From: Methylophilus sp. Leaf416
GTDB lineage: Bacteria > Pseudomonadota > Gammaproteobacteria > Burkholderiales > Methylophilaceae
NCBI RefSeq assembly: GCF_001424665.1
Contig: NZ_LMQS01000002.1
Span: 372,001-436,000, forward strand
Direction of reading: 5' to 3'
DNA length: 64,000 nucleotides
Both the position numbers and the translations under genes were made by a program. The notes beneath the pieces are model-generated. The model saw nothing but the letters and a program-made list of their open reading frames with translations, was not told where the DNA came from and ran no database searches. Below are positions 1 to 64,000 of the stretch, one piece after another (the stretch's first letter is position 1; the number at the start of each line of letters is the position of its first letter).

Positions 1-149
1 AACTGCGCGAAATGAGAAAGGAATTTGTCACCAAAGATGAAATTATGGCCAAATTAAGAGAAGAAGGTATAGGCCAAGTTTCAGAGGTTAAACAAATGCA
101 AATCGAGATGGATGGAGAAATCAGCGTTGTCCGCTATGAAGAAAATTGA
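1..149 (+). CDS. DUF421 (YetF-like) membrane protein, C-terminal end only
   Basis: Only the last 48 codons are in the window, read in the frame that starts at base 3 and ends with TGA at 147-149. The visible peptide is hydrophilic, with a KDEIMAKLREEG segment followed by a hydrophobic/charged beta-type pattern ending ISVVRYEEN. This resembles the cytoplasmic C-terminal domain of DUF421/YetF proteins, where a segment of the form 'L...L...GI..L.EV..A..E.DG.ISV' closes the protein. The membrane helices lie outside the window. The function of the family is not established. The assignment rests on a short C-terminal pattern only. Confidence 0.6.
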   Translation, partial: LREMRKEFVTKDEIMAKLREEGIGQVSEVKQMQIEMDGEISVVRYEEN

Positions 150-437
150 TTTCAGTACGCTTGCATACAGCCAGTTTTTACTACTAAACCCTATAAAATA
201 AAAAAAATTAACAATTTCATCCTTCTGCACTTCAGACTCGTCAACATGTGCCGATAACTAGACTATAGTGATAATTTGCATAAATATAATTGTCTCTATT
301 AGTTTCAAGAACGATATCCATCAACATTAAAGAAAAAAAATAATTATGTTTATCACTCTTGTGCATCGCGTGCATTCAATCATTTCGAGTTCGCCCACGT
401 TTACCCCTTAATTACCATCGGCCAGCTTTAGGCCGAT
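150..437. other. AT-rich intergenic region
   Basis: AT-rich spacer of about 290 bp between the DUF421 gene and the CSS-EAL gene. I see no gene, no clear terminator hairpin and no recognisable promoter beyond general AT-richness. It must hold the promoter of the EAL gene. Confidence 0.4.
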
Positions 438-2078
438 GTGTATAAACCATGCAGCGATAAGACTGACTTTTGGAAGGGTGCAAAATTGAACAAACTATTA
501 AATATAGGCTGGAGGAACAATAAAGTCCTGACCGGCATTACTGTTTTGCTGATTTTGGTTACAGCCTTTGTTTCGATTTTTTTATCGTTAATGATTGCGC
601 AAAATCAAGCCATCTCAAAAGAAACCAAGCGTCTGCGTGAAGTCACCAATGGGGTTTTGATGCGCATGAATAGTACCCGCACGCAGTTCGCCAATGTCGT
701 TCACCACTTTGAATCCGTCCCGGAACAAGAGGCCTGTGCACCCCGCCATATCAAGAAAATGCAGGAATTCAATATCGCCGGTTTTTTCCTGCAGGCAGTG
801 GCTCATGTCAAAGATAACCGTATCGTATGCTCCTCGATTGCAGAAGTATTTGATGGTGTTTCCCTCGGCAACCCTTCCAGAATTGAGCCGGATGGCACCA
901 GGTTATACGCCAATCTGAAAGTGTCCGATTGGCAAAACCATCATCTGGTAGTGATGGAAAAAGCCGGATGGGCCATTGTACTTGTGCCTAGTCACGCGAT
1001 TGAGGCATTGGGTAGTACCGATGTTTCAGTGGCCATTTTTGGTATACAGGAACATAAACTGTATACCTCAAGAGGCGAGATCGCACCCGAGTGGTTAAAA
1101 ACCTACCAAGGTAAGCAAGCACTTACTTTTATTGATAAAGAACGTCACATGCTGGTGTATATCGCGCCTAACAAGCTGAATTTAACCGGCGTGGTTGCCG
1201 CCATACCATTGAAGGATATTCATGATGATCTGGTTTCCTTCATCCAGATACTGATCCCGCTGGCAATGTTGGTGGGGGTATCGCTTGGTGGCATTTTCAT
1301 TTACATGCAAAGAACCAGGTACTCAACCAAATCTGCCATTTTGAAAGGACTGGCCAAAAACGAGTTTTACCTGGAATACCAGCCAATTATAAACCTGGAA
1401 AATAAACGCTGCGTCGGGGCAGAGGCATTGATTAGATGGAGAACGCCGGACAATACCTTTATCAGCCCGGATACATTTATCCCTGCCGCAGAAGCCTCGG
1501 GTGTCATATGCCAAATTACGAAGCGGGTGTTTGAGCTAGTGGCAAAAGATATGCACACAGCATTAAACATGCACAAACACTTTCACGTAGGCATTAATAT
1601 TTCATCGCATGACATTCGTTCTGGTGCATTGATGCCGATGATAGAAACCCTTAAAAAATCGACGGGCGCCAAAGGCAATCAAATATTGATTGAAGTCACA
1701 GAACGTGGTTTTCTTGATGATGAAGCAGCATTGACTACTATCAAAAATATCCGTGAATGTGGCGTAATGGTAGCGATTGATGATTTCGGGACCGGCTATT
1801 CCAGCTTGTCGTACCTGACCAAATTCCAGCTGGACTACCTTAAAATCGACAAGACGTTTGTCGACTCTGTTGGCACTGATGCCGTCACCAGCCACGTCGC
1901 TTTCCATATTATTGAAATGGCTAAAACCTTACAACTGGGTATGGTCGCTGAAGGCGTGGAAACAGAGGAACAGGCGAAGATATTACAAGAGCGCGGGGTT
2001 CAATATGTGCAAGGCTGGCTATTCTCAAAATCATTAAAAAGAAAAGATTTTTATGCTTATCTTGATAAGCATACTTGA
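438..2078 (+). CDS. CSS-motif EAL-domain c-di-GMP phosphodiesterase
   Basis: Predicted membrane-bound phosphodiesterase that degrades cyclic-di-GMP to pGpG. An N-terminal TM helix (about residues 33-55) is followed by a periplasmic domain with the IVCSS sequence typical of CSS-motif sensors (compare E. coli PdeB/PdeC types). A second TM helix lies near residues 268-290 and a C-terminal EAL domain spans about 300-540. The EAL domain has the metal and catalytic signatures AEALIRW, EVTERG, DDFGTGYSSL and KIDKTFVDS, so it should be active. In the family, periplasmic cysteine redox state controls activity. The longest frame begins with GTG at 438, but a TTG at 486 has a better upstream purine run (GGAAGGG), so the exact start is uncertain. 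The gene stands alone on this strand. Confidence 0.85.
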   Translation: MYKPCSDKTDFWKGAKLNKLLNIGWRNNKVLTGITVLLILVTAFVSIFLSLMIAQNQAISKETKRLREVTNGVLMRMNSTRTQFANVVHHFESVPEQEACAPRHIKKMQEFNIAGFFLQAVAHVKDNRIVCSSIAEVFDGVSLGNPSRIEPDGTRLYANLKVSDWQNHHLVVMEKAGWAIVLVPSHAIEALGSTDVSVAIFGIQEHKLYTSRGEIAPEWLKTYQGKQALTFIDKERHMLVYIAPNKLNLTGVVAAIPLKDIHDDLVSFIQILIPLAMLVGVSLGGIFIYMQRTRYSTKSAILKGLAKNEFYLEYQPIINLENKRCVGAEALIRWRTPDNTFISPDTFIPAAEASGVICQITKRVFELVAKDMHTALNMHKHFHVGINISSHDIRSGALMPMIETLKKSTGAKGNQILIEVTERGFLDDEAALTTIKNIRECGVMVAIDDFGTGYSSLSYLTKFQLDYLKIDKTFVDSVGTDAVTSHVAFHIIEMAKTLQLGMVAEGVETEEQAKILQERGVQYVQGWLFSKSLKRKDFYAYLDKHT

Positions 2079-2124
2079 TTAAGGACTTTTTACAGACTTG
2101 GAAAAACGCTGCTTTGTGATTGAT

Positions 2125-3078
2125 TTATTTCTTCTGCTGACGGATTTCAAGCAAAGTCTGGGTAATTTGCGATTTCAACTTTTCATTCTCCCCCGCGAGC
2201 GTCAGGCCTTTGGTGGCAGCGGATTCGGCTTGTATGAATTGTTTCTGCGCCAGTAACACATTGGCCAAATTATTATAGGCAGCAGCGGATTCTGGACGGA
2301 CTTCAGTAGCATGTTTAAAACTGGAAGCCGCTAAAGGCAAATCACCTGTGGCATAGGCTGCATTTCCCAAACCTATCAATAACACCAAGTGATCAGGCCA
2401 TTGTTGCACGGCGGCATAGTAAGCTGTTTTTCTCGCTGGAGCAGGCGCATTCTTTTCGTAAGCAACCAGCGCTTTGGCGATTTCATCTGCTTCAACACTC
2501 ACTGGCAACTGCCCCGGCGGTAAAGCCACAAAAGCCCAATGTTCGCTACGGGCCCAGGTGCGTTGAAAAGCACTGAGCGACATTTCCTGGCGTTTATAGG
2601 GACCTGAACGAAGCCATACCAGTTCTTTATCTGCATCATAGCCAACCACTACTGCATAGTGCCAGGAGGGTATCCATGAAAATCCCAGGTTCTGCATCAC
2701 GACCACTACATGGCCTGCAGCGATTTCCTGCATGATTGCTTCGAGTTTTGGAGGTATTTGTACCGAGACTGCACCATGGCGTCTGGCTGCGGCCAGCATT
2801 TCAATTTGCAGACTGCCTTGCCGGCTGGGCACATAGACTTCCGGGGTCAACTGTTCTGGGGTGACTGAAATATTGACTGCGGTCAAAGCAGTTGCCAATG
2901 CGGCTGGACCACACTGGTATTGCTCCTGCGGAAAGAAAGGGGTTTGGATGAGCTCAGCCCGGCGCGGCAGCTGTGAATGCTTGGTCGCTTCACGTACGCC
3001 AGGGGCAGCACACGCTGTTAGCAGGCACAAAAAAGCCAGCATGCTTAAATAATACAGTCTGGCTTTGATGTTACCCAT
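2125..3078 (-). CDS. PA2778-family C39-like cysteine peptidase lipoprotein with TPRs
   Basis: Predicted lipoprotein, 317 aa. The signal peptide ends in a lipobox (LLTAC, Cys at about 23). The N-terminal half is a C39-type papain-like fold: YQCGPAALATAL holds the catalytic Cys, and a later WHYAVVVGYD segment holds the His. The C-terminal part (about 215-310) has TPR-like helices (GNAAYATGDLPLAASSF and AYNNLANVLLAQ). The gene lies directly downstream of a PA2779-type gene on the same strand (42 bp gap), a conserved two-gene arrangement in Pseudomonas and betaproteobacteria. The substrate is unknown; the name rests on the Cys/His motifs and on the neighbour. Confidence 0.8.
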   Translation of the reverse strand: MGNIKARLYYLSMLAFLCLLTACAAPGVREATKHSQLPRRAELIQTPFFPQEQYQCGPAALATALTAVNISVTPEQLTPEVYVPSRQGSLQIEMLAAARRHGAVSVQIPPKLEAIMQEIAAGHVVVVMQNLGFSWIPSWHYAVVVGYDADKELVWLRSGPYKRQEMSLSAFQRTWARSEHWAFVALPPGQLPVSVEADEIAKALVAYEKNAPAPARKTAYYAAVQQWPDHLVLLIGLGNAAYATGDLPLAASSFKHATEVRPESAAAYNNLANVLLAQKQFIQAESAATKGLTLAGENEKLKSQITQTLLEIRQQKK

Positions 3079-3120
3079 TTTAACTACTCATCTCGCAATT
3101 ATTAGCGAGATGATAATGCA

Positions 3121-3534
3121 TTAGCGCACTGAACGTGTAAACGGGAAGATTTTGGTGAAACCGAGGATATCAGTCAGCAATAATACGAGGAACACCAACA
3201 CGACCGCACCAATAATGCCGCCGCCTGCTGGCGCTTTATCCAATTGAGTTGCCAGTGAATTGGCTTCTTCATCTGTCAGCGTTGCAACGCGTGATTTGGC
3301 TTCAGCCGGGTCAATACCGCGTGCTTCCAATGCTGATTGCATATCGTCACGGGAAAGCATAGCAACAATCTTCGCGCGGTCTTGCTCACCTTTAACGGTG
3401 ATAGCCGATTCCGCCACCTGATCGGTACTCACCATGGCCGCCTGCACTGTTTGAATGGAGCCTGTGAAGAAAATTGAAAGTGCCACAAAGGCACTTAAAA
3501 AACGTTTAGCCATGATCATGATATGTTTCCTCAT
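3121..3534 (-). CDS. PA2779-family secreted/membrane protein
   Basis: 137-aa protein with an N-terminal signal sequence (residues about 8-32, ending VQAA), a helical DUF-type middle (RDDMQSALEARGIDPAEAKSR) and a hydrophobic C-terminal helix (about 103-125) before a basic tail. This is the layout of the PA2779 family, which is found next to PA2778-type peptidases, as here. The function is unknown. A shorter start at the ATG eight codons in (MAKRFL) is possible because MRKHIMI precedes it without a strong ribosome site. Confidence 0.8.
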   Translation of the reverse strand: MRKHIMIMAKRFLSAFVALSIFFTGSIQTVQAAMVSTDQVAESAITVKGEQDRAKIVAMLSRDDMQSALEARGIDPAEAKSRVATLTDEEANSLATQLDKAPAGGGIIGAVVLVFLVLLLTDILGFTKIFPFTRSVR

Positions 3535-3622
3535 TTGAATTAATTAAAATAGTTTGAAAAAATGATTGCTTTAGCAGATTACAAAGAATTGGCTTAGAAA
3601 ATGAATTCTAAGCCAATCGAAT

Positions 3623-3778
3623 TTATAACCTTCCGGTAAGTGCCAGTATCAAAATGATGAGTACCACTAAACCGAGCCCGCCACTTGGGTAGTAACCCCA
3701 GCCGCTACTGTAGGGCCAGGCTGGCAGAGCCCCGATTAAAGCAAGAATTAGAATCACAAGCAGCACAGTTCTCAGCAT
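3623..3778 (-). CDS. DUF3309 mini membrane protein (copy 1)
   Basis: 51-aa protein: ATG at 3778, TAA at 3623-3625. Two hydrophobic segments flank the family signature WPYSSGWGYYPSGG, which marks DUF3309. A clear Shine-Dalgarno TAGGAG precedes the ATG. Two further copies lie at 7776-7931 and 27345-27500. DUF3309 proteins are of unknown function and tend to sit among general-stress genes. The gene has the recurrent promoter motif (3879-3909) and a conserved leader block (3846-3858). Confidence 0.88.
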   Translation of the reverse strand: MLRTVLLVILILALIGALPAWPYSSGWGYYPSGGLGLVVLIILILALTGRL

Positions 3779-3845
3779 CGCGCGGTCTCCTAGACAGATA
3801 GTATTGCCAATCAGGCAATTTTAATTTGAGTTATTTACTAATCGA

Positions 3846-3858
3846 GGCTCAATCATGG
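3846..3858 (-). promoter_or_regulatory. Conserved leader block of DUF3309 mRNA (copy 1)
   Basis: Reads CCATGATTGAGCC in the transcript sense. It matches the GCATGATGGAGCC block in the other two DUF3309 leaders and lies exactly 34 bp from the CTGA edge of the upstream promoter motif in all three. It falls within the presumed 5' untranslated leader. An RNA-binding or post-transcriptional role is possible but unproven. Confidence 0.5.
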
Positions 3859-3878
3859 CGCCCTGTCAGCAAACACGC

Positions 3879-3909
3879 CATGCAAGTATGGCTGAATTAT
3901 TTGTAGGAA
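3879..3909 (-). promoter_or_regulatory. Recurrent stress-promoter motif, site 1 (DUF3309 copy 1)
   Basis: On the minus strand: TTCCTAC, 7 nt, TCAG, then 7 nt to a weak -10-like TGCATG. It is oriented toward the DUF3309 gene about 100 bp downstream. See the finding on the motif for the alignment of all sites. Confidence 0.6.
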
Positions 3910-4411
3910 TAGTCTGATACAAACTTGACTCTGTAGATATGAATCCGATTGGTGATGCTGGTGGCCGGAATTACTCCATATCTCCTGATGAAAGTGAGCG
4001 GTAGCAATTTCATATGCTCTTCGCCCACCCCTCTCTGTGCAAGAGTAGTAGCACATGGCAGATAGGCAAGGTAACTGAAGCCATGCCTAACCTTGCTATT
4101 AACATGTTGGGCTACACACTATGAAGGCGCCGAAGCCAAATCGGTTCGCGCAAGGCACCTGTGCATCACGCACCATGAAGACTTGTTTAGGCAGGATTTC
4201 TGGAAGACTAGCTGTTTTTGTATGTAAGACCTCAATTTTGAGGCCTTTTGTATGTTCGCAAGCAATCAAAGATACCCGTGTTTATCTGGTTAACATCTTC
4301 CACCTAATTTTGAATTTTTTGTGAAATCGACCAAATTCCGGGTTTAGGGTTTAAGTTAGCGAAATTAATTAACGTTATTGCTATTAAATTGAAATCAAAT
4401 AATAAATAGCG
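3910..4411. other. Intergenic region upstream of the EAL-GGDEF gene
   Basis: About 500 bp without a supported gene. Visible structures are an inverted repeat GCAAGGT ... ACCTTGC (about 4067-4097) and a short hairpin CCTCA-ATTT-TGAGG near 4230 followed by a few T residues, a weak terminator at best. No riboswitch consensus could be recognised. Confidence 0.35.
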
Positions 4412-6301
4412 ATGCTCGCATATACCCATTACCTACCCATGAACTCCACACCACCATCTCTCGCGAATATGGCCCTCGCAAACCTGGCCTATAGTTGGGG
4501 GGCCAAATGGGGAGACGACCAGCTAACACGTTTTTCTGCAGGCCTGGACCCAGAGTCACGAACCATCGTCGAGATTTTAAAAAGCCGCAGTCTGACCTCG
4601 GTTTACCAACCTATTGTGTCGTTGAACAGTGCGGATATTTATGGATTTGAAGGCCTGATCCGCGGCCCGGCAGGGACTAGCCTACACGCGCCGCTACATC
4701 TGTTTGAAGCAGCCAAGGAGCGTGACTACCTTTCGGAAATGGAGCATCTCAGTCGCCAAATCGTGCTCGAAAATTACGCGGCCACCTGCAAGACGCGCAA
4801 GCTTTTTCTCAACAGCACGCCGGAGATGCTGTTGATGTCGGCGCCCAACAAAGGCGAAACTCTGGCCTACCTTGCCAGCCTTGGGCTGGAACCGAAACAG
4901 ATTATTATTGAAGTGACCGAGCAGACCCGCAATATGGATTACGGCCAGTTGCGAGAAGCGGTACAGCTATACCGCAACATAGGCTTTGAGATTGCAATGG
5001 ATGATCTGGGTGAGGGCTTTTCCAGCTTGCGCCTGTGGTCAGAGCTGAAGCCTGACTATGTGAAAATCGACAAGCACTTCATCCGCAACATTCACCTGGA
5101 CCAGGTCAAGTTTGAATTCGTCCGCTCCATACAGCAGATAGCCCAGAACTCAGGTGCCAAAGTCATCGCCGAAGGCATTGAAGCCTTTGAAGAACTGAGT
5201 ATCATCAAAGACCTGAAAATTGATTTTGGCCAGGGGTATTACCTTGGCCGGCCAGAAGCTGACCTGATACAGTCGATTGATGCAGATATAAAAAAACAGC
5301 TGGTGCGCAACACACTACACCTTTATCAGAACAGCTATATCGCACTCGACCACCGTTCCAATGTCAGCAAACTGCTGAAATACATTCCGCCGATACAAGC
5401 GGACATGACCAATAACGAGGTGATGCGCGTGATTGATGCGGACAGCAATATTCACATGCTACCAGTTGTAAACGGTGAAACACCCATCGGCCTGATTACC
5501 CGCTACACCATGATAGATAACCTGGCGCGGCCTTACCGCCGGGAGTTATATGGTAACCGCCGCTGCGCAGAGACGTTTATGGATCCGCATCCGCTGATCG
5601 TCGAAAAATCCATGAGCCTGAAAGCTTTGAGTGACATTATCGCTGAAGAGGCACAGCATTTCAGCAATGGTTTTATTATTACCGACAATGGCCGCTACCT
5701 GGGCATTGGCCGCGGACAGGATTTACTGCGTGAAGTGACACAAATGCAGATCAATGCCGCCCGCTATGCGAACCCGATCACACTATTACCGGGTAACGTC
5801 CCCATCAATGAGCAACTGGAAAGATTACTCGCTTCAGAATGCAAATTCAGCGTCTGCTATTTTGACCTGGATACGTTCAAGCCGTATAACGACATCTATG
5901 GTTTCAGGCGTGGTGATGAAATCATTAGCTATACCGCAAAATTGTTGCTGAGCAATGTAGACCAGAATTTTGACTTTGTCGGCCATATCGGCGGCGATGA
6001 TTTTATTGTGATTTTCCAGAGTGAAGACTGGCAGGAACGCTGCAAGAAAATCCTGGCGAGTATGGAAGCAGATATCGCAAACTTCTATGATGAAGCGCAC
6101 AAAGATGTAGGCGGCATTGTGGCTGAAGACAGGCAAGGAAAAGTGGTGGAATATCCCTTCGTCAGCCTGTCTATTGGTGCAGTTAAAGTGAAACCAGGCA
6201 AATTCCGCTCACAGCATGAGTTGTCATCCGCCGTCAGCCTGGCAAAAAAACAGGCTAAAAAAATGCCGGGCAATAGTTTGTTTATTGAACGCAGGCTTTA
6301 A
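4412..6301 (+). CDS. EAL-CBS-GGDEF c-di-GMP turnover protein
   Basis: 629-aa soluble protein that combines both c-di-GMP activities. The EAL domain (about 50-300) has EGL in place of EAL (FEGLIRG), plus EVTEQT, MDDLGEGFSSL and KIDKHFIRN, so the metal-site acids are present. A tandem CBS region follows (about 310-430; VMRVIDADSNIHMLPVV and KALSDIIAEEAQHFSNGF). The C-terminal GGDEF domain (about 440-625) carries an intact active-site variant, HIGGDDFIVIF. CBS pairs commonly bind adenine nucleotides, so it may couple energy state to c-di-GMP. No transmembrane segment. ATG at 4412 is used; an internal ATG at 4439 is possible and neither has a strong ribosome site. Confidence 0.88.
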   Translation: MLAYTHYLPMNSTPPSLANMALANLAYSWGAKWGDDQLTRFSAGLDPESRTIVEILKSRSLTSVYQPIVSLNSADIYGFEGLIRGPAGTSLHAPLHLFEAAKERDYLSEMEHLSRQIVLENYAATCKTRKLFLNSTPEMLLMSAPNKGETLAYLASLGLEPKQIIIEVTEQTRNMDYGQLREAVQLYRNIGFEIAMDDLGEGFSSLRLWSELKPDYVKIDKHFIRNIHLDQVKFEFVRSIQQIAQNSGAKVIAEGIEAFEELSIIKDLKIDFGQGYYLGRPEADLIQSIDADIKKQLVRNTLHLYQNSYIALDHRSNVSKLLKYIPPIQADMTNNEVMRVIDADSNIHMLPVVNGETPIGLITRYTMIDNLARPYRRELYGNRRCAETFMDPHPLIVEKSMSLKALSDIIAEEAQHFSNGFIITDNGRYLGIGRGQDLLREVTQMQINAARYANPITLLPGNVPINEQLERLLASECKFSVCYFDLDTFKPYNDIYGFRRGDEIISYTAKLLLSNVDQNFDFVGHIGGDDFIVIFQSEDWQERCKKILASMEADIANFYDEAHKDVGGIVAEDRQGKVVEYPFVSLSIGAVKVKPGKFRSQHELSSAVSLAKKQAKKMPGNSLFIERRL

Positions 6302-6340
6302 AGGAGCACAAGTTATAAAAATGGAAAGCTATAAAAGCAA

Positions 6341-6368
6341 AAAGGCGAAGCCAGCTTCGCCTTTTCTG
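6341..6368. terminator. Bidirectional intrinsic terminator
   Basis: Perfect 11-bp stem AAAGGCGAAGC / GCTTCGCCTTT (6341-6351 and 6354-6364) with a 2-nt loop and T/A runs on either side. It serves the convergent EAL-GGDEF gene (+) and the 24-aa peptide gene (-). Confidence 0.85.
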
Positions 6369-6370
6369 AT

Positions 6371-6445
6371 TTAGCGTACGAATAACGCGATCAGGATAAT
6401 AATTGGAATTGGAACCCCAATGAACCAAAGTAATAATGAACGCAT
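6371..6445 (-). CDS. 24-aa hydrophobic peptide, twin 1
   Basis: Tiny ORF, ATG at 6445 and TAA at 6371-6373. It encodes MRSLLLWFIGVPIP followed by a hydrophobic stretch and ends LFVR: a single membrane-spanning peptide. The ribosome site is near perfect (AGGAGGTTGTT before the ATG). A near-identical twin lies 41 bp upstream at 6486-6560. The duplicated sequence and the strong Shine-Dalgarno on both copies argue that these are real genes. Function unknown. Confidence 0.75.
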   Translation of the reverse strand: MRSLLLWFIGVPIPIIILIALFVR

Positions 6446-6485
6446 AACAACCTCCTGAACTAATAGTTAACAATCACTTTGCGTA

Positions 6486-6560
6486 TTAACGCACGAACAA
6501 AGCAATCAAGATAATCAATGGAATAGGCACGCCTAAAAAGAAAAGTAGTAATGAACGCAT
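6486..6560 (-). CDS. 24-aa hydrophobic peptide, twin 2
   Basis: ATG at 6560, TAA at 6486-6488. It encodes MRSLLLFFLGVPIP followed by a hydrophobic run ending LFVR, differing from twin 1 at only four residues, all conservative hydrophobic changes. Ribosome site AGGAG six bases before the ATG. Both twins are probably co-transcribed downstream of the 6654-7643 gene. Function unknown; the size and layout resemble small membrane regulators or stress peptides. Confidence 0.75.
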   Translation of the reverse strand: MRSLLLFFLGVPIPLIILIALFVR

Positions 6561-6653
6561 GTTAGTTCTCCTGATAATTTAAAAAGCTGGGCCTTAATGA
6601 TTCACTTCACTTCATTAAACCCCGGCTTGGTCAGCCAGGGTTTCACAAGCTAA

Positions 6654-7643
6654 TTACGCATCACGGCAACGACCGCCCCATGTCGCGGCCAGGCTAGCTG
6701 AGAAAGCGCCGATCAACAGGGAAACAAACAACCACAAGCTGATGCCAACTGAAGCTTTGCGAGCTGCATCAGCGGCTTCTTTAGCTTTCACTTCTACTTC
6801 TTTGGCTTTGTCCTGCACAGTTGTGTAAATCTGGTTAACGCGTGCTTCAGCTTCCTGCTGGGTTAAACCGGTATGTTGCGAAACCAGTTGCGCAAGGTAA
6901 GTTGAGTCTTCAGCAGACAATGCACCATTGGCAATTGAAGTCGCAATGATGCGGCTTACCTCTGCACTAGGAACAGCATCTTGCTGTGGCGCAGTCATGG
7001 CAGCATGGTGGTGCGCAGCATTTGAAGATGGATCATGATCCGCAGAATCTGTTGTAGTATTTGCAGGCGCTGGTCTGAACAAAGCATCTACAAAATACGC
7101 CGAAGCACCACTTGCCTGATCGCCAGCATCTTCACTAATGCCCGTGTGAGCAGCAGCAACCACACCTGCAGTTGCAGCACCGCCGGCAACGCTGGCAGTG
7201 GCTTGCACACCTGTGCTAACAATAGAGCCAATCACCGATGTCAACAGCGCAGCCGTTAGCAATGTAGCAACACCCCAGGCAATAAAGCCATGCGCGGTGT
7301 CGCGGAAATAGACCTCATCAGGGTCTGTATCTTGCCATCTAACGCGAAGGCGACCTGTCAAATAGCCACCCAAACCTGAGGCTAGTGCCTGAGTCACAGT
7401 GATCCAGATAATCGCAGCAATACCAAAAGTAGCAGCCGTTACACCATCATGTGACCATGGTGAAATAGAGGAAAGACCCAGGCCTGTACCCAGTATGAAT
7501 AAAATAAGTGAAAGTGCTGCAGCAGCAACCGCGCCAAGCAGGATCGCAGCCCATGAGATTGCGCTCCTGTTAGTCGCATCGACAGAGGTGAGAGTGGTGT
7601 TTCGACCCACTAGCGGATCATTTGATAAATTAGCTTGTGCCAT
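6654..7643 (-). CDS. Uncharacterised multi-TM membrane protein
   Basis: 329-aa membrane protein. TM helices lie at about 28-52, 65-90 and 125-150, and a C-terminal helix at about 300-325. Between the third and fourth helices is a long Ala/His-rich soluble stretch (about 155-280) with HHHAAMTAPQQD and a coiled-coil-like alanine/lysine segment (DKAKEVEVKAKEAADAARKA). A conserved-looking DPDEVYFRDTAHGFIAWGVATL segment lies between the second and third helices. I do not recognise a named function. The protein sits amid tiny stress-type membrane genes, which suggests an envelope-stress role (inference). Confidence 0.7.
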   Translation of the reverse strand: MAQANLSNDPLVGRNTTLTSVDATNRSAISWAAILLGAVAAAALSLILFILGTGLGLSSISPWSHDGVTAATFGIAAIIWITVTQALASGLGGYLTGRLRVRWQDTDPDEVYFRDTAHGFIAWGVATLLTAALLTSVIGSIVSTGVQATASVAGGAATAGVVAAAHTGISEDAGDQASGASAYFVDALFRPAPANTTTDSADHDPSSNAAHHHAAMTAPQQDAVPSAEVSRIIATSIANGALSAEDSTYLAQLVSQHTGLTQQEAEARVNQIYTTVQDKAKEVEVKAKEAADAARKASVGISLWLFVSLLIGAFSASLAATWGGRCRDA

Positions 7644-7775
7644 GATGTAACTCCAAAATTTATAATTAAAATATTTTTTAAACTGCTAACACCGGTCCAC
7701 ATCTGTGCCTTGCTAACCGGGGAAATCACTTTTCTGGTTAATCAGGTCGTCTATCACTTGGTTGTTTAATTATTT

Positions 7776-7931
7776 TTAAATTAATCCTGCCAGTGACAAA
7801 ATCAGCAATAGAACAAGCGCTGAACCTAAAATACCCGTCGGGTAATAACCCCATTTGGTGCTGTATGGCCATGTTGGCAATACAAATAACAATGCAAAAA
7901 TTAAAAACCCGATCACAACATTACCCAACAT
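7776..7931 (-). CDS. DUF3309 mini membrane protein (copy 2)
   Basis: 51-aa protein, ATG at 7931 and TAA at 7776-7778, with the family signature WPYSTKWGYYPTG between two hydrophobic segments. Ribosome site GGAGGGA just before the ATG. It is more divergent than copies 1 and 3 at the N-terminus (MLGNVVIGF). The promoter motif (8094-8124) and the leader block (8061-8073) precede it. Confidence 0.88.
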   Translation of the reverse strand: MLGNVVIGFLIFALLFVLPTWPYSTKWGYYPTGILGSALVLLLILSLAGLI

Positions 7932-8060
7932 GATTCCCTCCAAAACCAGTTACTGAATAAAGGATTGAACTGTTTACGATCACTTCCGTAACTAGCATTA
8001 AGCTGCTAAACACGGGAAGTTTCGCTAAAGAGGCTTCGAGTAAAAGCACTCTTAGAGTAA

Positions 8061-8073
8061 GGCTCCATCATGC
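8061..8073 (-). promoter_or_regulatory. Conserved leader block of DUF3309 mRNA (copy 2)
   Basis: Reads GCATGATGGAGCC in transcript sense, identical to the block of copy 3 and 34 bp from the CTGA edge of the promoter motif. It contains ATGATGGAG, so a leader peptide is formally possible, but no ribosome site precedes it. Confidence 0.5.
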
Positions 8074-8093
8074 GTATTTGTCATACACAGCTC

Positions 8094-8124
8094 CATACAA
8101 TTTAATCTGAAATTTTTGTAGGAA
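8094..8124 (-). promoter_or_regulatory. Recurrent stress-promoter motif, site 2 (DUF3309 copy 2)
   Basis: Minus strand: TTCCTAC, 7 nt, TCAG, 7 nt, TGTATG (-10-like). Oriented to the DUF3309 gene about 165 bp downstream. Confidence 0.62.
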
Positions 8125-8214
8125 TTCTCGGACGCTTTAACTGCGAAGACAGCTAGTGCAAGGGGATTAATGAAGTATTAGTACAGACTGAAATCACAGG
8201 CGTGAAAAATAAGC

Positions 8215-10860
8215 TTAATCTGCTTTGGTAAATAATTTGATTAGTTTAGGACTGAGTTTTTGTTTGGTTTTTAGATACTCTTTCCAGGGGTCAGACTTCA
8301 TCTGCGACAATCGTTTCCCAATATTCATGATATTGAAACTATCCCCCTGAATATCTCCGCCAACCTCATCCCATGTCAGTGGTGTAGCCACCGGTGCACC
8401 TATGCGGGCTCGCGTCGAGTACGGGACGATAGCGGTGGCACCTGAACCATTGCGCAGGTAATCAATAAAAATCCGCCCTTCGCGTTTCTTTTTAGAAATA
8501 CTGGAAGTGAATCGTTCAGGAATCTGGTCTTCAAGATACTGGGCAATACCGCGCGTAAAAGCTTTCACAACATCCCATGGGTAATCCGCTTTAATCGGCA
8601 CTTCTATGTGCAAACCTTTGCCGCCGGTGGTTTTCACAAAACATTGCAAATCGACTTCTTGTAACAGCCCTCTTAGTAAATTGGCGGCTTCAGTGACTTT
8701 TTGCCATGCAAGATCAGGGGCCGGATCCAGATCGAAAATCAAGCGGTCTGCCAGTGACGTTACCGGATAACGTGAGCCCCAGCTATGTAACTCCAGGACC
8801 CCTAGCTGCACCAGTTCAATGATGGCGGGCAGGTTATTGGCAATAAAGTATTTCGCATCTTTTCCGGCAGGATCAAGCTGTATTGACTGCAGGTGGCTAT
8901 CACGGTCATCAGCCACATGTTTCTGGAAAAAGCAGGCCTTATGGTAACCATCCGGACAACGCACAATAGACAGTGGCCGGTCTTGTAAATACGGCATTAT
9001 CCACTGCTCGATATCTGCGTAATAGCTGGCAATATCGGCTTTGGTGTAGCCATCTTCAGCATAGAGTATTTTGGCAGGATTACTGAGTTTGATACCGGCA
9101 ATCCGTGATCCGTTAACAGACGTTGCGGGTGTTAAACTCGATGTTTTACTACCGGTTTTTTCAGGTACAGCTTTTTTATCCCGCGTTGTTTTTTTCTGCT
9201 GTGTTCCAACGGGTGTTTCTTTATCAAAGTGCTCCGGCGCCAGCATAGTTTCATGTGTGACGTGTCTGGCAGGTTTATCATTCCTTAACCCTACAAAACT
9301 GGCATGCCGCACTGAACCCTCATTAGTCCATTGCGCAAACTTGACTTCTGCCACCAGCGTAGGCTTTAGCCAGTGCACTCCAATGGCTTCCTTACCTTTG
9401 GGGGGATTTACGAACGGAGTCTTTGCAGTGAGCAATTTAGGAAATTGTCCGGCAATCATTTTCAGCGTCTCGGCATCAAAACCGGTGCCTACGCGACCGG
9501 CATAAAGTAACTTGCTTTTTCCTTTATTATTTCCATCATTTGCATCATAAGTACCAAGTAGCAATGCGCCAAAGTGTTCGCGACTCCCGGCTGGATCAGT
9601 ATAGCCTGCCACCACAAACTCTTGCCGCATGCCACACTTCACCTTTAACCAATCTGCGGACCGGTATTGCACATAAGGCGCTTGTGCATCTTTTACCACC
9701 ACGCCTTCCTGACCCAACAAGCAGGCTTGCCGGAATACTTCACCCGCATGACCTTCTACGTGATCACTGAAATGGATAGGACCTTGTGCCTCTTCATCAG
9801 CCTCATCTTTTTTGGCTAGTAACTCTCGCAATAATTGTTTGCGGTCTATCAGTGGCAATGACGTCAGGTCATAACCATCCAGATACATCAGGTCGAAAAC
9901 AAAATAGACCAGCGTAGCTTCTTTATCCAGCCGCATGGCATTTTGAAGCAACTGGAAACTGATATGGCCATCCGGCCCAATTGCCACCACTTCGCCATCC
10001 AGCCACGCAGAATCTACCGGTAAATCAGCCATCGCTTTGACCAGGCCCGGCCATTTGGCTGACCAGTTATGGCCGTTGCGCGTAAGCATGCTGACCTTGC
10101 CTTTTTCAATTCGCGTCAGCGCCCGGTAACCGTCATATTTCAACTCAGCCAGCCATTGATCACCTTCTGGCGCATGTGTTGCCAGCGTCGCCAGTTGCGG
10201 TTTGAAAGTTTCTGGCATGGGCTGGTGTACCTGTTTGGATGCAATATTTTTTGCAGTAGTTTTTCGAGCTGGTTTATAAGTATTGAACTCTGCCGATAAA
10301 TCATGAATGTCAGGCAAAGCACTGACAGACTCAGCCGCAGTTTCGGTAATCTGTGCCTTGGTACCTGTGCGGGATTCATCATCTTGTTCTTTAATCAACA
10401 GCCAGTTGGTTTTATCGTCTTTATCTGCAGGCCTGCTTTTCATACGCACCAGCGCCCATTTACCCTGCAACTTGTGGCCCTGCAGCTGAAATTTCAATGA
10501 GCCGTTTTTGTAGCCTTCCGCCGCATCGCCTATCGGTTCCCAGGTACCTTTATCCCATAACAGCACATGCCCTGCCCCATACTGGCCAGTGGGAATCTCG
10601 CCTTCAAAAGTCCCATAAGCTAAAGGATGATCTTCCACCTCTACCGCCAGCCGTTTGTCGGCAGGATCCAGGCTGGGGCCTTTTGGTATTGCCCAGCTTT
10701 TCAGCGTGCCGTCCAGTTCCAGCCTGAAGTCATAATGCAACCGGCGCGCATGGTGTTTTTGAATGTAGAAACGCAAATGCTTCCCAGCCGCTTCCACCTC
10801 ACCACGTGGTTCACTGGTGATATCGAAATCACGCTTTTTCCAGTATTTTTGTAAGCCCAT
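8215..10860 (-). CDS. ligD: Multidomain DNA ligase D
   Basis: 881-aa NHEJ enzyme with three catalytic modules. An N-terminal 3'-phosphoesterase (about 1-170) includes RRLHYDFRLELDG and PTGQYGAGHV. A central ATP-dependent ligase (about 215-530) carries the nucleotidyl-transfer motif ELKYDGYRAL with Lys241. A C-terminal primase-polymerase (about 600-870) carries the metal-binding FDLDPAP. A low-complexity linker of about 60 residues separates ligase and polymerase. The order PE-LIG-POL matches Pseudomonas-type LigD. It acts with Ku in double-strand break repair, trimming, filling and sealing ends. ku lies 38 bp upstream on the same strand, forming a ku-ligD operon. No domain appears truncated. 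Confidence 0.95.
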   Translation of the reverse strand: MGLQKYWKKRDFDITSEPRGEVEAAGKHLRFYIQKHHARRLHYDFRLELDGTLKSWAIPKGPSLDPADKRLAVEVEDHPLAYGTFEGEIPTGQYGAGHVLLWDKGTWEPIGDAAEGYKNGSLKFQLQGHKLQGKWALVRMKSRPADKDDKTNWLLIKEQDDESRTGTKAQITETAAESVSALPDIHDLSAEFNTYKPARKTTAKNIASKQVHQPMPETFKPQLATLATHAPEGDQWLAELKYDGYRALTRIEKGKVSMLTRNGHNWSAKWPGLVKAMADLPVDSAWLDGEVVAIGPDGHISFQLLQNAMRLDKEATLVYFVFDLMYLDGYDLTSLPLIDRKQLLRELLAKKDEADEEAQGPIHFSDHVEGHAGEVFRQACLLGQEGVVVKDAQAPYVQYRSADWLKVKCGMRQEFVVAGYTDPAGSREHFGALLLGTYDANDGNNKGKSKLLYAGRVGTGFDAETLKMIAGQFPKLLTAKTPFVNPPKGKEAIGVHWLKPTLVAEVKFAQWTNEGSVRHASFVGLRNDKPARHVTHETMLAPEHFDKETPVGTQQKKTTRDKKAVPEKTGSKTSSLTPATSVNGSRIAGIKLSNPAKILYAEDGYTKADIASYYADIEQWIMPYLQDRPLSIVRCPDGYHKACFFQKHVADDRDSHLQSIQLDPAGKDAKYFIANNLPAIIELVQLGVLELHSWGSRYPVTSLADRLIFDLDPAPDLAWQKVTEAANLLRGLLQEVDLQCFVKTTGGKGLHIEVPIKADYPWDVVKAFTRGIAQYLEDQIPERFTSSISKKKREGRIFIDYLRNGSGATAIVPYSTRARIGAPVATPLTWDEVGGDIQGDSFNIMNIGKRLSQMKSDPWKEYLKTKQKLSPKLIKLFTKAD

Positions 10861-10898
10861 GTGTTTACCGGTTTATCATCAATTGTCTAATGAATGCG

Positions 10899-11831
10899 CT
10901 AGGCAGAACGTTTGCGGGGCGGCGTGTCTGCTTTAGACTCGGCTATTTTTTTACTTGTCGTTTTGGACTTGGCTATCAGTTTTTCCGCTTCGGGTTTTGA
11001 CCTGGATTTAGTCACTCCCAACTTAGCCGTTTTATCCCCGATACTGGCTTTGAGTAATTGCATAAGGTCAACCACATTGCTGGATGATGATGCACGCGGA
11101 ACGTCTCCCTCAGCCTCGGGTTCTGTCAATGTATGCGTTTGCTTGGCTTTGACTTTTTTCTTGACCAGCGCCAGCACATCCTGACGGTAAGTGTCTTGGT
11201 ATTGCTCAGGGTTCCAAGGCTCAGACATATCTTTTACCAGCGATAACGCCATCTCAACCTCTTTGGCGGATACCAGTGATTGCTTGCCGGTTTTAGGTTC
11301 GGCCACTTCAGGTAACTCCCTGATTTCTTCCTGGTAACGCAGAAGATTGAGGACGATGACCTTCTGGAATGGCATTAACGCAGCTAGGTGTTGCTTGGTC
11401 CGGATGACCACTTGCCCCAAGGCCAGTTTGCCGGATTTCTCCAATGTCTGCCGCAATAAGGCATACACTTTTTCGCCGCCTTTGCCTGGTACTAAATAAT
11501 AAGGTTGTTCAAAAAAGAATACCGGGATCTCACTGGTATCGATAAAGGACAGGATATCGATGGTCTGGGTACTTTCAGGATTGGCCCTGCGCAAGTCTTC
11601 ATCGGTCAGCACCACATATTCATCCTTTTCATAGGCATAGCCCTTGACGATATCCGGCTGCTTTACTTCTTTACCCGTCACTTTGTTATAGCGTTTATAA
11701 CCGACAGGTGCAAAATCACGTTTATCCAGCAAATCCAAGTCAATACCTGAACTGCTACTGGCAGAATGTAGTTCAACCGGGATATGTACCAGGCCAAAGC
11801 TGATGGCACCTTTCCAAATAGGACGTGACAT
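10899..11831 (-). CDS. ku: NHEJ end-binding protein Ku
   Basis: 310-aa bacterial Ku, beginning MSRPIWKGAISFGLVHIPVEL, the typical N-terminus. The Ku core covers about 1-255 and a lysine-rich tail (about 265-310: KSRSKPEAEKLIAKSK) resembles the DNA-binding extension of other bacterial Ku proteins. The homodimer rings broken DNA ends and recruits LigD. It is the first gene of the ku-ligD operon. A copy of the recurrent stress-promoter motif lies 60-90 bp upstream (11891-11921), suggesting that NHEJ is induced under stress in this organism. Confidence 0.95.
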   Translation of the reverse strand: MSRPIWKGAISFGLVHIPVELHSASSSSGIDLDLLDKRDFAPVGYKRYNKVTGKEVKQPDIVKGYAYEKDEYVVLTDEDLRRANPESTQTIDILSFIDTSEIPVFFFEQPYYLVPGKGGEKVYALLRQTLEKSGKLALGQVVIRTKQHLAALMPFQKVIVLNLLRYQEEIRELPEVAEPKTGKQSLVSAKEVEMALSLVKDMSEPWNPEQYQDTYRQDVLALVKKKVKAKQTHTLTEPEAEGDVPRASSSSNVVDLMQLLKASIGDKTAKLGVTKSRSKPEAEKLIAKSKTTSKKIAESKADTPPRKRSA

Positions 11832-11890
11832 GCGGTGAATCTTTCAAGAATCAGGAAGAAATATAATCATCCTTAATCCATTGTCCCAAG

Positions 11891-11921
11891 TATCAGGATT
11901 CAGCTGAAAATCCTGTAGGAA
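11891..11921 (-). promoter_or_regulatory. Recurrent stress-promoter motif, site 3 (ku-ligD)
   Basis: Minus strand: TTCCTAC, 7 nt, TCAG, 7 nt, CTGATA. One of the best matches, with the -10-like element CTGATA. Oriented to ku. Confidence 0.68.
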
Positions 11922-12279
11922 AAGTACTAAATTTAATAGCTGCCACAGCAAAAGGTTCCCAACACTTGACTAAAGACTACCGCCAGAAAATTAACATATG
12001 AAAATATATACCTTTATATCTATATCAGCGTATATTGAAATCTGACTTTGGAAAACAGTTATGAATTTTTCACTCGTGTACCCACGTGAGACTCTTTCAC
12101 CAAGTACCTGTTTAAGCAGTCGTTATAAAACTTTCCTTCTCGTGCTTCCCTAGTAGTTTGTTTACTTCCGTAGCATGCGTTTGCATTTCGCATAACACGC
12201 ATTACGCCTGGGCACACTGGTAGCTGCATCTCTCCATCCATTCTACCCTCGCTTTTAACTATTAAAAAAGGTCAAGAAC
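11922..12279. other. Intergenic region between ku and the DUF6232 gene
   Basis: Divergent spacer. Apart from the ku promoter motif I see only AT-rich sequence near 11990-12040 and no supported gene. A possible small minus-strand frame at 12059-12241 has no ribosome site and no recognisable product. The promoter of the gene at 12280 must lie here. Confidence 0.35.
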
Positions 12280-12726
12280 ATGGAAGAAACTATCTTATTC
12301 AGCAATACCGACATAAAAGTCAGTCATCAGCACTTGAATATTCACGGGCAAACTTATGCTATCGCAGACATCAACCACATAGAGCTGAAACTGATAGAAC
12401 CTAAACGCATTGTGGCGACTATTTTATTTTTGGCAGGGTTATTTTTGCTAATTGATGAAGGCCAATTATTCGCCCTAGGTGGCTTTTCAGTGCTTCTCGG
12501 TGTCGTGTTCTGGGTATCTGGCGGCACTAAATATGCGTTAGTGATACACTCTTCGGCAGGTGAACAGCGGGTTCTGACCAGTGACGATCGTTTGCTCGCT
12601 GAGAAAATCATTCATGCAGTAGACACTGCAATGTTGGAATATGCGAATCCACGAGTAACAAGTGCTCCTACCTCTAGCGAAACAACTTACCGGGATTACA
12701 ATAGCGACAGCCTTGGTGCTTACTAG
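12280..12726 (+). CDS. DUF6232-like small membrane protein
   Basis: 148 aa. A hydrophilic beta-rich N-terminus (ILFSNTDIKVSHQHLNIHGQTYAIADI) is followed by two adjacent TM helices (about 48-82) and a soluble C-terminal part (KYALVIHSSAGEQRVLTSDDRLLAEKIIHAVDTAM). This layout, a short PH-like beta segment interrupted by a two-helix hairpin, fits the DUF6232 family. Function unknown. Ribosome site AAAGG upstream of ATG 12280. It is convergent with the CBS gene. Confidence 0.65.
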   Translation: MEETILFSNTDIKVSHQHLNIHGQTYAIADINHIELKLIEPKRIVATILFLAGLFLLIDEGQLFALGGFSVLLGVVFWVSGGTKYALVIHSSAGEQRVLTSDDRLLAEKIIHAVDTAMLEYANPRVTSAPTSSETTYRDYNSDSLGAY

Positions 12727-12762
12727 TGTAGCCGTCAGTAATTTCAATACACAAGCTGCGGT

Positions 12763-13176
12763 TTAAGCCGGTTGTGAAATACCTGCCAGTGCCTCAGTGG
12801 CAGCTGTTTCATCAGTCATGACAATATCTGCTAGCGAGATAATGCCAACCAGCTGATTTTCCCGGTCTAGCACTGGCAATCTGCGTATTTGGAACTGTTT
12901 CATCTCGTGTGCTGCCTCTTCTACTGTCTGGTCATCAAATACATATCTGGCTTCAGTGCCAAGTAATTGGCTGATTCTGGTGTCATCCAGTGACAAGCCT
13001 CTTGCTACCGCGCGTATCGTGATATCTCGATCCGAGAGCATGCCTATCAGTTCATCATTCTCGCAAATGGGTAATATACCCAAATCGTGCTCCAGCATGG
13101 TTCTGGCGGCTGAGCGTAAGGTATCATTAGGTGATGCGACAATTACCTCTGGTGTCATTATCTGGCTAATCAGCAT
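12763..13176 (-). CDS. CBS-domain pair protein
   Basis: 137-aa protein made of two CBS domains (first about 7-60, second about 75-130, ending MTDETAATEALAGISQP). Such stand-alone pairs bind adenosine nucleotides or act as stress/energy sensors. The frame extends upstream to 13242, but the ATG at 13176 (MLISQIMTPEV) has a good ribosome site (AAAGGAAAC) and starts exactly at the family's usual N-terminus. A promoter motif copy (13271-13301) lies about 95 bp upstream, which also supports this shorter start. Confidence 0.88.
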   Translation of the reverse strand: MLISQIMTPEVIVASPNDTLRSAARTMLEHDLGILPICENDELIGMLSDRDITIRAVARGLSLDDTRISQLLGTEARYVFDDQTVEEAAHEMKQFQIRRLPVLDRENQLVGIISLADIVMTDETAATEALAGISQPA

Positions 13177-13270
13177 GTTGTTTCCTTTGCATAAAATCTG
13201 TGTGCCAGCTTGCGAGAGCAAAGTTGAAGCACCGTTAGACATGATTCTAAAGATCTGAGCGCCGCAAAAT

Positions 13271-13301
13271 CATCCGTGGCAGGCTGATTGCAGCGTCAGA
13301 C
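13271..13301 (-). promoter_or_regulatory. Recurrent stress-promoter motif, site 4 (CBS gene)
   Basis: Minus strand: TCTGAC, 7 nt (GCTGCAA), TCAG, 7 nt, CGGATG. It shares the whole 17-bp core with the site at 18487-18517, and both use the TCTGAC variant. Confidence 0.65.
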
Positions 13302-13345
13302 TTTGAGTCAGTTGTATACAGACTTCTCTGACAAGCCAGCCATGC

Positions 13346-14545
13346 TTAAGCGGGTAATGCCTGTTTTGCTAAAGAAGATCCGCCTGGACTCAGCACGACT
13401 TTACGGCAAGCTTCTTCCTTCTTGTTGAAAATTTCATACCCTCTGGCGGCGTCCTCCAGCGACATGCGATGGGTGATGATATCAGCCGGATGTAATTTGC
13501 CTTCTTCAATGCTATTGAGCAATTCGGGCAGGAAACCATGCACATGGGTTTGTCCCATCTTAAAACTCAAGCCTTTATCAAACGCATCCCCCATTAAAAA
13601 GCCATGAATAAAACCAGCATATAAACCTGGAATACTGATAATGCCGCCGCGACGGGTAGCCGCAATACATTGGCGTAATACTTTACCGCTGCTTGTTTCG
13701 ACCTTTAACGTTGTCAGGGCAGTTTCAAGCATGCTTCCTTTCGCTTCAAAACCAACTGCATCAATACTGGCGTCTACACCTCGGTTGCCGGTTAACTGGA
13801 TAATCAGTTCGGCAGGATCATTATTTTCATCAAAATTAATACTGATGGTGTCATACGCTTCTTTGGCAAAATCGAGGCGATACTGGTGATGGTCGACCAT
13901 GAAAATGGTTTCCACACCCAGCATGCGGGCACATGCGGCAGCCATCAGGCCCACTGGCCCTGCCCCGAAAATCGCGATTTTTGAACCGGGCCCGACATCT
14001 GCATTGAGTATTGCCTGATAACCGGTTGGTAGGATATCGGTGAGAAATAATACCTGCTCATCTGCTAATGACCCGGGCACTTTAAAGGGACCGACATTGC
14101 CATGCGGCACTCGCACAAGCTCTGCCTGCCCGCCCGGGACGCCGCCATACATGTGGCTATAGCCGAACAAAGCAGCCGGAGGTCTTGTATCTTTTTTATT
14201 CAGCGATGCGCCACGATCCGGATTGGAAGTTTCACAGGCAGCGTACTGGCTTTTCTCACAGAAAAAACAGTGCCCGCAAGCAATTACAAATGGAATAATT
14301 ACCCGGTCACCTTTTTTGACATTGGTAACGTTGGGGCCCACATCTTCTATGACACCCATAAATTCATGGCCAAGAATATCGCCATCCCTTACTTCCGGTA
14401 TTTTGCCGCGATAGAGGTGAAGGTCAGAGCCGCAGATAGCAGTTGCTGTGACCCGCAAAATGACGTCCTCCTCGTGTTTCAAGATGGGATCAGGAACAGT
14501 CTCGACTCGAACATCATTACTGCCGTGATAGGTTAGTGCGCGCAT
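13346..14545 (-). CDS. Zinc-dependent alcohol dehydrogenase (formaldehyde dehydrogenase-like)
   Basis: 399-aa medium-chain dehydrogenase. Catalytic zinc ligands are seen in AICGSDLH and GHEFMG; the structural zinc cluster is [15 protein letters not shown]; the NAD(P) Rossmann motif is [11 protein letters not shown] at about 196. The length and the insertion after the structural zinc site place it near glutathione-independent formaldehyde dehydrogenase/threonine-dehydrogenase-like proteins. The substrate cannot be set from sequence; aldehyde detoxification would suit a C1-using organism (inference). It carries a stress-promoter motif copy at 14637-14667 and is divergent from the DUF4142 gene. 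Confidence 0.88.
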
Positions 14546-14636
14546 AGGGAATCCTTTGTTAAAGAAGAGAACTGGTGAAATTGACTCAGTTTGTTGGCTT
14601 CGACTTCAAACTTTAAGGATTGGGCAAAAACAAGAT

Positions 14637-14667
14637 AAGCGTGCTATCTCTGATTATTTTGTAGGTA
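14637..14667 (-). promoter_or_regulatory. Recurrent stress-promoter motif, site 5 (alcohol dehydrogenase)
   Basis: Minus strand: TACCTAC, 7 nt, TCAG. The -10 position (ACGCTT) is poor; CTTATC three bases further is an alternative. Oriented to the alcohol dehydrogenase. Confidence 0.5.
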
Positions 14668-14730
14668 TTGCTAGTCATAAAATCCAGGTACTTTTCATTT
14701 GACTGATGCGATAGCAAATGAAAAAGCTGC

Positions 14731-14761
14731 GTCTGACAATAGAATCAGATATTTACTGACA
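14731..14761 (+). promoter_or_regulatory. Recurrent stress-promoter motif, site 6 (DUF4142 gene)
   Basis: The only plus-strand copy: TCTGAC, 7 nt, TCAG, 7 nt, CTGACA. It faces the plus-strand DUF4142 gene, which shows that the motif is directional and tracks gene orientation. Confidence 0.6.
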
Positions 14762-14821
14762 GTATCCCCACGCATTACGCCCTAAACTAGTTTCTATTCA
14801 ATGATAAAAAAGGAAATCGCC

Positions 14822-15349
14822 ATGTATTCAATTAAACGTTTAGTGCTGGGTTCAGCCGTGTTGGGCCTGCTTTGTATGAGCTTGAATGTCAATGCCAGAG
14901 ATGTGACTTCTTCCGACAAACGCTTTTTAAAGAACGCTGCAGAATCTGGTAATTACGAGGTCGAAGGTAGTCAGCTGGCACTGAAAAAATCGAAGGATGC
15001 AGACATCTTGAAATTTGCAAAAATGATGACTGAAGACCATACACAGGCTGCTGCTAAAGTTAAAGATTTAGCGGCAAAACGCAATGTGGAGTTGTCCAAG
15101 GAACCTAGCCTGATACAACAAGCCAAGCTTAAATATCTGGAAACAAAAGAGGGTACAAAATTTGATAAAAGTTATGCAGCGGGTGTAGGGGTTGCTGCTC
15201 ACGAGCAAACGATAAAGTTATTTGAAGATGCGGCTGAAGATGCAACGGATCCGGAAATTAAAAAATTCGCAGCGGATACGTTACCAGTGTTGAAAAAACA
15301 TTTGGAAGAGGCAAAACGGATCGATGCTAAAGTTAACAAAGATGACTAA
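14822..15349 (+). CDS. DUF4142 periplasmic stress protein
   Basis: 175-aa exported protein. A signal peptide (residues about 1-25, ending VNA) is followed by a four-helix DUF4142 domain: FLKNAAESGNYEVEGSQLAL, DADILKFAKMMTEDHTQAA, HEQTIKLFEDAAEDATDPEIKKFA. The paired His/Glu pattern suggests a ferritin-like helical bundle. DUF4142 proteins are general-stress-type periplasmic proteins of unknown activity. The frame is open from 14801, but ATG 14822 has the ribosome site (AAAAAGGAAATCGCC) and begins the signal peptide. A terminator follows at 15373. Confidence 0.88.
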   Translation: MYSIKRLVLGSAVLGLLCMSLNVNARDVTSSDKRFLKNAAESGNYEVEGSQLALKKSKDADILKFAKMMTEDHTQAAAKVKDLAAKRNVELSKEPSLIQQAKLKYLETKEGTKFDKSYAAGVGVAAHEQTIKLFEDAAEDATDPEIKKFAADTLPVLKKHLEEAKRIDAKVNKDD

Positions 15350-15372
15350 TTAGTTGCTTGCGCCTATAACAA

Positions 15373-15405
15373 AAAAGCCTAACCTGGCATCCCGGTTAGG
15401 CTTTT
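15373..15405. terminator. Intrinsic terminator after the DUF4142 gene
   Basis: Stem AAAAGCCTAACC / GGTTAGGCTTTT with a 9-nt loop, ending in TTTT. It is bidirectional and also ends the minus-strand ThsB-like gene. Confidence 0.85.
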
Positions 15406-15431
15406 CGCTGTTCTAATACTGGTCGGTGGAT

Positions 15432-15917
15432 TTAACGCTGGGCAACCGCAGTTTCAATCCAGCTTTCAATGTTTTCACTGATATGCGCATACACTTCTTT
15501 ACTGGTTTCGCCTGGCGGATCATAAGTGTGAATAGTGTCCATCGCCGGCCGGCCGTCCGGCATACTCAACCCCTCAAAAGGATTAGGCCCGGGAGTACTT
15601 TCCTGCTGATTTTGATCCAGCAATCTGTGTATCCTGATACCCAATAAACCCTTGCCTTTAGCCAGAGATTGTTCTATTTCATAATGTACCCATTTGCTAT
15701 TTGCAGTTTGCGCGCCTATGAGTACAACAGTGCAACTACGCCCATTTAGTTGCTCGTTTATCCAGCGTCTAATAGCTGAATCCTTGGTTTTCAACACTGA
15801 CTCCCAGGAGTTATCAATTGCAGCCTGATTACCTGCCACTACGCCGATATTCCGCACCATAGAAGCCCGCCAGCTATCATGGTCATAATCAAAACTGTAG
15901 AAAACCTTGCGCGCCAT
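15432..15917 (-). CDS. ThsB-like TIR (DUF1863) protein
   Basis: 161-aa protein with the fold signature of the MTH538/ThsB branch of TIR domains: KVFYSFDYDHDSWRASMVRN at the N-terminus, WINEQLNGRSCTVVLIGAQT, then SKWVHYEIEQSLAKGKGLLGIRIH. The Glu at position 80 (W-V-H-Y-E) sits where catalytic TIR domains have their NADase glutamate. In Thoeris, ThsB senses phage and makes a cyclic ADP-ribose signal. No ThsA (SIR2-SLOG or Macro-TM) gene is adjacent; instead a SLOG gene and a second TIR gene lie 165 bp upstream on the same strand. A degenerate copy of the stress motif (GTCCTAC, lacking TCAG) precedes it. Confidence 0.8.
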   Translation of the reverse strand: MARKVFYSFDYDHDSWRASMVRNIGVVAGNQAAIDNSWESVLKTKDSAIRRWINEQLNGRSCTVVLIGAQTANSKWVHYEIEQSLAKGKGLLGIRIHRLLDQNQQESTPGPNPFEGLSMPDGRPAMDTIHTYDPPGETSKEVYAHISENIESWIETAVAQR

Positions 15918-16082
15918 ACAAGCCCTGTGAAATTCAAACCATTATGGTACTTTAAATGCCAGGAAGCTTGTAGGACAAATCAGATTTTTTTGATTTTCCT
16001 GGTGATCATCAAAACTAAGCAGTTGCTGGTTAATTAACTGATGGTCAATAAGCTAGTGTCTAGGAATATTTTATTTGGAATG

Positions 16083-16667
16083 CTATTGCATCGGGTTGGT
16101 GGCATAAGCAAAATGGGCATGAAAAAGTCGCGCAAAATCTATATCTGCAAGATCAGTTTGAGTCGCATAGCCATGATCTAACACTAAATTTAAAGCGGCA
16201 CCACCGGGCGAAGGTACTGGTAAAATGCTGGCGTGCGGATGATAGTATTTGAATATTGCATGTTCGGTTTCCACCCCTTCCATGCCGCCTATAAAGACGG
16301 CGCCAATGAGATCTTTGCGTGAAAGCATCTCCTTGCGCATTTGCAGGATGCTAGCTTCCCTGTTATTGGAGACAGCGTTGGTATAAATGACATTGCCAAA
16401 CTTTTTGTTTTCCTCAGCAAACTCATCTTTAAAAAACTTGCTCTGATAGAGGATGACTGCATCGGCGTAATCTACGCCCAAGTCCTCGCAGATGCTCCAT
16501 AACATGGGTGTAATCGCCGGGTGCCCTCCCCAAACAATTTTATGCTGCCTGATCACAGCAACCACCATCTCACGCACCGCACACTGGATAAGGAACGGGT
16601 TAGCCGTCTCGTGATAGGTACCACGGTTTGTAACCGGCACACTGGCTGAAAGAAATATTGCTCCCAT
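16083..16667 (-). CDS. Stand-alone SLOG-domain protein (LD_cluster3 type)
   Basis: 194-aa Rossmann-like protein: MGAIFLSASVPVTNRG at the N-terminus, the glycine-rich nucleotide loop KIVWGGHPAITPML (about 43-56), and a second glycine turn GAVFIGGMEGVETEH (about 140). These mark the SLOG superfamily, which binds nucleotide-derived ligands, and most resemble the cluster found beside TIR genes. The frame extends to 16739, but ATG 16667 starts one base after the upstream TIR gene's stop and has a GGGGA ribosome site within that gene. It probably senses a signal nucleotide made by a TIR enzyme (inference). Confidence 0.78.
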   Translation of the reverse strand: MGAIFLSASVPVTNRGTYHETANPFLIQCAVREMVVAVIRQHKIVWGGHPAITPMLWSICEDLGVDYADAVILYQSKFFKDEFAEENKKFGNVIYTNAVSNNREASILQMRKEMLSRKDLIGAVFIGGMEGVETEHAIFKYYHPHASILPVPSPGGAALNLVLDHGYATQTDLADIDFARLFHAHFAYATNPMQ

Positions 16668-16668
16668 A

Positions 16669-17820
16669 TTAATGATTTCCCCAATGCTCAAATTGCTGAC
16701 TGGCTTCGGTGACTTTAATCCAACTGTCGGGTTGAGCATGTGTGTTTAGCCAATCCAGGTAATGCAGGCCTTTTTGACACATACCTATTGGATCATATAT
16801 TACGGCTACGGATTGTTCGGGTGACGATGTATGGTTAAGCGCTTCATCCAGAAGGACAGGAGTTGGTACACCAAACGTTGGATACACTGTCAGAAATTGT
16901 CCCGCAGGTAACTGCATATGCATCGCCCTGTTAGTGCTGACACCCAGCATTTTTCCACCGATCGCCTGAATAGCGATACGGAGGTTGCTGATAATATTGA
17001 CTGAACGTATGGCGTGATTCTGGCTACGGATTTCTTTCAGTTTCAAGCAGACATTTTCCAATGCACCCTCTTCAAGTAGCCCTGTGTCGACATGAATATC
17101 TTCGGTTTTAAGATCGGTCAGCCAGGCAGTTGCAGAGCGTCGGGAGGGAGTAACTTCAGGCCAGCTCACCCGCAAAATGCTAATGCCTTTAGCCAAGACC
17201 CGGCCAAATTCCGCGTTCGTCCAGCGATCATCAAAATAGCTGGGGGTGTCCAGCATTAACAATACATCCGTGTCATATAGCTTGTGCCATGACAGGGCCT
17301 TTACATCTTCATCCATTTCATTGCCATGCGTGTCAAGAAACACATCAAATTGGCGCGCTGACAATGCTTCATAAAGCTGTAAAGCAGCGGCTGAAGCCTC
17401 ACTATGATGGTGACTGATAAATACGCGACGTTGGTAAGGCAGTAATCCTACACACTCGAGCAAAGCGTTCGCGATGTGCTGAGCGCCGCCTTCTGTGTAA
17501 TTCAGGCAGTTCAGTGGCTGCAATATTTCAGGTAATTCTGCCTGCTGTTTATTCAAGTCGGATACTACTGGCAATACTGGTACGCCACGCTCTAAAAGTT
17601 CTTCGAGGTTTACAATACCTAGGGTATCTCCGCCAAAGAATACCGCGGCTGAAGGTTGAAGCTGATGTGGCTTGAAACTGGCAGGTAATACATCCCAGGC
17701 CACTTCATGTCCAAGTCGTAAATTAAACTTTTCCAAAGCAGTGGCTATGCATTGGCTGAGATCGCGAATTTGCGCTTCTGTTGGCGCACCCAGCACGGCA
17801 AGTTGATATAAAAAAGTCAT
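16669..17820 (-). CDS. TIR-domain protein with unknown flanking domains
   Basis: 383 aa. The TIR domain spans about 131-270: RRVFISHHHSEASAA (strand A), FDVFLDTHGN, TDVLLMLDTPSYFDDRWTNAEFGRVLAKG with the probable NADase glutamate at 204. The N-terminal 130 residues form a Rossmann-like segment (LAVLGAPTEAQIRDL, AAVFFGGDTLG) that itself resembles a degenerate SLOG-like fold. The C-terminal 110 residues (GKMLGVSTNRAMHMQLP) are unrecognised. Translationally coupled to the SLOG gene (1-nt gap). A role in NAD depletion or signal synthesis during phage attack is inferred from the TIR/SLOG pairing. No promoter motif was recognised upstream. Confidence 0.78.
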   Translation of the reverse strand: MTFLYQLAVLGAPTEAQIRDLSQCIATALEKFNLRLGHEVAWDVLPASFKPHQLQPSAAVFFGGDTLGIVNLEELLERGVPVLPVVSDLNKQQAELPEILQPLNCLNYTEGGAQHIANALLECVGLLPYQRRVFISHHHSEASAAALQLYEALSARQFDVFLDTHGNEMDEDVKALSWHKLYDTDVLLMLDTPSYFDDRWTNAEFGRVLAKGISILRVSWPEVTPSRRSATAWLTDLKTEDIHVDTGLLEEGALENVCLKLKEIRSQNHAIRSVNIISNLRIAIQAIGGKMLGVSTNRAMHMQLPAGQFLTVYPTFGVPTPVLLDEALNHTSSPEQSVAVIYDPIGMCQKGLHYLDWLNTHAQPDSWIKVTEASQQFEHWGNH

Positions 17821-18120
17821 GTTAAAGCAGCCATATATTCTTTCGAAAGATCATTTTTATTGCTTTTGATCTTAATTATGCAAATACTCACTTACAGTAT
17901 ATAGGTTAATTCTTAGCCAAATACGTTAAGTGCGTCAAAACCATAAGTATTAATAGAGCTGTGTTGTTTTTGAAAGTAATTATCATCCAAGTAATTGTGT
18001 AATCATTGAATAACGGATAAAAATCCTCCAGTCATGAAGGGCTGATATCAATGTAAGAATTATCGCACCACGCCGACATGAGCGCATCCTCGCAAAACAT
18101 AGTCATATTGTTTAACCACG
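17821..18120. other. Intergenic region upstream of the TIR-SLOG operon
   Basis: AT-rich spacer of about 300 bp with no supported gene. It must hold the promoter of the minus-strand TIR gene; I see no copy of the recurrent stress motif here. Confidence 0.35.
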
Positions 18121-18148
18121 AAAAAAAGGATGTGTTCGCACACATCCT
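18121..18148 (-). terminator. Intrinsic terminator of the Ser/Lys-rich protein gene
   Basis: Stem AGGATGTGT / ACACATCCT with a TCGC loop; on the minus strand it is followed by seven T residues. It lies 42 bp past the stop of the 18190-18372 gene. Confidence 0.88.
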
Positions 18149-18189
18149 AAAATGACCCGACAAAACACCTCGTCGGACATCATCATGAA

Positions 18190-18372
18190 TTAGCTTTTCT
18201 TTGCACCCTGCTTGCCAGACTTGTCATTGCTTCCAGAAGAACTACGACCAGTTGATGAGTCTTGATCACTCTTTTGATTTTTTTCACTAGGACTACCCGC
18301 TTTGGATTCTTTATCACTAGAACTACCACGCGTATTTGATGAACCCTGTTTGTTACCTTGATTTGCTGCCAT
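18190..18372 (-). CDS. 60-aa Ser/Gly/Lys-rich hydrophilic protein
   Basis: Low-complexity, strongly hydrophilic peptide (MAANQGNKQGSSNTRGSSSD... ending KQGAKKS), with no hydrophobic segment. This composition recalls hydrophilin or GsiB-like general-stress proteins, but no repeat motif of those families is clear. Real-gene evidence: ribosome site TAGGAG before the ATG, a strong terminator after the stop, and a stress-promoter motif copy (18487-18517) about 115 bp upstream. Function unknown; desiccation or osmotic protection would be typical of such proteins. Confidence 0.72.
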   Translation of the reverse strand: MAANQGNKQGSSNTRGSSSDKESKAGSPSEKNQKSDQDSSTGRSSSGSNDKSGKQGAKKS

Positions 18373-18486
18373 GATACTTTCTCCTATTTGTGATCCAGAT
18401 GATTAACCCACTGCCTCAGGTATCTGAAAGACTAGAATGAGGCGAAGCAATGTGTAGTTATCATAGGGGGAATGTATCTGTTCTTT

Positions 18487-18517
18487 CATCCGCAGATGAC
18501 TGATTGCAGCGTCAGAA
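18487..18517 (-). promoter_or_regulatory. Recurrent stress-promoter motif, site 7 (Ser/Lys-rich protein)
   Basis: Minus strand: TTCTGAC, 7 nt (GCTGCAA), TCAG, 7 nt, CGGATG. The spacer is identical to site 4. Confidence 0.65.
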
Positions 18518-18579
18518 TTTCATTCAGGTAAGCGCATTTTCCAGCAATAAAATGACACAGCATTCTAGCCAAAACAATA

Positions 18580-18608
18580 AAGACTCAAGGTAGCGTAGCT
18601 TGAGTCTT
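18580..18608. terminator. Intrinsic terminator after the 70-aa protein gene
   Basis: Stem AAGACTCAAG / CTTGAGTCTT, 9-nt loop. It lies 38 bp past the stop of the minus-strand gene at 18646-18858. Confidence 0.75.
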
Positions 18609-18645
18609 TAGGTATTGTCAGAAGCGTCTGATTGATCAGCGGCTA

Positions 18646-18858
18646 TTAAACAGAGCTTGCAATTAAATCAGGTTGTTGGTCGTGAGTTTTCTTTGATATC
18701 GGCTTGTAAACAAAAGTGATTTTAGCACCGCTTTCTGCAGCCGCATTGGCTAGCTGGTCAATATCTTCAGCGGTTTTGCCAGTAGCAATAAGCGTGAATC
18801 CCAAGCCGGCTTTAGCAATCCGCAGTAATTCATCCGTAGACTTATTTTCAAAGCTCAT
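18646..18858 (-). CDS. 70-aa conserved hypothetical protein
   Basis: Small soluble protein: MSFENKSTDELLRIAKAGLGFTL, a middle with TAEDIDQLANAAAESGAKITFVYK, and a polar tail. It has an alpha/beta look (helix-strand-helix-strand). No named family recognised. A decayed relative that preserves RIAKAGLGFTL lies at 61645-61870, so this is a small paralogous family here. Ribosome site AAGGAT before the ATG. A weak motif-like sequence (TTCCTAA, 7 nt, TCAG) lies about 315 bp upstream. Confidence 0.65.
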   Translation of the reverse strand: MSFENKSTDELLRIAKAGLGFTLIATGKTAEDIDQLANAAAESGAKITFVYKPISKKTHDQQPDLIASSV

Positions 18859-19513
18859 ATGTATCCTTCCGTAAACAGATCGGAGAGTGTTACATCCCTT
18901 GATTCAAGATTGGGAAATAGCGGGTGCGAAAAAGCTAGCATTTGGCAAATAATCATGTTTTTAATGACAAGTTTTAGCATACTCGCCTCGAGATTAATAA
19001 TCAGCATTCCTTTAGACTTTCAATCATATTCGGGAATAATTCCCACCCAACGCAGCTGCCTTAGAAAATGGTTAGATCGGCAATACAATAAATAAAGCCA
19101 CGATATTGCCACCAATTCTACTAGTCCCCAGTAAGTCACAATCCGGAGATTAATGCGCCTGAACATGAATTTTGATTTTCTGATATTGAATTAGGAAAGA
19201 AGCGCGGCGATTTACAAAACACGGTCAATTTAATGCTCGGCTTCGTGTAAGAATCATCAGTGGGAAAAACCACCAATAGAGTGTTTTTATAGGGATTTTT
19301 ATGAATAATTTTACAGAATTAAGACATTTTTATATTTATTTTCTGCCAAATTAAAGGCTTCTATACATCTTGCTTTTAAAGCGCTCCCCTAAACCCACAA
19401 AACCATATAGACTGGTTATTTGGCAACAATTTTAGATATTAAAGAACAATTGATTTGGTTCTTTAGAAGAATTGGTAATCACAATTACCTATAACCGAAC
19501 AGCGGAGATAAAA
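18859..19513. other. AT-rich region upstream of the stressosome operon
   Basis: About 650 bp of AT-rich sequence without a supported gene. It should carry the promoter of the rsbR-like operon. The ribosome site GCGGAGATAAAA (about 19502-19513) sits just before the rsbR start. I see no copy of the recurrent stress motif facing the operon. Confidence 0.4.
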
Positions 19514-20374
19514 ATGAGTCAGGATTCAACTTTGCAACTTGCAGGGCTTATCAAAGGGAATGAAGCAGCTTTAGTCGACGAATTAATCACGGCGATGAGA
19601 AATAAACTCATGCGTTTTGACAAAGCATCAGAGTCAGAGATTAGGCAACAGACCGCGCAGTTGCTCAAGCTGTTGGAACTGAACATCCCGAAAACAACGA
19701 CCCACAACCTGAATGATTCCATCTGGGCTGAAACAAAACAATTGCTGACCGAGTTTTCCCATGCCAGGGTAAAACAAGGATATACCCCTGCTGAAACTGC
19801 TAGCATCATTTTTTCTTTAAAAGAACCGATTTTTAAACTTTTGCGGGCCTCGCTGACAGATCAACCACAACAACTGGTAGAAGAACTGGCAACCACTACC
19901 GCCTTGTTCGACAGTCTGGGACTGTACACCATTGATGTTTTCCAAAAGGCCAGGGAAATGGTGATTTCACGTCAACAACAGGAACTGCTCGAATTATCTA
20001 CCCCGGTGGTGCAATTATGGCAAAACGTTCTCGCGTTGCCACTGATCGGGACGCTGGACAGCGCCAGAACGCAAGTGGTGATGGAAAACCTGCTGCAAAA
20101 GATTGTAGAAACAGGCGCGCTGATTGCGATTATTGATATTACTGGCGTACCGACAGTCGATACCCTGGTCGCCCAGCATTTGCTGAAAACAATTGCTGCG
20201 GCGCGCTTAATGGGTGCGGATTGCATTATCAGCGGCATCAGGCCTCAAATTGCGCAAACCATTGTCCATCTGGGTGTCAACCTGGAAGACGTGATTACCA
20301 AAGCAACACTGGCAGATGCATTCGTGATTGCATTGAAAAAAACCGGTGCTTCTATCACTAACTCAGCGGCGTAG
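19514..20374 (+). CDS. rsbR: RsbR-type stressosome protein
   Basis: 286-aa scaffold protein of a stressosome. The N-terminal helical RsbRD-type sensory domain (about 1-140) lacks a recognisable ligand motif; the C-terminal STAS domain (about 165-280) contains GALIAIIDITGVPTVDTLVAQHLL with the usual phosphorylatable Thr residues (about 214 and 217). In the family, RsbR and RsbS form a large complex that holds RsbT; RsbT phosphorylates both on stress and is released. The open frame begins at 19472, but ATG 19514 has the ribosome site GGAG. First gene of a six-gene operon. Confidence 0.9.
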   Translation: MSQDSTLQLAGLIKGNEAALVDELITAMRNKLMRFDKASESEIRQQTAQLLKLLELNIPKTTTHNLNDSIWAETKQLLTEFSHARVKQGYTPAETASIIFSLKEPIFKLLRASLTDQPQQLVEELATTTALFDSLGLYTIDVFQKAREMVISRQQQELLELSTPVVQLWQNVLALPLIGTLDSARTQVVMENLLQKIVETGALIAIIDITGVPTVDTLVAQHLLKTIAAARLMGADCIISGIRPQIAQTIVHLGVNLEDVITKATLADAFVIALKKTGASITNSAA

Positions 20375-20382
20375 GGGGCATA

Positions 20383-20736
20383 ATGGAACGCATTCCAATC
20401 CTCAGGATGGGCTCATTATTGCTGGTGACCATCCAGGTCGATATGCATGACCGCCTGGCGATGACTTTACAGGAGGATTTGACAGACCGCATTGTGAAAG
20501 ACCGCGCTAAAGGAGTCCTGATTGATATCTCTGCGCTGGATATTGTGGATTCATTTATTGGCCGCATGATCAGCAATACCGCTGCTATGGCAAAGATACT
20601 TGATGCCAAGACTGTAGTGGTTGGCATGCAGCCCGCTGTGGCGATTACGCTGGTTGAACTGGGACTGGCACTTGAAGGCGTGAGTACAGCGCTGAATGTT
20701 GAACGTGGCATCGCCATGTTAGCTCAACGCGAATGA
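20383..20736 (+). CDS. rsbS: RsbS-type STAS antagonist
   Basis: 117-aa single STAS domain: PILRMGSLLLVTIQVDMHDRLA, GVLIDISALDIVDSFIGRMI with the phosphorylatable Ser57 in DIVDSF. It is the scaffold partner of RsbR that sequesters the kinase RsbT. It starts 8 bp after rsbR and is followed by rsbT 40 bp on. The whole sequence matches the length and motif order of the family. Confidence 0.92.
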   Translation: MERIPILRMGSLLLVTIQVDMHDRLAMTLQEDLTDRIVKDRAKGVLIDISALDIVDSFIGRMISNTAAMAKILDAKTVVVGMQPAVAITLVELGLALEGVSTALNVERGIAMLAQRE

Positions 20737-20776
20737 GCGGCTTTTCAGAGTATAAAAAACCACACATGGTGCTTAA

Positions 20777-21193
20777 ATGAAAACAGCAGAGTCAGGTGCG
20801 GTAGTCATGCCCTTGTATAGTGACGAGGATGTGGTTCGCTTAAGAAAACTGGTTCGCGAGGAACTGGCCGCTTTGGGGTTTGGGATTGTTGACCAGACCA
20901 AAATGATTACAGCGGCGAGTGAGCTCGCCAGAAACACTTTGAAATATGGCAAAGGCGGCGAATGCCATTTAGGCAAATTGAATGAATCGCCCAAAATTGG
21001 TGTCGAATTAGTATTTACCGATGATGGTCCCGGGATAGAAGATACGGCTCTGGCACTTACTGACGGTTATACCAGCGGTGGTGGTTTAGGGCTGGGCCTG
21101 AGCGGTGCCAAAAAACTTTCTGATGAGTTTCATCTTGAAACACGGCTTGGTGAAGGCACGACTGTCACCATCAGAAAGTGGAAATTCTCATGA
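20777..21193 (+). CDS. rsbT: RsbT-type switch protein kinase
   Basis: 138-aa GHKL ATPase/kinase. N-box ITAASELARNTLKYG, G1 box DDGPGIED, glycine-rich GGGLGLGLSGAKKLSD. RsbT phosphorylates RsbS and RsbR, then leaves the stressosome to activate its output partner (in Bacillus, the phosphatase RsbU). The stop overlaps the next gene's ATG (ATGA), so translation is coupled to the phosphatase gene. Confidence 0.92.
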   Translation: MKTAESGAVVMPLYSDEDVVRLRKLVREELAALGFGIVDQTKMITAASELARNTLKYGKGGECHLGKLNESPKIGVELVFTDDGPGIEDTALALTDGYTSGGGLGLGLSGAKKLSDEFHLETRLGEGTTVTIRKWKFS

Positions 21194-22203
21194 TGCGTTT
21201 AGGAACACAAAGTAGCCATAATATAGGTGAAATCGGCGAAGTTTCATCTGCACGCAGGGCTGGCGTAGAGCTGAGCCGAAAGTTAGGGTTTGATGAAGTG
21301 CGCGCCGGGGAGTTGGCTATTATCATTACCGAGGCGGGGACTAATATTGATAAACATGCCAGCTCGGGAACAATTTACATCCGGGCGATTTCAGCAGGTG
21401 AAAAACATGGTGTAGAAGTGCTTGCCGTCGATTCAGGCCCTGGTATGGGGAATATTGAGCTAAATTTTGAAGACGGTAATTCTTCCACCGGCACTTATGG
21501 CACAGGCTTGGGCGCAATCAAACGACTGGCACACCATGTGGACATTTACTCCGAGCATGGCAAAGGTACGGTGCTGCGGATGATTCTGTGGGCTGAGCCG
21601 GCAATGGTCTCCGAAGACTTCTGGGAAATTGGCACTATATGTGTACCGATCCCATCAGAAGAGGTGTGTGGTGATTCCTGGACGGCGGTTGGCTCGGGAA
21701 CTGTACTGAGTGTATTGGTCGCTGACGGACTCGGCCATGGACAAGGCGCGGCAGATGCCTCTTTATTGGCCGTGAAAGCGATGGAAACTGATCCGGATTT
21801 TTTCCCGTTACGGGCCATGCAAAACAGCCACGCGCTGATGCGCGGCAGTCGGGGCGCAGCAGTCGCCATCGCCAGAATTGATGTCAATGCCCAAGAGATC
21901 AGGTATTGCGGCGTCGGCAATATCGCCGGCTGCATATTTTCAGCTGAAGGCCGCCAGCACCTGATTAGCCACAATGGCATTGTCGGTACCAATATGCTTA
22001 AAACACAGGAATTTACGCATGCTTGGAAACAAGATGCCCTGGTCATCATGCACTCCGACGGCATCAGTACTAAATGGGCGCTGGAAAATTATCCAGCTCT
22101 TGAAAAATGCCATTCGTCAGTGATTGCGGCAGTGATTCATCGCGATTTCACACGTGGCAGGGATGACGCTACTATCGTTGTTTTCAAGCGTATCTTAAAT
22201 TAA
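21190..22203 (+). CDS. RsbT-like ATPase fused to SpoIIE/PP2C phosphatase
   Basis: 337-aa fusion. The N-terminal GHKL ATPase (about 1-135: ELAIIITEAGTNIDKHA, VDSGPGMGN, GTYGTGLGAIKRLA) is joined to a PP2C-type SpoIIE/RsbX-like phosphatase (about 145-337: VLVADGLGHGQGAADAS, HSDGISTKW, RDDATIVVF) with metal-binding Asp residues. It probably removes phosphates from RsbR/RsbS (RsbX role) or from an output STAS protein. ATG 21190 overlaps the rsbT stop; a GTG at 21178 and an ATG at 21193 are alternatives. ATPase-phosphatase fusions of this kind occur in Gram-negative Rsb modules. Confidence 0.85.
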   Translation: MMRLGTQSSHNIGEIGEVSSARRAGVELSRKLGFDEVRAGELAIIITEAGTNIDKHASSGTIYIRAISAGEKHGVEVLAVDSGPGMGNIELNFEDGNSSTGTYGTGLGAIKRLAHHVDIYSEHGKGTVLRMILWAEPAMVSEDFWEIGTICVPIPSEEVCGDSWTAVGSGTVLSVLVADGLGHGQGAADASLLAVKAMETDPDFFPLRAMQNSHALMRGSRGAAVAIARIDVNAQEIRYCGVGNIAGCIFSAEGRQHLISHNGIVGTNMLKTQEFTHAWKQDALVIMHSDGISTKWALENYPALEKCHSSVIAAVIHRDFTRGRDDATIVVFKRILN

Positions 22204-22216
22204 TCATTAGGCACAA

Positions 22217-24037
22217 ATGTCGATTAGATTTCTCGCGCTAAGTATCGAAACCGAACTGGATGTCGTCGCTGCCAGACAGCGTGCGAGGGATATCGCTGCC
22301 ATCTGTGGCTTTGCCTTGCAAGATCAGGCACGCATTTCCACGGCGGTTTCAGAGCTTGCCAGAAATGTGTACAACTACGCCGGTAAAGGCCGTATTGAAT
22401 ATTCAATTGAGGGAACGACGGTTCCGCAATTATTGACGATTCATATCGAAGACAAAGGCCCGGGCATTCCGCATATCAAGGAAGTGTTGTCTGGCAGTTA
22501 TCAATCACCTACCGGCATGGGTCTGGGCGTGATTGGGGCAAAAAGGTTGATGGATCGGTTTGAAATCAATACGGATAGTAGTGGCACGTCGATTATCCTG
22601 CGCAAGTTTTTACCTAAAAGCGCACCCTTGCTCACGCCGGCCAAAGTCGGTAGTTCTATCTCGCAACTATCAGAACTGGCCCCTAATATTTCTCTATCTG
22701 AAGTCCAGCACCAGAACCGTGAATTGCTACGCATCCTGGATGAATTGAATGCCAGACAAAAAGAGCTAATTTCCCTGACCGAGGAACTGGAAGATACCAA
22801 TCGCGGTGTACTGGCCTTATATGCCGAGCTGGACGAAAAAGCCAGTCATTTACGCCGGGCGGATGAATTGAAGTCGCGTTTTCTTTCCAATATGAGTCAC
22901 GAGTTCAGGACGCCGCTCAACTCAATCAGGGCATTGGCGAAACTGTTGCTAGACAAAATGGATGGCGACCTCACCACCGAGCAGGAGGTGCAAGTGCAAT
23001 ACATTATGAAAGGTGCAGTTTCTTTAAGCGACCTTGTGAATGATCTGCTGGATATTGCAAAAATAGAGGCGGGTAAAACTGAAGTAAAACCGACCAGTTT
23101 TTATGTCAGTGAAATGTTCAGCGCCTTAAGGGGTATGCTGAAACCGCTGCTGGTATCCAATAAATTAGCACTTAACTTTACCTTCCCTGAAGCAGATATA
23201 GAACTGTTTCAGGATGAAGCAAAAATTTCGCAGATTCTTCGTAACTTCATCTCAAATGCGCTGAAATTTACCGAAGTCGGCAGCATTGAAGTCAGCGTAT
23301 CAGTTGACGAACGCGATTGTGTGACTTTCGCGGTTAAAGATACCGGCCTTGGCATTCCGAAAGAGCATCTTGATTTGATTTTTGAGGAGTTTTCCCAGGT
23401 AGAAAATCACTTACAAAAAGCCGTCAAAGGGACGGGTTTAGGCTTGCCATTATGCAAAAACCTGGCCTCATTACTGCAGGGGAAAGTTTCAGTTGAAAGT
23501 ACAGTCGGCCAAGGTTCGACTTTTGCGGTTTCGCTGCCCGCCAAAATCAAACTGGTCAGTGCTATTGAAGATCCGATTCCGGCCATCACCGTCCAGGATA
23601 ATCGCTTACCTGTGATGATTATCGAAGATGAGGAGTTTGAACAGTTGCTATATAGACGCTATCTGGATGATAGTGAATTCAGGGTAATTCCTGCTCGTTC
23701 CCTGCGTGAAGCAAATGCCATGTGGAGCCAGGTTAAACCTGTGGCTGTCTTACTGGATATTTTGCTCAAGGGCGAAGATTCCTGGCGCTGGTTAGCGGAT
23801 TTGAAACAGGATGAACAGCGCAATGTACCTGTGATAATTGCTTCAAGTGTAGAAGATGAAAGAAAAGGCCTTGCCTTGGGGGCAGATGCCTATTTCCAAA
23901 AACCGTTGCTTAAAGCCGATTTGCTTTCCAGCTTAAGAGAATTATTAAATGTGGGGCGAGAAAACTCTTTAGAAGCGCTAGCCAGCGCTAAACATTCGAC
24001 GTCAGATGCGACAACTATTCCATCGGATAACCCGTAA
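22217..24037 (+). CDS. RsbT-like / histidine kinase / receiver hybrid protein
   Basis: 606-aa protein with three signalling parts. An N-terminal RsbT-type GHKL domain (about 1-133: ISTAVSELARNVYNYAG, IEDKGPGIP, GMGLGVIGAKRLMD) is followed by a coiled coil (about 165-218), a HisKA domain (NMSHEFRTPLNSIRALAKLLL) with HATPase (about 320-450: DTGLGIPKEH, GTGLGLPLCKNL), and a C-terminal receiver (about 470-585: MIIEDEEFEQ, LLDILLKGED as phosphate-accepting Asp). It links stressosome-type switching with two-component phosphotransfer in one polypeptide. ATG 22217 is 13 bp after the phosphatase stop. Confidence 0.85.
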   Translation: MSIRFLALSIETELDVVAARQRARDIAAICGFALQDQARISTAVSELARNVYNYAGKGRIEYSIEGTTVPQLLTIHIEDKGPGIPHIKEVLSGSYQSPTGMGLGVIGAKRLMDRFEINTDSSGTSIILRKFLPKSAPLLTPAKVGSSISQLSELAPNISLSEVQHQNRELLRILDELNARQKELISLTEELEDTNRGVLALYAELDEKASHLRRADELKSRFLSNMSHEFRTPLNSIRALAKLLLDKMDGDLTTEQEVQVQYIMKGAVSLSDLVNDLLDIAKIEAGKTEVKPTSFYVSEMFSALRGMLKPLLVSNKLALNFTFPEADIELFQDEAKISQILRNFISNALKFTEVGSIEVSVSVDERDCVTFAVKDTGLGIPKEHLDLIFEEFSQVENHLQKAVKGTGLGLPLCKNLASLLQGKVSVESTVGQGSTFAVSLPAKIKLVSAIEDPIPAITVQDNRLPVMIIEDEEFEQLLYRRYLDDSEFRVIPARSLREANAMWSQVKPVAVLLDILLKGEDSWRWLADLKQDEQRNVPVIIASSVEDERKGLALGADAYFQKPLLKADLLSSLRELLNVGRENSLEALASAKHSTSDATTIPSDNP

Positions 24038-25593
24038 TGAAAGACACTCAACCAAAGGCGGTTGAAATGATAAGAAATCATCCATTGCATGATTTTTTGA
24101 TATTGAATGTGGATGATACTGATGCCGCCAGGTACGCAAAATCCAGGATTCTGACCAAAGCCGGGTTCAGCATCATAGAGGCTTCCAATGGTGGCGATGC
24201 CATCTCAATGGCAAACAGCGAGCATCCCAATCTTATTTTACTGGATACCAGATTACCGGATATCAACGGCTTCGAGGTATGCAGAAGATTAAAGTCTTCC
24301 CCCGCCACCGCTTCCATTGCCATCCTTCAAACGTCTGCTTCGTTCATTACCTTGATAGATAAAATCAATGGTATTGAATGCGGCGCTGATAATTACCTGT
24401 TTGAACCCATAGAGCCTGAAGAGTTAGTCGTCAATATTAAAGCGTTACTGAGACTTAGCTTGGCCGAGCAGGATGTGCGCGAAATTAATAGAAGAAAAGA
24501 TATATTCCTGGCCACCCTTGCGCATGAATTACGTAATCCGTTAGGCCCGATACGAAACTCTATCAAGTTGCTGAAAACTTTGAATACCAAGCTCAATGCC
24601 AAAGAGTTTGAGCTATTGGATATTATCTCGCGCCAGACCGACCAGATGGTAAAACTGGTGGATGACCTGCTGGATGTTTCGCGGATTTCACAGGGGAAAA
24701 TTTCGCTAGATATCGAGACCTTGAATGTGCGTGACTTTGTCGAGGCAGCGGCAGAAAGCAGCAGCAATTTAATTGCCGATCGCGGCCATCAGATCACCAT
24801 CACAATCTGGCCTGAGCCACTGTGGGTTTCCGGTGATAGAGTGCGCTTGATCCAGATCATCAGCAACCTGATTAACAATGCCGCCAAATTCACACCTGCC
24901 GGAGGCTTGATTACTGTTGATGTGACTAAAGATCAACAGTGCGTACTGATTAAAGTGACAGATAACGGCATCGGTCTGGATGAAGAGCATCTGCACAATA
25001 TTTTTGACCTGTTTGTACAGCATGCGCATACCGAAGAGCGCGCACAGGAAGGCCTGGGCATCGGGCTTTCGCTGGTAAAAAACCTCACACATTTGCATGA
25101 CGGCGAAATCAGCGTGACCAGCCCGGGTATCAATAATGGCAGTACATTTACTTTGGAATTAAAGCTGGTAGCCGCACCACAGTATGAAATCAAACCTGTT
25201 GCTGCATTACAGGTCCCTCAGGACTTATCAAAAGAAAATACCAGAGTATTGGTAGTCGATGACAATGAGGATGCTGCCAGCACGCTTTCCGATTTATTGG
25301 AGCTGGCCGGTAATAATGTGAGGAGCGCTAACTCAGGCAAAGAAGCCCTCAAAGTAGCTGAGGAGTTTTTACCAAATATCATATTTCTGGATATCGGCCT
25401 GCCTGATATGACCGGCTATGAAGTTGCAAAAGCCGTTCGCCAGATAGAAAAACTCAGTAAATGCTATCTCATTGCCCTTACTGGCTATGGTACGGCGTCG
25501 GACAAGAAAAATGCACTGGATGCAGGTTTCGATTTGCATTTAACCAAGCCCCTGGATTATGAAAAAATTGAATCCATCAATCTCGGGCTTTAA
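24037..25593 (+). CDS. Receiver-HisKA-HATPase-receiver hybrid kinase
   Basis: 518 aa. The first receiver (about 18-140) has ILNVDDTDAARY and LILLDTRLPDINGFEV. HisKA at about 160-220 has LATLAHELRNPLGPIRNSIKLL, and a HATPase follows (DNGIGLDEEHL, GLGIGLSLVKNL). A C-terminal receiver (about 400-515) has VLVVDDNEDAASTL, IIFLDIGLPDMTG. No membrane segment: a soluble kinase likely driven by the first receiver. Its ATG overlaps the previous stop (TAATG), so it closes the operon. No output regulator with DNA-binding domain is present, so the final target lies elsewhere. Confidence 0.88.
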   Translation: MKDTQPKAVEMIRNHPLHDFLILNVDDTDAARYAKSRILTKAGFSIIEASNGGDAISMANSEHPNLILLDTRLPDINGFEVCRRLKSSPATASIAILQTSASFITLIDKINGIECGADNYLFEPIEPEELVVNIKALLRLSLAEQDVREINRRKDIFLATLAHELRNPLGPIRNSIKLLKTLNTKLNAKEFELLDIISRQTDQMVKLVDDLLDVSRISQGKISLDIETLNVRDFVEAAAESSSNLIADRGHQITITIWPEPLWVSGDRVRLIQIISNLINNAAKFTPAGGLITVDVTKDQQCVLIKVTDNGIGLDEEHLHNIFDLFVQHAHTEERAQEGLGIGLSLVKNLTHLHDGEISVTSPGINNGSTFTLELKLVAAPQYEIKPVAALQVPQDLSKENTRVLVVDDNEDAASTLSDLLELAGNNVRSANSGKEALKVAEEFLPNIIFLDIGLPDMTGYEVAKAVRQIEKLSKCYLIALTGYGTASDKKNALDAGFDLHLTKPLDYEKIESINLGL

Positions 25594-25652
25594 CTCAAAT
25601 ACAATTTGTGAGTCAGGTTTAAATAGAATGCTGGATATATTCCAGGCTTGAA

Positions 25653-25847
25653 TCAGTGCTTACTTTTTGAGGTGTAGGTCACATTATTACCGCTAATCGA
25701 ATGATTGTTAAACACAATCCCAATCAGCATGATGGTAGTAATAAATATAATAAACATCATCATTAAAGACGTCACCACAATGCCTGCCGAGATAATCAAG
25801 GAAGTCATCATGTTCAACATTTCTTTTGTGAAATCCCTTTTTTGCAT
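25653..25847 (-). CDS. 64-aa membrane protein
   Basis: One long hydrophobic stretch (residues about 14-45, rich in Met/Ile), polar C-terminus NNVTYTSKSKH. Probably one or two TM helices. A weak stress-motif copy (25935-25965: TATTAC, 7 nt, TCAG) lies about 100 bp upstream. The ribosome site before ATG 25847 is weak; the ATG ten codons later (MLNMM) is another option. Function unknown. Confidence 0.45.
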   Translation of the reverse strand: MQKRDFTKEMLNMMTSLIISAGIVVTSLMMMFIIFITTIMLIGIVFNNHSISGNNVTYTSKSKH

Positions 25848-25934
25848 TTAAGCCTTTATGTCTAAGCTAATGAATTTGGCTAGTAGTTAATGTGGAATAT
25901 ACATAGCTAGCATGCAGGTTCTGCCCGAACTTAG

Positions 25935-25965
25935 CAGGCAGTGTCAGCTGAGTTTGTTGTAATAG
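25935..25965 (-). promoter_or_regulatory. Recurrent stress-promoter motif, weak site 8
   Basis: Minus strand: TATTAC, 7 nt, TCAG, with no good -10 (TGCCTG). Kept because the spacing is exact and the orientation fits the 64-aa gene. Confidence 0.35.
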
Positions 25966-26031
25966 TGACCGTGGTGAAACCCGATAACGCATCGAAAATG
26001 CTCACTCTAAAGTTAAAAATTATCCGGCTTT

Positions 26032-26056
26032 AAAAAAAATCCCCACCGAGGTGGGG
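26032..26056 (-). terminator. Strong intrinsic terminator (minus)
   Basis: Stem TCCCCACC / GGTGGGGA with a 3-nt loop; on the minus strand followed by eight T residues. It terminates the candidate small RNA. Confidence 0.85.
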
Positions 26057-26137
26057 AGATAAATTAGGGTGTCTCAGGGAAACAAAATGACTCTAAGCCA
26101 GCCACTTTGTTGTAGTAATAATCGCACTTCGGATGAA
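26032..26137 (-). ncRNA. Candidate small RNA
   Basis: A good copy of the stress-promoter motif (26144-26174, -10-like CTATAT) stands only about 100 bp before a strong terminator, with no plausible ORF between them. The only ATG frame (23 codons) starts inside the -10 element, so it would not be on the transcript, and it lacks a ribosome site. The expected transcript is roughly 105 nt ending in the GGTGGGG terminator hairpin. The transcription start is estimated from the motif, not measured. Confidence 0.45.
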
Positions 26138-26143
26138 AATAAC

Positions 26144-26174
26144 ATATAGGCAAATGCTGATTCGCTAGTAGGAG
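26144..26174 (-). promoter_or_regulatory. Recurrent stress-promoter motif, site 9 (candidate small RNA)
   Basis: Minus strand: CTCCTAC, 7 nt, TCAG, 7 nt, CTATAT. Oriented away from the Pal-like gene toward the terminator at 26032. Confidence 0.6.
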
Positions 26175-26220
26175 TTTTCTGACGTTGCTTGTGATCGCAT
26201 TCGGATTGATGAGGACTGAT

Positions 26221-26270
26221 CTCACTATCACATAGTGAGCAAAATCTCTAATGCCTGGCAGGCATTAGAG
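26221..26270 (-). terminator. Tandem hairpins downstream of the Pal-like gene
   Basis: Two hairpins: CTCTAATGCC / GGCATTAGAG (26246-26270), followed on the minus strand by ATTTTG, then CTCACTAT / ATAGTGAG (26221-26239). The first is a probable terminator of the 26304-26855 gene. Confidence 0.65.
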
Positions 26271-26303
26271 GTTTCAAAGTTTTAAACCAAATAAAGCTAG
26301 TAC

Positions 26304-26855
26304 TTACTGACCTGAATATACAACATCCACGCGACGGTCATGCTGGAAACAATCCTCATCACCGCAATTTTGCTTTGAGCGCTCTTCGCCGTAGCTTACC
26401 GTCTCAATTTGCTGATCGTTTACACCTTGAATATTTAGCGCATTTTTAACTGCCGCAGCGCGACGCTGACCTAAAGCAAGATTATATTCATGTGTACCAC
26501 GCTCATCGGTATTGCCTTGCAGTACTACCTTGGTTTGCGGATGTGCAGCTAAATATTTGGCGTGATTTTCTATCAACCCTTTGTATTCATCGCGTATAGC
26601 ATCACTGTCATAATCAAAAAAGATCTGGCGTTTAGCCAACTCAGATGCACTCATTTGATCTTTGCTGGAATCGACATCTACCGTTTTAATCGTAATTTTG
26701 TTTGGGGCGGCAGGAGCCTCAGCGCTGGTATTTTCTTGCTGGGTATTGATTGGACGTGTCACGCTAGGGTCAACCTGAGCCGGTTTCATCGGTGTGCTAC
26801 TACAAGCTGACAGTAATAATGCAAGTGAAGCCATTTTCCAAAGATTGTTGTTCAT
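26304..26855 (-). CDS. Pal-like OmpA-family lipoprotein (paralog A)
   Basis: 183-aa outer-membrane lipoprotein. Signal peptide with lipobox LLSAC (Cys at about 18), Pro/Ala-rich linker, then an OmpA-like peptidoglycan-binding domain (about 75-183): IFFDYDSDAIRDEY, LQGNTDERGTHEYNLALGQRRA. It resembles Pal but is not in a tol-pal cluster, so it is a paralog, probably stress related. A second paralog is at 59403-59912 with the same C-terminal organisation, including two extra Cys (QNCGDEDCF here; RDCPDEHCH there). No stress motif was recognised directly upstream. Confidence 0.88.
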   Translation of the reverse strand: MNNNLWKMASLALLLSACSSTPMKPAQVDPSVTRPINTQQENTSAEAPAAPNKITIKTVDVDSSKDQMSASELAKRQIFFDYDSDAIRDEYKGLIENHAKYLAAHPQTKVVLQGNTDERGTHEYNLALGQRRAAAVKNALNIQGVNDQQIETVSYGEERSKQNCGDEDCFQHDRRVDVVYSGQ

Positions 26856-26963
26856 GATTTTTCCCTTAATTTAAATTATAAAATTCTCACTCATAGCCTT
26901 AATAAAAATTGATTATAAACCTGAGTAATCATTCAGATTTTTATTTTTATTATAGCCATACCG

Positions 26964-27284
26964 CTATGTAGGTTCAGTAAATATGCTCATAAACTCGGAG
27001 CGGTACAGCGCATCCAGGAAATGTCCTTCCTTATCTTGATGCTCTGCATTTGAAGGGATATTCGCTTCCATTTGTGATGGCATCATGACTTTGGTACGTG
27101 CAATTTCGTCACCGGTTAAAGTCCTGGTTGCCCAGACGCGATCACTAGTCATAGGCCAGTTAGCATCATTAGATACGAATGAAGAAATCAGGAGGAACAT
27201 AACCGCCGCAATAATGCCTGCAGTCATAGTAGCTAAAGATATGCCGCTATCTGAATTACTTAAAGTATCTGTGCTGTTCATCAT
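26964..27284 (-). CDS. 106-aa single-TM hypothetical protein
   Basis: Polar N-terminus, one TM helix (about residues 20-40: ATMTAGIIAAVMFLLISSFV), then a soluble C-terminal part (SDRVWATRTLTGDEIARTKVMMPSQ). Ribosome site GAGG before ATGATG. It lies just downstream of the third DUF3309 gene on the same strand and probably shares its transcript. Function unknown. Confidence 0.6.
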   Translation of the reverse strand: MMNSTDTLSNSDSGISLATMTAGIIAAVMFLLISSFVSNDANWPMTSDRVWATRTLTGDEIARTKVMMPSQMEANIPSNAEHQDKEGHFLDALYRSEFMSIFTEPT

Positions 27285-27344
27285 GAGGACCTCACTTACT
27301 AAAAATTTTTAATAGTGTTGAAGCGTAAGCGGTTATTGGCAGGA

Positions 27345-27500
27345 TTAAACGCCACCAGTTAAAGCCAGGATAATCAGGATTAAAAGTACCAAGCCTAGTC
27401 CACCGCTTGGGTAGTAACCCCATTTGGCGCTGTGAGGCCATGTGGGTAAGGCTCCAATCAGAGCAAGTATTAATACCACTATTAGAATTGTATGCAGCAT
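27345..27500 (-). CDS. DUF3309 mini membrane protein (copy 3)
   Basis: 51-aa protein, ATG at 27500 and TAA at 27345-27347, with signature WPHSAKWGYYPSGG and two hydrophobic segments. It is closest to copy 1. Ribosome site GGAGAGG upstream. The promoter motif (27607-27637) and the leader block (27574-27586) precede it. The next gene, 26964-27284, probably follows in the same transcript. Confidence 0.88.
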   Translation of the reverse strand: MLHTILIVVLILALIGALPTWPHSAKWGYYPSGGLGLVLLILIILALTGGV

Positions 27501-27573
27501 GAACCTCTCCTAAAACCTAAGCCAAAAATCTCAAAATGAACGTTGTGCTAAAACACAACAACTCATCACTGGA

Positions 27574-27586
27574 GGCTCCATCATGC
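27574..27586 (-). promoter_or_regulatory. Conserved leader block of DUF3309 mRNA (copy 3)
   Basis: GCATGATGGAGCC in transcript sense, 34 bp from the CTGA edge of the motif, as in copies 1 and 2. Confidence 0.5.
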
Positions 27587-27606
27587 AGAACTTGCTTAAA
27601 ACGCTG

Positions 27607-27637
27607 TATACAGTTTCAGCTGAATTTGACGTAGGAA
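27607..27637 (-). promoter_or_regulatory. Recurrent stress-promoter motif, site 10 (DUF3309 copy 3)
   Basis: Minus strand: TTCCTAC, 7 nt, TCAG, 7 nt, TGTATA. A strong match immediately before the terminator of the upstream gene, so this is an independent promoter. Confidence 0.65.
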
Positions 27638-27649
27638 TCATCGTACAAA

Positions 27650-27680
27650 AAGACCCAAGGTACTAACCTTGGGTCTTCTT
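27650..27680. terminator. Intrinsic terminator after the YgaP-like gene
   Basis: Stem AGACCCAAGGT / ACCTTGGGTCT with a 4-nt loop and A/T runs on both flanks. It ends the minus-strand gene at 27701. Confidence 0.85.
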
Positions 27681-27700
27681 TATCTTACTTAAATTACAAT

Positions 27701-28120
27701 TTAATCGTTACGTGATTTCAAACTCTCTAACAAAGCATACTTTTCCCTATCAATTTCATCTCGTGTACGGATTCCCATTCGACGCAGGATAGGCAGTGGA
27801 GGACACCAGCCTTGCAGGCCATGCTGCAATAAAAACGGTAATACCACCGCAGGCAGCGCGAACCATTTCTTGTTGACGGTTAATCCCAATACTAAGCCGG
27901 TCAGTGCCAGCGTAGAGGCATTCACTTCCAGGACACGTTCAGTATCCCATTCTTTTTCCAGCGCAATGATGCGTTGTTTCACTTCCCAGGCCGGCCGGGT
28001 TGCGTAGTATTGGATATTGGTATTGGTCACACGGTCAATTTGCTCATTGACGTCTTCATCTGTCGAGTTCCTGACGCGATCAAACTGGTTAGAATTCTTT
28101 ACCTCATAGTTTAAATCCAT
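27701..28120 (-). CDS. DUF2892 (YgaP-like transmembrane) protein
   Basis: 139 aa. A charged N-terminal region (residues 1-60) is followed by a two-helix membrane hairpin (about 65-110; VNASTLALTGLVLGLTVNKKWFALPAVVLPFLLQHGLQGWCPPLPILRRMG is split by a short loop) typical of DUF2892, with the family's C-x-P-x-P segment near its end. This domain often occurs beside sulfur-handling enzymes; here it lies 101 bp downstream of a persulfide dioxygenase-like gene. It lacks the rhodanese domain that some YgaP proteins carry. Confidence 0.78.
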   Translation of the reverse strand: MDLNYEVKNSNQFDRVRNSTDEDVNEQIDRVTNTNIQYYATRPAWEVKQRIIALEKEWDTERVLEVNASTLALTGLVLGLTVNKKWFALPAVVLPFLLQHGLQGWCPPLPILRRMGIRTRDEIDREKYALLESLKSRND

Positions 28121-28221
28121 AACTTCACCTTACTGTTTAATTACTTTATACGAATAGGACAACTGAACTGTAGTTCACTTAATCGTGCGTGCCGAACAAT
28201 AAGCGCTACTCATAACACCTA

Positions 28222-28932
28222 TTAAATACCGGCCACGTGCCTGATGTTTAAACCTAGCTTTAAATTTGCTGGAACTGCCTTATCGATCATTTTTGGCGGT
28301 GGCAGATTCAGGTTATCCATCATGCGGATAAATTCTTCCCGGCTTTTACCGGCTATTCTTTCGTTTGAACGCCGCTCTTCGCCTATTGAAGAATGTGTCT
28401 TGCCCTCATAGTCGTGGCATGGGTAAACCAGGGTTTCATCAGGGTAGCTAAAAAGGCGCTGCGTAATGCTGTCGTATAGCGTACCGGCATCACCGTTCTG
28501 GAAATCGGTACGCCCACAGCCATTAATCAACAGGCTATCGCCAGTGAATAATTTGCCATTCCAGAAATATGACATGGCACCGGATGTGTGGCCTGGAGTA
28601 TGAATCGCTTTGATCACCTGATGCTTACCAAAAGACAACTCCTGGCCATCATCAAGCTGGATTTCTGCAGCGGTAATTTTGCAGTGCACAGGAGTAGCCG
28701 CTCTGGCGCCGGTCAATGAGCAGAGCGCACCCGCTGATGTTATGTGATCAGCATGCGCATGTGTTTCCAGCACATATCTGAGCCTTAAACTTTCATCACT
28801 CAGCAATGACATATATTGCTGCAAGTGTTGGTCTACCGGGTCAATTATCACAGCCTGTTTAGTTTCAGCATCTGTCAGTACATAGGTATAGGTACTGGAG
28901 TCATCATCAAAAAACTGATAAAGGTCCTTCAT
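28222..28932 (-). CDS. ETHE1-like persulfide dioxygenase (MBL fold)
   Basis: 236-aa metallo-beta-lactamase-fold enzyme: metal motif THAHADHITSAG, IHTPGHTSGAMS, FTGDSLLINGCGRTDFQ and YPCHDYEGKTHSSIGEE. The GRTDFQ motif and the single-iron ligand set are typical of ETHE1/glutathione persulfide dioxygenases rather than glyoxalase II. It would oxidise glutathione persulfide to sulfite in sulfide detoxification. Its neighbour is a DUF2892 gene, a common partner. No linked stress motif was found. Confidence 0.85.
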   Translation of the reverse strand: MKDLYQFFDDDSSTYTYVLTDAETKQAVIIDPVDQHLQQYMSLLSDESLRLRYVLETHAHADHITSAGALCSLTGARAATPVHCKITAAEIQLDDGQELSFGKHQVIKAIHTPGHTSGAMSYFWNGKLFTGDSLLINGCGRTDFQNGDAGTLYDSITQRLFSYPDETLVYPCHDYEGKTHSSIGEERRSNERIAGKSREEFIRMMDNLNLPPPKMIDKAVPANLKLGLNIRHVAGI

Positions 28933-29052
28933 TATTTATCCCTATTTTTTTAATGTCCCTATATGCTGTGAAAGCATCAACACTTCTTATTTTTAATAGA
29001 CTTCTATATCCGGCAGCAAGTTTCTTAACTTTTTGTTCAGCCAGATTTTAGT

Positions 29053-29295
29053 TCATTGCTTTTGAGTGACGACGTTTGAGCTTAGGTGTATCTCAGTGGG
29101 AGGATTACCAGACACAAAAGGCGTTTCTGTGTGCGTTTCACCTTCAAATAATGTCCCTACAAACACATCAATTGCAGCCATCACCATCAGCATCACCAAA
29201 AGCACAGGCAAAACCTTAAATACTGAACTGGCTATGACACTGATCACTGCATTGATGGCACCTGCAACCTCATTGATTACTTGCGGATATGACAT
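29053..29295 (-). CDS. 80-aa membrane protein
   Basis: One long hydrophobic region (about 10-50) then a polar tail (GETHTETPFVSGNPPTEIH). Probably one or two TM helices. Ribosome site GAGGG before the ATG. Downstream of the 29384-29758 gene on the same strand (88 bp gap). Function unknown. Confidence 0.6.
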   Translation of the reverse strand: MSYPQVINEVAGAINAVISVIASSVFKVLPVLLVMLMVMAAIDVFVGTLFEGETHTETPFVSGNPPTEIHLSSNVVTQKQ

Positions 29296-29342
29296 GGTGT
29301 AACCCTCTCGAATCGGCTTTTAAAATAAAAAATGAGGAGCAT

Positions 29343-29366
29343 GACTGGCTATTTTTACAAAGCCAG
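29343..29366 (-). terminator. Weak hairpin after the 124-aa secreted protein gene
   Basis: CTGGCT / AGCCAG with a 10-nt A/T-rich loop, just past the stop of the gene at 29384. No T run of note, so only a weak terminator. Confidence 0.35.
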
Positions 29367-29383
29367 CCATAAGTACCTCAATC

Positions 29384-29758
29384 TTAATTCGTAGTGGCAG
29401 GAGGTGCTGATTCATAATCCGTTGGCTGTACCGGATTGCCTTTAGTAGTGCCTGCTTTTTCGTCTTTATTATTCAATACTTTGTTTTTCTGTCTTTTGAA
29501 AGGACGGTCAGCAGAGCCTTTGTCGGTGCGTTTGTTTTGCTCTTTCAATTGCGGAGTATCCGAGTTGCCCAGATTGCTGGCATCATTGGGCACACCGTTC
29601 TGGTTTACATCTGTAGGGCCCTTGTCCGTGTAGCGTTGCTGTCTTTCCACTTGAGGACTATTAGAGGTACCCAATTTGGCACCATCATCTTTGCTCTCAG
29701 CCGCATAATTGGACATTGAAACTGTTGAGAATAAAATCGCGATCATTATTTTTTTCAT
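29384..29758 (-). CDS. 124-aa secreted low-complexity protein
   Basis: Signal peptide (1-19, ending NYA) then a highly polar Asn/Lys/Asp-rich body. It contains an internal duplication: LGTSNSPQVERQQRYTDKG (about 29-47) and LGNSDTPQLKEQNKRTDKG (about 63-81). No family recognised. Ribosome site AAGGATAT upstream. A stress-promoter motif (29858-29888) lies about 100 bp upstream. Confidence 0.6.
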   Translation of the reverse strand: MKKIMIAILFSTVSMSNYAAESKDDGAKLGTSNSPQVERQQRYTDKGPTDVNQNGVPNDASNLGNSDTPQLKEQNKRTDKGSADRPFKRQKNKVLNNKDEKAGTTKGNPVQPTDYESAPPATTN

Positions 29759-29857
29759 TGTTATATCCTTTAAATTTAGCGCTAAAAACTAAGCGCCGGT
29801 AATGAAATAAGTTATTTCTAAGCGTAAGCCATTAAATAATGTTTTGTTATGCAGCTC

Positions 29858-29888
29858 TATCAGTTCGCCGCTCATTTCGCTGTAGGAA
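29858..29888 (-). promoter_or_regulatory. Recurrent stress-promoter motif, site 11 (secreted low-complexity protein)
   Basis: Minus strand: TTCCTAC, 7 nt, TGAG (variant of TCAG), 7 nt, CTGATA. -35-like and -10-like parts are both perfect; only the inner TCAG is altered. Confidence 0.58.
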
Positions 29889-30050
29889 GTCACTGACTGA
29901 TGTTGACTTACTTAAGATTTAGTGGGGATGACGAGGCTTGGAATATAAATGATCAGGAATGACGGCTGGACGGTTACTGAATATGGGCATATGGAAATAA
30001 AAAAGCCGGCTGGATTTAGCGGGCTTTATGTGAAGCAGAATGTCTTAACT

Positions 30051-30335
30051 CTAGATACTGGCACGTTTACTAATATCCTTTCTCTTAACTGGCGGGATAA
30101 TTCGATAGAGTCCTGGATCTGGAGCATCTGGATTATCATCCGGATAAAAATCTTCGTACAAGTCTCTCTCCACGCGTTCGGTAATGTCAGTGTCAATTGG
30201 GGTAGGGCTCGAAGTATCCGGCTCGGGGATTTCAGACTCTTCTGAGTCATCAGCCAGTTCAGAGCGATCCGGGTCCAGCAGATTTTTGTCCCATATTCTC
30301 ACTTCCTTGCTTTTAAACTCTATGTTCAAAGCCAT
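30051..30335 (-). CDS. Acidic 94-aa hypothetical protein
   Basis: Strongly acidic in the middle (DPDRSELADDSEESEIPEPD) with a basic C-terminus (PPVKRKDISKR). No TM segment. The frame is open to 30359, but the ATG at 30335 (MALNIEFKSKEV) lies at proper distance from AGGAG. A stress motif copy (30431-30461) lies about 95 bp upstream. An overlapping plus-strand frame at 29949-30245 is its shadow. Function unknown. Confidence 0.58.
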   Translation of the reverse strand: MALNIEFKSKEVRIWDKNLLDPDRSELADDSEESEIPEPDTSSPTPIDTDITERVERDLYEDFYPDDNPDAPDPGLYRIIPPVKRKDISKRASI

Positions 30336-30430
30336 CATTATCTCCTTTGCATTTTCCAAAGTTAAATATCAGTCATTTGTTCAATAAATAACATCCCATC
30401 GTTAAGTTAAGACAATTTAGATAAAAAAGT

Positions 30431-30461
30431 TATAAGCCCATTTCTGATTGTAGTGTAAGAG
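30431..30461 (-). promoter_or_regulatory. Recurrent stress-promoter motif, site 12 (acidic protein)
   Basis: Minus strand: TCTTAC, 7 nt, TCAG, 7 nt, CTTATA. Confidence 0.6.
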
Positions 30462-30536
30462 AATTCATTTAGGTATTTTTTACCTATAATTTTCAGTAAA
30501 ATGCCTCTGATAAATAATTGCTACCCACTAATGCGG

Positions 30537-30566
30537 TGTGCCCTTGGTTACTTAACCAAGGGCACA
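30537..30566. terminator. Long hairpin downstream of the PNPOx-like gene
   Basis: Perfect 14-bp stem TGTGCCCTTGGTTA / TAACCAAGGGCACA with a 2-nt loop, 30 bp past the stop of the minus-strand gene. It lacks a T run, so it may be a terminator-like or RNA-stabilising structure. Confidence 0.6.
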
Positions 30567-30595
30567 CATTTAACACCTATGCAAACGGGGGTTTA

Positions 30596-31249
30596 CTAGC
30601 CTTCGCCACGTTTTACCTTATCTACATACTCCTCCAGATTCACCAACCCTTCTGATTCTGCAATCGCTTTTTCTTCTGGTGTAATGGCGTCCTGCACCAT
30701 ATCGAGTCTTTTCCAGGTTGGAATTGGCGTCACTTTACATGGCTCCGGCACATATTTGGATTGATCAATTTTTTTATATTTGTGGATATACCGCGGGCAA
30801 TTTACCCATATCTTGGTCACAGTCACAAAGATCAGGTACTTCGCTTCGGTATATTCCGCCATCAGTGCATGCTCACGTACCAGTTTGGCAGTGCCTTGCA
30901 CCCTGATTCTGTGTGGTGTTTCAAAGTCGATAAACAGCAAGCCAACTTTACCTTGGCCACTGATATTGCCAACCGAGTAAAACATGCCATTACCATCAAA
31001 ACCGGGAAAAACCAGCGTGCTTTCATCCAGCACTTTTACAAACCCCACACCGCCGCCCTTGTATGACACTGTGGGCATGCCATCCCTGTCAACGGTAGAA
31101 AGAAAAAACATGTCACGGCTAGTGATAAAAGCTTTCTCTTCATCAGAAATCGCTTCATGAATCCAGCCGTTGTCTAATAGTTCTGCAAGCTTGGTAGTTT
31201 CAAACTCTTCCTGCAGTGCGCGGTGCTCTGGTGAATATATCGATGCCAT
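30596..31249 (-). CDS. Pyridoxamine 5'-phosphate oxidase-family flavoprotein
   Basis: 217-aa protein with a FMN-binding split-barrel: FFLSTVDRDGMPTVSYKGGGVGFVKV, LVFPGFDGNGMFYSVGNI, KVGLLFIDFETPHRIRVQGTAKL. C-terminal part is charged (TPEEKAIAESEGLVNLEEYVDKVKRGEG). It belongs to the general PNPOx-like group that includes F420/heme/FMN-binding proteins rather than PdxH. Substrate unknown. Ribosome site AGGAGG directly upstream of ATG 31249. Confidence 0.82.
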   Translation of the reverse strand: MASIYSPEHRALQEEFETTKLAELLDNGWIHEAISDEEKAFITSRDMFFLSTVDRDGMPTVSYKGGGVGFVKVLDESTLVFPGFDGNGMFYSVGNISGQGKVGLLFIDFETPHRIRVQGTAKLVREHALMAEYTEAKYLIFVTVTKIWVNCPRYIHKYKKIDQSKYVPEPCKVTPIPTWKRLDMVQDAITPEEKAIAESEGLVNLEEYVDKVKRGEG

Positions 31250-31683
31250 TGATTACCTCCTAAATAAGGCCATTAAGTACCGGCCATGCTATCCAACCCT
31301 AAAATCAATCCAGCCTTATTATTGGCTAAGTATTTTATCTATGATCCAGCCTACAGCTTCATTCTATTCGAACATGCCCTCATTACCAAACGGCGTTGAG
31401 GCGTCAATTTGTACCGACAAATTGCTGATGATGGTTGTGGATACAGATATTAGAAGGCGCTAAGCAGCAACAAACAGATAAGGTATAAAAGCAAAAAGGC
31501 ACCCCGGAGGAGATGCCTTTTTTAACACTGGATCAATATGCAAACTGTCGAATGTGGGCAGGGATTGTTTCACTCCGTTAAAATAAGCGACTTATCCTAA
31601 CGGTCCTAGTAGTAAAGCAAACCCTGGGCACCATAATGCAGGGAAACATTTTGCATGCCTATAGGAGTTTTTCCCGACCTGCA
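31250..31683. other. Intergenic region between the PNPOx-like and DUF3604 genes
   Basis: About 430 bp without a supported gene. A terminator hairpin lies at 31493-31522. Confidence 0.35.
31493..31522. terminator. Intrinsic terminator of the ABC-PHP operon
   Basis: Stem AAAAGGCA / TGCCTTTT, GC-rich loop region, T runs on both strands. It lies 160 bp past the stop of the DUF3604 gene. Confidence 0.65.
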
Positions 31684-34053
31684 CTACAAGCTTAAAAACA
31701 GTGCCGAAGTCCATACCCTGGATTGATCACGCTGTCTGGCGGTGATGAATAAAGCATGCTCGCTGCCGGATTCAAGTTTTAGCGCCGGTAAGTCAATCTG
31801 CCCGGAAACATCGCGTGGTAACTCTTTATCAGTAATACGTTCTATAGCCACTTTCAATTCGGCGCCTGGTAATTGTTTTTCGAGTTGCTGTGTTGCCAAC
31901 AAGCTGTCGCCATCCAGTTCGAGCTTCACTTCCGGCGCATGCACATAAGGTTGTGGCTCTAATGGATCACCTACTTTAATGTAGCTATCAATACGCGATT
32001 TCAACATAATTTTGCAGCCAGCCAGGTTGGAAAGCTCAATCTCTATGCTGTCACTGTCGCCATTGGTATCGGTACGGAAACCAATAGTGGAAGCATCATT
32101 ACGCCAGCAAACCTGTTCGGGATGATCAAGGCCAAACGCACTGAAATCGGTAATCGTTGCGCCAGTTACCTGAACCTCTCCCGTCCAGTAGGCACCGCGG
32201 TAACGATCCTTGATTCTTGCCCCACCCAGTCTTATGCGGATGCGATTGCTGGCCAATCCCAACTCCTCATGTAGGTTGCGTGTCCAGATGCGCTGGTCAC
32301 CAGCGTATAGACTGACTTCTTCCCAACCCTGGTCTCCCAGCACCTGGTATTCCAGCGGAACGGATAGCTCAGGCACATATGCGTCACCCATCAGGTGTTC
32401 TCCTTGCCGCAAGCTGGCAAAACTGCGCTCGCCGGTCGTGGCAAAGGTATGGCGGGCACGAAGTGCCTTGGCTACCCCTTCACGATCAAACTGCGTGGCT
32501 AACACACCTGTTAAGCCGCCACGGGAACCAAATACTGCAGTGGCCGGTACGCCACCGCCGCAACGACCCTGATGCTCATCACTATTGGCAGCAGCACCTA
32601 CGCGGTAACCGCGTTGCAAGGCTTCGGCGTAGACCCAGTGAAACTGGCCCCAGGCCGAGCTGACTTCGATCAGTCTTTCCAGTTCAGGGTGATGCCAATC
32701 CAGGTTGCAACGGCGACCTCCTACATGCGGCATCATCAAATGCCCTTCCGGGTCATGCGCATAGGCGGCATACAAATCGTCGACCGGCCACGCGCCTGGC
32801 GTCAGCGTGCCATGCGTAAACTCATTCCATTCGAACGAGCGTACCAATCTGCCGTGCTCGTCGAAAGGAAACAGCGGTTTGCTGTCACGCAAAAAGACAA
32901 TATTGCGGTCGCCACCAGCGCAGGAATTACCGCACCATTCAGTGCCAGGGTAGCAAACAAACCGGCCTGGCTCATTCAGGCTGTGAATCAGGGCAACCGC
33001 CTTGTCCCAGCGTTGCTCGGTAATATTAAAATCATTGGCGGTATAACCCAGGATATCCAGACCGGCTACGTCACGGCCATAACTGAGGTTGTACAAGGTA
33101 TCATTCGTGCCTACGGTATCATCCGAATGCACATGCAGGTCGGCGTAAAGCGGCCGCAACGCATTCGCTTCTGTTGAAACATTCACATAGGCTTGCGCGG
33201 TGGCGACCCGGGCATCTTCAACCTTGGCCTGTATTTTCCATTCGCCTGGATGACCTAACCTCATGCCACCCAAACGCACAATGGCCCAGCCTTGTTCCGC
33301 CAGGGTAAACGGAAAATCATGGTGCTCACCGTTAGCGCCAGACAACAGCAAACTACCAGCTAAAGGAAGATTGCGGCAGGTATTGCCCCAGGCATCGTCT
33401 GCCCGCACAATCATATCGAAAGACTCCTCGCGATTCACCAACCGTGGCGTAATGATCTGCAGCGCTGAAGGTTCGCCGGGAACAATATTCAATAACACAT
33501 CGCCAGGTACTTCAGCAAATTTTGAACTGCCTAGCGGGTCGATAAACAGCCTGAACTGGAAGTCTTTTTCAACGAAACTTTGTACCCGTGTCCCAGGACC
33601 ACCATGACGGCGGTCACCGAGGCGAATGATGATACGGTCGCCCGGATTCAGATAGCCATCCACGACATCGACAATCACGGTTTTCTGGAAAGGACGCTCA
33701 TGCCCCTTCTGGTCAAACCTGACCTTGAGGCTTTGTACGGTAGCAGGACTTTGCCCAGGCACCAATTCACCTGCCTGATATTCAGCAGAGATGTAGTTTG
33801 CAGCTGCTGGATCACTGGTCTGGAACAATGCCCAGTCAGAATAAAATTTAAAGGCCAACTTTAACCAGGCACCATCGGCCAGACCGGAGCCGCCGACTTC
33901 ATAAGTCAGTACTAACTCTGCCCACTCGCCAGCTACCAACTCGCGCCGGTTAGCGGTGAGGCTGCCAAGAAAGGGCCTGGCCTTATTGCGCTCATATAGC
34001 CCTTGAGGCGCAATATACTGACCAGCTTCATTTTTTGGATCGAAATTTTTCAT
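31684..34053 (-). CDS. PHP/DUF3604-type metallohydrolase-like protein
   Basis: 789-aa protein without a signal peptide. The N-terminal half (about 30-300) is beta-rich, ending with VNVSTEANALRPLYADLHVHSDDTVGTNDT, the first metal motif of a PHP/DUF3604 domain. Later HMMPHVGGRRCN and AAANSDEHQGRCGGG supply further His/Asp ligands. DUF3604 proteins are predicted metal-dependent hydrolases of unknown substrate. It is the last gene of an operon with a nitrate/sulfonate/taurine-type ABC transporter, so it may act on the imported compound (inference). It starts 9 bp after the permease stop. Confidence 0.78.
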   Translation of the reverse strand: MKNFDPKNEAGQYIAPQGLYERNKARPFLGSLTANRRELVAGEWAELVLTYEVGGSGLADGAWLKLAFKFYSDWALFQTSDPAAANYISAEYQAGELVPGQSPATVQSLKVRFDQKGHERPFQKTVIVDVVDGYLNPGDRIIIRLGDRRHGGPGTRVQSFVEKDFQFRLFIDPLGSSKFAEVPGDVLLNIVPGEPSALQIITPRLVNREESFDMIVRADDAWGNTCRNLPLAGSLLLSGANGEHHDFPFTLAEQGWAIVRLGGMRLGHPGEWKIQAKVEDARVATAQAYVNVSTEANALRPLYADLHVHSDDTVGTNDTLYNLSYGRDVAGLDILGYTANDFNITEQRWDKAVALIHSLNEPGRFVCYPGTEWCGNSCAGGDRNIVFLRDSKPLFPFDEHGRLVRSFEWNEFTHGTLTPGAWPVDDLYAAYAHDPEGHLMMPHVGGRRCNLDWHHPELERLIEVSSAWGQFHWVYAEALQRGYRVGAAANSDEHQGRCGGGVPATAVFGSRGGLTGVLATQFDREGVAKALRARHTFATTGERSFASLRQGEHLMGDAYVPELSVPLEYQVLGDQGWEEVSLYAGDQRIWTRNLHEELGLASNRIRIRLGGARIKDRYRGAYWTGEVQVTGATITDFSAFGLDHPEQVCWRNDASTIGFRTDTNGDSDSIEIELSNLAGCKIMLKSRIDSYIKVGDPLEPQPYVHAPEVKLELDGDSLLATQQLEKQLPGAELKVAIERITDKELPRDVSGQIDLPALKLESGSEHALFITARQRDQSRVWTSALFLSL

Positions 34054-34062
34054 AGTTTACTC

Positions 34063-34815
34063 TTACTGAACACGCCAGGTTTGGTAGTGTTTTTCTAAAC
34101 GTTTGAATGCCAGGTTTTCCATCAGCCAGGCAATCAGGCCTATGGTCGCGATCCCTAACAGCACCTGGTTGCTATTGCCAATCTGGCCACCCATAGAAAC
34201 CATCCAGCCTATGCCTTTGGAAGCACCTATCATTTCAGCGGCCACTAATGCCCGCCAGGCCTGGCTAAAGCCGATGCGTAATGCAGCCGTGACGAAAGGC
34301 AATGAAGCGGGGATATATACATGCAAAATAATTTGCCAGGTATCAGCGCCCAGGGTACGCGCAGCACGCACTTCACCACCACGTATACTTTGTATGCCTT
34401 CCTGGATCGTAATTGCCATCGGAAACACGGCGGCAATAAAGATCACCATCACAATCGACCAATAACCTAATCCAAAAATGATCATGGTCAGTGGTGCCCA
34501 CGCCACCGGCGGAATAGCCATAAACAGGCTGTTCAATGGCGAGATGAAGTCGCGAAAATTGTTGGATAAGCCCGCCAGGGAGCCGAGCAATATCGCGACT
34601 ACCGTTGCCAGGGCAAAGCCGCCAATTTCCTCAAGCAGGCTGGCTCGCAGATGCAACAACAAGCTGCCGTCTTTCAGCCAGCGCACAGCCTCCTGCGCGA
34701 CATCCCACGGCTGGGGCAATATATAAGCAGGATACTGGCTGGCAATCGCGCTCCAGACGATGAGCAGGAAAGGGAGCGATAACCAGCCCCAATGGAATTT
34801 TGCAGAAAATCTCAT
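34063..34815 (-). CDS. ABC transporter permease (SsuC/TauC type)
   Basis: 250-aa inner-membrane permease with about six TM helices and the EAA-loop sequence EVRAARTLGADTWQIILHVYIPASLPFVTAALRI interrupted by short loops, matching SsuC/TauC/NrtB proteins. It pairs with the ATPase and binding protein upstream. Starts 3 bp after the binding-protein stop. The substrate cannot be set from the permease. Confidence 0.92.
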   Translation of the reverse strand: MRFSAKFHWGWLSLPFLLIVWSAIASQYPAYILPQPWDVAQEAVRWLKDGSLLLHLRASLLEEIGGFALATVVAILLGSLAGLSNNFRDFISPLNSLFMAIPPVAWAPLTMIIFGLGYWSIVMVIFIAAVFPMAITIQEGIQSIRGGEVRAARTLGADTWQIILHVYIPASLPFVTAALRIGFSQAWRALVAAEMIGASKGIGWMVSMGGQIGNSNQVLLGIATIGLIAWLMENLAFKRLEKHYQTWRVQ

Positions 34816-34818
34816 TTG

Positions 34819-35826
34819 TTATTTAATTAAAGACTGCTCGGCTCTTTGCAAGAAAGAGGTATCTACCACCTGCTCTACTTTCAGCGGTTTATTGATAAAA
34901 CCCAATGACAGTGAATAATCCATCAGGCGCTGGATGAATTGCAGGTCTTTGGTATCCAGTCGTGCAGACCAGCCCATGCGCTTACGCGCTTCCTGCACGA
35001 TCTCTTCCGGCTTGATGGTTTTGCCGTTGGCACCTTGTGTAGTTTCCAGCTTGAAAGCCTCCGCAATGATCTGGTTCGACTCCTCAGGGTTTGATTGCAG
35101 GAATGCAATCGCCTTCAGATGCGCGCGCAGCAACTTGGTCACTTCTTCCGGACGGCTCTTGAGCGTTTTCGGTAATGCAATCACCACATACCAGGGGTAT
35201 TGCGGCAACTCTTTATTCACATCCAGCACCAGCTTGCTGGAACCACGCAACAACGATTGGCTGACAAACGGCTCCCATGAGAATGCGGCATCCACCTCAT
35301 TGTGCTCAAGTGCCGCATTCATATTGCCAGCCGGCATATTGATAATCGACAGGTCCTGGTCAGGGTCCAGTTTGGCTTTTTCTTTCAGCACATAGCCGCG
35401 CAGCAACACATCCATACCACTGCCTTTGGCTACCCCGGCCAGTTTTTTTCCGCGTAAATCACTGACGGTAGTCACCGGGCTTTTCTGATTGGCGATCACT
35501 GCTGCCTGGCCATAATTGACTTGCGCCAGAATCTTGCTCTCCAGGCCTCGCGAGAACCAGTGATACACCGGCGGCGAACCGACATAAGCGACATCCAGAT
35601 CACCTGCTGCGACAGCCTGTTGCAACAATGGGCCATCGTTGAAAGATTTGAGATCTACATTCAGGCCCTCCGCTGCATAGAATCCCTTTTTATCGGCAAT
35701 CACTGCCGGTGCATTGGCCATGGCATACACCCAGCCAATCCTCAGCGGCTTTTCTTCGGCAAATACGCTAGTCGCCAGGCAAACGAGGGCGACAGAAAAA
35801 ATGGCAGTGATAGATTTTTTAATCAT
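34819..35826 (-). CDS. ABC transporter substrate-binding protein (SsuA/TauA type)
   Basis: 335-aa periplasmic binding protein of the NMT1/SsuA/TauA class: signal peptide (about 1-23, ending VFA), then LRIGWVYAMANAPAVIADKKGFYAAEG, YVGSPPVYHWFSRG, and LAGVAKGSGMDVLLRG. The frame reads back to 35868 but the ATG at 35826 (MIKKSITAIF) has the ribosome site AGGAAAT and starts the signal peptide. Likely ligands are sulfonates, taurine or a similar small acid; not determinable here. Confidence 0.9.
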   Translation of the reverse strand: MIKKSITAIFSVALVCLATSVFAEEKPLRIGWVYAMANAPAVIADKKGFYAAEGLNVDLKSFNDGPLLQQAVAAGDLDVAYVGSPPVYHWFSRGLESKILAQVNYGQAAVIANQKSPVTTVSDLRGKKLAGVAKGSGMDVLLRGYVLKEKAKLDPDQDLSIINMPAGNMNAALEHNEVDAAFSWEPFVSQSLLRGSSKLVLDVNKELPQYPWYVVIALPKTLKSRPEEVTKLLRAHLKAIAFLQSNPEESNQIIAEAFKLETTQGANGKTIKPEEIVQEARKRMGWSARLDTKDLQFIQRLMDYSLSLGFINKPLKVEQVVDTSFLQRAEQSLIK

Positions 35827-35839
35827 TTTTATTTCCTGA

Positions 35840-36682
35840 TCATGAATGAATGTTGGAAGCAGTGACATCTGTATGAATGACGTCAGATATGGTGCTCATT
35901 AAGCGAGTGCGGTAATCCAGAAACGCCGTCAGTTTGCGGGTATCAATATTCGCTCGCGGACGGGTAAGATCGATAGCCAATTCGCTATGGATGCCTTGCG
36001 GCGCAATGCCCAGCACTACCACCCGATCAGACATAAAAATGGCTTCATCAATATCGTGTGTGATAAACAGCACTGTTTGGCCGAGTTCAGACCACAGTCG
36101 TAGCGTCTCTTCATTGAGATTGTTGCGGGTGATTGCGTCCAGTGCCGCAAAGGGTTCATCCATCAATAGCAATGCCGGCTCTAGCGCCAGCGCACGCGCG
36201 AGCGACACCCGCTGTTGCATCCCTCCAGACAACTGATATGGAAGTTTGTCTGCGACTTTATCCAGTCCCACCAGCGACAGATAGTGCCTGGCTTTATCCA
36301 GTTGCTCTTTAACACCTAGCTGTTTTTGCATGCTTAGACCAAAGCGCACATTTTCTAATGCACTAAGCCAGGGGAACAGTTGCGGCGATTGAAACACATA
36401 ACCAAGTTCAGGCATTTCAGGATGCACAGGCTGGTGATTGATATGGATGGTACCCGATGATGGTTTCTGGAAACCTGACAGCAGGTTTAAAAGTGTAGTC
36501 TTGCCGCAACCTGAAGGACCCAAAAGTGAAACAAACTCACCAGGTTCCACATGCAACGAAAACCCATCAAATACCGTATGCCCATTCGCATAAGAAAAGT
36601 TGATATCATCCATCGACAAAGATGCAGCTGGCCTGCGCGGGGCATTTGAATTAGTACTCGCTGGGGAACGTTGAATGGCCAT
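35840..36682 (-). CDS. ABC transporter ATPase (SsuB/TauB type)
   Basis: 280-aa ATPase: Walker A LLGPSGCGKTTLLNLLSG, signature LSGGMQQRVSLARALALEPA, Walker B LLLMDEPFAALDAITR and H-loop ITHDIDEA. First gene of the operon ATPase, binding protein, permease, DUF3604. Starts about 165 bp from the divergent GntR-type regulator. Confidence 0.92.
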   Translation of the reverse strand: MAIQRSPASTNSNAPRRPAASLSMDDINFSYANGHTVFDGFSLHVEPGEFVSLLGPSGCGKTTLLNLLSGFQKPSSGTIHINHQPVHPEMPELGYVFQSPQLFPWLSALENVRFGLSMQKQLGVKEQLDKARHYLSLVGLDKVADKLPYQLSGGMQQRVSLARALALEPALLLMDEPFAALDAITRNNLNEETLRLWSELGQTVLFITHDIDEAIFMSDRVVVLGIAPQGIHSELAIDLTRPRANIDTRKLTAFLDYRTRLMSTISDVIHTDVTASNIHS

Positions 36683-36847
36683 GACTTATTAACAGTGTAA
36701 AATTTGTCAAAATAATACAAGTTAATACAAGTTGGCACAAAGAATAAAAAAATATATTCTTATAACTTATTTGTATATTTAATCTGCCATGCAAACGCAT
36801 ACAATCTGTCAGTTACTCATCTCCTGATTTATACAAGATAAGCGCAA
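36683..36847. promoter_or_regulatory. Divergent control region with repeated ATACAA elements
   Basis: Between the transporter operon and its putative regulator. ATACAAGTT occurs twice in tandem (36715-36723 and 36725-36733), once inverted as AACTTATTTGTAT (36764-36776), and ATACAAGATAA at 36831-36841. Such repeats are candidate operators of the neighbouring HutC-type regulator. AT-richness makes chance matches possible. Confidence 0.5.
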
Positions 36848-37594
36848 TTGAAATCCATACCTTCACCTTTAATACGGGAAAACCCCACTGCTTTATATTT
36901 GCAGATTTCATCCCTGCTACGCGAAGAGATCAGCAGCGGTTTGTATGAGCCGTCAGGCAAGTTACCTTCCGAAGCGGAATTGCAGGCACGTTTTAACGTC
37001 AGCCGGATAACCGTCAGACTGGCGTTGGATCAGCTGGTGGAAGAGAAAATTGTCGAGCGGAAGCAAGGCAAAGGCACTTATGTTTTCAACAAGCAATTAC
37101 GCTATGGCCTGGATACTTTACGCAGCTTTCACGAGACGCTGGTGATACAAGGACTCAAACCGGAAATGCGCCTGCTTTCCCATCGTGTCATTGATATTCC
37201 CGAAAATTTGAAAAGCACATTCAGTGCGGAGACTATTCAAAGCCTGTTCATCGAACGCTTGCACGTGGTTGATAATCAACCTATTGCAATCGGCAAAAGC
37301 CATCTGCTTGCAGAAGTTGCAGCAGTGAGTTTGGATACTATTGAAAGCCAGCCAAGCTACAAGGTGATAGAAACAGTGACAGGACTGAAAGTGGAGAGAG
37401 CAGAGTTATCGATTACCGCACAATTGGCTGATGTAAAACATGCCAAAGCTCTGGAAATCAGTCCTGGCATGCCATTATTGATTATGAAGAGGCTTTCATA
37501 TCTATCAAACAACACGTGTTGTGACCATTCAATATTCTATATCCGCCCTGAACATTATGAATTTGTGTTGAGCAGCCACTTCAAAGTCAGCTAA
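36848..37594 (+). CDS. GntR/HutC-family transcription regulator
   Basis: 248 aa. An N-terminal GntR winged helix (about 8-75: YLQISSLLREEISSGLYEPSGKLPSEAELQARFNVSRITVRLALDQLV, with the typical LPSE and RxTVR marks) and a C-terminal UTRA effector domain (about 85-245). UTRA domains bind small effectors, and this gene is divergent from the transporter operon, so it is probably its repressor. The only plausible start is TTG at 36848. Confidence 0.88.
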   Translation: MKSIPSPLIRENPTALYLQISSLLREEISSGLYEPSGKLPSEAELQARFNVSRITVRLALDQLVEEKIVERKQGKGTYVFNKQLRYGLDTLRSFHETLVIQGLKPEMRLLSHRVIDIPENLKSTFSAETIQSLFIERLHVVDNQPIAIGKSHLLAEVAAVSLDTIESQPSYKVIETVTGLKVERAELSITAQLADVKHAKALEISPGMPLLIMKRLSYLSNNTCCDHSIFYIRPEHYEFVLSSHFKVS

Positions 37595-37644
37595 ATCAAG
37601 AAACGAGCGCCGCACCTGCTACTAATATTATTAATCGTGTTTGC

Positions 37645-37905
37645 CTAGGCAGGATTTTTAGGTGGGATTAATGAATCGTCCAGAATCTTTCCAGGTTCAA
37701 TCTCTGGTTCAACCACAGGTGCAATTTCCGGCTCCACGCCAGGGACAACTTCGGGATCAACACCAGGAATTTTCCCTGGTTCAATCTCCGGTATGTTCGC
37801 GGGGTTTACATCGTCTGTTTCATCAGGATGAATATCCGTTTGATCATCTGGTTGATTCACTTGTTCTCCAACACCCTCAATCTTGCCATTCGGGTCAGTA
37901 GCCAT
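37645..37905 (-). CDS. 86-aa acidic Pro-rich repeat protein
   Basis: Soluble, very acidic: repeats of the form GKIPGVDPEVVPGVEPEIAP and VEPEIEPGKI. Related in pattern to the 39116-39391 protein (GNIPGVDPEDHPAI). Ribosome site AGGAGAAGG before the ATG. A stress motif copy (37985-38015) lies about 80 bp upstream. Function unknown; possibly a hydrophilin-like stress protein. Confidence 0.62.
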   Translation of the reverse strand: MATDPNGKIEGVGEQVNQPDDQTDIHPDETDDVNPANIPEIEPGKIPGVDPEVVPGVEPEIAPVVEPEIEPGKILDDSLIPPKNPA

Positions 37906-37984
37906 TACCTTCTCCTTTTTACAGAATTACGCTCAAATATTAATTTTTTGCACATCTATCTTATTAAGCCATGCAGAAAGTTTT

Positions 37985-38015
37985 CATCAGAAAATAGCTG
38001 ATAAGGCTGTAAGAA
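37985..38015 (-). promoter_or_regulatory. Recurrent stress-promoter motif, site 13 (acidic repeat protein)
   Basis: Minus strand: TTCTTAC, 7 nt, TCAG, 7 nt, CTGATG. Confidence 0.6.
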
Positions 38016-38056
38016 TCGCGTGTCAGAAGTGATGACGTTCTACATTTCTCTATCAG

Positions 38057-38078
38057 AAAAGGAGCCTAGGCTCCTTTT
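38057..38078. terminator. Intrinsic terminator of the DUF2171 gene
   Basis: Perfect palindrome AAAAGGAGCC / GGCTCCTTTT with a 2-nt loop, T runs on both strands, 25 bp past the stop of the minus-strand gene at 38103. Confidence 0.88.
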
Positions 38079-38102
38079 TCTAATGACTGATTACATGCAT
38101 GA

Positions 38103-38333
38103 CTACATAGGCTTGCTAGACCAATCTTTCATGGCTTCATCACCTGGGCGGTCAACCACTACTTTTCCGTTTTCAACGCCGGTGACCCAACTGGTTGGAA
38201 TATAGTGATGCTGACCCTGCCCGTCTTTTTTCAGCTTGATGGTATTGCTGCCTTCCATATGATCCACAGTGGCGAATTGGCCACCCTGTGAACAGACCAC
38301 TGGCATTTCGGGAATAATCTGACTGGTATTCAT
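38103..38333 (-). CDS. DUF2171 stress-type protein
   Basis: 76-aa soluble beta-rich protein: MPVVCSQGGQFATVDHMEGSNTIKL, then a DGQGQHHYIPTSWVTGVENGKVVVDRPGDE segment typical of the DUF2171 family. Members are general-stress-type proteins of unknown function. A stress motif copy (38402-38432) lies about 70 bp upstream. It is followed by a strong terminator. Confidence 0.82.
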   Translation of the reverse strand: MNTSQIIPEMPVVCSQGGQFATVDHMEGSNTIKLKKDGQGQHHYIPTSWVTGVENGKVVVDRPGDEAMKDWSSKPM

Positions 38334-38401
38334 ATCTTATCTCCAAGGATGAACCGGTATTCCGGTTTAAGTATCAGAGTAAGGTTAATTCTAGCCTTGC
38401 G

Positions 38402-38432
38402 TTATAAGTTATGTCTGAAACTAACGTAGGAA
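38402..38432 (-). promoter_or_regulatory. Recurrent stress-promoter motif, site 14 (DUF2171)
   Basis: Minus strand: TTTCCTAC, 7 nt, TCAG, 7 nt, TTATAA. One of the clearest copies. Confidence 0.66.
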
Positions 38433-38623
38433 AGAGACTATAAAAATCTCCAATATGGCTTGCAAACGGGCTGGGAGGTCACCGGCTCATAAATGATAAA
38501 AAATGGGGAGATGGAACTAAGGAAAGACTTCAGGTTCTAGCCATTGTGTACTTTTTACAAATCTATGATGTTTTAAAACCAGTGTCTCAATAATCAAAAC
38601 TTTAAATAACGGACGGAGTGTTT

Positions 38624-39067
38624 ATGACTAAAAATAACTACTTGATTGGTATGTTGGCTGGGCTGATTGTGCTTAATTTAACCGCGTGTGATAAACCCAC
38701 AGAAAAAATTCAGGAGAGGACCTCTGATAACAAAATTGTGGAAGAGAAAGCGCCTTTTGAAACCACTGCAAATGAGATCGCAAAAGCATATGCGGATAAT
38801 GTGGTCACTGCCGATAATAAATTCAAAGACATCACTTTTAACGTCACTGGCACAGTCGCTGAGGTAAGCAAGAATTTGATTAAAGAGCCTTATGTGCGTT
38901 TAAAAGGTGGTGTGAATACGGATAAAGAACCGCAATTTGTATTGCAGCAAAGTGAGAAAGATAAAGCCGCAGAATTGAAAGTCGGGCAAAACATCAAGCT
39001 TGAATGTATCGGGCAAGGCGATCTTGCTGAAATCCCGATGGCAGGTGAGTGTAAATTCCTAGATTAA
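38624..39067 (+). CDS. OB-fold (tRNA_anti-like) lipoprotein
   Basis: 147-aa lipoprotein: lipobox LNLTAC (Cys at about 22), then a domain with helix NEIAKAYADNVVTADNKFKDITFNVTGTVAEV that matches the OB-fold 'tRNA_anti-like' group of periplasmic proteins. The paired cysteines ECIGQGDLAEIPMAGEC in the final part may form a disulfide. The frame reads back to 38618, but ATG 38624 has the ribosome site GGACGGAG. A terminator follows. Confidence 0.75.
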   Translation: MTKNNYLIGMLAGLIVLNLTACDKPTEKIQERTSDNKIVEEKAPFETTANEIAKAYADNVVTADNKFKDITFNVTGTVAEVSKNLIKEPYVRLKGGVNTDKEPQFVLQQSEKDKAAELKVGQNIKLECIGQGDLAEIPMAGECKFLD

Positions 39068-39072
39068 ACCAA

Positions 39073-39094
39073 GGCCCGTAAAACGGGCCTTTTT
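39073..39094 (+). terminator. Intrinsic terminator after the OB-fold lipoprotein
   Basis: Stem GGCCCGT / ACGGGCC, 3-nt loop AAA, five T residues. Confidence 0.9.
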
Positions 39095-39115
39095 AATTAG
39101 ATAAAGCTCACTGAC

Positions 39116-39391
39116 TCATTTCTCGGTAAATTTTTCATCTTCCAGCATCTCACCAGGCACTATATCAGGCTGGTTATTTGCATCAATGCCCTGCACTTTT
39201 GCGGGCTGGATCTTTGTCTTAATCGCTGGATGGTCTTCGGGGTCCACACCCGGAATATTGCCGGGTTGTTTTTCCAGATCCGTAGGCGGGCTGCCTGAAT
39301 TTCCATCATTGTTTCTGTTGACGTTGATATCTTTGTATTTATCTTTCGGGTTATCAGTACCCTCGACAGGACGGTTTAAATCGGTAGTCAT
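39116..39391 (-). CDS. 91-aa acidic Pro/Asn-rich protein
   Basis: Soluble, Asn/Pro/Asp-rich: NVNRNNDGNSGSPPTDLEKQPGNIPGVDPEDHPAI and QPDIVPGEMLEDEK. The PGVDPE segment relates it to the 37645-37905 protein, though most of the sequence differs. Ribosome site GGAGATGC just before the ATG. Function unknown. No stress motif at the exact spacing was found upstream. Confidence 0.58.
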   Translation of the reverse strand: MTTDLNRPVEGTDNPKDKYKDINVNRNNDGNSGSPPTDLEKQPGNIPGVDPEDHPAIKTKIQPAKVQGIDANNQPDIVPGEMLEDEKFTEK

Positions 39392-39493
39392 TGCATCTCC
39401 ATTTCAGGCTTTTCGCGAATAGTTACCTGATTTTGTTAAGTGTCGATAAATGATATTGATGAAACGCATTTGAAATCATCCGTACCATGCTGA

Positions 39494-42400
39494 TTATCTT
39501 GTCAGAGAAGAATTACTTTTTCCGAACTTCATGTACAGGGAGGGTAACAGCATTAAATTCAGCATCGTCGAAGTCACCAGGCCGCCAAACATCACAATGG
39601 CTAATGGATACTCAATTTCGTGCCCTGGCCGATTGCCGCTGATAATCAAAGGCAGCAGTGCCAGGCCGGTAGCCAGGGCTGTCATCAGGATAGGTAACAG
39701 CCGCTCCTGAGCACCGCGCATGATAAGCTCCAGCCCAAATGGCATACCTTCAACCTGCTGCAGATGACGGTAATGACTTAGCAACATGATGCCGTTTCTG
39801 GCAGCGATACCTATCACGGTGACCAGGCCGACAACTGAGCCCAGCGACATGGTACCGCCACTGATAAATAACGCAATCACGCTACCCACCAGCGCAAACG
39901 GTAAGGTTGCAAACGCCATCAATGACAAACGCATGGATTTAAAGTCGCTGTACAGCACCAGGAAAATACCGATCAAGGCCAGCATGCCAAAGCTATACAA
40001 CCTGAAACTGGCTTCTTTCTGGGTCTGATACTCACCCAGTAAAACAGGGTAATAACCTTGCGGAAAAGCCATCGCTTTTACTCTGCTTTCCACTTGCTGC
40101 GCAACTTCGCTCAGTGACTTGCCTTTCACATTGGCTGTGATATCGATCCTGCGAGAAGCAGATTCTCTTTTAATCTCGTTCGCCATCGGTACGATCTGAA
40201 TATCGGCGACATCTTTCAGCCTGACCTGTTGCCCTATTGGCGTATCTAAAGCAAGGTTACTGATGGCTGCGAGGTCGGTTCTGCTTTGCGCTGTGCTCCA
40301 GACCAGCACATCAACACGTCTCTGATTTTCATAGATTTCACCGGCTTTAAAACCCTTTAGCAAAGTGGTCGTGATGCGCCTGACCTGCCCGGCTGTTAAT
40401 CCGTATTGAGCCAGCGCACGCTCTTTCAACCGGATTTCAACCTGGGGCACCAATGTCTGCGATTCCACTTTTAAGTCAGCAATGCCATCAATACCTGCAA
40501 TGGCAGTTTCTACCGCATGCGCCTGATCTCTCAACACTTCGATATCCGGCCCAAATACGCGCACAACAATACTTGAGCTGGTTCCGGTTAACACTTCTTT
40601 GCTTCGTTCTTTAAGATAGGTTTGCACATCTGTAAAAATGCCGGCGTAGCCATTCATGACTTTCTGGATCTGGCCCAAGGCTTGATCATAATCAACCTTG
40701 TCATCCAGGCTGATCCACAACTCGGTGAAGTTAGGCCCAACCACCTCATCCGCGACTTCAGCCCGTCCAATATGGGAGCCAAAGTTTTTAACACCGGGAA
40801 TCGCTATCAGGTCTTTATTCGCTCTCAAAGTCATCAAACTCATTTGCTCGAGCGAAGTGCCTGGTCTTTCTACAAAATGCATGAGGAAATCTGTTTCTTT
40901 AAACGCTGGCAAAAACTCATGATTAAGTGCCAGTGCACCCAGAGCAGTCCCGGCTAAACTAACCGCAATCATCATCATGGCTTTTTTAGGACACGTAACA
41001 ATCTGACTAAGGGAGTTGCTATATTTCTCCTGTAACCAGGCAGCCAACTTCGTATCTTCATGCACCGTTTTTTCATCACGTAACAAGAAGTAGGCAAGCG
41101 CGGGTGTCACTGTCATCGCCACCAGTAATGAAGCCGCAATCGCTGAAACATATGCGAGTGCCAACGGCTTAAAGAAAGAACCTGCAATGCCAGTAAGCGC
41201 TAACACTGGCAGGAAAATGATGATAACAATCAATGTAGCAAAAACCACCGAGCTCCTCACCTCCAGTGAGGCATTAACGACTACCCGCAATCTGTTTAAC
41301 GGGCGCTCTAACAGGGCATTTAACTTCAGGCGCCTGGCAATATTTTCCACATCAATAATGGCGTCATCGACCACTTCACCAAGGGCAATCACCAAACCGG
41401 CAATCACCATGGTGTTCAAGCCAACACCGAATCCGGTCAACACCAGTACTGCTGCAAATAATGACAACGGTATCGCCGTCAGGCTAATCAAGGCTGCTCT
41501 GCGGTCACGCATAAAGGCAAACAATATTGCAGTGACCAGCACGCAACCAATCAACAGCGCGTTGGAAAGATTATGAATAGCGCGCTCGATAAAAGTCGCC
41601 GGACGGAAAATATGGGTATCTACCTCAACGCCTTTTAGAGCGGGAGACATCTCGGCAATCGCTGCTTCCACGCGACGGGTAACATCCAGCGTATTAGCCC
41701 CCAATTGTTTTTCAACGATCAATAATAGGCCTTCACGACCATTGATAATGGCATTGCCTATCATGGGTGGCGAACCCACCTGCACATGTGCAACATCAGA
41801 GATTTTAATAGGCGTGGCGCTACGGTAGTCAATCATCGCTTCCGAAAGTTTGACCGGGTCTACTTTGTTACCTTGATAACGCACAGATAAACGCTGATTG
41901 GGAGTGTCTAAAAAACCACCTGAATCTAGTGCAGTAGCATCAACCGCCGCCCGCGAAACCTGGTCTACAGTTACTTTCGCACTACGCAACCGATCAGGAT
42001 CTATCAGCACTTGCAGCTGCTTGTCTTTTTGTCCCCAGATAGCCACATTGGCAACGCCTGGGATGGACATGATTTTTGGGCGCATGGTCCACAGCGCTAA
42101 TTGTGTGACTTCCATCTGCGACATGCTGGATGAACTCAAACCGATTTTCATCACCCTGGATAGTGAAGACAAGGATTGCAACATCACCGGCGGCCTTGAA
42201 AGCGCTGGCAGCGTTGGCGTCACCATCGCCAGTCGCTCTTGCACAAACTGACGTGCATCTTTGAGGTTACTGCCCGGCTCTAGCAACAGAACAACTGAAG
42301 ATAAACCTAGAACCGATTTGGACCTGATGGCAGTCATATGCGGCATGCCATTAAGTGCATTTTCTAACGGCATGGAAATCAGCGTCTCAACTTCTTCTGT

Positions 42401-42571
42401 AGACAAGCCCTGCACTTCAGTCTGGATTTCTATCTTGGGCGGGGCAAATTCAGGGAACACATCCAATGGCGCCTGATACACATTTTTAGCACCAACGATG
42501 ACTAATAGAATCGCCAAAGCAATCACAATGACTCTTGCTTCAACCGCAAATGTAATGATCTTTTTAAACAT
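39494..42571 (-). CDS. Heavy-metal efflux RND pump (CzcA/CusA family)
   Basis: 1025-aa inner-membrane proton antiporter. Twelve TM helices in the RND pattern: TM1 at about 10-30, a block around 330-540 and a block around 860-1010, with large periplasmic loops between. The TM4 region [15 protein letters not shown] carries the charged motif typical of the metal-efflux (HME) subfamily. It forms a tripartite pump with the adaptor (42578-43813) and outer-membrane factor (43831-45219) encoded just upstream. The metal specificity cannot be read with certainty. Confidence 0.92.
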
Positions 42572-42577
42572 AATGTG

Positions 42578-43813
42578 CTACTTCGAGTATCCGGTTTCGA
42601 GCGCAAATAACTCCTGTGCCCCTTGATCGACAATGTCTTTACCTTGCTGAGGCCCTTGTTCCAGCGCGGCATCCGCACCAATCACATGATTCAACATCAC
42701 ACGTTTGCGGTTATAGGTCTTGGCAGCCGTTTTCTCGTATACCCAGGTATTGCCGTAGATATCAAAAATGACCGAACTCCACGGAATAATGTCGAACATC
42801 GCCTGGCCTTTCATTTTGAGTTCCACACTCACTCTCTGCCCTGGGGTAAAAGCTGAAGAAGCATTATTCAGTTCATGATAAACATCCACTGTGAGGGTGT
42901 TTAAGACAGAACTTGGCGGTGCAGTAATGGGCAGCGCGACAAACTGCGGTGACTTTTGATTGCTGAAGTTTTGCACCACTGCACTGTCATGGCTAAGCAT
43001 CTGGTCGATATCGCCGACAGGTACTGCTGTGCGTATCCAGGCTTTTGACTGGTTAGACACAACAAACAAAATTGCGCCGGCGGATACCACTTGGCCCGTC
43101 TGGAAATTCAGTGCGGTCACAATTCCATTTTCCGGTGCTGCAATAATCGTTTTGGTGCCCTGATTGGCCAGCGAGCGTATGATTAATTGCTGGCGTTGCT
43201 TAAGTGCACTTAAGGTATCGTTGGCCTGGTCGTGAGCAGCTTGCGCTTCCTGCACGTTACGCAGGCTTCCCGCTTTATCCTCCAGCAGTTTTTGCGCACG
43301 ATTCAATGCAATCCTTGTGATATTCACCTGTGTTTCCGCATTGCTGATCTGGCCTTTCATATCCGTCAAACTTATCTCGAGATTGGTTTTAGTCTCGGGT
43401 GCCAGCATCGGGGTAAGTTCCAGAATAGCCTGGCCTTTTCTGACCGTAGCGCCAGGACGACCGAACTTACCTATCGAGGTCACCGTACCGGTAAAAGGTG
43501 CCTGTATCATTAATGCCTTGTCACTAGGAATAATCACTTCGCCACTGTAAATCCGCGTTTTGGAAATGGAACGACGCTCTACTCTAGCCGTACTGATCCC
43601 CAATCTTTTTTCGGCAGTTTCCGAGAGGGTAATATTGTTCAGTGACGCCTCTTTCACTGGCGTAGAAATGGTGGCATTGCCTGACTTCTCAGAAGAAACA
43701 TCAGCACTACCGGCATCTGAATACTGGTTCCAGCAGATGCCTAATACGGCTATCAGGGCGAATGAAAATTTAGGGTTCTTTAAAGCGGAAAATATTATCT
43801 GTTTGTTTATCAT
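42578..43813 (-). CDS. RND periplasmic adaptor (CzcB-like)
   Basis: 411-aa membrane-fusion protein: N-terminal hydrophobic anchor (about 14-32), barrel-sandwich/lipoyl segments (GEVIIPSDKALMIQAPFTGTV and IIAAPENGIVTALNF), a coiled-coil hairpin (about 145-215) and a C-terminal beta-barrel domain. It joins the RND pump to the outer-membrane factor. 6 bp from the pump gene, so clearly co-transcribed. Confidence 0.9.
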   Translation of the reverse strand: MINKQIIFSALKNPKFSFALIAVLGICWNQYSDAGSADVSSEKSGNATISTPVKEASLNNITLSETAEKRLGISTARVERRSISKTRIYSGEVIIPSDKALMIQAPFTGTVTSIGKFGRPGATVRKGQAILELTPMLAPETKTNLEISLTDMKGQISNAETQVNITRIALNRAQKLLEDKAGSLRNVQEAQAAHDQANDTLSALKQRQQLIIRSLANQGTKTIIAAPENGIVTALNFQTGQVVSAGAILFVVSNQSKAWIRTAVPVGDIDQMLSHDSAVVQNFSNQKSPQFVALPITAPPSSVLNTLTVDVYHELNNASSAFTPGQRVSVELKMKGQAMFDIIPWSSVIFDIYGNTWVYEKTAAKTYNRKRVMLNHVIGADAALEQGPQQGKDIVDQGAQELFALETGYSK

Positions 43814-43830
43814 GATTTTTATGCATCAGG

Positions 43831-45219
43831 TTATTGACCTAAAGATGGACTGGTAGCGGCTACGCCACTGAATTGCACAGGCTGGTTTTTGCTGGAAAGC
43901 TGGTTACCGCTTCCTCTGTCCATTTCTGCCCAGGCTTTGTAAATGGCGCCATTCAAGATGGCTTCCTGCAATCGGGCATCTATCAGCTGCTTGCTGCTTT
44001 CCAGCATGGTCAGGTAAGAGATATCGCCTTTTTCATAAGCAGTCCTGGCTGACTCGATGGCTAGCTCGGCTAGTGGTTTGAGTTGCTGGGTAAGAATGTT
44101 CAGCTCGGTGCAACTCTGTTGATAGCGTATAAATTGCTGACGCAATTCTGTTTGCGCTTGTTGAATCAAAACCTGTCGCTGTCTCTCCGCCTTTTCAATT
44201 TCGGAAGTGGCGCGATTGATGTTGCCTTGGTTCTGATTAAAGACTGGCACCGTGACTTTTACCGCAGGGCTCAGCACATTGCCGCTATTGCCACTGGTAG
44301 CATCACCAATACCCAGCAAGCGCAACCAGCCGAATCTGGAGAGTTTTTCCTTAGCCTGGCTAGACTCGATACTTGAATTGGCTGCTAGCAAATCAGGGCG
44401 GTTTTGCAGCGTAGCAGCAATGACTTTTTCAATATCAAACCCTTGAGTTTCACAGCCCGGATAAGCTTCTGTTTTGATTTTCAGGGATGATGCATGCTCC
44501 TGCAGACCCAGCAGCAGTAATAGCTTTTGTTCTGCAAATTGCACCTCATAATCTGCGCGCTTTTCATTCTGGGTAGCACGTGCAGCATCCACACGCGCCA
44601 GTAATGCTTCAGGTTCAGCAATATCACCCACTTCCAACCTTTTATCGGTCAGCGCAGTTATTTCACCTCTCAATGTCTTGGATTGGTTCTGGATTTTCTG
44701 CTGCAAACGTAACGCTTGCAAATCGATAGCTGCCTGGCGAACATCCCGGATCAAATCCAGCCCGGCTTGCTGGATAGTATTACTTACGCGCTTTGCCTCA
44801 GCTTCGGATACTTTCAATTTCATTGGTCGTAACCAGAGTGCTTCTATCGGTAAATCCAGTGCGTATTTGAACGGTTTATCCGGCACCTGAAAGCTGTACA
44901 TTAATTCTGGGTTAGGCAACAAGCCTGCTTGCTCGAGGTCAGCTTGCGCGATCTTCATATCCACCAGCAATGTTTTGAAATTGGCGTTATTCCACAAGGC
45001 AAGGAGCGCTAGTTTGTTTATATCCAGCTCACTGTCTAAATCAACGCCCTCCGGTAAGGTGAACCCGGCAATAGGTGTACTGGCAGGCAAGTGCATGCCA
45101 GTGCGCTGCTCTAAATCTTTTGAAATGGTGGCGCTGCTGTATTTGTTCATCCCGGTTGTGCAGGCACTTAAACTGAGGATGATTGCCAGGCTGGCAACCC
45201 TTTTTTTATTTAGATTCAT
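43831..45219 (-). CDS. RND outer-membrane factor lipoprotein (CzcC/TolC family)
   Basis: 462-aa outer-membrane efflux lipoprotein: lipobox LSLSAC near residue 20, then two long alpha-helical repeats typical of OEP proteins (about 60-250 and 265-445). First structural gene of the efflux operon, 17 bp upstream of the adaptor. The frame reads back to 45237; ATG 45219 (MNLNKKRVASLAII) is the signal-peptide start and fits the family better, overlapping the end of the sensor kinase gene by 4 bp. Confidence 0.88.
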   Translation of the reverse strand: MNLNKKRVASLAIILSLSACTTGMNKYSSATISKDLEQRTGMHLPASTPIAGFTLPEGVDLDSELDINKLALLALWNNANFKTLLVDMKIAQADLEQAGLLPNPELMYSFQVPDKPFKYALDLPIEALWLRPMKLKVSEAEAKRVSNTIQQAGLDLIRDVRQAAIDLQALRLQQKIQNQSKTLRGEITALTDKRLEVGDIAEPEALLARVDAARATQNEKRADYEVQFAEQKLLLLLGLQEHASSLKIKTEAYPGCETQGFDIEKVIAATLQNRPDLLAANSSIESSQAKEKLSRFGWLRLLGIGDATSGNSGNVLSPAVKVTVPVFNQNQGNINRATSEIEKAERQRQVLIQQAQTELRQQFIRYQQSCTELNILTQQLKPLAELAIESARTAYEKGDISYLTMLESSKQLIDARLQEAILNGAIYKAWAEMDRGSGNQLSSKNQPVQFSGVAATSPSLGQ

Positions 45220-46568
45220 GCTGAATAACCCACACAAATTGGGAATGACACTGCGAACACATTCCCTGGAAAATCTTTCCGTGATGACACTTTGATAATG
45301 CCTTGATGTTGCGCGATGACATCTTTCACTATTGCCAATCCAAGTCCGCTTCCGCTCATACCATTGCTGTGAGCACCACGGTAAAAACGCTCAAAAATCT
45401 TTTGTTTTTCAGCTTCAGGAATGCGCTCGGCACCGTCTTGAACTTCGATCACAACGCTGGCATCAGTGGCATAAGTCATCACGTCAATCTTGCTACCGAC
45501 CGCCGAGTATCTGATGGCGTTATCAATCAGGTTACGCACGACGATGCCTAACGCTTCAGCATTGCCATTAAGGTAAAGCGGTTCGGTACCATAGAAGCCA
45601 ACGTCGATATTCTTAGCCGCTGCTTGATCAAGGTGATCTTCAAGAACAGGTTTTACGATCTGGTTTAGCTCGATAACCGTTTGCTGTTTGGCATTTTCTG
45701 ACCCTAATCTCGCTAACGTGAGTAACTGCGCGACCAGCATACTTGCCCGTGCGATCCCTTTTTGCAATGTGCTCACTGCATCAATGCGTTCCTGCTCGGT
45801 TTTACAGCGGGCAAGCACATCAATCTGCAATTGCAAGGCGGCCAGTGGCGTCCTTAATTCATGTGCAGCATTCGCTGTGAAATGACGTTGCAAAGCGATC
45901 GCGTTTTCAAGGCGGGTTAGCAGATTATTTAACTCACTAATCACCGGCTGGACTTCTATCGGCGTGACGTCTAAATCCAGAGGTTCCAGACTGGAAGCTG
46001 AACGTGATTGAATGGCTTTAGAAATGCGGTCTAAAGGTTTGAGGCTTCTGCCAACCGCAAACCAGATGAACAACCCTATCAAAGGGATTTGTAGTAATAA
46101 CGGTAGCAACAAACCTTTGGCCAGTGACCAGATATACAGATGACGGGCTTCCTGAGGCTGGGCGACTTGAATAAGCCCTTGTTCACTCTCGAGTGCCAAC
46201 ACGCGCCACTTCTGTTGCTCATAGTAAATAGTAAAAAATTCCCTGTTAGTTTGTCGTGGAAATTTGATTAACGGGTGTGTGGTGTAAACGACTTCGCCGG
46301 TTTTATTCCAGACTTGTATCAAAAACTCTTCTTCCTCCACAATGGCCTGCTGATGCGCATGATTGTGGTCAGGAACGATTGAAGAATTCTTAGGCGCGGA
46401 AATATCCAGCTGGGTACTGATGACTGCGGCTAATGCTTTCATATTGCTGTCGTATAGCTCATTGATTTCCTGGGCAGACTTTTTATAAAGAAATAAAGCC
46501 ACCAGCAATGTGCCTACAGAGAGCGCCAAGATCAGCGACAGCAACAAATAACGACGAATCGACTTCAT
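45216..46568 (-). CDS. Two-component sensor histidine kinase of the efflux locus
   Basis: 450-aa membrane kinase: TM1 (about 7-29), periplasmic region, TM2 (about 152-175), HAMP-like linker, HisKA (AAHELRTPLAALQLQIDVL) and HATPase (VRNLIDNAIRYS, GSGLGLAIVKDVI). The periplasmic loop has a His-rich patch VPDHNHAHQQA, which could bind metal ions. It is paired with the response regulator immediately upstream (4-bp overlap) and followed by the efflux genes, so it probably induces the pump on metal exposure. Confidence 0.88.
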   Translation of the reverse strand: MKSIRRYLLLSLILALSVGTLLVALFLYKKSAQEINELYDSNMKALAAVISTQLDISAPKNSSIVPDHNHAHQQAIVEEEEFLIQVWNKTGEVVYTTHPLIKFPRQTNREFFTIYYEQQKWRVLALESEQGLIQVAQPQEARHLYIWSLAKGLLLPLLLQIPLIGLFIWFAVGRSLKPLDRISKAIQSRSASSLEPLDLDVTPIEVQPVISELNNLLTRLENAIALQRHFTANAAHELRTPLAALQLQIDVLARCKTEQERIDAVSTLQKGIARASMLVAQLLTLARLGSENAKQQTVIELNQIVKPVLEDHLDQAAAKNIDVGFYGTEPLYLNGNAEALGIVVRNLIDNAIRYSAVGSKIDVMTYATDASVVIEVQDGAERIPEAEKQKIFERFYRGAHSNGMSGSGLGLAIVKDVIAQHQGIIKVSSRKDFPGNVFAVSFPICVGYSA

Positions 46569-47224
46569 GATTTTTTAACCCTGTATCCCATGCCGCGGAT
46601 ATTAATGATGGATTCTGAACCCAGTTTTTTTCGCAACTGGTGAATATGAAATTCCACCGCATTACTTTCCACTTCTTCCTGCCAGCCGTAGAGTCGCTCT
46701 TCAAGTTGGGCTCGTGACCACACTTTGCCCGGGGTTTCCAGCAACGCATGTATCACTGCATATTCACGTGCAGAAAGTGGAAATGACTCGTCACGGAAGT
46801 GCAGCGTTTTATTAGTGGTATTCAGTGAAATTTCACCATTGGATAATTTCGAATCGCTATGCCCGGTAGTCCGGCGCAGCAATGCACGGATACGCGCTTC
46901 TAACTCAGCTACTGCAAATGGCTTCACCAGGTAATCGTCGGCACCTGCATTCAAGCCAGCGACTCGGTCATCAATCGCATCCCGGGCTGTGAGGATAAGC
47001 ACCGGACTCGCCACCTTCGCCAAGCGCATATTTTTCAATACCGCCAGGCCACTCATGTCCGGCAACCCTAAATCCAGCAGCACTAACTCATAAGTGTCTG
47101 TCTTGAGTGCCTGATCGCCACTCTTGCCATCCTGGCACCAGTTCACTGCATAGCCTTCGTTTTTGAGAAATTGACTCAAACTCTGTCCGATCATCAGATC
47201 GTCTTCTATCAGTAATATTTTCAT
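46565..47224 (-). CDS. OmpR-family response regulator of the efflux locus
   Basis: 219-aa regulator: receiver domain (MKILLIEDDLMIGQSL, phosphate-accepting Asp in LVLLDLGLPDMSG, conserved Lys in DDYLVKPF) and a C-terminal OmpR-type winged helix (about 125-218). Similar to CopR/QseB/CusR-type regulators. The frame reads back to 47299 but ATG 47224 starts the receiver exactly. Confidence 0.9.
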   Translation of the reverse strand: MKILLIEDDLMIGQSLSQFLKNEGYAVNWCQDGKSGDQALKTDTYELVLLDLGLPDMSGLAVLKNMRLAKVASPVLILTARDAIDDRVAGLNAGADDYLVKPFAVAELEARIRALLRRTTGHSDSKLSNGEISLNTTNKTLHFRDESFPLSAREYAVIHALLETPGKVWSRAQLEERLYGWQEEVESNAVEFHIHQLRKKLGSESIINIRGMGYRVKKS

Positions 47225-47488
47225 AATGTGCTTTCGCTGCAATACATAGCTTTGATTAATCATAGCCAATGTAGAGTTCATGGCGCCCAGATTACCCAAG
47301 CAATCTTATGTGAACCTTATAGATAAATATTCTTCTTTAAAAATGTTAAATGCGGCCTATGCTGCACGTATATTAAAAAGTTATTGCTTAAATGATTTGA
47401 ATTGCCATTTTTTGAGTCTATTAAAATTTAGTGATATGGTCCTATGCTATTAGTATCTCCGTGTGCCCGCTAACTCCGAGTAAAACCC

Positions 47489-48238
47489 ATGATCTCAACG
47501 CAATACGCCAGAAGTGTCAGCCTTAAACGGGAGCAAATTAAGTCCTATGAAAGCTATCCGTTTGCTCTTCCGGCTGTCCGGTCCTTGGAGTCATTAGAGC
47601 TGCATCCGAAGATCACATTCCTGGTGGGGGAAAATGGCTCGGGGAAATCAACTTTACTCGAAGCGATTGCAGTTTCTTTAGGATTTAATGCGGAAGGCGG
47701 GACCAAGAATTTTCGTTTCGGGACACGTGCATCACACTCGCAGTTAAATGAATTTATCCGTGTCGCCAAGGGAACACGGCAACCAAAGGATGGATTCTTT
47801 TTACGTGCCGAGAGCTTTTTCAATGTTGCCACCGAGATAGAAAACCTGGATGCAGCCCCTGCATACGGGCCACCGATTATCAATTCTTACGGCGGCCATT
47901 CGCTGCATGAGCAATCACACGGTGAGTCATTTCTTGCTTTGATGATGAACCGTTTTGGCGGTAAAGGGCTTTATATTCTGGATGAGCCAGAAGCCGCGCT
48001 ATCTCCGCAACGACAGTTAGCGGTACTCACGCGCATGCACGACCTGATCAATGATGATTCGCAATTTATCATCGCTACCCACTCGCCAATTCTGATGGCA
48101 TATCCCGATGCCTGGATATATGCCTGCTCTCCATCCGGACTCACCCGCACTGAATACCGGGACACAGAGCATTATCAAATTACACATGATTTCATCATGC
48201 ATCCAGAGCGGATGTTAAAGGTACTGTTGAACATTTAA
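47489..48238 (+). CDS. Single-domain AAA ATPase (ABC/RecF-like)
   Basis: 249-aa ABC-type AAA ATPase: Walker A ITFLVGENGSGKSTLLEAIAV, signature region LHEQSHGESFLALM, Walker B GLYILDEPEAALSPQRQLAVL and switch His IATHSP. It corresponds to compact 'AAA family ATPase' proteins often annotated as predicted ATPases. No associated nuclease or toxin gene is adjacent, so an OLD/retron/defence assignment is not supported. ATG 47489, divergent from the response regulator. Confidence 0.82.
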   Translation: MISTQYARSVSLKREQIKSYESYPFALPAVRSLESLELHPKITFLVGENGSGKSTLLEAIAVSLGFNAEGGTKNFRFGTRASHSQLNEFIRVAKGTRQPKDGFFLRAESFFNVATEIENLDAAPAYGPPIINSYGGHSLHEQSHGESFLALMMNRFGGKGLYILDEPEAALSPQRQLAVLTRMHDLINDDSQFIIATHSPILMAYPDAWIYACSPSGLTRTEYRDTEHYQITHDFIMHPERMLKVLLNI

Positions 48239-48283
48239 TCACTACGCCACCTGGCTCTAACTATCAGTATATTTACTTGCATC

Positions 48284-48316
48284 AAAAAAGACCCAAAGTG
48301 CTCACCTTGAGTCTCA
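48284..48316 (-). terminator. Imperfect terminator between the AAA and Rnk genes
   Basis: GACTCAAGGT / ACTTTGGGTC-type stem on the minus strand followed by six T residues. It ends the minus-strand Rnk-like gene. Confidence 0.65.
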
Positions 48317-48380
48317 ATTTAGGTTTTTGCGTTAGTAATCCTCCGGCCAGTGAATCTAGCGCTGACTCCACCGGCATTTT

Positions 48381-48740
48381 TCAAGGTGCATGAGTCACCT
48401 CTACCACCTCGAGACGCCTGGATTCGCCATTCGGAAATGGCCATTCAATCTCATGACCCACTTTTAAACCAATTAAAGCAGTGCCTACTGGTGAAAATAC
48501 AGAAATTTTTCCAGACTTGAAATCTGCCTCTTCCGGAAAACACAGCTCAACTTCCCTTTGCAAGCCATTACTTTTATCAAGGTAAATCACCCGTGAATGC
48601 ATTCTCACGACATTATCAGGCATTTGATCCGCTGACACGACCACAGCTCTGCCTAACTCATCTCGTAACAATGCATCATTTTTAAACAGGGATAAACGTG
48701 CATAGTCCTGCTCCGACAATATTAAGTTTTCAGATTCCAT
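48381..48740 (-). CDS. rnk: Rnk/GreA-GreB C-terminal-type regulator
   Basis: 119-aa protein with the GreA/GreB C-terminal FKBP-like fold (RVIYLDKSNGLQREVELCFPEEADFKSGKISVFSPVGTALIGLKVGHEIEWPFPNG split by short loops) and a short helical N-terminus, matching the nucleoside diphosphate kinase regulator Rnk. Rnk-type proteins bind RNA polymerase. Ribosome site AGGAAAT before the ATG. The gene symbol is by family resemblance only. Confidence 0.8.
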   Translation of the reverse strand: MESENLILSEQDYARLSLFKNDALLRDELGRAVVVSADQMPDNVVRMHSRVIYLDKSNGLQREVELCFPEEADFKSGKISVFSPVGTALIGLKVGHEIEWPFPNGESRRLEVVEVTHAP

Positions 48741-48980
48741 ATTTCCTGGTCCTCTAATGAATGCTAATCAACCGTTCACGCAAGCCCACAGGATAATCCA
48801 GGTAGATATAAAAAATTAGCCTGTTTAATTGCACATGACTGTTTCTTTTATAGCTACAATTCTTTCGTAGAAAAGAAAATAGTTTGGTAGAAATTTAGGG
48901 AGAGGCTACAGATTGAATGAACAATACCGGGAAAGAAAACAAACTAAGCATTTTGTTATCTTCCAGTCCCGGCGGGACAC

Positions 48981-49886
48981 TCACTCTTTATCCCAATAAG
49001 GTTCTGCGCCAAATCGCTCAGACAAATAGTCAATAAAAACTCGCGTTTTCAACGGTAAGTTTCGTTTGGGCAAATGCAATGCGTAGACATGCTGCTCAAT
49101 CGGAATATATTCTGACAATACCGATCTTAGCCGCTTGGCCTGGAGGTCTTTACCAATGATAAACGTTGGTAATAACGCCATGCCAAAGCCTCCCAATACC
49201 ACTTGTGATAAAGCCTCATCATCATTGATACGCAACCTGCCGGATACATTTACTGTCACGGCACCTTCCGGCCCATTGAAACGCCACTGACCTTTATCTC
49301 CCGAGTGTATGTAATCCAGACAATTGTGATTGACCAGCTCTTGCGGGGCGATTGGTACTCCGTGGCGCTCGAAGTAGCTTGGCGTTGCACACAAATTTCG
49401 CCGGATTGGCGCTAATCTTCTCGCTACCAGACTGAGCGGTAAATCTCTGGTCACGGTAATCACCACATCATAGCCTTCTTCAATCAAATCCACTGATCGA
49501 TCCGTAATGGTCATGTCGATTTCCAGTTGCGGATATCGATGCATAAACTCGGCAATCGCGGGGGCTATATGCAAGGTGCCAAACGCCACGGAGGCTGCCA
49601 CTTTAAGCATGCCTCGAGGTTGCGCATTCAGGCTTTCAATCATTTGATGCGCTTCTTCAGCTTCCAGATGGATGCGCGTGCAATAGTCATAAAAACTGGC
49701 ACCAATTTCGGTCAGGCTAAGGTGCCGGGTACTCCGGTTAAGCAGGCTGGCCCCTAATGCATGCTCCAGCTTGGCTACAGCTTTGCTGACTGAAGATTTG
49801 GTCATTCCCATCTTGCGCGAAGCGGCTGAGAAGCTTTGCTCGTTCACCACATTGGCAAAAATAATCATCAGATTCAAATCATACAT
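48981..49886 (-). CDS. LysR-family transcription regulator
   Basis: 301-aa LysR protein: winged helix-turn-helix (about 1-62: FANVVNEQSFSAASRKMGMTKSSVSKAVAKLEHALGASLLNRSTR), then the substrate-binding effector domain (about 90-295). It lies divergently from the small membrane gene at 50011, the likely target or neighbour. Effector unknown. Confidence 0.9.
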   Translation of the reverse strand: MYDLNLMIIFANVVNEQSFSAASRKMGMTKSSVSKAVAKLEHALGASLLNRSTRHLSLTEIGASFYDYCTRIHLEAEEAHQMIESLNAQPRGMLKVAASVAFGTLHIAPAIAEFMHRYPQLEIDMTITDRSVDLIEEGYDVVITVTRDLPLSLVARRLAPIRRNLCATPSYFERHGVPIAPQELVNHNCLDYIHSGDKGQWRFNGPEGAVTVNVSGRLRINDDEALSQVVLGGFGMALLPTFIIGKDLQAKRLRSVLSEYIPIEQHVYALHLPKRNLPLKTRVFIDYLSERFGAEPYWDKE

Positions 49887-50010
49887 CCATTGATTGTATC
49901 CTATTAGGAAACAGTGCTATGCGATTTGATGGACTTATTTTCTTTACAGAAATGTTTAACATAAGCCTTAGATCAATTATTCAAATAAAGCTTAACCAGG
50001 GGATTTGACC

Positions 50011-50364
50011 ATGTATAAAATTTTTTCTGATACCAGATTGTTTATTGTTTCTTATCTTTTGCTGGTTTTGCCAACTTACCTGGCTGATGCTGGCCTTGTC
50101 CAGAACGGCTTGTCATTAAATACATTCAATATGACTTCATTACTGTATGTATTGTGTATGGTGGGGATCTGGGGACTATGCCTGGTCAGGGGTGCCATGA
50201 TAGCCAAAAATTGGCTGGTGCTCATCCCGACAGTTGCGTTTATATTTGATTTGACACCAGCACTGGCCGTGATTTCAGCTGTGCCTTATATATATCACGC
50301 ACTGGCAATCTTTTTAGGTGCAGTTTCGCCTAGTGTCACTACCAGCGTGGATACCTATGTTTGA
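50011..50364 (+). CDS. 117-aa multi-TM hypothetical protein
   Basis: Small membrane protein with about four hydrophobic segments (about 12-32, 44-66, 70-90, 92-110). No family recognised. ATG 50011 has a good ribosome site (AGGGGATTTGACC). Divergent from the LysR gene. Followed by a terminator at about 50483. Confidence 0.65.
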   Translation: MYKIFSDTRLFIVSYLLLVLPTYLADAGLVQNGLSLNTFNMTSLLYVLCMVGIWGLCLVRGAMIAKNWLVLIPTVAFIFDLTPALAVISAVPYIYHALAIFLGAVSPSVTTSVDTYV

Positions 50365-50482
50365 AAGCTATGGTGCAAGGTAAATGACATACTGCAAAAA
50401 ATATCCAGCTGGAGCGGCATGCGTTTAGTGACAAAATAGAAACCTTCCCTGCTCACTCCATTTTCATTCTAGTCTTTATCTA

Positions 50483-50511
50483 AAAAACGCCTGCTTGATG
50501 CTGGCGTTTTT
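50483..50511 (+). terminator. Intrinsic terminator
   Basis: Stem AAAAACGCC / GGCGTTTTT, 11-nt loop, T run. It lies about 120 bp past the stop of the small membrane protein gene. Confidence 0.75.
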
Positions 50512-50573
50512 AACATTATTTCAGGCAACTTACTCATCCCTCCACCGAAAGATGGTACAAGTATGACTGTTAA

Positions 50574-50726
50574 TCACTTCCCAATGGCGAGGCAAGCCTT
50601 TCCATCGATGTGACTTTTGATTCAGGAAAGATATTGCATTTCAATGAAGGATATATTGAAAATGGATATGCATTAGATCTGATCATTAAAAAGAATGAAA
50701 TCTCAAAAAACCACCATTTTTATTAA
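50574..50726 (+). pseudogene. Possible protein-gene remnant
   Basis: A 50-codon open stretch between a TAA and a TAA reads like a real protein end (NGEASLSIDVTFDSGK, HFNEGYIENGY, then a Lys/Ile-rich tail), but no start codon or ribosome site precedes it. I cannot name a family. It could equally be chance coding-like sequence. Confidence 0.3.
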
Positions 50727-50742
50727 TCTGAGCTAATACTTC

Positions 50743-51279
50743 ATGGATGACCGTTTAAATTTACTCATCGCAGAACTTGGTATTTCGACAGAAGCATTAA
50801 TTGCCAGAGGCATGCAACAGTATGTTGAATCTGAACAGCTGGTGCTTGCCGAAATTGAAACCAGTGGTAGAGAACATTACCTGACTCCCGAAGCCGCAGA
50901 TGCCTGGAAGAGGATGAAAGCGGCAGCGCTCGGTGAAGGTATTTCTATATATATCGTTTCTGCTTTCCGAAGCATAGACCGGCAAATCGAAATCATCCGC
51001 GGTAAATTAGTCAACGGCCAACCGATTAATAAAATCCTCGAGATCAACGCGCCTCCCGGATTCAGCGAGCATCATACCGGCAGAGCCATTGATGTGGCTA
51101 CTTACGGCGGCCCCATTTTAGAAGTGGAATTCGAACAGACCACAGCCTTTTACTGGCTGCAAAGCCGCGCTAATGACTTTAGTTTTTACTTGTCGTATCC
51201 AGCGGGAAATGCATTAGGTTATCAGTACGAGCCTTGGCATTGGTGCTACCAGCCTGCGAATGCTAGCGAATTGGGTTAG
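50743..51279 (+). CDS. VanY-type D-alanyl-D-alanine carboxypeptidase
   Basis: 178-aa M15B/VanY-fold peptidase: ISIYIVSAFRSIDRQIEII, zinc-binding FSEHHTGRAIDVA (H-x-x-G-x-A-x-D), and YEPWHW (final zinc His). It trims the terminal D-Ala from peptidoglycan stem peptides. No signal peptide is obvious, and no ribosome site is clear before ATG 50743. Confidence 0.82.
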   Translation: MDDRLNLLIAELGISTEALIARGMQQYVESEQLVLAEIETSGREHYLTPEAADAWKRMKAAALGEGISIYIVSAFRSIDRQIEIIRGKLVNGQPINKILEINAPPGFSEHHTGRAIDVATYGGPILEVEFEQTTAFYWLQSRANDFSFYLSYPAGNALGYQYEPWHWCYQPANASELG

Positions 51280-51342
51280 CAGAGCGTTAAGTTAGCCAGA
51301 TTAACCTCTTCAGCTTTTGAAGATAGCGTTTAGTAACCACTC

Positions 51343-53502
51343 TCAATTCTGTAGAGCAGCTAATTTCAGGGTGAATACTACTTCCGCACTCTCATCATCA
51401 TAGCTGTAGATAATTTCACCATTGTGAGCCTTCATGATTTCATTCGAAATATACAGGCCCAAGCCCATGCCGGTTTTGTTACGATCATTTTGCTTGGATA
51501 AGCGTTTGAAAGGGTCAAACAATATCTTCGTTAATTCAGGATCTATCGCGGCACCTTTGTTTCGTATAGCGAGTGTGATCACGCCTGTGTTATTTTGCAG
51601 GATGACCTTGATTGGCGTGCCGATCTCACCATGATGCCGGGCATTACTGATTAAATTGGCAATCACCTGGCTAATCCGGTCAGGATCGACTACCGTGACT
51701 ATTTCGCAAAGCTCAGAAATAATTTCAGAGCTCGGATAACCGACCCGGTTTTCTTCAATAATCTCGTTCAACAAAGAGGTCAGGTCTGTTTCGACCGGGC
51801 TGACTTTTAACCCCATGCCTCCGTGCAGTTTTGCCATATCCATCACATCAGTAATCAAGCGGCTCATTCTCCCTGTAGAGCTTTTGATGCGGGCCCGCAT
51901 TTTTGAAGAGCCTTCCACGCGTTCCAGGAATTGATTCGCCATACTGATAGAGTTTAGTGGATCCCTTAAATCGTGCCCCAGGATCGCCATCAACTGCGTG
52001 CGTAAACGGTTATTCTCGGCACTCTTAGTGTTGGTGACCTTCATCAAATCCAGCTGCAAGTCTTTAGTGACGGATATTTCTGTCTGTGTCCACGCTTCAC
52101 ACTGTCCTTTTACGGTTTCTTTCCACTCATCAAATGAGCCCCGGGGCGTTAACCTGATCCCCAAGGGTCCCACCTTATACTCTTTTTCAGGGAAACCAGA
52201 CCAGCTGATGGTGTGGACTTTTTCCAGTCGCAGATAAATGATCCAGCTTTGGTTACTTCTATCGATCGAGAAGCCTAACGCACCTGTGAGGCCGTTACCT
52301 ACAGTGGTAAAAAAAGGAGGTGCTTCCTGGACAGAGCTAAACTGAAAGTAATCTTCTGGTAGACCATCTAACCAGTGAATCAGCTCATTGGCTAATTCAG
52401 GGCTGACTTCGAGCGTATTCACGCGGCCATTAAAAGTAATCAATACGGCATCGGCCTGAATGATTTTTTTAAACGAAGCAGCGCTATCCAGCAAGTCCTT
52501 AACGTAATCTTCTGAATTGACCAGTTTCAGGGAAAGCTGTGCGCGCTCAACCGAAGCTAACACACTCTGATCGGCCGCCGCCTTGGTTTCCAGCTGGTTA
52601 ACCGTACTGCCAAGTATCTGGCAAAGTACATCGCCAGCCATGCGCAATGAGTAAGGCACCTGTTTTTTGGACATATGATGACATGCAATCAGCCCCCACA
52701 GCCTGCCATTCACGACGATTGAAATACTCATGGATGCACCGACACCCATATTCTGTAAATACTCAATGTGGATAGGTGACACACTGCGCAGTATGCAGTG
52801 ACTCATGTCTAACAGCGGCTGATTGCCCAAGCTGAGAATGGGTATCGGTGTGCTGGCCACATCCGAGATCAGGCGCAGCGTATTTTCAATATATAGACGT
52901 CTCGCCTGGGGAGGGATATCGCTGGCCGGATAATGGCGATTCACAAGAGGTTCAAGATCATCACGTTTTGATTCAGCGACAATGTGTCCGCTATCATCCT
53001 GATGGAAAATGTAGGACATGACCCTGTCAAACCCGGTGAGAAGCCTGACTTCATTTGCTGCTGCCTGCATGACTGAAGCAATCGATTTTTGCTGGCGGAT
53101 AACGTTAAGTGCCTTCTGCACTTTCACCGAAAAAGAAATGGTGTCGTCATCAGCCAGGCTTCTGATTTCAAACTCGGCAATCACGATATCGGCATATGTA
53201 TGCATTACCAGATCATAAACTCTATGGTCTATCGCATTCAGCTCATGGGTGATCAGTATCGCCTGGCCATTTCTCGCATCTTCCAGATATTGCAGAATAT
53301 AATCAGCTGCGCCCGGTAACGTTTCAAGATGCAGATTATTTAGCGAACTTGACGGAATGCTTCCCAGAAAGCCGGCCGCATTTTCGCTGAAATAAAGCAA
53401 GTCGCCACTAAGCGCAAAACCCAATAAAGCGCCGTTCGGCTGGATAGCACCAGGCGTATGGATGGGTTCTTGATCGCAATTATCCAGCGTTAATTGAGTC
53501 AT
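51343..53502 (-). CDS. bphP: Bacteriophytochrome histidine kinase
   Basis: 719-aa red/far-red photoreceptor kinase. PAS domain with the biliverdin-attaching cysteine (NCDQEPIHTPGAIQPNG, Cys9), GAF domain with the chromophore-pocket motif HYPASDIPPQARRLY, PHY domain (about 330-500), then HisKA (ILGHDLRDPLNSISM) and HATPase (VIANLISNARHHGE, GLGLYISNEIM). The usual IQPHG is IQPNG here. It is encoded with a heme oxygenase that makes biliverdin (4-bp overlap). No response regulator lies nearby. Confidence 0.93.
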   Translation of the reverse strand: MTQLTLDNCDQEPIHTPGAIQPNGALLGFALSGDLLYFSENAAGFLGSIPSSSLNNLHLETLPGAADYILQYLEDARNGQAILITHELNAIDHRVYDLVMHTYADIVIAEFEIRSLADDDTISFSVKVQKALNVIRQQKSIASVMQAAANEVRLLTGFDRVMSYIFHQDDSGHIVAESKRDDLEPLVNRHYPASDIPPQARRLYIENTLRLISDVASTPIPILSLGNQPLLDMSHCILRSVSPIHIEYLQNMGVGASMSISIVVNGRLWGLIACHHMSKKQVPYSLRMAGDVLCQILGSTVNQLETKAAADQSVLASVERAQLSLKLVNSEDYVKDLLDSAASFKKIIQADAVLITFNGRVNTLEVSPELANELIHWLDGLPEDYFQFSSVQEAPPFFTTVGNGLTGALGFSIDRSNQSWIIYLRLEKVHTISWSGFPEKEYKVGPLGIRLTPRGSFDEWKETVKGQCEAWTQTEISVTKDLQLDLMKVTNTKSAENNRLRTQLMAILGHDLRDPLNSISMANQFLERVEGSSKMRARIKSSTGRMSRLITDVMDMAKLHGGMGLKVSPVETDLTSLLNEIIEENRVGYPSSEIISELCEIVTVVDPDRISQVIANLISNARHHGEIGTPIKVILQNNTGVITLAIRNKGAAIDPELTKILFDPFKRLSKQNDRNKTGMGLGLYISNEIMKAHNGEIIYSYDDESAEVVFTLKLAALQN

Positions 53503-54089
53503 TGTTCTTGAGACATCTCATGCAATTTGATATAGCGCTGGAAAGCCCATACTGAGCCTTGCTGAGCGCTCACCAAGTCGTCTTCAGTCCAGTCATGCGC
53601 CTCGAGCTTTTCAATAAATTCTTTCCAGCGGTGCTTGCCATTGTTTTTTGAATCCTGCATAAATTCAATAGGCGCAGCAGGAAACATTTTTGCAGCTTTG
53701 TTATAAAGCATCGCGGAACCCAAAGCGGAACCTTTAACAACGTATTCGATCCCCATACAGTAGGCAGCATTCAGCTTGATAGAACTTTCGTTGCTAGGCG
53801 CCGGAGAAGTTACTTTGACATTCAGTGCCTGTAAATCACGTTCAAGCAGCTTGAGTAACGCCGTATTGATCTCGCTAAACTCACTCGATGAAAAACTGCT
53901 GCGATCAACAAACGCGGCAATTTCAGAAAGCCAGTTTTTGAAACCAAGCAAGTGCTGAGAATAATCTTCAATGGATGGGTATGCAGAGGCTAATGGCAGG
54001 CTATTATCTAATTTTGCATGTAATTCTGCTGTGGCTTTCCGTAGCAGGGGTAGCACTGTATCTGAGGCCGTTGTTATCATAGCTATCAT
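53499..54089 (-). CDS. bphO: Biliverdin-forming heme oxygenase (BphO-like)
   Basis: 196-aa heme oxygenase: proximal His in LRKATAELHAKLD, helices as in BphO, and AYCMGIEYVVKGSALGSAMLY with the Gly-rich distal helix. It provides biliverdin for the bacteriophytochrome encoded downstream (ATGA overlap). The open frame begins at 54137, but the family N-terminus starts near MIAMITTASDTVLPLL, so ATG 54089 (or 54080) is preferred. Confidence 0.9.
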   Translation of the reverse strand: MIAMITTASDTVLPLLRKATAELHAKLDNSLPLASAYPSIEDYSQHLLGFKNWLSEIAAFVDRSSFSSSEFSEINTALLKLLERDLQALNVKVTSPAPSNESSIKLNAAYCMGIEYVVKGSALGSAMLYNKAAKMFPAAPIEFMQDSKNNGKHRWKEFIEKLEAHDWTEDDLVSAQQGSVWAFQRYIKLHEMSQEQ

Positions 54090-54252
54090 GTAATCATAGG
54101 ATGCTTTACTATTGCAATAATTATTACCACATAGCAAAAAATTGCATTAAATTTGAAACAAGATTGTTACACATTTGGTGCCTTGATGCGCCTATAAATT
54201 AGCAAGAAATAAAAACTTTAAACAAGCAGCCACTGGCAAAAAAGGCACATCA

Positions 54253-56253
54253 ATGTTGGTTAGTCATTATCAAACACCACTCGTCATCGCCTCTATCCTT
54301 GTTGCCATTTTCGCTTCTTACTTCGCCATCAGTCTGGCCGGGACCATCACAAAATCAGATGCCAAAGCTGCGCGCTGGTGGATAGCCGGTGGTGCATTAG
54401 CGATAGGTATCGGCATTTGGGCAATGCATTTCATTGGCATGCTGGCATTTCGCCTGCCTATCCCGCTAGGGTATGACTTCAGCATTACTGTCTTATCACT
54501 GGCACTTCCAATCGGCGTATCTGCTTTGGCCTTGTGGCAAGCCAGCCGGCCGGAGCTATCCGTTAAAAGCCTGGTTGTCAGCGCGCTTTTGATGGGGGCT
54601 GGCATTACTGCCATGCATTACACCGGTATGGCGGCCATGCGGATGCAACCCGGCATTGTTTATGACCCTTTATTGTTTGTTACATCAGCCTTTATCGCGG
54701 TGAGCGCTTCTGGTGCAGCCATGTGGATTGCATTCCGATTACGGCAAGGTACTAAAAATATTATGCTCACGCGATTTTGTGCAGCTGTGGTGATGGGCTC
54801 GGCCATTGTGGGTATGCACTACACTGGAATGGCCGCAGCAGAGTTTCCGCTGGGAAGTATCTGTATGGCGGCAACGGATGGCGTCAGCCAGGATAGTTTG
54901 GCACTCATCGTCATCATCGCTACCTTTGGCATCTTCACGATTGCGATGACAGCATCATTGTTCAATGCCAGGCTTGAATCACGATCCCAGATTTTAGCGC
55001 TGGTGCAATCAACCTCAGATGAGCGCCAGGATTTGTTGCAGCGTGAGCAAACAGCGCGTCATCTAGCAGATAATCTAGGCCTTCAAAATGAACAGTTGCT
55101 GAAAAGCTCAGAAGAGCGCAAACGTCTTTACGAGACTATCCTCAATACCATCCCAGATTTTGTTTATATTTTTGAATTTGGCGAGGTGCATCATCATTTT
55201 GCCTATGCCAATGAAGAGCTCTTGAAACTATTTGGCCGTACCTATGAAGAAACCGTCGGCAAGACCTTCCTGGAACTTGGCTATGAACCCTGGCATGCTG
55301 AAATGCATGATAAGGAAATCGATACTGTACGCACTACTAAAAAGCCATTGCGTGGTGAAGTCTTTTTTGATGGCGCCTTTGGCCGGCGCATGTATGACTA
55401 CATTTTTGTGCCGGTATTTGATGAGCAAGGCGAGGTCAAGTGTGTGGCAGGTACGACCCGTGATGTAACTGACCGCTACAATGTGAGGGAAGCACTTAAA
55501 GAGAACGAAATCGTGTTAAGGCAGAGCGAGAAGGCCCTGCGCGAAGCAGATATGCGCAAGGATGATTTTCTTGCCATGCTGGCGCATGAGTTGAGAAATC
55601 CTTTGGCACCGATCAGCGCCGCTGCCCACATCATGTCTTTAAGCAACTTTGATGAAGCAAGAGTCAGGAATTCCACCGAGATCATTCAACGCCAGGTAAA
55701 ACATATGGTAGGGCTGGTCGATGATTTACTAGATGTATCCAGAGTGAACAGAGGCCTGGTCATCATTGAAAATTCACCTCAAGACATGCTGGCCGTGATT
55801 TCGGATTCAGTTGAACAAGTGAAGCCTTTAATCGACTCAAAACAGCAAACGCTTTCCCTTCAGATCGAATCAAGACCCGTCAGTGTGTTAGGCGATTTCA
55901 AACGCTTAGTCCAGGTGGTATCCAACCTGCTCAATAACGCTGCGAAATATACACCCGCGCAAGGCAATATCAGTTTGAGCCTGGAAACCGCCGACGACCA
56001 AGTCACTATCACGATCACAGATGATGGTATTGGTATTATCCCCGAGGACCAGAAACTGATTTTTGACTTGTTTGCCCAGGCAAAACGTAGCTCCGATCGA
56101 TCACAAGGCGGATTAGGGCTGGGCTTGGCATTGGTTAAAACCCTGGTTCAGCTTCACGACGGCACGGTCAGCTGCCACAGTGAAGGTTTGGGATCAGGTA
56201 GCCAATTCACTATCAGGCTTCCTTTACACGCAAAAGAAAGTGCTGCAGCTTAA
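54253..56253 (+). CDS. MHYT-PAS-histidine kinase
   Basis: 666-aa membrane sensor kinase. The N-terminal membrane part (about 1-240, seven hydrophobic segments) holds three MHYT motifs (MHFIGMLAF, MHYTGMAAM, MHYTGMAAA), proposed to bind copper and sense O2, CO or NO. A coiled coil (about 250-290), a PAS domain (about 290-405), HisKA (LAMLAHELRNPLAPISAAAHIM) and HATPase (about 540-655: DDGIGIIPED, LGLGLALVKTLV) follow. No response regulator is adjacent. Divergent from bphO, so light and gas sensing may be co-regulated (inference). Confidence 0.9.
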   Translation: MLVSHYQTPLVIASILVAIFASYFAISLAGTITKSDAKAARWWIAGGALAIGIGIWAMHFIGMLAFRLPIPLGYDFSITVLSLALPIGVSALALWQASRPELSVKSLVVSALLMGAGITAMHYTGMAAMRMQPGIVYDPLLFVTSAFIAVSASGAAMWIAFRLRQGTKNIMLTRFCAAVVMGSAIVGMHYTGMAAAEFPLGSICMAATDGVSQDSLALIVIIATFGIFTIAMTASLFNARLESRSQILALVQSTSDERQDLLQREQTARHLADNLGLQNEQLLKSSEERKRLYETILNTIPDFVYIFEFGEVHHHFAYANEELLKLFGRTYEETVGKTFLELGYEPWHAEMHDKEIDTVRTTKKPLRGEVFFDGAFGRRMYDYIFVPVFDEQGEVKCVAGTTRDVTDRYNVREALKENEIVLRQSEKALREADMRKDDFLAMLAHELRNPLAPISAAAHIMSLSNFDEARVRNSTEIIQRQVKHMVGLVDDLLDVSRVNRGLVIIENSPQDMLAVISDSVEQVKPLIDSKQQTLSLQIESRPVSVLGDFKRLVQVVSNLLNNAAKYTPAQGNISLSLETADDQVTITITDDGIGIIPEDQKLIFDLFAQAKRSSDRSQGGLGLGLALVKTLVQLHDGTVSCHSEGLGSGSQFTIRLPLHAKESAAA

Positions 56254-56313
56254 AGCAATTAAAGGACTCCAAAGGCGGTTTCTGGTTTATTAACATTCGC
56301 TTAGGAAGCTAGC

Positions 56314-57572
56314 GTGAGTACACAAAAAAAATAAGCCGTCGCAATACCCTTTCTCTGGATGCCCTAAATTTTTTCCTGGCGGATGTCCGCGATGGATTAG
56401 GCCCTTACCTGGCCATCTATTTACTGGCAGTACACCACTGGGAACCAGCCAGCATTGGCTTTGTAATGACGCTTGCCGGTGTGACGGCGCTAGTCACGCA
56501 AATACCCGCTGGCGCCCTGCTTGATAAAACACATAGCAAACGTGCAGTCATCGTCATTGCCGCCTTACTGGTGACTATCAGCAGCGTCATTCTTCCGTTC
56601 ATAAGCACATTCAGTTTGGTGGCGCTCACACAAGCGATTAGTGCACTCTCTGCATCTGTATTCGCACCGGCCATCGCTGCTATCTCGCTAGGGATCACTG
56701 GCCCACGTGCATTCACACAAAGAACCGGCCGCAATGAAACCTTTAACCATGCAGGTAATGCCGTTGCCGCCCTGCTGGCAGGTGTCTTCGCTTATTTCTT
56801 TGGTCCAGTCTTCGTCTTTTATTTAATGGGCGCCATGGCGATCGGTAGTGTAATTTCTGTCAGTTTTATCTCTGCAGATGAAATTGATCACAACCTGGCG
56901 AGAGGTTCAATTCCCAGTCCGTCATCAGATACAGAACATGCTTCAGGGTTGCGAGTGTTGCTCACTAACAAATCGCTAATCACTTTCGCCGTTTGTTGTG
57001 CATTGTTTCACCTGTCTAATGCGGCCATGCTGCCACTTGTCAGCCAGAAGCTGGCCCAGATTAACTTACAGATGGCGACGCCATTAACATCCGCCTGTAT
57101 CGTTGCCGCACAGCTGGTGATGGTGCCTATGGCGATGCTGGTGGGTGCTAAAGCGGATACATGGGGTCGCAAACCTTTATTGCTTGCCGGATTTCTGATA
57201 CTCCCGCTACGTGGCGTGCTTTACATCTTGTCTGACGACCCGTACTGGTTAGTGGGGGTGCAGTTGCTGGATGGCATAGGCGCCGGCATCTTTGGTGCGC
57301 TGTTCCCTATCATTGTGAAAGACCTCACCCAAGGGACCGGAAGATTTAATGTCAGCCTGGGTGCACTCTCCACTGTATTTGGATTGGGCGCGGCGCTCAG
57401 CCCCGGCGTGGCGGGTCTAGTACTACAGGAGGCAGGCTATAACGCAGCCTTCCTCACCCTTGCGGCAATTGCCACGACGGCATTTGCTTTGCTATTGCTG
57501 GCCATGCCCGAGACCAAGGATTTTTCTGAAGAAGATACGTTCGCGGAAGACAATAACTTTAGGTCAAATTAA
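56314..57572 (+). pseudogene. MFS transporter, frameshifted at a poly-A tract
   Basis: An MFS permease whose first helix is out of frame with its start. GTG at 56314 with ribosome site AGGA codes VSTQKK, then runs to TAA at 56332. The continuing frame from an 8-A tract (56324-56331) codes ISRRNTLSLDALNFFLADVRDGLGPYLAIYLLA, a normal MFS TM1, and runs open to 57572. One extra A would restore a 419-codon protein. Either this is a natural frameshift, slippage at A8, or a sequencing error. Without it, translation could start only at 56466, losing TM1. The rest (about 12-TM MFS, VTQIPAGALLDKTHSKRAV) is intact. Confidence 0.65.
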
Positions 57573-57899
57573 TATCTGCAACTAAACGATTTCTACATTG
57601 TGCTGACAGTCAGTAGTACCAATTTGCAGGAAGCATTGCTATGTTCCTGGTGAAGCGCTTGCAAAAGCTATCTAACTTTAAAACGATAGACCAACATTTC
57701 GATATTCGAGAATAAAGCTCACATCGTCCTATAAAACCTCTGATTAACTCCCTTGCTTTACCCAAAAAAAATTTATAGAATGGATAGACAGACCTGTCTG
57801 AACATTTAATGAGCAATTTCATATAGGTGCTGTTATCAGGTTTGAACTAGCCGATTTTGGTGATGGGTTTTATAACTAAAGATATCAAGGGGAAATAAA
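57573..57899. other. Intergenic region
   Basis: About 330 bp with no supported gene. It contains the promoter side of the small membrane gene at 57900, including AAGGGGAAATAAA as its ribosome site. Confidence 0.35.
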
Positions 57900-58310
57900 A
57901 TGAATGAAGATAAACATGCCGGTAATGTGATTTTATTAAGAACAGCCTGTATTACATTACTAACCGGGTTGGTGCTTGCATGGTGCCTGGTCATGACCAG
58001 AGGCATGAAAATTCCTTACATGCTGAATATATTCACCAGCACAGAAAACCTTCTCTCTGGCCACCTGGACTATTTAATGATGACCATGTTGTTATTAGGT
58101 TTTTACGCATCAAAAATCAGGTTGCCCAAGTTTGTTATTTGGCCTATGGCACTAGGTTCAATAGGTAATCCAACGGCGTTTTTAATATTGGCCATAGACC
58201 CAAAAATTCATTCACTGCCATATATCTTGTTCCTCTATACAACACTCTCTTTAACTACTTTTGGGTTTGGGATGGCTGCAATTAAAGTCCTTAGATACTC
58301 CCTGAAATAA
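57900..58310 (+). CDS. 136-aa four-TM hypothetical protein
   Basis: Four hydrophobic segments (about 15-38, 55-75, 82-103, 108-130) and a polar N-terminus. A LLSGHLDYLMMTML segment with His and Asp lies before TM2. No family recognised. Ribosome site AAGGGG before ATG 57900. Upstream of the cytochrome b561 gene by 41 bp, so possibly co-transcribed. Confidence 0.62.
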   Translation: MNEDKHAGNVILLRTACITLLTGLVLAWCLVMTRGMKIPYMLNIFTSTENLLSGHLDYLMMTMLLLGFYASKIRLPKFVIWPMALGSIGNPTAFLILAIDPKIHSLPYILFLYTTLSLTTFGFGMAAIKVLRYSLK

Positions 58311-58351
58311 ACTATCTCTACAGTAGGGCAATAGAAGCGGGGGCTTAAGCG

Positions 58352-58882
58352 ATGGGCATTGATATTAAAAACTCGAATACACAATATGGTCTGATAGCCA
58401 GGATTTTGCATTGGACGAGTGTGGCGATGCTCTTAGCTATCATAGTAATCGCTAGTCAATTTTCGGATTTAGCTCCCGGCCCTGAAAAGCTGGAGCTCAC
58501 TTCCAGCCACTCATCTTTAGGCATTTTGTTGCTCTTTTTGATGATCACCAGATTGACATGGCGAAATCTGAATCCTAACCCTATTCATTCGTACAGCATC
58601 AAACCGTGGCAAAAGCTGGTGGCGATTTCCCTGCACAGATCAATCTACATCATCATCATTACGCAATGTCTTTTAGGGCTATTGATGTTGCTAACCAGCG
58701 GCGAAACATTTCATTTTTTTGATGTATTTACATTACCTCCCCTGCTTGAGCAAACATCTCCTCTTCACGAAACGGCATTAGGTTTTCACTATTTAATTTC
58801 GGTGATGATTTATCCCTTGTTTGCTATCCACATTACTGCAGCTATCTACCATCAAATTTTTGGATTGGTAGAAGAGAGTTAA
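58352..58882 (+). CDS. Cytochrome b561 family protein
   Basis: 176-aa diheme cytochrome b561 (YodB-type). Four TM helices, heme ligand candidates in RILHWTS, SSHSSLG, SLHRSIY and HITAAIYHQIF. It shuttles electrons across the cytoplasmic membrane, for example in oxidative-stress defence. Starts at ATG 58352 after GGGGGCTTAAGCG. Confidence 0.85.
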   Translation: MGIDIKNSNTQYGLIARILHWTSVAMLLAIIVIASQFSDLAPGPEKLELTSSHSSLGILLLFLMITRLTWRNLNPNPIHSYSIKPWQKLVAISLHRSIYIIIITQCLLGLLMLLTSGETFHFFDVFTLPPLLEQTSPLHETALGFHYLISVMIYPLFAIHITAAIYHQIFGLVEES

Positions 58883-59039
58883 TCAGCAAACAGAAATTCC
58901 AAGGCTCTCCAGGTAAGTAGTCTCCTACGTATAAATAAGAGTGTGTCGGATATGTTTGAAAATGGGTTCGTTATTAAATAACTACACGTTCTAAATTTAA
59001 ATATTTAGCCCCCATATTCAATTGTTTAAAGGATCTAAA

Positions 59040-59141
59040 ATGAAAAAATTATTATTTTTACTAGCTTTGTCAGCCATTGCCCGCAAAGTAATGGCTAAAG
59101 TTAAAAACGAGCCATCTGCTTCTCCTGATCTGAGATCATAA
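59040..59141 (+). CDS. 33-aa small protein
   Basis: ATG at 59040, TAA at 59139-59141: MKKLLFLLALSAIARKVMAK, then a polar tail ending SPDLRS. Either a signal-like hydrophobic start or a TM anchor. Ribosome site AAAGGA. A strong terminator follows 36 bp on, which supports a real gene. Confidence 0.5.
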   Translation: MKKLLFLLALSAIARKVMAKVKNEPSASPDLRS

Positions 59142-59177
59142 GAGTCTATGTAAACTGAAATATTCAGCCTAAAATAA

Positions 59178-59209
59178 AAAAAGAGACTTGTTTAAAGTCT
59201 CTTTTTTTT
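59178..59209 (+). terminator. Intrinsic terminator of the 33-aa gene
   Basis: AAAAGAGACTT / AAGTCTCTTTT with a GTTTA-type loop, ending in eight T residues. Confidence 0.88.
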
Positions 59210-59319
59210 GCCTTTTATTACCCTTTGAAAAACAACACTTACAACGGCATCAGCAAACCAGTCCAAGATCATTGGAATAGCTCACTGAAAATAAATTTTT
59301 GCCAAAAAGTAAAACATAA

Positions 59320-59351
59320 AAAAATGCCTCGCATTTCTGCAAGGCATTTTT
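59320..59351. terminator. Intrinsic terminator of the Pal-like paralog B
   Basis: AAAAATGCCT / AGGCATTTTT with a 12-nt loop. Lies 50 bp past the stop of the minus-strand gene, T runs on both strands. Confidence 0.75.
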
Positions 59352-59402
59352 ATAATTGAGTATCAACAGAATTTCTTAATTGATCATCAATTTAGAGAAA
59401 CT

Positions 59403-59912
59403 CTACTTAACACCATAGCTGATATCTACACGACGATCAATTTTGTGGCAGTGTTCATCAGGGCAATCGCGGCTTGCGAATTCATTCCCGTAACTTAATG
59501 TCTCCAGTTGCGCATTCTTTACCCCTTGAGCAGCAAATGCATTTTTCACAGCCACAGCCCGGCGCATCCCAAGATCTTTGTTGTACTCAGGCGTACCTCT
59601 TTCATCTGAATGACCTTGTAGTGAAATCTTGCTTTGTGGATGATTTAGCAGATACTTGGCATGTACTGCAATCAGGTTTTTATATTTGGGATTGAGGTTA
59701 TCGCTGTTGTAATCAAAATATACCTGGCGGTTTGAAAGATAAGCACCATATATTTTGTATGCCCTGCCATCATCTTTCTCGCCTACAGCATGCTCTGCAG
59801 CAGTTTCCTGTTTTGAGGTTGGATTAGCAGTATGTGATAAATCCGTTGGGGTGCTTTTACAAGCGGTTAAAACAAATGCAAGTGCAACGATTTTCCAAGT
59901 GTATGCTTTCAT
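59403..59912 (-). CDS. Pal-like OmpA-family lipoprotein (paralog B)
   Basis: 169-aa outer-membrane lipoprotein: lipobox FVLTAC, then an OmpA-like domain (VYFDYNSDNLNPKYKNLIAVHAKYL, LQGHSDERGTPEYN) with a terminal RDCPDEHCHKIDRRVDIS, paralogous to 26304-26855. The frame reads back to 59933 but ATG 59912 has the ribosome site AGGAG. A stress motif copy (60057-60087) lies about 145 bp upstream, so this paralog may be stress-induced. Confidence 0.88.
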   Translation of the reverse strand: MKAYTWKIVALAFVLTACKSTPTDLSHTANPTSKQETAAEHAVGEKDDGRAYKIYGAYLSNRQVYFDYNSDNLNPKYKNLIAVHAKYLLNHPQSKISLQGHSDERGTPEYNKDLGMRRAVAVKNAFAAQGVKNAQLETLSYGNEFASRDCPDEHCHKIDRRVDISYGVK

Positions 59913-60056
59913 GATTTCTCCTGTTTTCTGCAAACTTATGAACTAGCGATGTTTTTACATAGCCGTTAGTTTGTTAATAACCAGCGTAGTGCTCACTAGG
60001 ATAGAGGCTTTCTTCGTATCAACAGCATCAGACTAACCATTTATCAGATAAACATT

Positions 60057-60087
60057 TATCGGAAAACTTCTCTAAACTGTGTAGGAA
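60057..60087 (-). promoter_or_regulatory. Recurrent stress-promoter motif, site 15 (Pal paralog B)
   Basis: Minus strand: TTCCTAC, 7 nt, AGAG (variant of TCAG), 7 nt, CCGATA. Confidence 0.5.
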
Positions 60088-60216
60088 TTTGCCTGCTTGG
60101 TAAAAGTTTGATGAATGCCAAAGAATAATCAATTACAAATACTTTCAGGAAGTCGGCTATCAACCAGAACACGTAATGATAAAAACTGCCCGGATCATCA
60201 CTTGATTGATGGACGT

Positions 60217-60243
60217 AAAAAAGCCCAGTGTTACTGGGCTTTT
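60217..60243 (-). terminator. Intrinsic terminator of the cold-shock gene
   Basis: AAAAGCCCAGT / ACTGGGCTTTT with a 3-nt loop, T runs on both strands, about 37 bp past the stop. Confidence 0.9.
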
Positions 60244-60279
60244 AATTAAGCAATGCATCACTGCTTATATGCTGGAAGA

Positions 60280-60486
60280 TTATTCCGGCTTGATATTCGC
60301 TGCTTGCTCGCCTTTAGCGCCAACCACGATATCAAATGATACACGTTGACCTTCATTGAGGCTTCTAAAGCCGCCATCTGAAGAAATAGCTGAGAAGTGT
60401 GCAAACAAATCTGCACCACCATTATCTGGAGTGATAAAACCAAAACCTTTAGCGTCGTTAAACCATTTTACATTGCCTATAGCCAT
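60280..60486 (-). CDS. Cold-shock protein (CspA family)
   Basis: 68-aa single cold-shock domain: RNP1-type KGFGFITP and RNP2-type DLFAHFSAI motifs. RNA chaperone that melts structured mRNAs in the cold and in other stress. ATG 60486 has ribosome site AAAGGAATT; the frame extends to 60615, but CspA proteins start at [11 protein letters not shown] long 5' leader is typical for csp mRNAs and the 60487-60650 stretch may be it. Confidence 0.95.
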
Positions 60487-60953
60487 GTTAATTCCTTTGA
60501 AAATAAAAATAAGGCATTTGCCTGAAGTTAGGCGAGAAACAAGACTAGGAATGAAAAAGAAAAGAAACTTATGAAAGAAACTAAACTGATAAAAACTAAA
60601 GGACTTGCAATTCACCGCCCATCCACTATGGGCTAATGCTCCAAATATAGCAAGGTTTATTTAAGCATTTCATTCATTTGATGAGTCGCTACTTATTTAA
60701 TCGACACTTTTAATCCAGTGATAATAGCAATAAAAGAGAGGCACGGTATTCAATCACACAGGCGCAATGAGGTTCAGCTCAATATAACACTTCGAAATAC
60801 TTGGCCTTTAGAATGCCCTTAATCCTCAGTCAAATCATTAGGGACCACTAATGATTTATCTCAATATATTCATGATACTTCCTCATAAAATCCAGATATA
60901 TACAGATCTGTATATTTATTGAATAAATTATATTGAAATAATCAGAGGATGAT
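60487..60953. other. csp leader and cupin upstream region
   Basis: About 470 bp with no gene. The part next to 60487 probably is the untranslated leader of the csp mRNA (minus). The part near 60890-60950 holds AT-rich sequence that should be the cupin promoter. Confidence 0.35.
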
Positions 60954-61451
60954 ATGAAAAAAATATCCATGCTTGCTGCCACAACGTTTTTTTGTTTAAG
61001 CAACTTTGCAGGTGCCGCAGACAACATTGAGCGTATGAGTGCCACAACAATGAAGTCTTTTACTCCTGAGAATATTGAATGGAAAGATGAGCCCATTCTG
61101 CCGAAGGGAGCTAAAAGCGCTATTGTGGTTGGAGACCCAACGAAAAAAGGTGTTTTTATAGCCTGGTTAAAATTTCCTGCAAACTATCCAATTCCACCAC
61201 ACACGCATCCATTTACCGAGGTCGTCACGGTACTCAGTGGTCAGTTAGGAAATGGTATGGGGCCTAAACTCGATAAATCAAAAGGTGAGGTATTAAATGC
61301 AGGTTCTAGTTTTGTACTCCCTACAGGTCACACTCATTATGTGTGGACTACGGACAAAGAAACCATTGTTGAGTTGATTGCTACCGGCCCTTGGGATATA
61401 AAATACACAAATCCGAGTGATGACCCTAGAAAGACGGGCTCGAAGAAGTAA
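60954..61451 (+). CDS. Secreted cupin-domain protein
   Basis: 165-aa exported cupin: signal peptide (1-21, ending AGA), then a beta-barrel with metal-binding HTHPFTE (His-x-His-x4-Glu type) and GHTHYVW. ATG 60954 has AGAGGATGAT as ribosome site. Substrate unknown; many such cupins are periplasmic and of unknown activity. Confidence 0.82.
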   Translation: MKKISMLAATTFFCLSNFAGAADNIERMSATTMKSFTPENIEWKDEPILPKGAKSAIVVGDPTKKGVFIAWLKFPANYPIPPHTHPFTEVVTVLSGQLGNGMGPKLDKSKGEVLNAGSSFVLPTGHTHYVWTTDKETIVELIATGPWDIKYTNPSDDPRKTGSKK

Positions 61452-61644
61452 CCATGATCCTTAGCAGATGGGGCACTATCCAATTTGCTCCTCTGCAAGG
61501 TGAATCATTGAGTTGCATTGCCATTGACTCACCTTCCTCTTAACTTCTATACCCACTAAGCCAATATACCCGCTAATCATTGCGCCGGGATAAGCTGGCG
61601 TATCAGCCAAGCCCTGATTAATTGACCGTGGTTGAAGGCGCACG
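61452..61644. other. Intergenic region with gene debris
   Basis: No intact gene. Frames are broken; it adjoins the decayed paralog at 61645. Confidence 0.3.
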
Positions 61645-61870
61645 CTATGGTGAGAGCTTAAAGTGGCAAGTTGGTGAGTTGCTGAAAGACAGTGGCAATT
61701 CTTTTGACCGAGATTTCTGCATATTAACAATGGTAATGTGAGCACCACCTTGAGTGGCGGCAGTAATAACTCGGTGCAGATCCTCAGCAGATATATTATT
61801 TTTGTTTAAAGTAAATCCAAGGCCTGCTTTAGCGATCCTGATTAATGCTCATGGGATTGACCTTATTAAC
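61645..61870 (-). pseudogene. Decayed paralog of the 70-aa protein (18646-18858)
   Basis: A 64-codon frame on the minus strand from 61839 to TAG 61645-61647 begins RIAKAGLGFTL, identical over 11 residues to the 18646-18858 protein, and continues with a shared AED...AA...GA-IT-V pattern. The upstream part is broken: a TGA lies three codons before the conserved block, and MS(I)N aligns only in a different frame, so the N-terminus has frameshifted. The C-terminus diverges. Looks like a relic copy. Confidence 0.7.
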
Positions 61871-62525
61871 CTAAGAGAATACTTATCTCACCTGCCTACT
61901 CTCATAGGGTAGTAAAGGCTAGTGAGCCGTTTATTAGTTGCTTTAGACTAGAACCTAGACGCATCGAATAATGCTCACGATAATCTCGCTATTTCTTAAG
62001 AACTAGCGGTTAGCGCACATAGAGGCAAATGATTCCAACTTTAATACCTTTCAATTCGATAGATACTAAAATAAAAAGACCCTGACATAGGACTTGAGTT
62101 ATCTCATGGTGACAGTAACCTGCCAACCTAACAATCAAACCTGAGCATCAACGCTAATTACTCCCGCCTGAATCAATCTGAACGATCACACCAAGCCAAC
62201 ATAACGGCCAACAATTACCACCTGAATTATCGTTGTATCAGAACAATCCTGATTGCTTGGTTGTGCCTCTAAGCGAATGACTATTAGCAGGATTTTAGGC
62301 AGCGATCAGTGCACTCCCCCTCTCCGGCGGTGAGTTTACGAATGTGTTTCACAACAGAACATATAGGTGCTTTTTCCCACTGCAATAAATATCACTCCCC
62401 ACGAACAGTTAAGTTCATAATGCAAGAGAGCGCGGCTTTAAATCTCATTAAAACCAGGTGATGGAAAATTTCGTAATGTATTGAAACAAAATAAGCCTCA
62501 ATCAGGCTTTGATTCAATCTAACCC
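61871..62525. other. Long intergenic region upstream of the MocR gene
   Basis: About 650 bp with no supported gene. The segment near 62240-62320 has a repeat-like look (see rejected items). No binding sites for the MocR regulator could be assigned. Confidence 0.3.
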
Positions 62526-63953
62526 ATGAAATTATATGAAGAATTAGCAAATTCGATCGCTCAATCAATTTATGAGGGCGTGCTTAGTCGCGGGGATAAA
62601 TTACCTTCAGTACGTCAAACATGCAAAAGTAGAAATGTCAGTTCCTCAACAGTTTTTCGGGCTTACTATTTACTTGAGGCCAGAGGGCTCATTAGTGCTC
62701 ATGAGCGTTCCGGTTATTTTGTGACTGCAGGCAACACGACTGGCAGCCCATCAGCCCCTGATCCATCATTTTCTGTTAACCCTGAGTGTAAACATGTCGA
62801 TGTGAGTGAGCTCGTATTTGAAGTCCTCGAATCCATCAGAGCGCGTAATGTGGTGCCTCTCGGTTCAGCATTTCCAAGCCCTTTGTTATTTCCATGTAAT
62901 AAGTTGGCTCAAGCGATGGCATCGTCTGTCAAGACCATGGATCGTTGGCACAGTGTCGACAATCTAAGTCCGGGTGATCTTAATCTGCGCAGGCAGATTG
63001 CACTTCGATACATGATTGATGGGCTTCATATTCAAACGGATGAGATCGTTGTCACCAATGGTGCGCTTGAAGCATTGAATTTATGTTTAATGGCCGTTAC
63101 CCGGCCTGGCGACACGGTTCTGATTGAATCGCCCACATTTTACGGAGCCCTCCAGTCCATTGAGAGAATCGGTCTAAAAGCCATCGAAATTCCCAGCCAT
63201 CCAAGAGATGGTATCGATTTAGAAGCAATGGAAAAAGCTTTGCAACTACACAAACCAAAAGCTTGTTGGTTGATGACCAACTTTCAAAACCCTTCGGGAA
63301 GCTTACTATCTGACGAAAAGAAAAAGGCCTTGGTTGAATTGCTGTGCCGGTATCAAGTGCCCTTGATTGAAGATGACGTATACGGCGAGCTGTATTTTGG
63401 AAACAAGCGGCCGGCACCGGCAAAAGCTTTTGATACTGAAGGATTGGGGATGCACTGCTCTTCCTTTTCAAAATGTCTGGCGCCAGGATATCGGATTGGC
63501 TGGGTGGCCACAGGCCAATTCTCTAAAGCCATCGAACGACTTAAATTAACCACAACGCTATCTGCCTCAGTGCCAGCGCAAGTGGCGTTGGCAAAGTATC
63601 TTCAGAAAGGTGGTTATGACAAACACCTTCGTAGTTTAAGGCACTCCTTATTACTCAATCAAATCAATTTTATTAAAGCGATAGAAAGGTATTTTCCCGC
63701 TGGAACCAGGTTAACTCCACCGCAAGGAGGGTATTTTTTATGGGTGAAACTACCAGATGGTGTAAATGCATTAGCAGTACATCGGATAGCACTTACAAAC
63801 GGGATAAGCATTGCGCCAGGCCCAATCTTCTCCGCGCAAAAAAAATTCACTGATTATATTCGCCTGAACTACGGTCATATCTGGGATGCAAGTATCGAAG
63901 TTTCACTTGCTACCTTAGGTAATATTATCCGCGACCTCACTCCATCTCATTAG
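62526..63953 (+). CDS. MocR-type GntR/aminotransferase regulator
   Basis: 475-aa transcription factor: N-terminal GntR winged helix (about 1-66: LPSVRQTCKSRNVSSSTVFRAYYLLEARGLI) and a class-I aminotransferase-like domain (about 100-470) that binds PLP; the PLP lysine sits in SSFSKCLAPGYRIGW. The family senses PLP or amino-metabolite levels; the target here is unclear because no metabolic neighbour is in the window. ATG 62526 has no clear ribosome site. Confidence 0.9.
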   Translation: MKLYEELANSIAQSIYEGVLSRGDKLPSVRQTCKSRNVSSSTVFRAYYLLEARGLISAHERSGYFVTAGNTTGSPSAPDPSFSVNPECKHVDVSELVFEVLESIRARNVVPLGSAFPSPLLFPCNKLAQAMASSVKTMDRWHSVDNLSPGDLNLRRQIALRYMIDGLHIQTDEIVVTNGALEALNLCLMAVTRPGDTVLIESPTFYGALQSIERIGLKAIEIPSHPRDGIDLEAMEKALQLHKPKACWLMTNFQNPSGSLLSDEKKKALVELLCRYQVPLIEDDVYGELYFGNKRPAPAKAFDTEGLGMHCSSFSKCLAPGYRIGWVATGQFSKAIERLKLTTTLSASVPAQVALAKYLQKGGYDKHLRSLRHSLLLNQINFIKAIERYFPAGTRLTPPQGGYFLWVKLPDGVNALAVHRIALTNGISIAPGPIFSAQKKFTDYIRLNYGHIWDASIEVSLATLGNIIRDLTPSH

Positions 63954-64000
63954 CTTGCTCATTCTCTGGTGCGCTTTTTATATAGCCATCTGATTCTGTT

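Follow-up and report, generated by a model that had tools for sequence, protein, structure and literature searches.

A compact type III Thoeris locus in a Methylophilus species and the possible division of signalling, sensing and killing among its three proteins

Three neighbouring genes of a methanol-consuming Methylophilus species, running on the minus strand from position 17820 to 15432 of the 64,000-nt stretch of DNA analysed here (the window), encode, in this order, a long TIR protein, a SLOG protein and a short TIR protein. The locus raises the question of which of these proteins signals infection, which senses the signal and which kills. Its features are as follows.

16669..17820, minus strand: ThcB4, a 383-aa TIR protein (NCBIfam NF058526, E 6.8e-120; PADLOC PDLC00434)
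16083..16667, minus strand: ThcA, a 194-aa stand-alone SLOG protein, LD_cluster3 (NCBIfam NF058525, E 1.6e-72; PF18180)
15432..15917, minus strand: a 161-aa ThsB-like TIR protein (PF08937, E 5.7e-25; PADLOC ThsB PDLC00433, E 9.8e-63)
15371..15403, minus strand: hairpin followed by a T run, after the third gene (read by eye)

The open reading frames were confirmed, all on the minus strand, as a preliminary description of the DNA had placed them: 15432-15917 (161 aa), 16083-16739 (the SLOG frame, 218 aa) and 16669-17820 (383 aa). That description was also accurate on Glu204 of the long TIR, Glu80 of the short one, the GGHPA loop of the SLOG protein and the 165-bp gap between the ThcA stop and the start of the small TIR gene. 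The start of the middle gene was revised. Because the NCBIfam ThcA match begins at residue 28 of the 218-aa frame, and relatives of ThcA begin at the equivalent of MGAIFLSAS, ThcA likely starts at the ATG at 16667 and not at the start of the frame at 16739. This ATG lies 1 nt past the ThcB4 stop codon (16669), so that the two genes do not overlap. A terminator scan found no terminator-like site on the minus strand of the 165-bp gap, and a single transcript for all three genes is therefore plausible. Near the hairpin, the scan lists a plus-strand reading alone (15383-15400); this element is probably a bidirectional terminator shared with the convergent gene at 14801-15349.

The genes nearest to the locus look ordinary, judging from their translations. 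Recent import was considered on grounds of composition and rejected, the GC and GC3 of the three genes being like those of their neighbours. Elsewhere in the window, translations suggest Ku- and LigD-like genes of bacterial end joining (8215-11831) and, on the plus strand, a stressosome-like row of genes resembling STAS, an anti-sigma-type kinase, a phosphatase and a hybrid histidine kinase (19472-24037). A 518-aa protein is encoded at 24037-25593; its residues 399-463 match the start of the Shedu SduA model (E 1.2e-13).

The preliminary description had presented the locus as a TIR/SLOG/ThsB-like island. A name for it exists: in NCBIfam (June 2026) the SLOG gene scores 243.1 bits (cut-off 110) against the equivalog ThcA, NF058525, and the long TIR 400.3 bits (cut-off 220) against the equivalog ThcB4, NF058526, both of "Thoeris type III". 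With both matches above the curated cut-offs and ThcB4 adjoining ThcA at 1 nt, the locus is, by its sequence, a small, compact form of the already named type III Thoeris defence system. Pfam identifies the middle gene as SLOG LD_cluster3 (PF18180, E 4.2e-71) and places a TIR_2 domain (PF13676, E 1.3e-9) at residues 133-225 of the 383-aa protein. The small TIR matched no NCBIfam model at E up to 1 and is a ThsB by both Pfam (ThsB_TIR, PF08937) and PADLOC. The term "Thoeris type III" had appeared in the literature by 2025, in a paper describing a phage gene, TadIII, that protects from this system, in a paragraph citing Costa et al. 2025 (PMC12390725); its link to the NCBIfam models is through the name only. 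The main text of PMC10889362, in the part available, does not mention Thoeris. The names ThcA and ThcB suggest that those who coined them regard ThcA as the counterpart of the ThsA effector and ThcB4 as that of a ThsB signal maker.

No ThsA was detected, in keeping with the preliminary description. The STALD SLOG model of ThsA (PF18185) has no match in the whole genome of the strain; as a positive control, the same model finds matches in 4 of 398 genomes of the phylum. The ThsA macro model of type II (PF20016) also has no match in the genome, in a search that included no positive control match. At E<=0.001 the only TIR_2 matches of the genome are the two TIRs of the locus, and the small TIR is its only ThsB_TIR match. 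Signal maker, sensor and effector probably reside on different chains; the preliminary description had suggested that they may be split differently.

To place the locus among its relatives, the best 80 of 305 ThcA relatives were surveyed, a sample biased to close relatives. Near-identical loci were kept in the 80-locus and full-flank counts and dropped only in the covariation test, which started from the 36 loci whose small TIR lies on the same strand and no more than 300 bp away, and retained 24 non-redundant ones; two of the surveyed loci (L036 and L037) appear to come from the same genomes as two of the genus genomes discussed below (G400 and G403). In 74 of the 80 loci, no more than 200 nt separate the end of ThcB4 from ThcA. 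Spacing from the ThcB4 stop to the ThcA start could be parsed in 56 of the 77 loci with both genes: it ranges from -4 to +3 nt in 53 and is +7 in one, the last two values (2110 and -281 nt) reflecting misparsed or broken genes. By this conserved spacing ThcB4 and ThcA are coupled in translation; this part of the initial claim stands, with the 1-nt spacing found here. The two proteins also diverge together (r 0.74 over the 24 non-redundant loci, 0 of 2000 shuffles), and the covariation of the small TIR is looser (r 0.32, 11 of 2000 shuffles, same 24 loci). At E<1e-8, none of the ORFs in the 80 loci joins ThcB4 to ThcA, or the small TIR to one of these two.

Is the small TIR part of the system? 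If the third gene were an unrelated neighbour and ThcB4-ThcA alone the system, the 165-bp gap and the looser covariation would find a ready explanation, as would five distant loci (L027-L031) in which the pair has no other TIR in the examined DNA, one of them (L028) a 6-kb contig. This reading is nevertheless very improbable. Of 22 genomes of the genus, four have ThcB4 over the cut-off; all four carry the small TIR, and none of the other 18 does. A further genome, G412, has a TIR whose similarity to the ThcB4 model is weak (E 3.3e-4) and does not reach the cut-off. Were the two genes independent, the coincidence would have a hand-computed chance of 1 in 7315, a figure to be read with fewer than four independent events in mind since two of the four loci share surroundings. 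A TIR gene besides ThcB4 is present in all 51 loci with full flanks (50 by the filter; in the 51st, L104, the other TIR overlaps the ThcB4 ORF), and the gap itself holds no terminator-like site on the minus strand. On the genus census and the 80-locus survey, the small TIR was rejected as an independent neighbour. The preliminary description had also regarded the ThsB-like gene as the unusual part of the locus, and had asked for the neighbourhood survey that now answers the point: a ThsB-like TIR (E<1e-10) lies somewhere in 64 of the 80 loci, which makes it the usual state among close relatives, and in 44 it is encoded no more than 1.5 kb away on the same strand; the TIR-counting HMMs had been built in part from genes of the surveyed loci. 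The nearest small TIR follows the ThcB4-ThcA pair in 35 loci, precedes it in 29 and is missing in 16, which suggests that the TIR genes around the pair are exchangeable. In the five distant loci, where the pair stands alone, ThcB4 itself must sense or signal, and in some lineages it can probably function with no second TIR beside it.

In all four loci of the genus the three genes stand in the same order. At E<=1e-5 the window locus has no flanking sequence in common with the other three. The four loci thus occupy three distinct settings, consistent with separate arrivals; rearrangement is also possible. For either flank of the window locus, fragments find matches in 3 of the 21 other genomes; these matches show 72-75% identity or cover 34-74 bases, and one of 38 bases lies near the system of genome G400. 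An empty site was not found, the two flanks occurring together nowhere else among the 21 other genomes. Within the best 80 of the 305 relatives, the closest ThcA proteins are those of Methylophilus methylotrophus and an uncultured Methylophilus (77% and 74%). More widely, ThcA exceeds the cut-off in 7 of the 398 phylum genomes, the present one included, and is present in 29 of 72,556 plasmid records, of which 18 are predicted to be conjugative. It was found at two loci in viral contigs and in none of the phage records; a PHROGs search gave no match for ThcA or ThcB4.

Among solved structures, the small TIR is nearest to EcThsB (8wcf, E 3e-39) and BcThsB (6lhy, E 9.3e-24). Its residues F6 and E80, the latter predicted to be catalytic, align with identical residues of both and are conserved in 70 of 70 proteins. 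In S. aureus ThsB2 the corresponding Phe6 and Glu81 are needed (PMC12578639). The small TIR is thus the candidate signal maker of the locus.

ThcA is the candidate sensor. Its predicted model (pLDDT 88.5) gives as top structural match the SLOG domain of BcThsA with bound 3'cADPR (Z 13.7, rmsd 2.8, 158 residues aligned); all five best matches of the model come from ThsA, and the two ranked highest hold bound cADPR isomers. TM1055 (Z 13.0) is within 1 of the top value and must be considered tied with it; DprA (12.6) and LOG (12.2) follow, and Foldseek alone pointed to DprA. By sequence no solved relative was found at E<=0.1, and another search gave four rows at chance level. (The structure alignments took 51 of 57 filtered loci for ThcA and 47 of 48 for ThcB4, the rest being left out by hand.) The GGHPA loop corresponds to G47-A51, and G47, G48, P50, R111, M114, F125, G127 and G128 are invariant in the 80 loci; E135 is kept in 78. 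In BcThsA, the pocket residues reported are Ser288, Phe357, Arg371 and Glu403 (PMC7272460). The BcThsA motifs VFLSGS, YRRDMI and GVQSE match IFLSAS, MRKEML and GVETE of ThcA, so that Ser288, Arg371 and Glu403 correspond by motif to S7, R111 and E135, Phe357 falling outside the mapping. A profile alignment of ThcA with ThsA places R111 and E135 likewise, although the match is weak (probability 15%, E 0.0017) and drew on 2 of 4 ThsA loci (L133 and L134 were left out). A conserved Arg and Glu are found SLOG-wide, LOG hydrolases included, and for this reason R111 and E135 are no proof of a sensor.

The same residues admit another role for ThcA. Both TIRs might sense phage and make signal, and a LOG-like ThcA might be the effector, being switched on or cleaving a nucleotide, and so kill the cell. 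This alternative is unlikely, yet has several points in its favour. It agrees with the NCBIfam names (see above) and with the distant loci that have the pair alone, and LOG folds score Z 11-12 against the ThcA model. LOG phosphoribohydrolases carry the signature motif PGGxGTxxE; the GGM-x-G-h-x-x-E motif conserved in ThcA (E135 in 78 of 80 loci) resembles it, and GGMEGVETE keeps the GG and the Glu. The ThcA motif is, however, one residue longer than the LOG signature, the nearest folds are ThsA SLOG sensors (though tied), and in one distant relative (L031) the Glu is missing. The SLOG of L031 does not reach the ThcA cut-off, and a large NACHT/FGE-sulfatase protein comes after it.

ThcB4 would be the executioner. 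Its predicted model (pLDDT 92) comprises an N-terminal alpha/beta domain (residues about 1-125), the TIR domain (about 130-262) and a C-terminal domain (about 270-383). The modelled TIR is nearest to that of SARM1 (Z 15.5, rmsd 2.5, 120 residues aligned), a match that ties with C. elegans and plant TIRs; Foldseek alone returned nothing clear beyond low-ranked TIRs. The predicted catalytic residue E204 is invariant in 77 of 77 relatives and F134 is kept in 76, three of the 80 loci being omitted for lack of a ThcB4 ORF of at least 330 aa (cut contigs or broken genes). The conservation of the catalytic Glu in both TIRs was the second check proposed at the outset, and in both families it is complete. 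Neither this check nor the neighbourhood survey refuted the preliminary description. At the start of its TIR domain the window ThcB4 has His137 and His139, where 76 of the 77 relatives have Tyr and Arg. Profile comparison of the N-terminal domain with ThcA gave a weak match over 36 columns (probability 19.6%); that this domain is a second SLOG is not claimed. ThcB4 could instead be an infection sensor only, the small TIR acting as cyclase and ThcA or another factor as effector, which appears rather improbable. The precedent comes from S. aureus, where ThsA-B1-B2 works in this manner: ThsB1, 41.8 kDa in tagged form and with a dispensable Glu, binds a capsid protein and recruits the cyclase ThsB2 (PMC12578639). 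The extra domains on both sides of the ThcB4 TIR would suit such a part. Set against this are the coupling of ThcB4 to ThcA, closer than that to the small TIR, and the invariance of E204, though the latter is no proof of catalysis by itself.

The explanation that best accommodates these observations, tentatively held at somewhat under an even chance, is that the small TIR signals, ThcA senses and the coupled ThcB4 is an NADase effector. Phage infection would activate the 161-aa ThsB-like TIR, which would convert NAD to a signal of the cyclic ADP-ribose type. This signal would bind the pocket of ThcA, a role suggested by its fold and pocket residues. ThcA, made together with ThcB4 and presumably bound to it, would then switch on the ThcB4 TIR, which would destroy NAD and halt the infected cell. 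The whole would amount to a ThsA split into two coupled chains, a SLOG sensor and a TIR (instead of SIR2) executioner. If the small TIR is an exchangeable sensor that works for a constant sensor-effector pair, its looser covariation and shifting place are to be expected. The five distant pair-only loci and the family names speak against this model.

Two other SLOG-fused effectors are at times found in the same loci as the ThcB4-ThcA pair: a SLOG-patatin protein (>400 aa) in 14 of the 80 loci, and a SIR2-SLOG ThsA in one (L094) and on a Cupriavidus plasmid. The simplest reading of this company is that ThcB4-ThcA is itself such a combination of effector and sensor, with ThsB-like proteins making its signal. 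By extension, and with the odds leaning moderately against it, type III Thoeris in general may be a split ThsA in which ThcA controls ThcB4 in trans, one TIR signalling and the other serving as a signal-gated NADase, and loci that combine multiple TIRs with multiple SLOG effectors may be networks sharing ADP-ribose signals. The Cupriavidus plasmid (NZ_CP062806.1, 77348-95908) carries a CBASS phospholipase (by annotation), ThcB4-ThcA, several TIR genes, a full ThsA (SIR2-STALD by Pfam) and genes annotated as pyrophosphohydrolase and uracil-DNA glycosylase. On an E. coli plasmid (NZ_CP034659.1, 202000-220000) the genes TIR 175, TIR 161, SLOG-patatin-type phospholipase, TIR 275, ThcB4, ThcA and TIR 190 lie on one strand beside a TnsD-family gene, ThcA being annotated there as "hypothetical protein"; one may guess that this gene order is behind the name ThcB4.

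A second, often convergent block of genes adjoins the pair in 27-29 of the 80 loci (L038-L058 and others). It contains UDG-superfamily, MazG_C and Nmad2 genes and a ThsB_TIR of about 155 aa, one copy of each having been tested; an example lies at about 8100-11030 of L042, on the minus strand. Six loci (L066, L067, L068, L072, L079 and L080), five from Enterobacterales and one from an Acidobacteria MAG, add a gene with a 5-hmdU DNA kinase domain and a thymidylate synthase homologue (tested in L068), and four of them also a small kinase-like gene. The block resembles a module for nucleotide modification that is linked to a TIR. A 2026 paper includes MazG-C and a nucleotide modification associated domain among its predicted defence domains (PMC13092281).

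With two TIRs that are the sole TIR_2 matches of the genome, this small locus offers a clean model for determining who signals, who senses and who kills, and its value is as a test case for the division of these tasks in type III Thoeris. It shares with type III, as defined in NCBIfam, the two models over cut-off, the adjacent genes and an order as in relatives; it has one further TIR, whereas the E. coli plasmid relative has four further TIR-annotated genes and adds the SLOG-patatin-type phospholipase. With LOG phosphoribohydrolases and the SLOG superfamily, ThcA has in common the fold (Z 11-12) and the conserved Arg and Glu; it differs in its glycine-rich motif, one residue longer, and in a context rich in TIR genes. 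Type I Thoeris (ThsA, a SIR2-SLOG protein, with ThsB) likewise has a ThsB-like TIR and a SLOG that the ThcA model resembles in fold, with pocket Ser, Arg and Glu matching by motif, but in the present genome, devoid of a STALD SLOG, the sensor would be a separate chain paired with a TIR. The S. aureus ThsA-B1-B2 system (PMC12578639) also combines a long and a short TIR, the latter with Phe6 and Glu80/81, with a SLOG-containing partner; in the Methylophilus locus the partner is without SIR2 and the long TIR is coupled to the SLOG gene.
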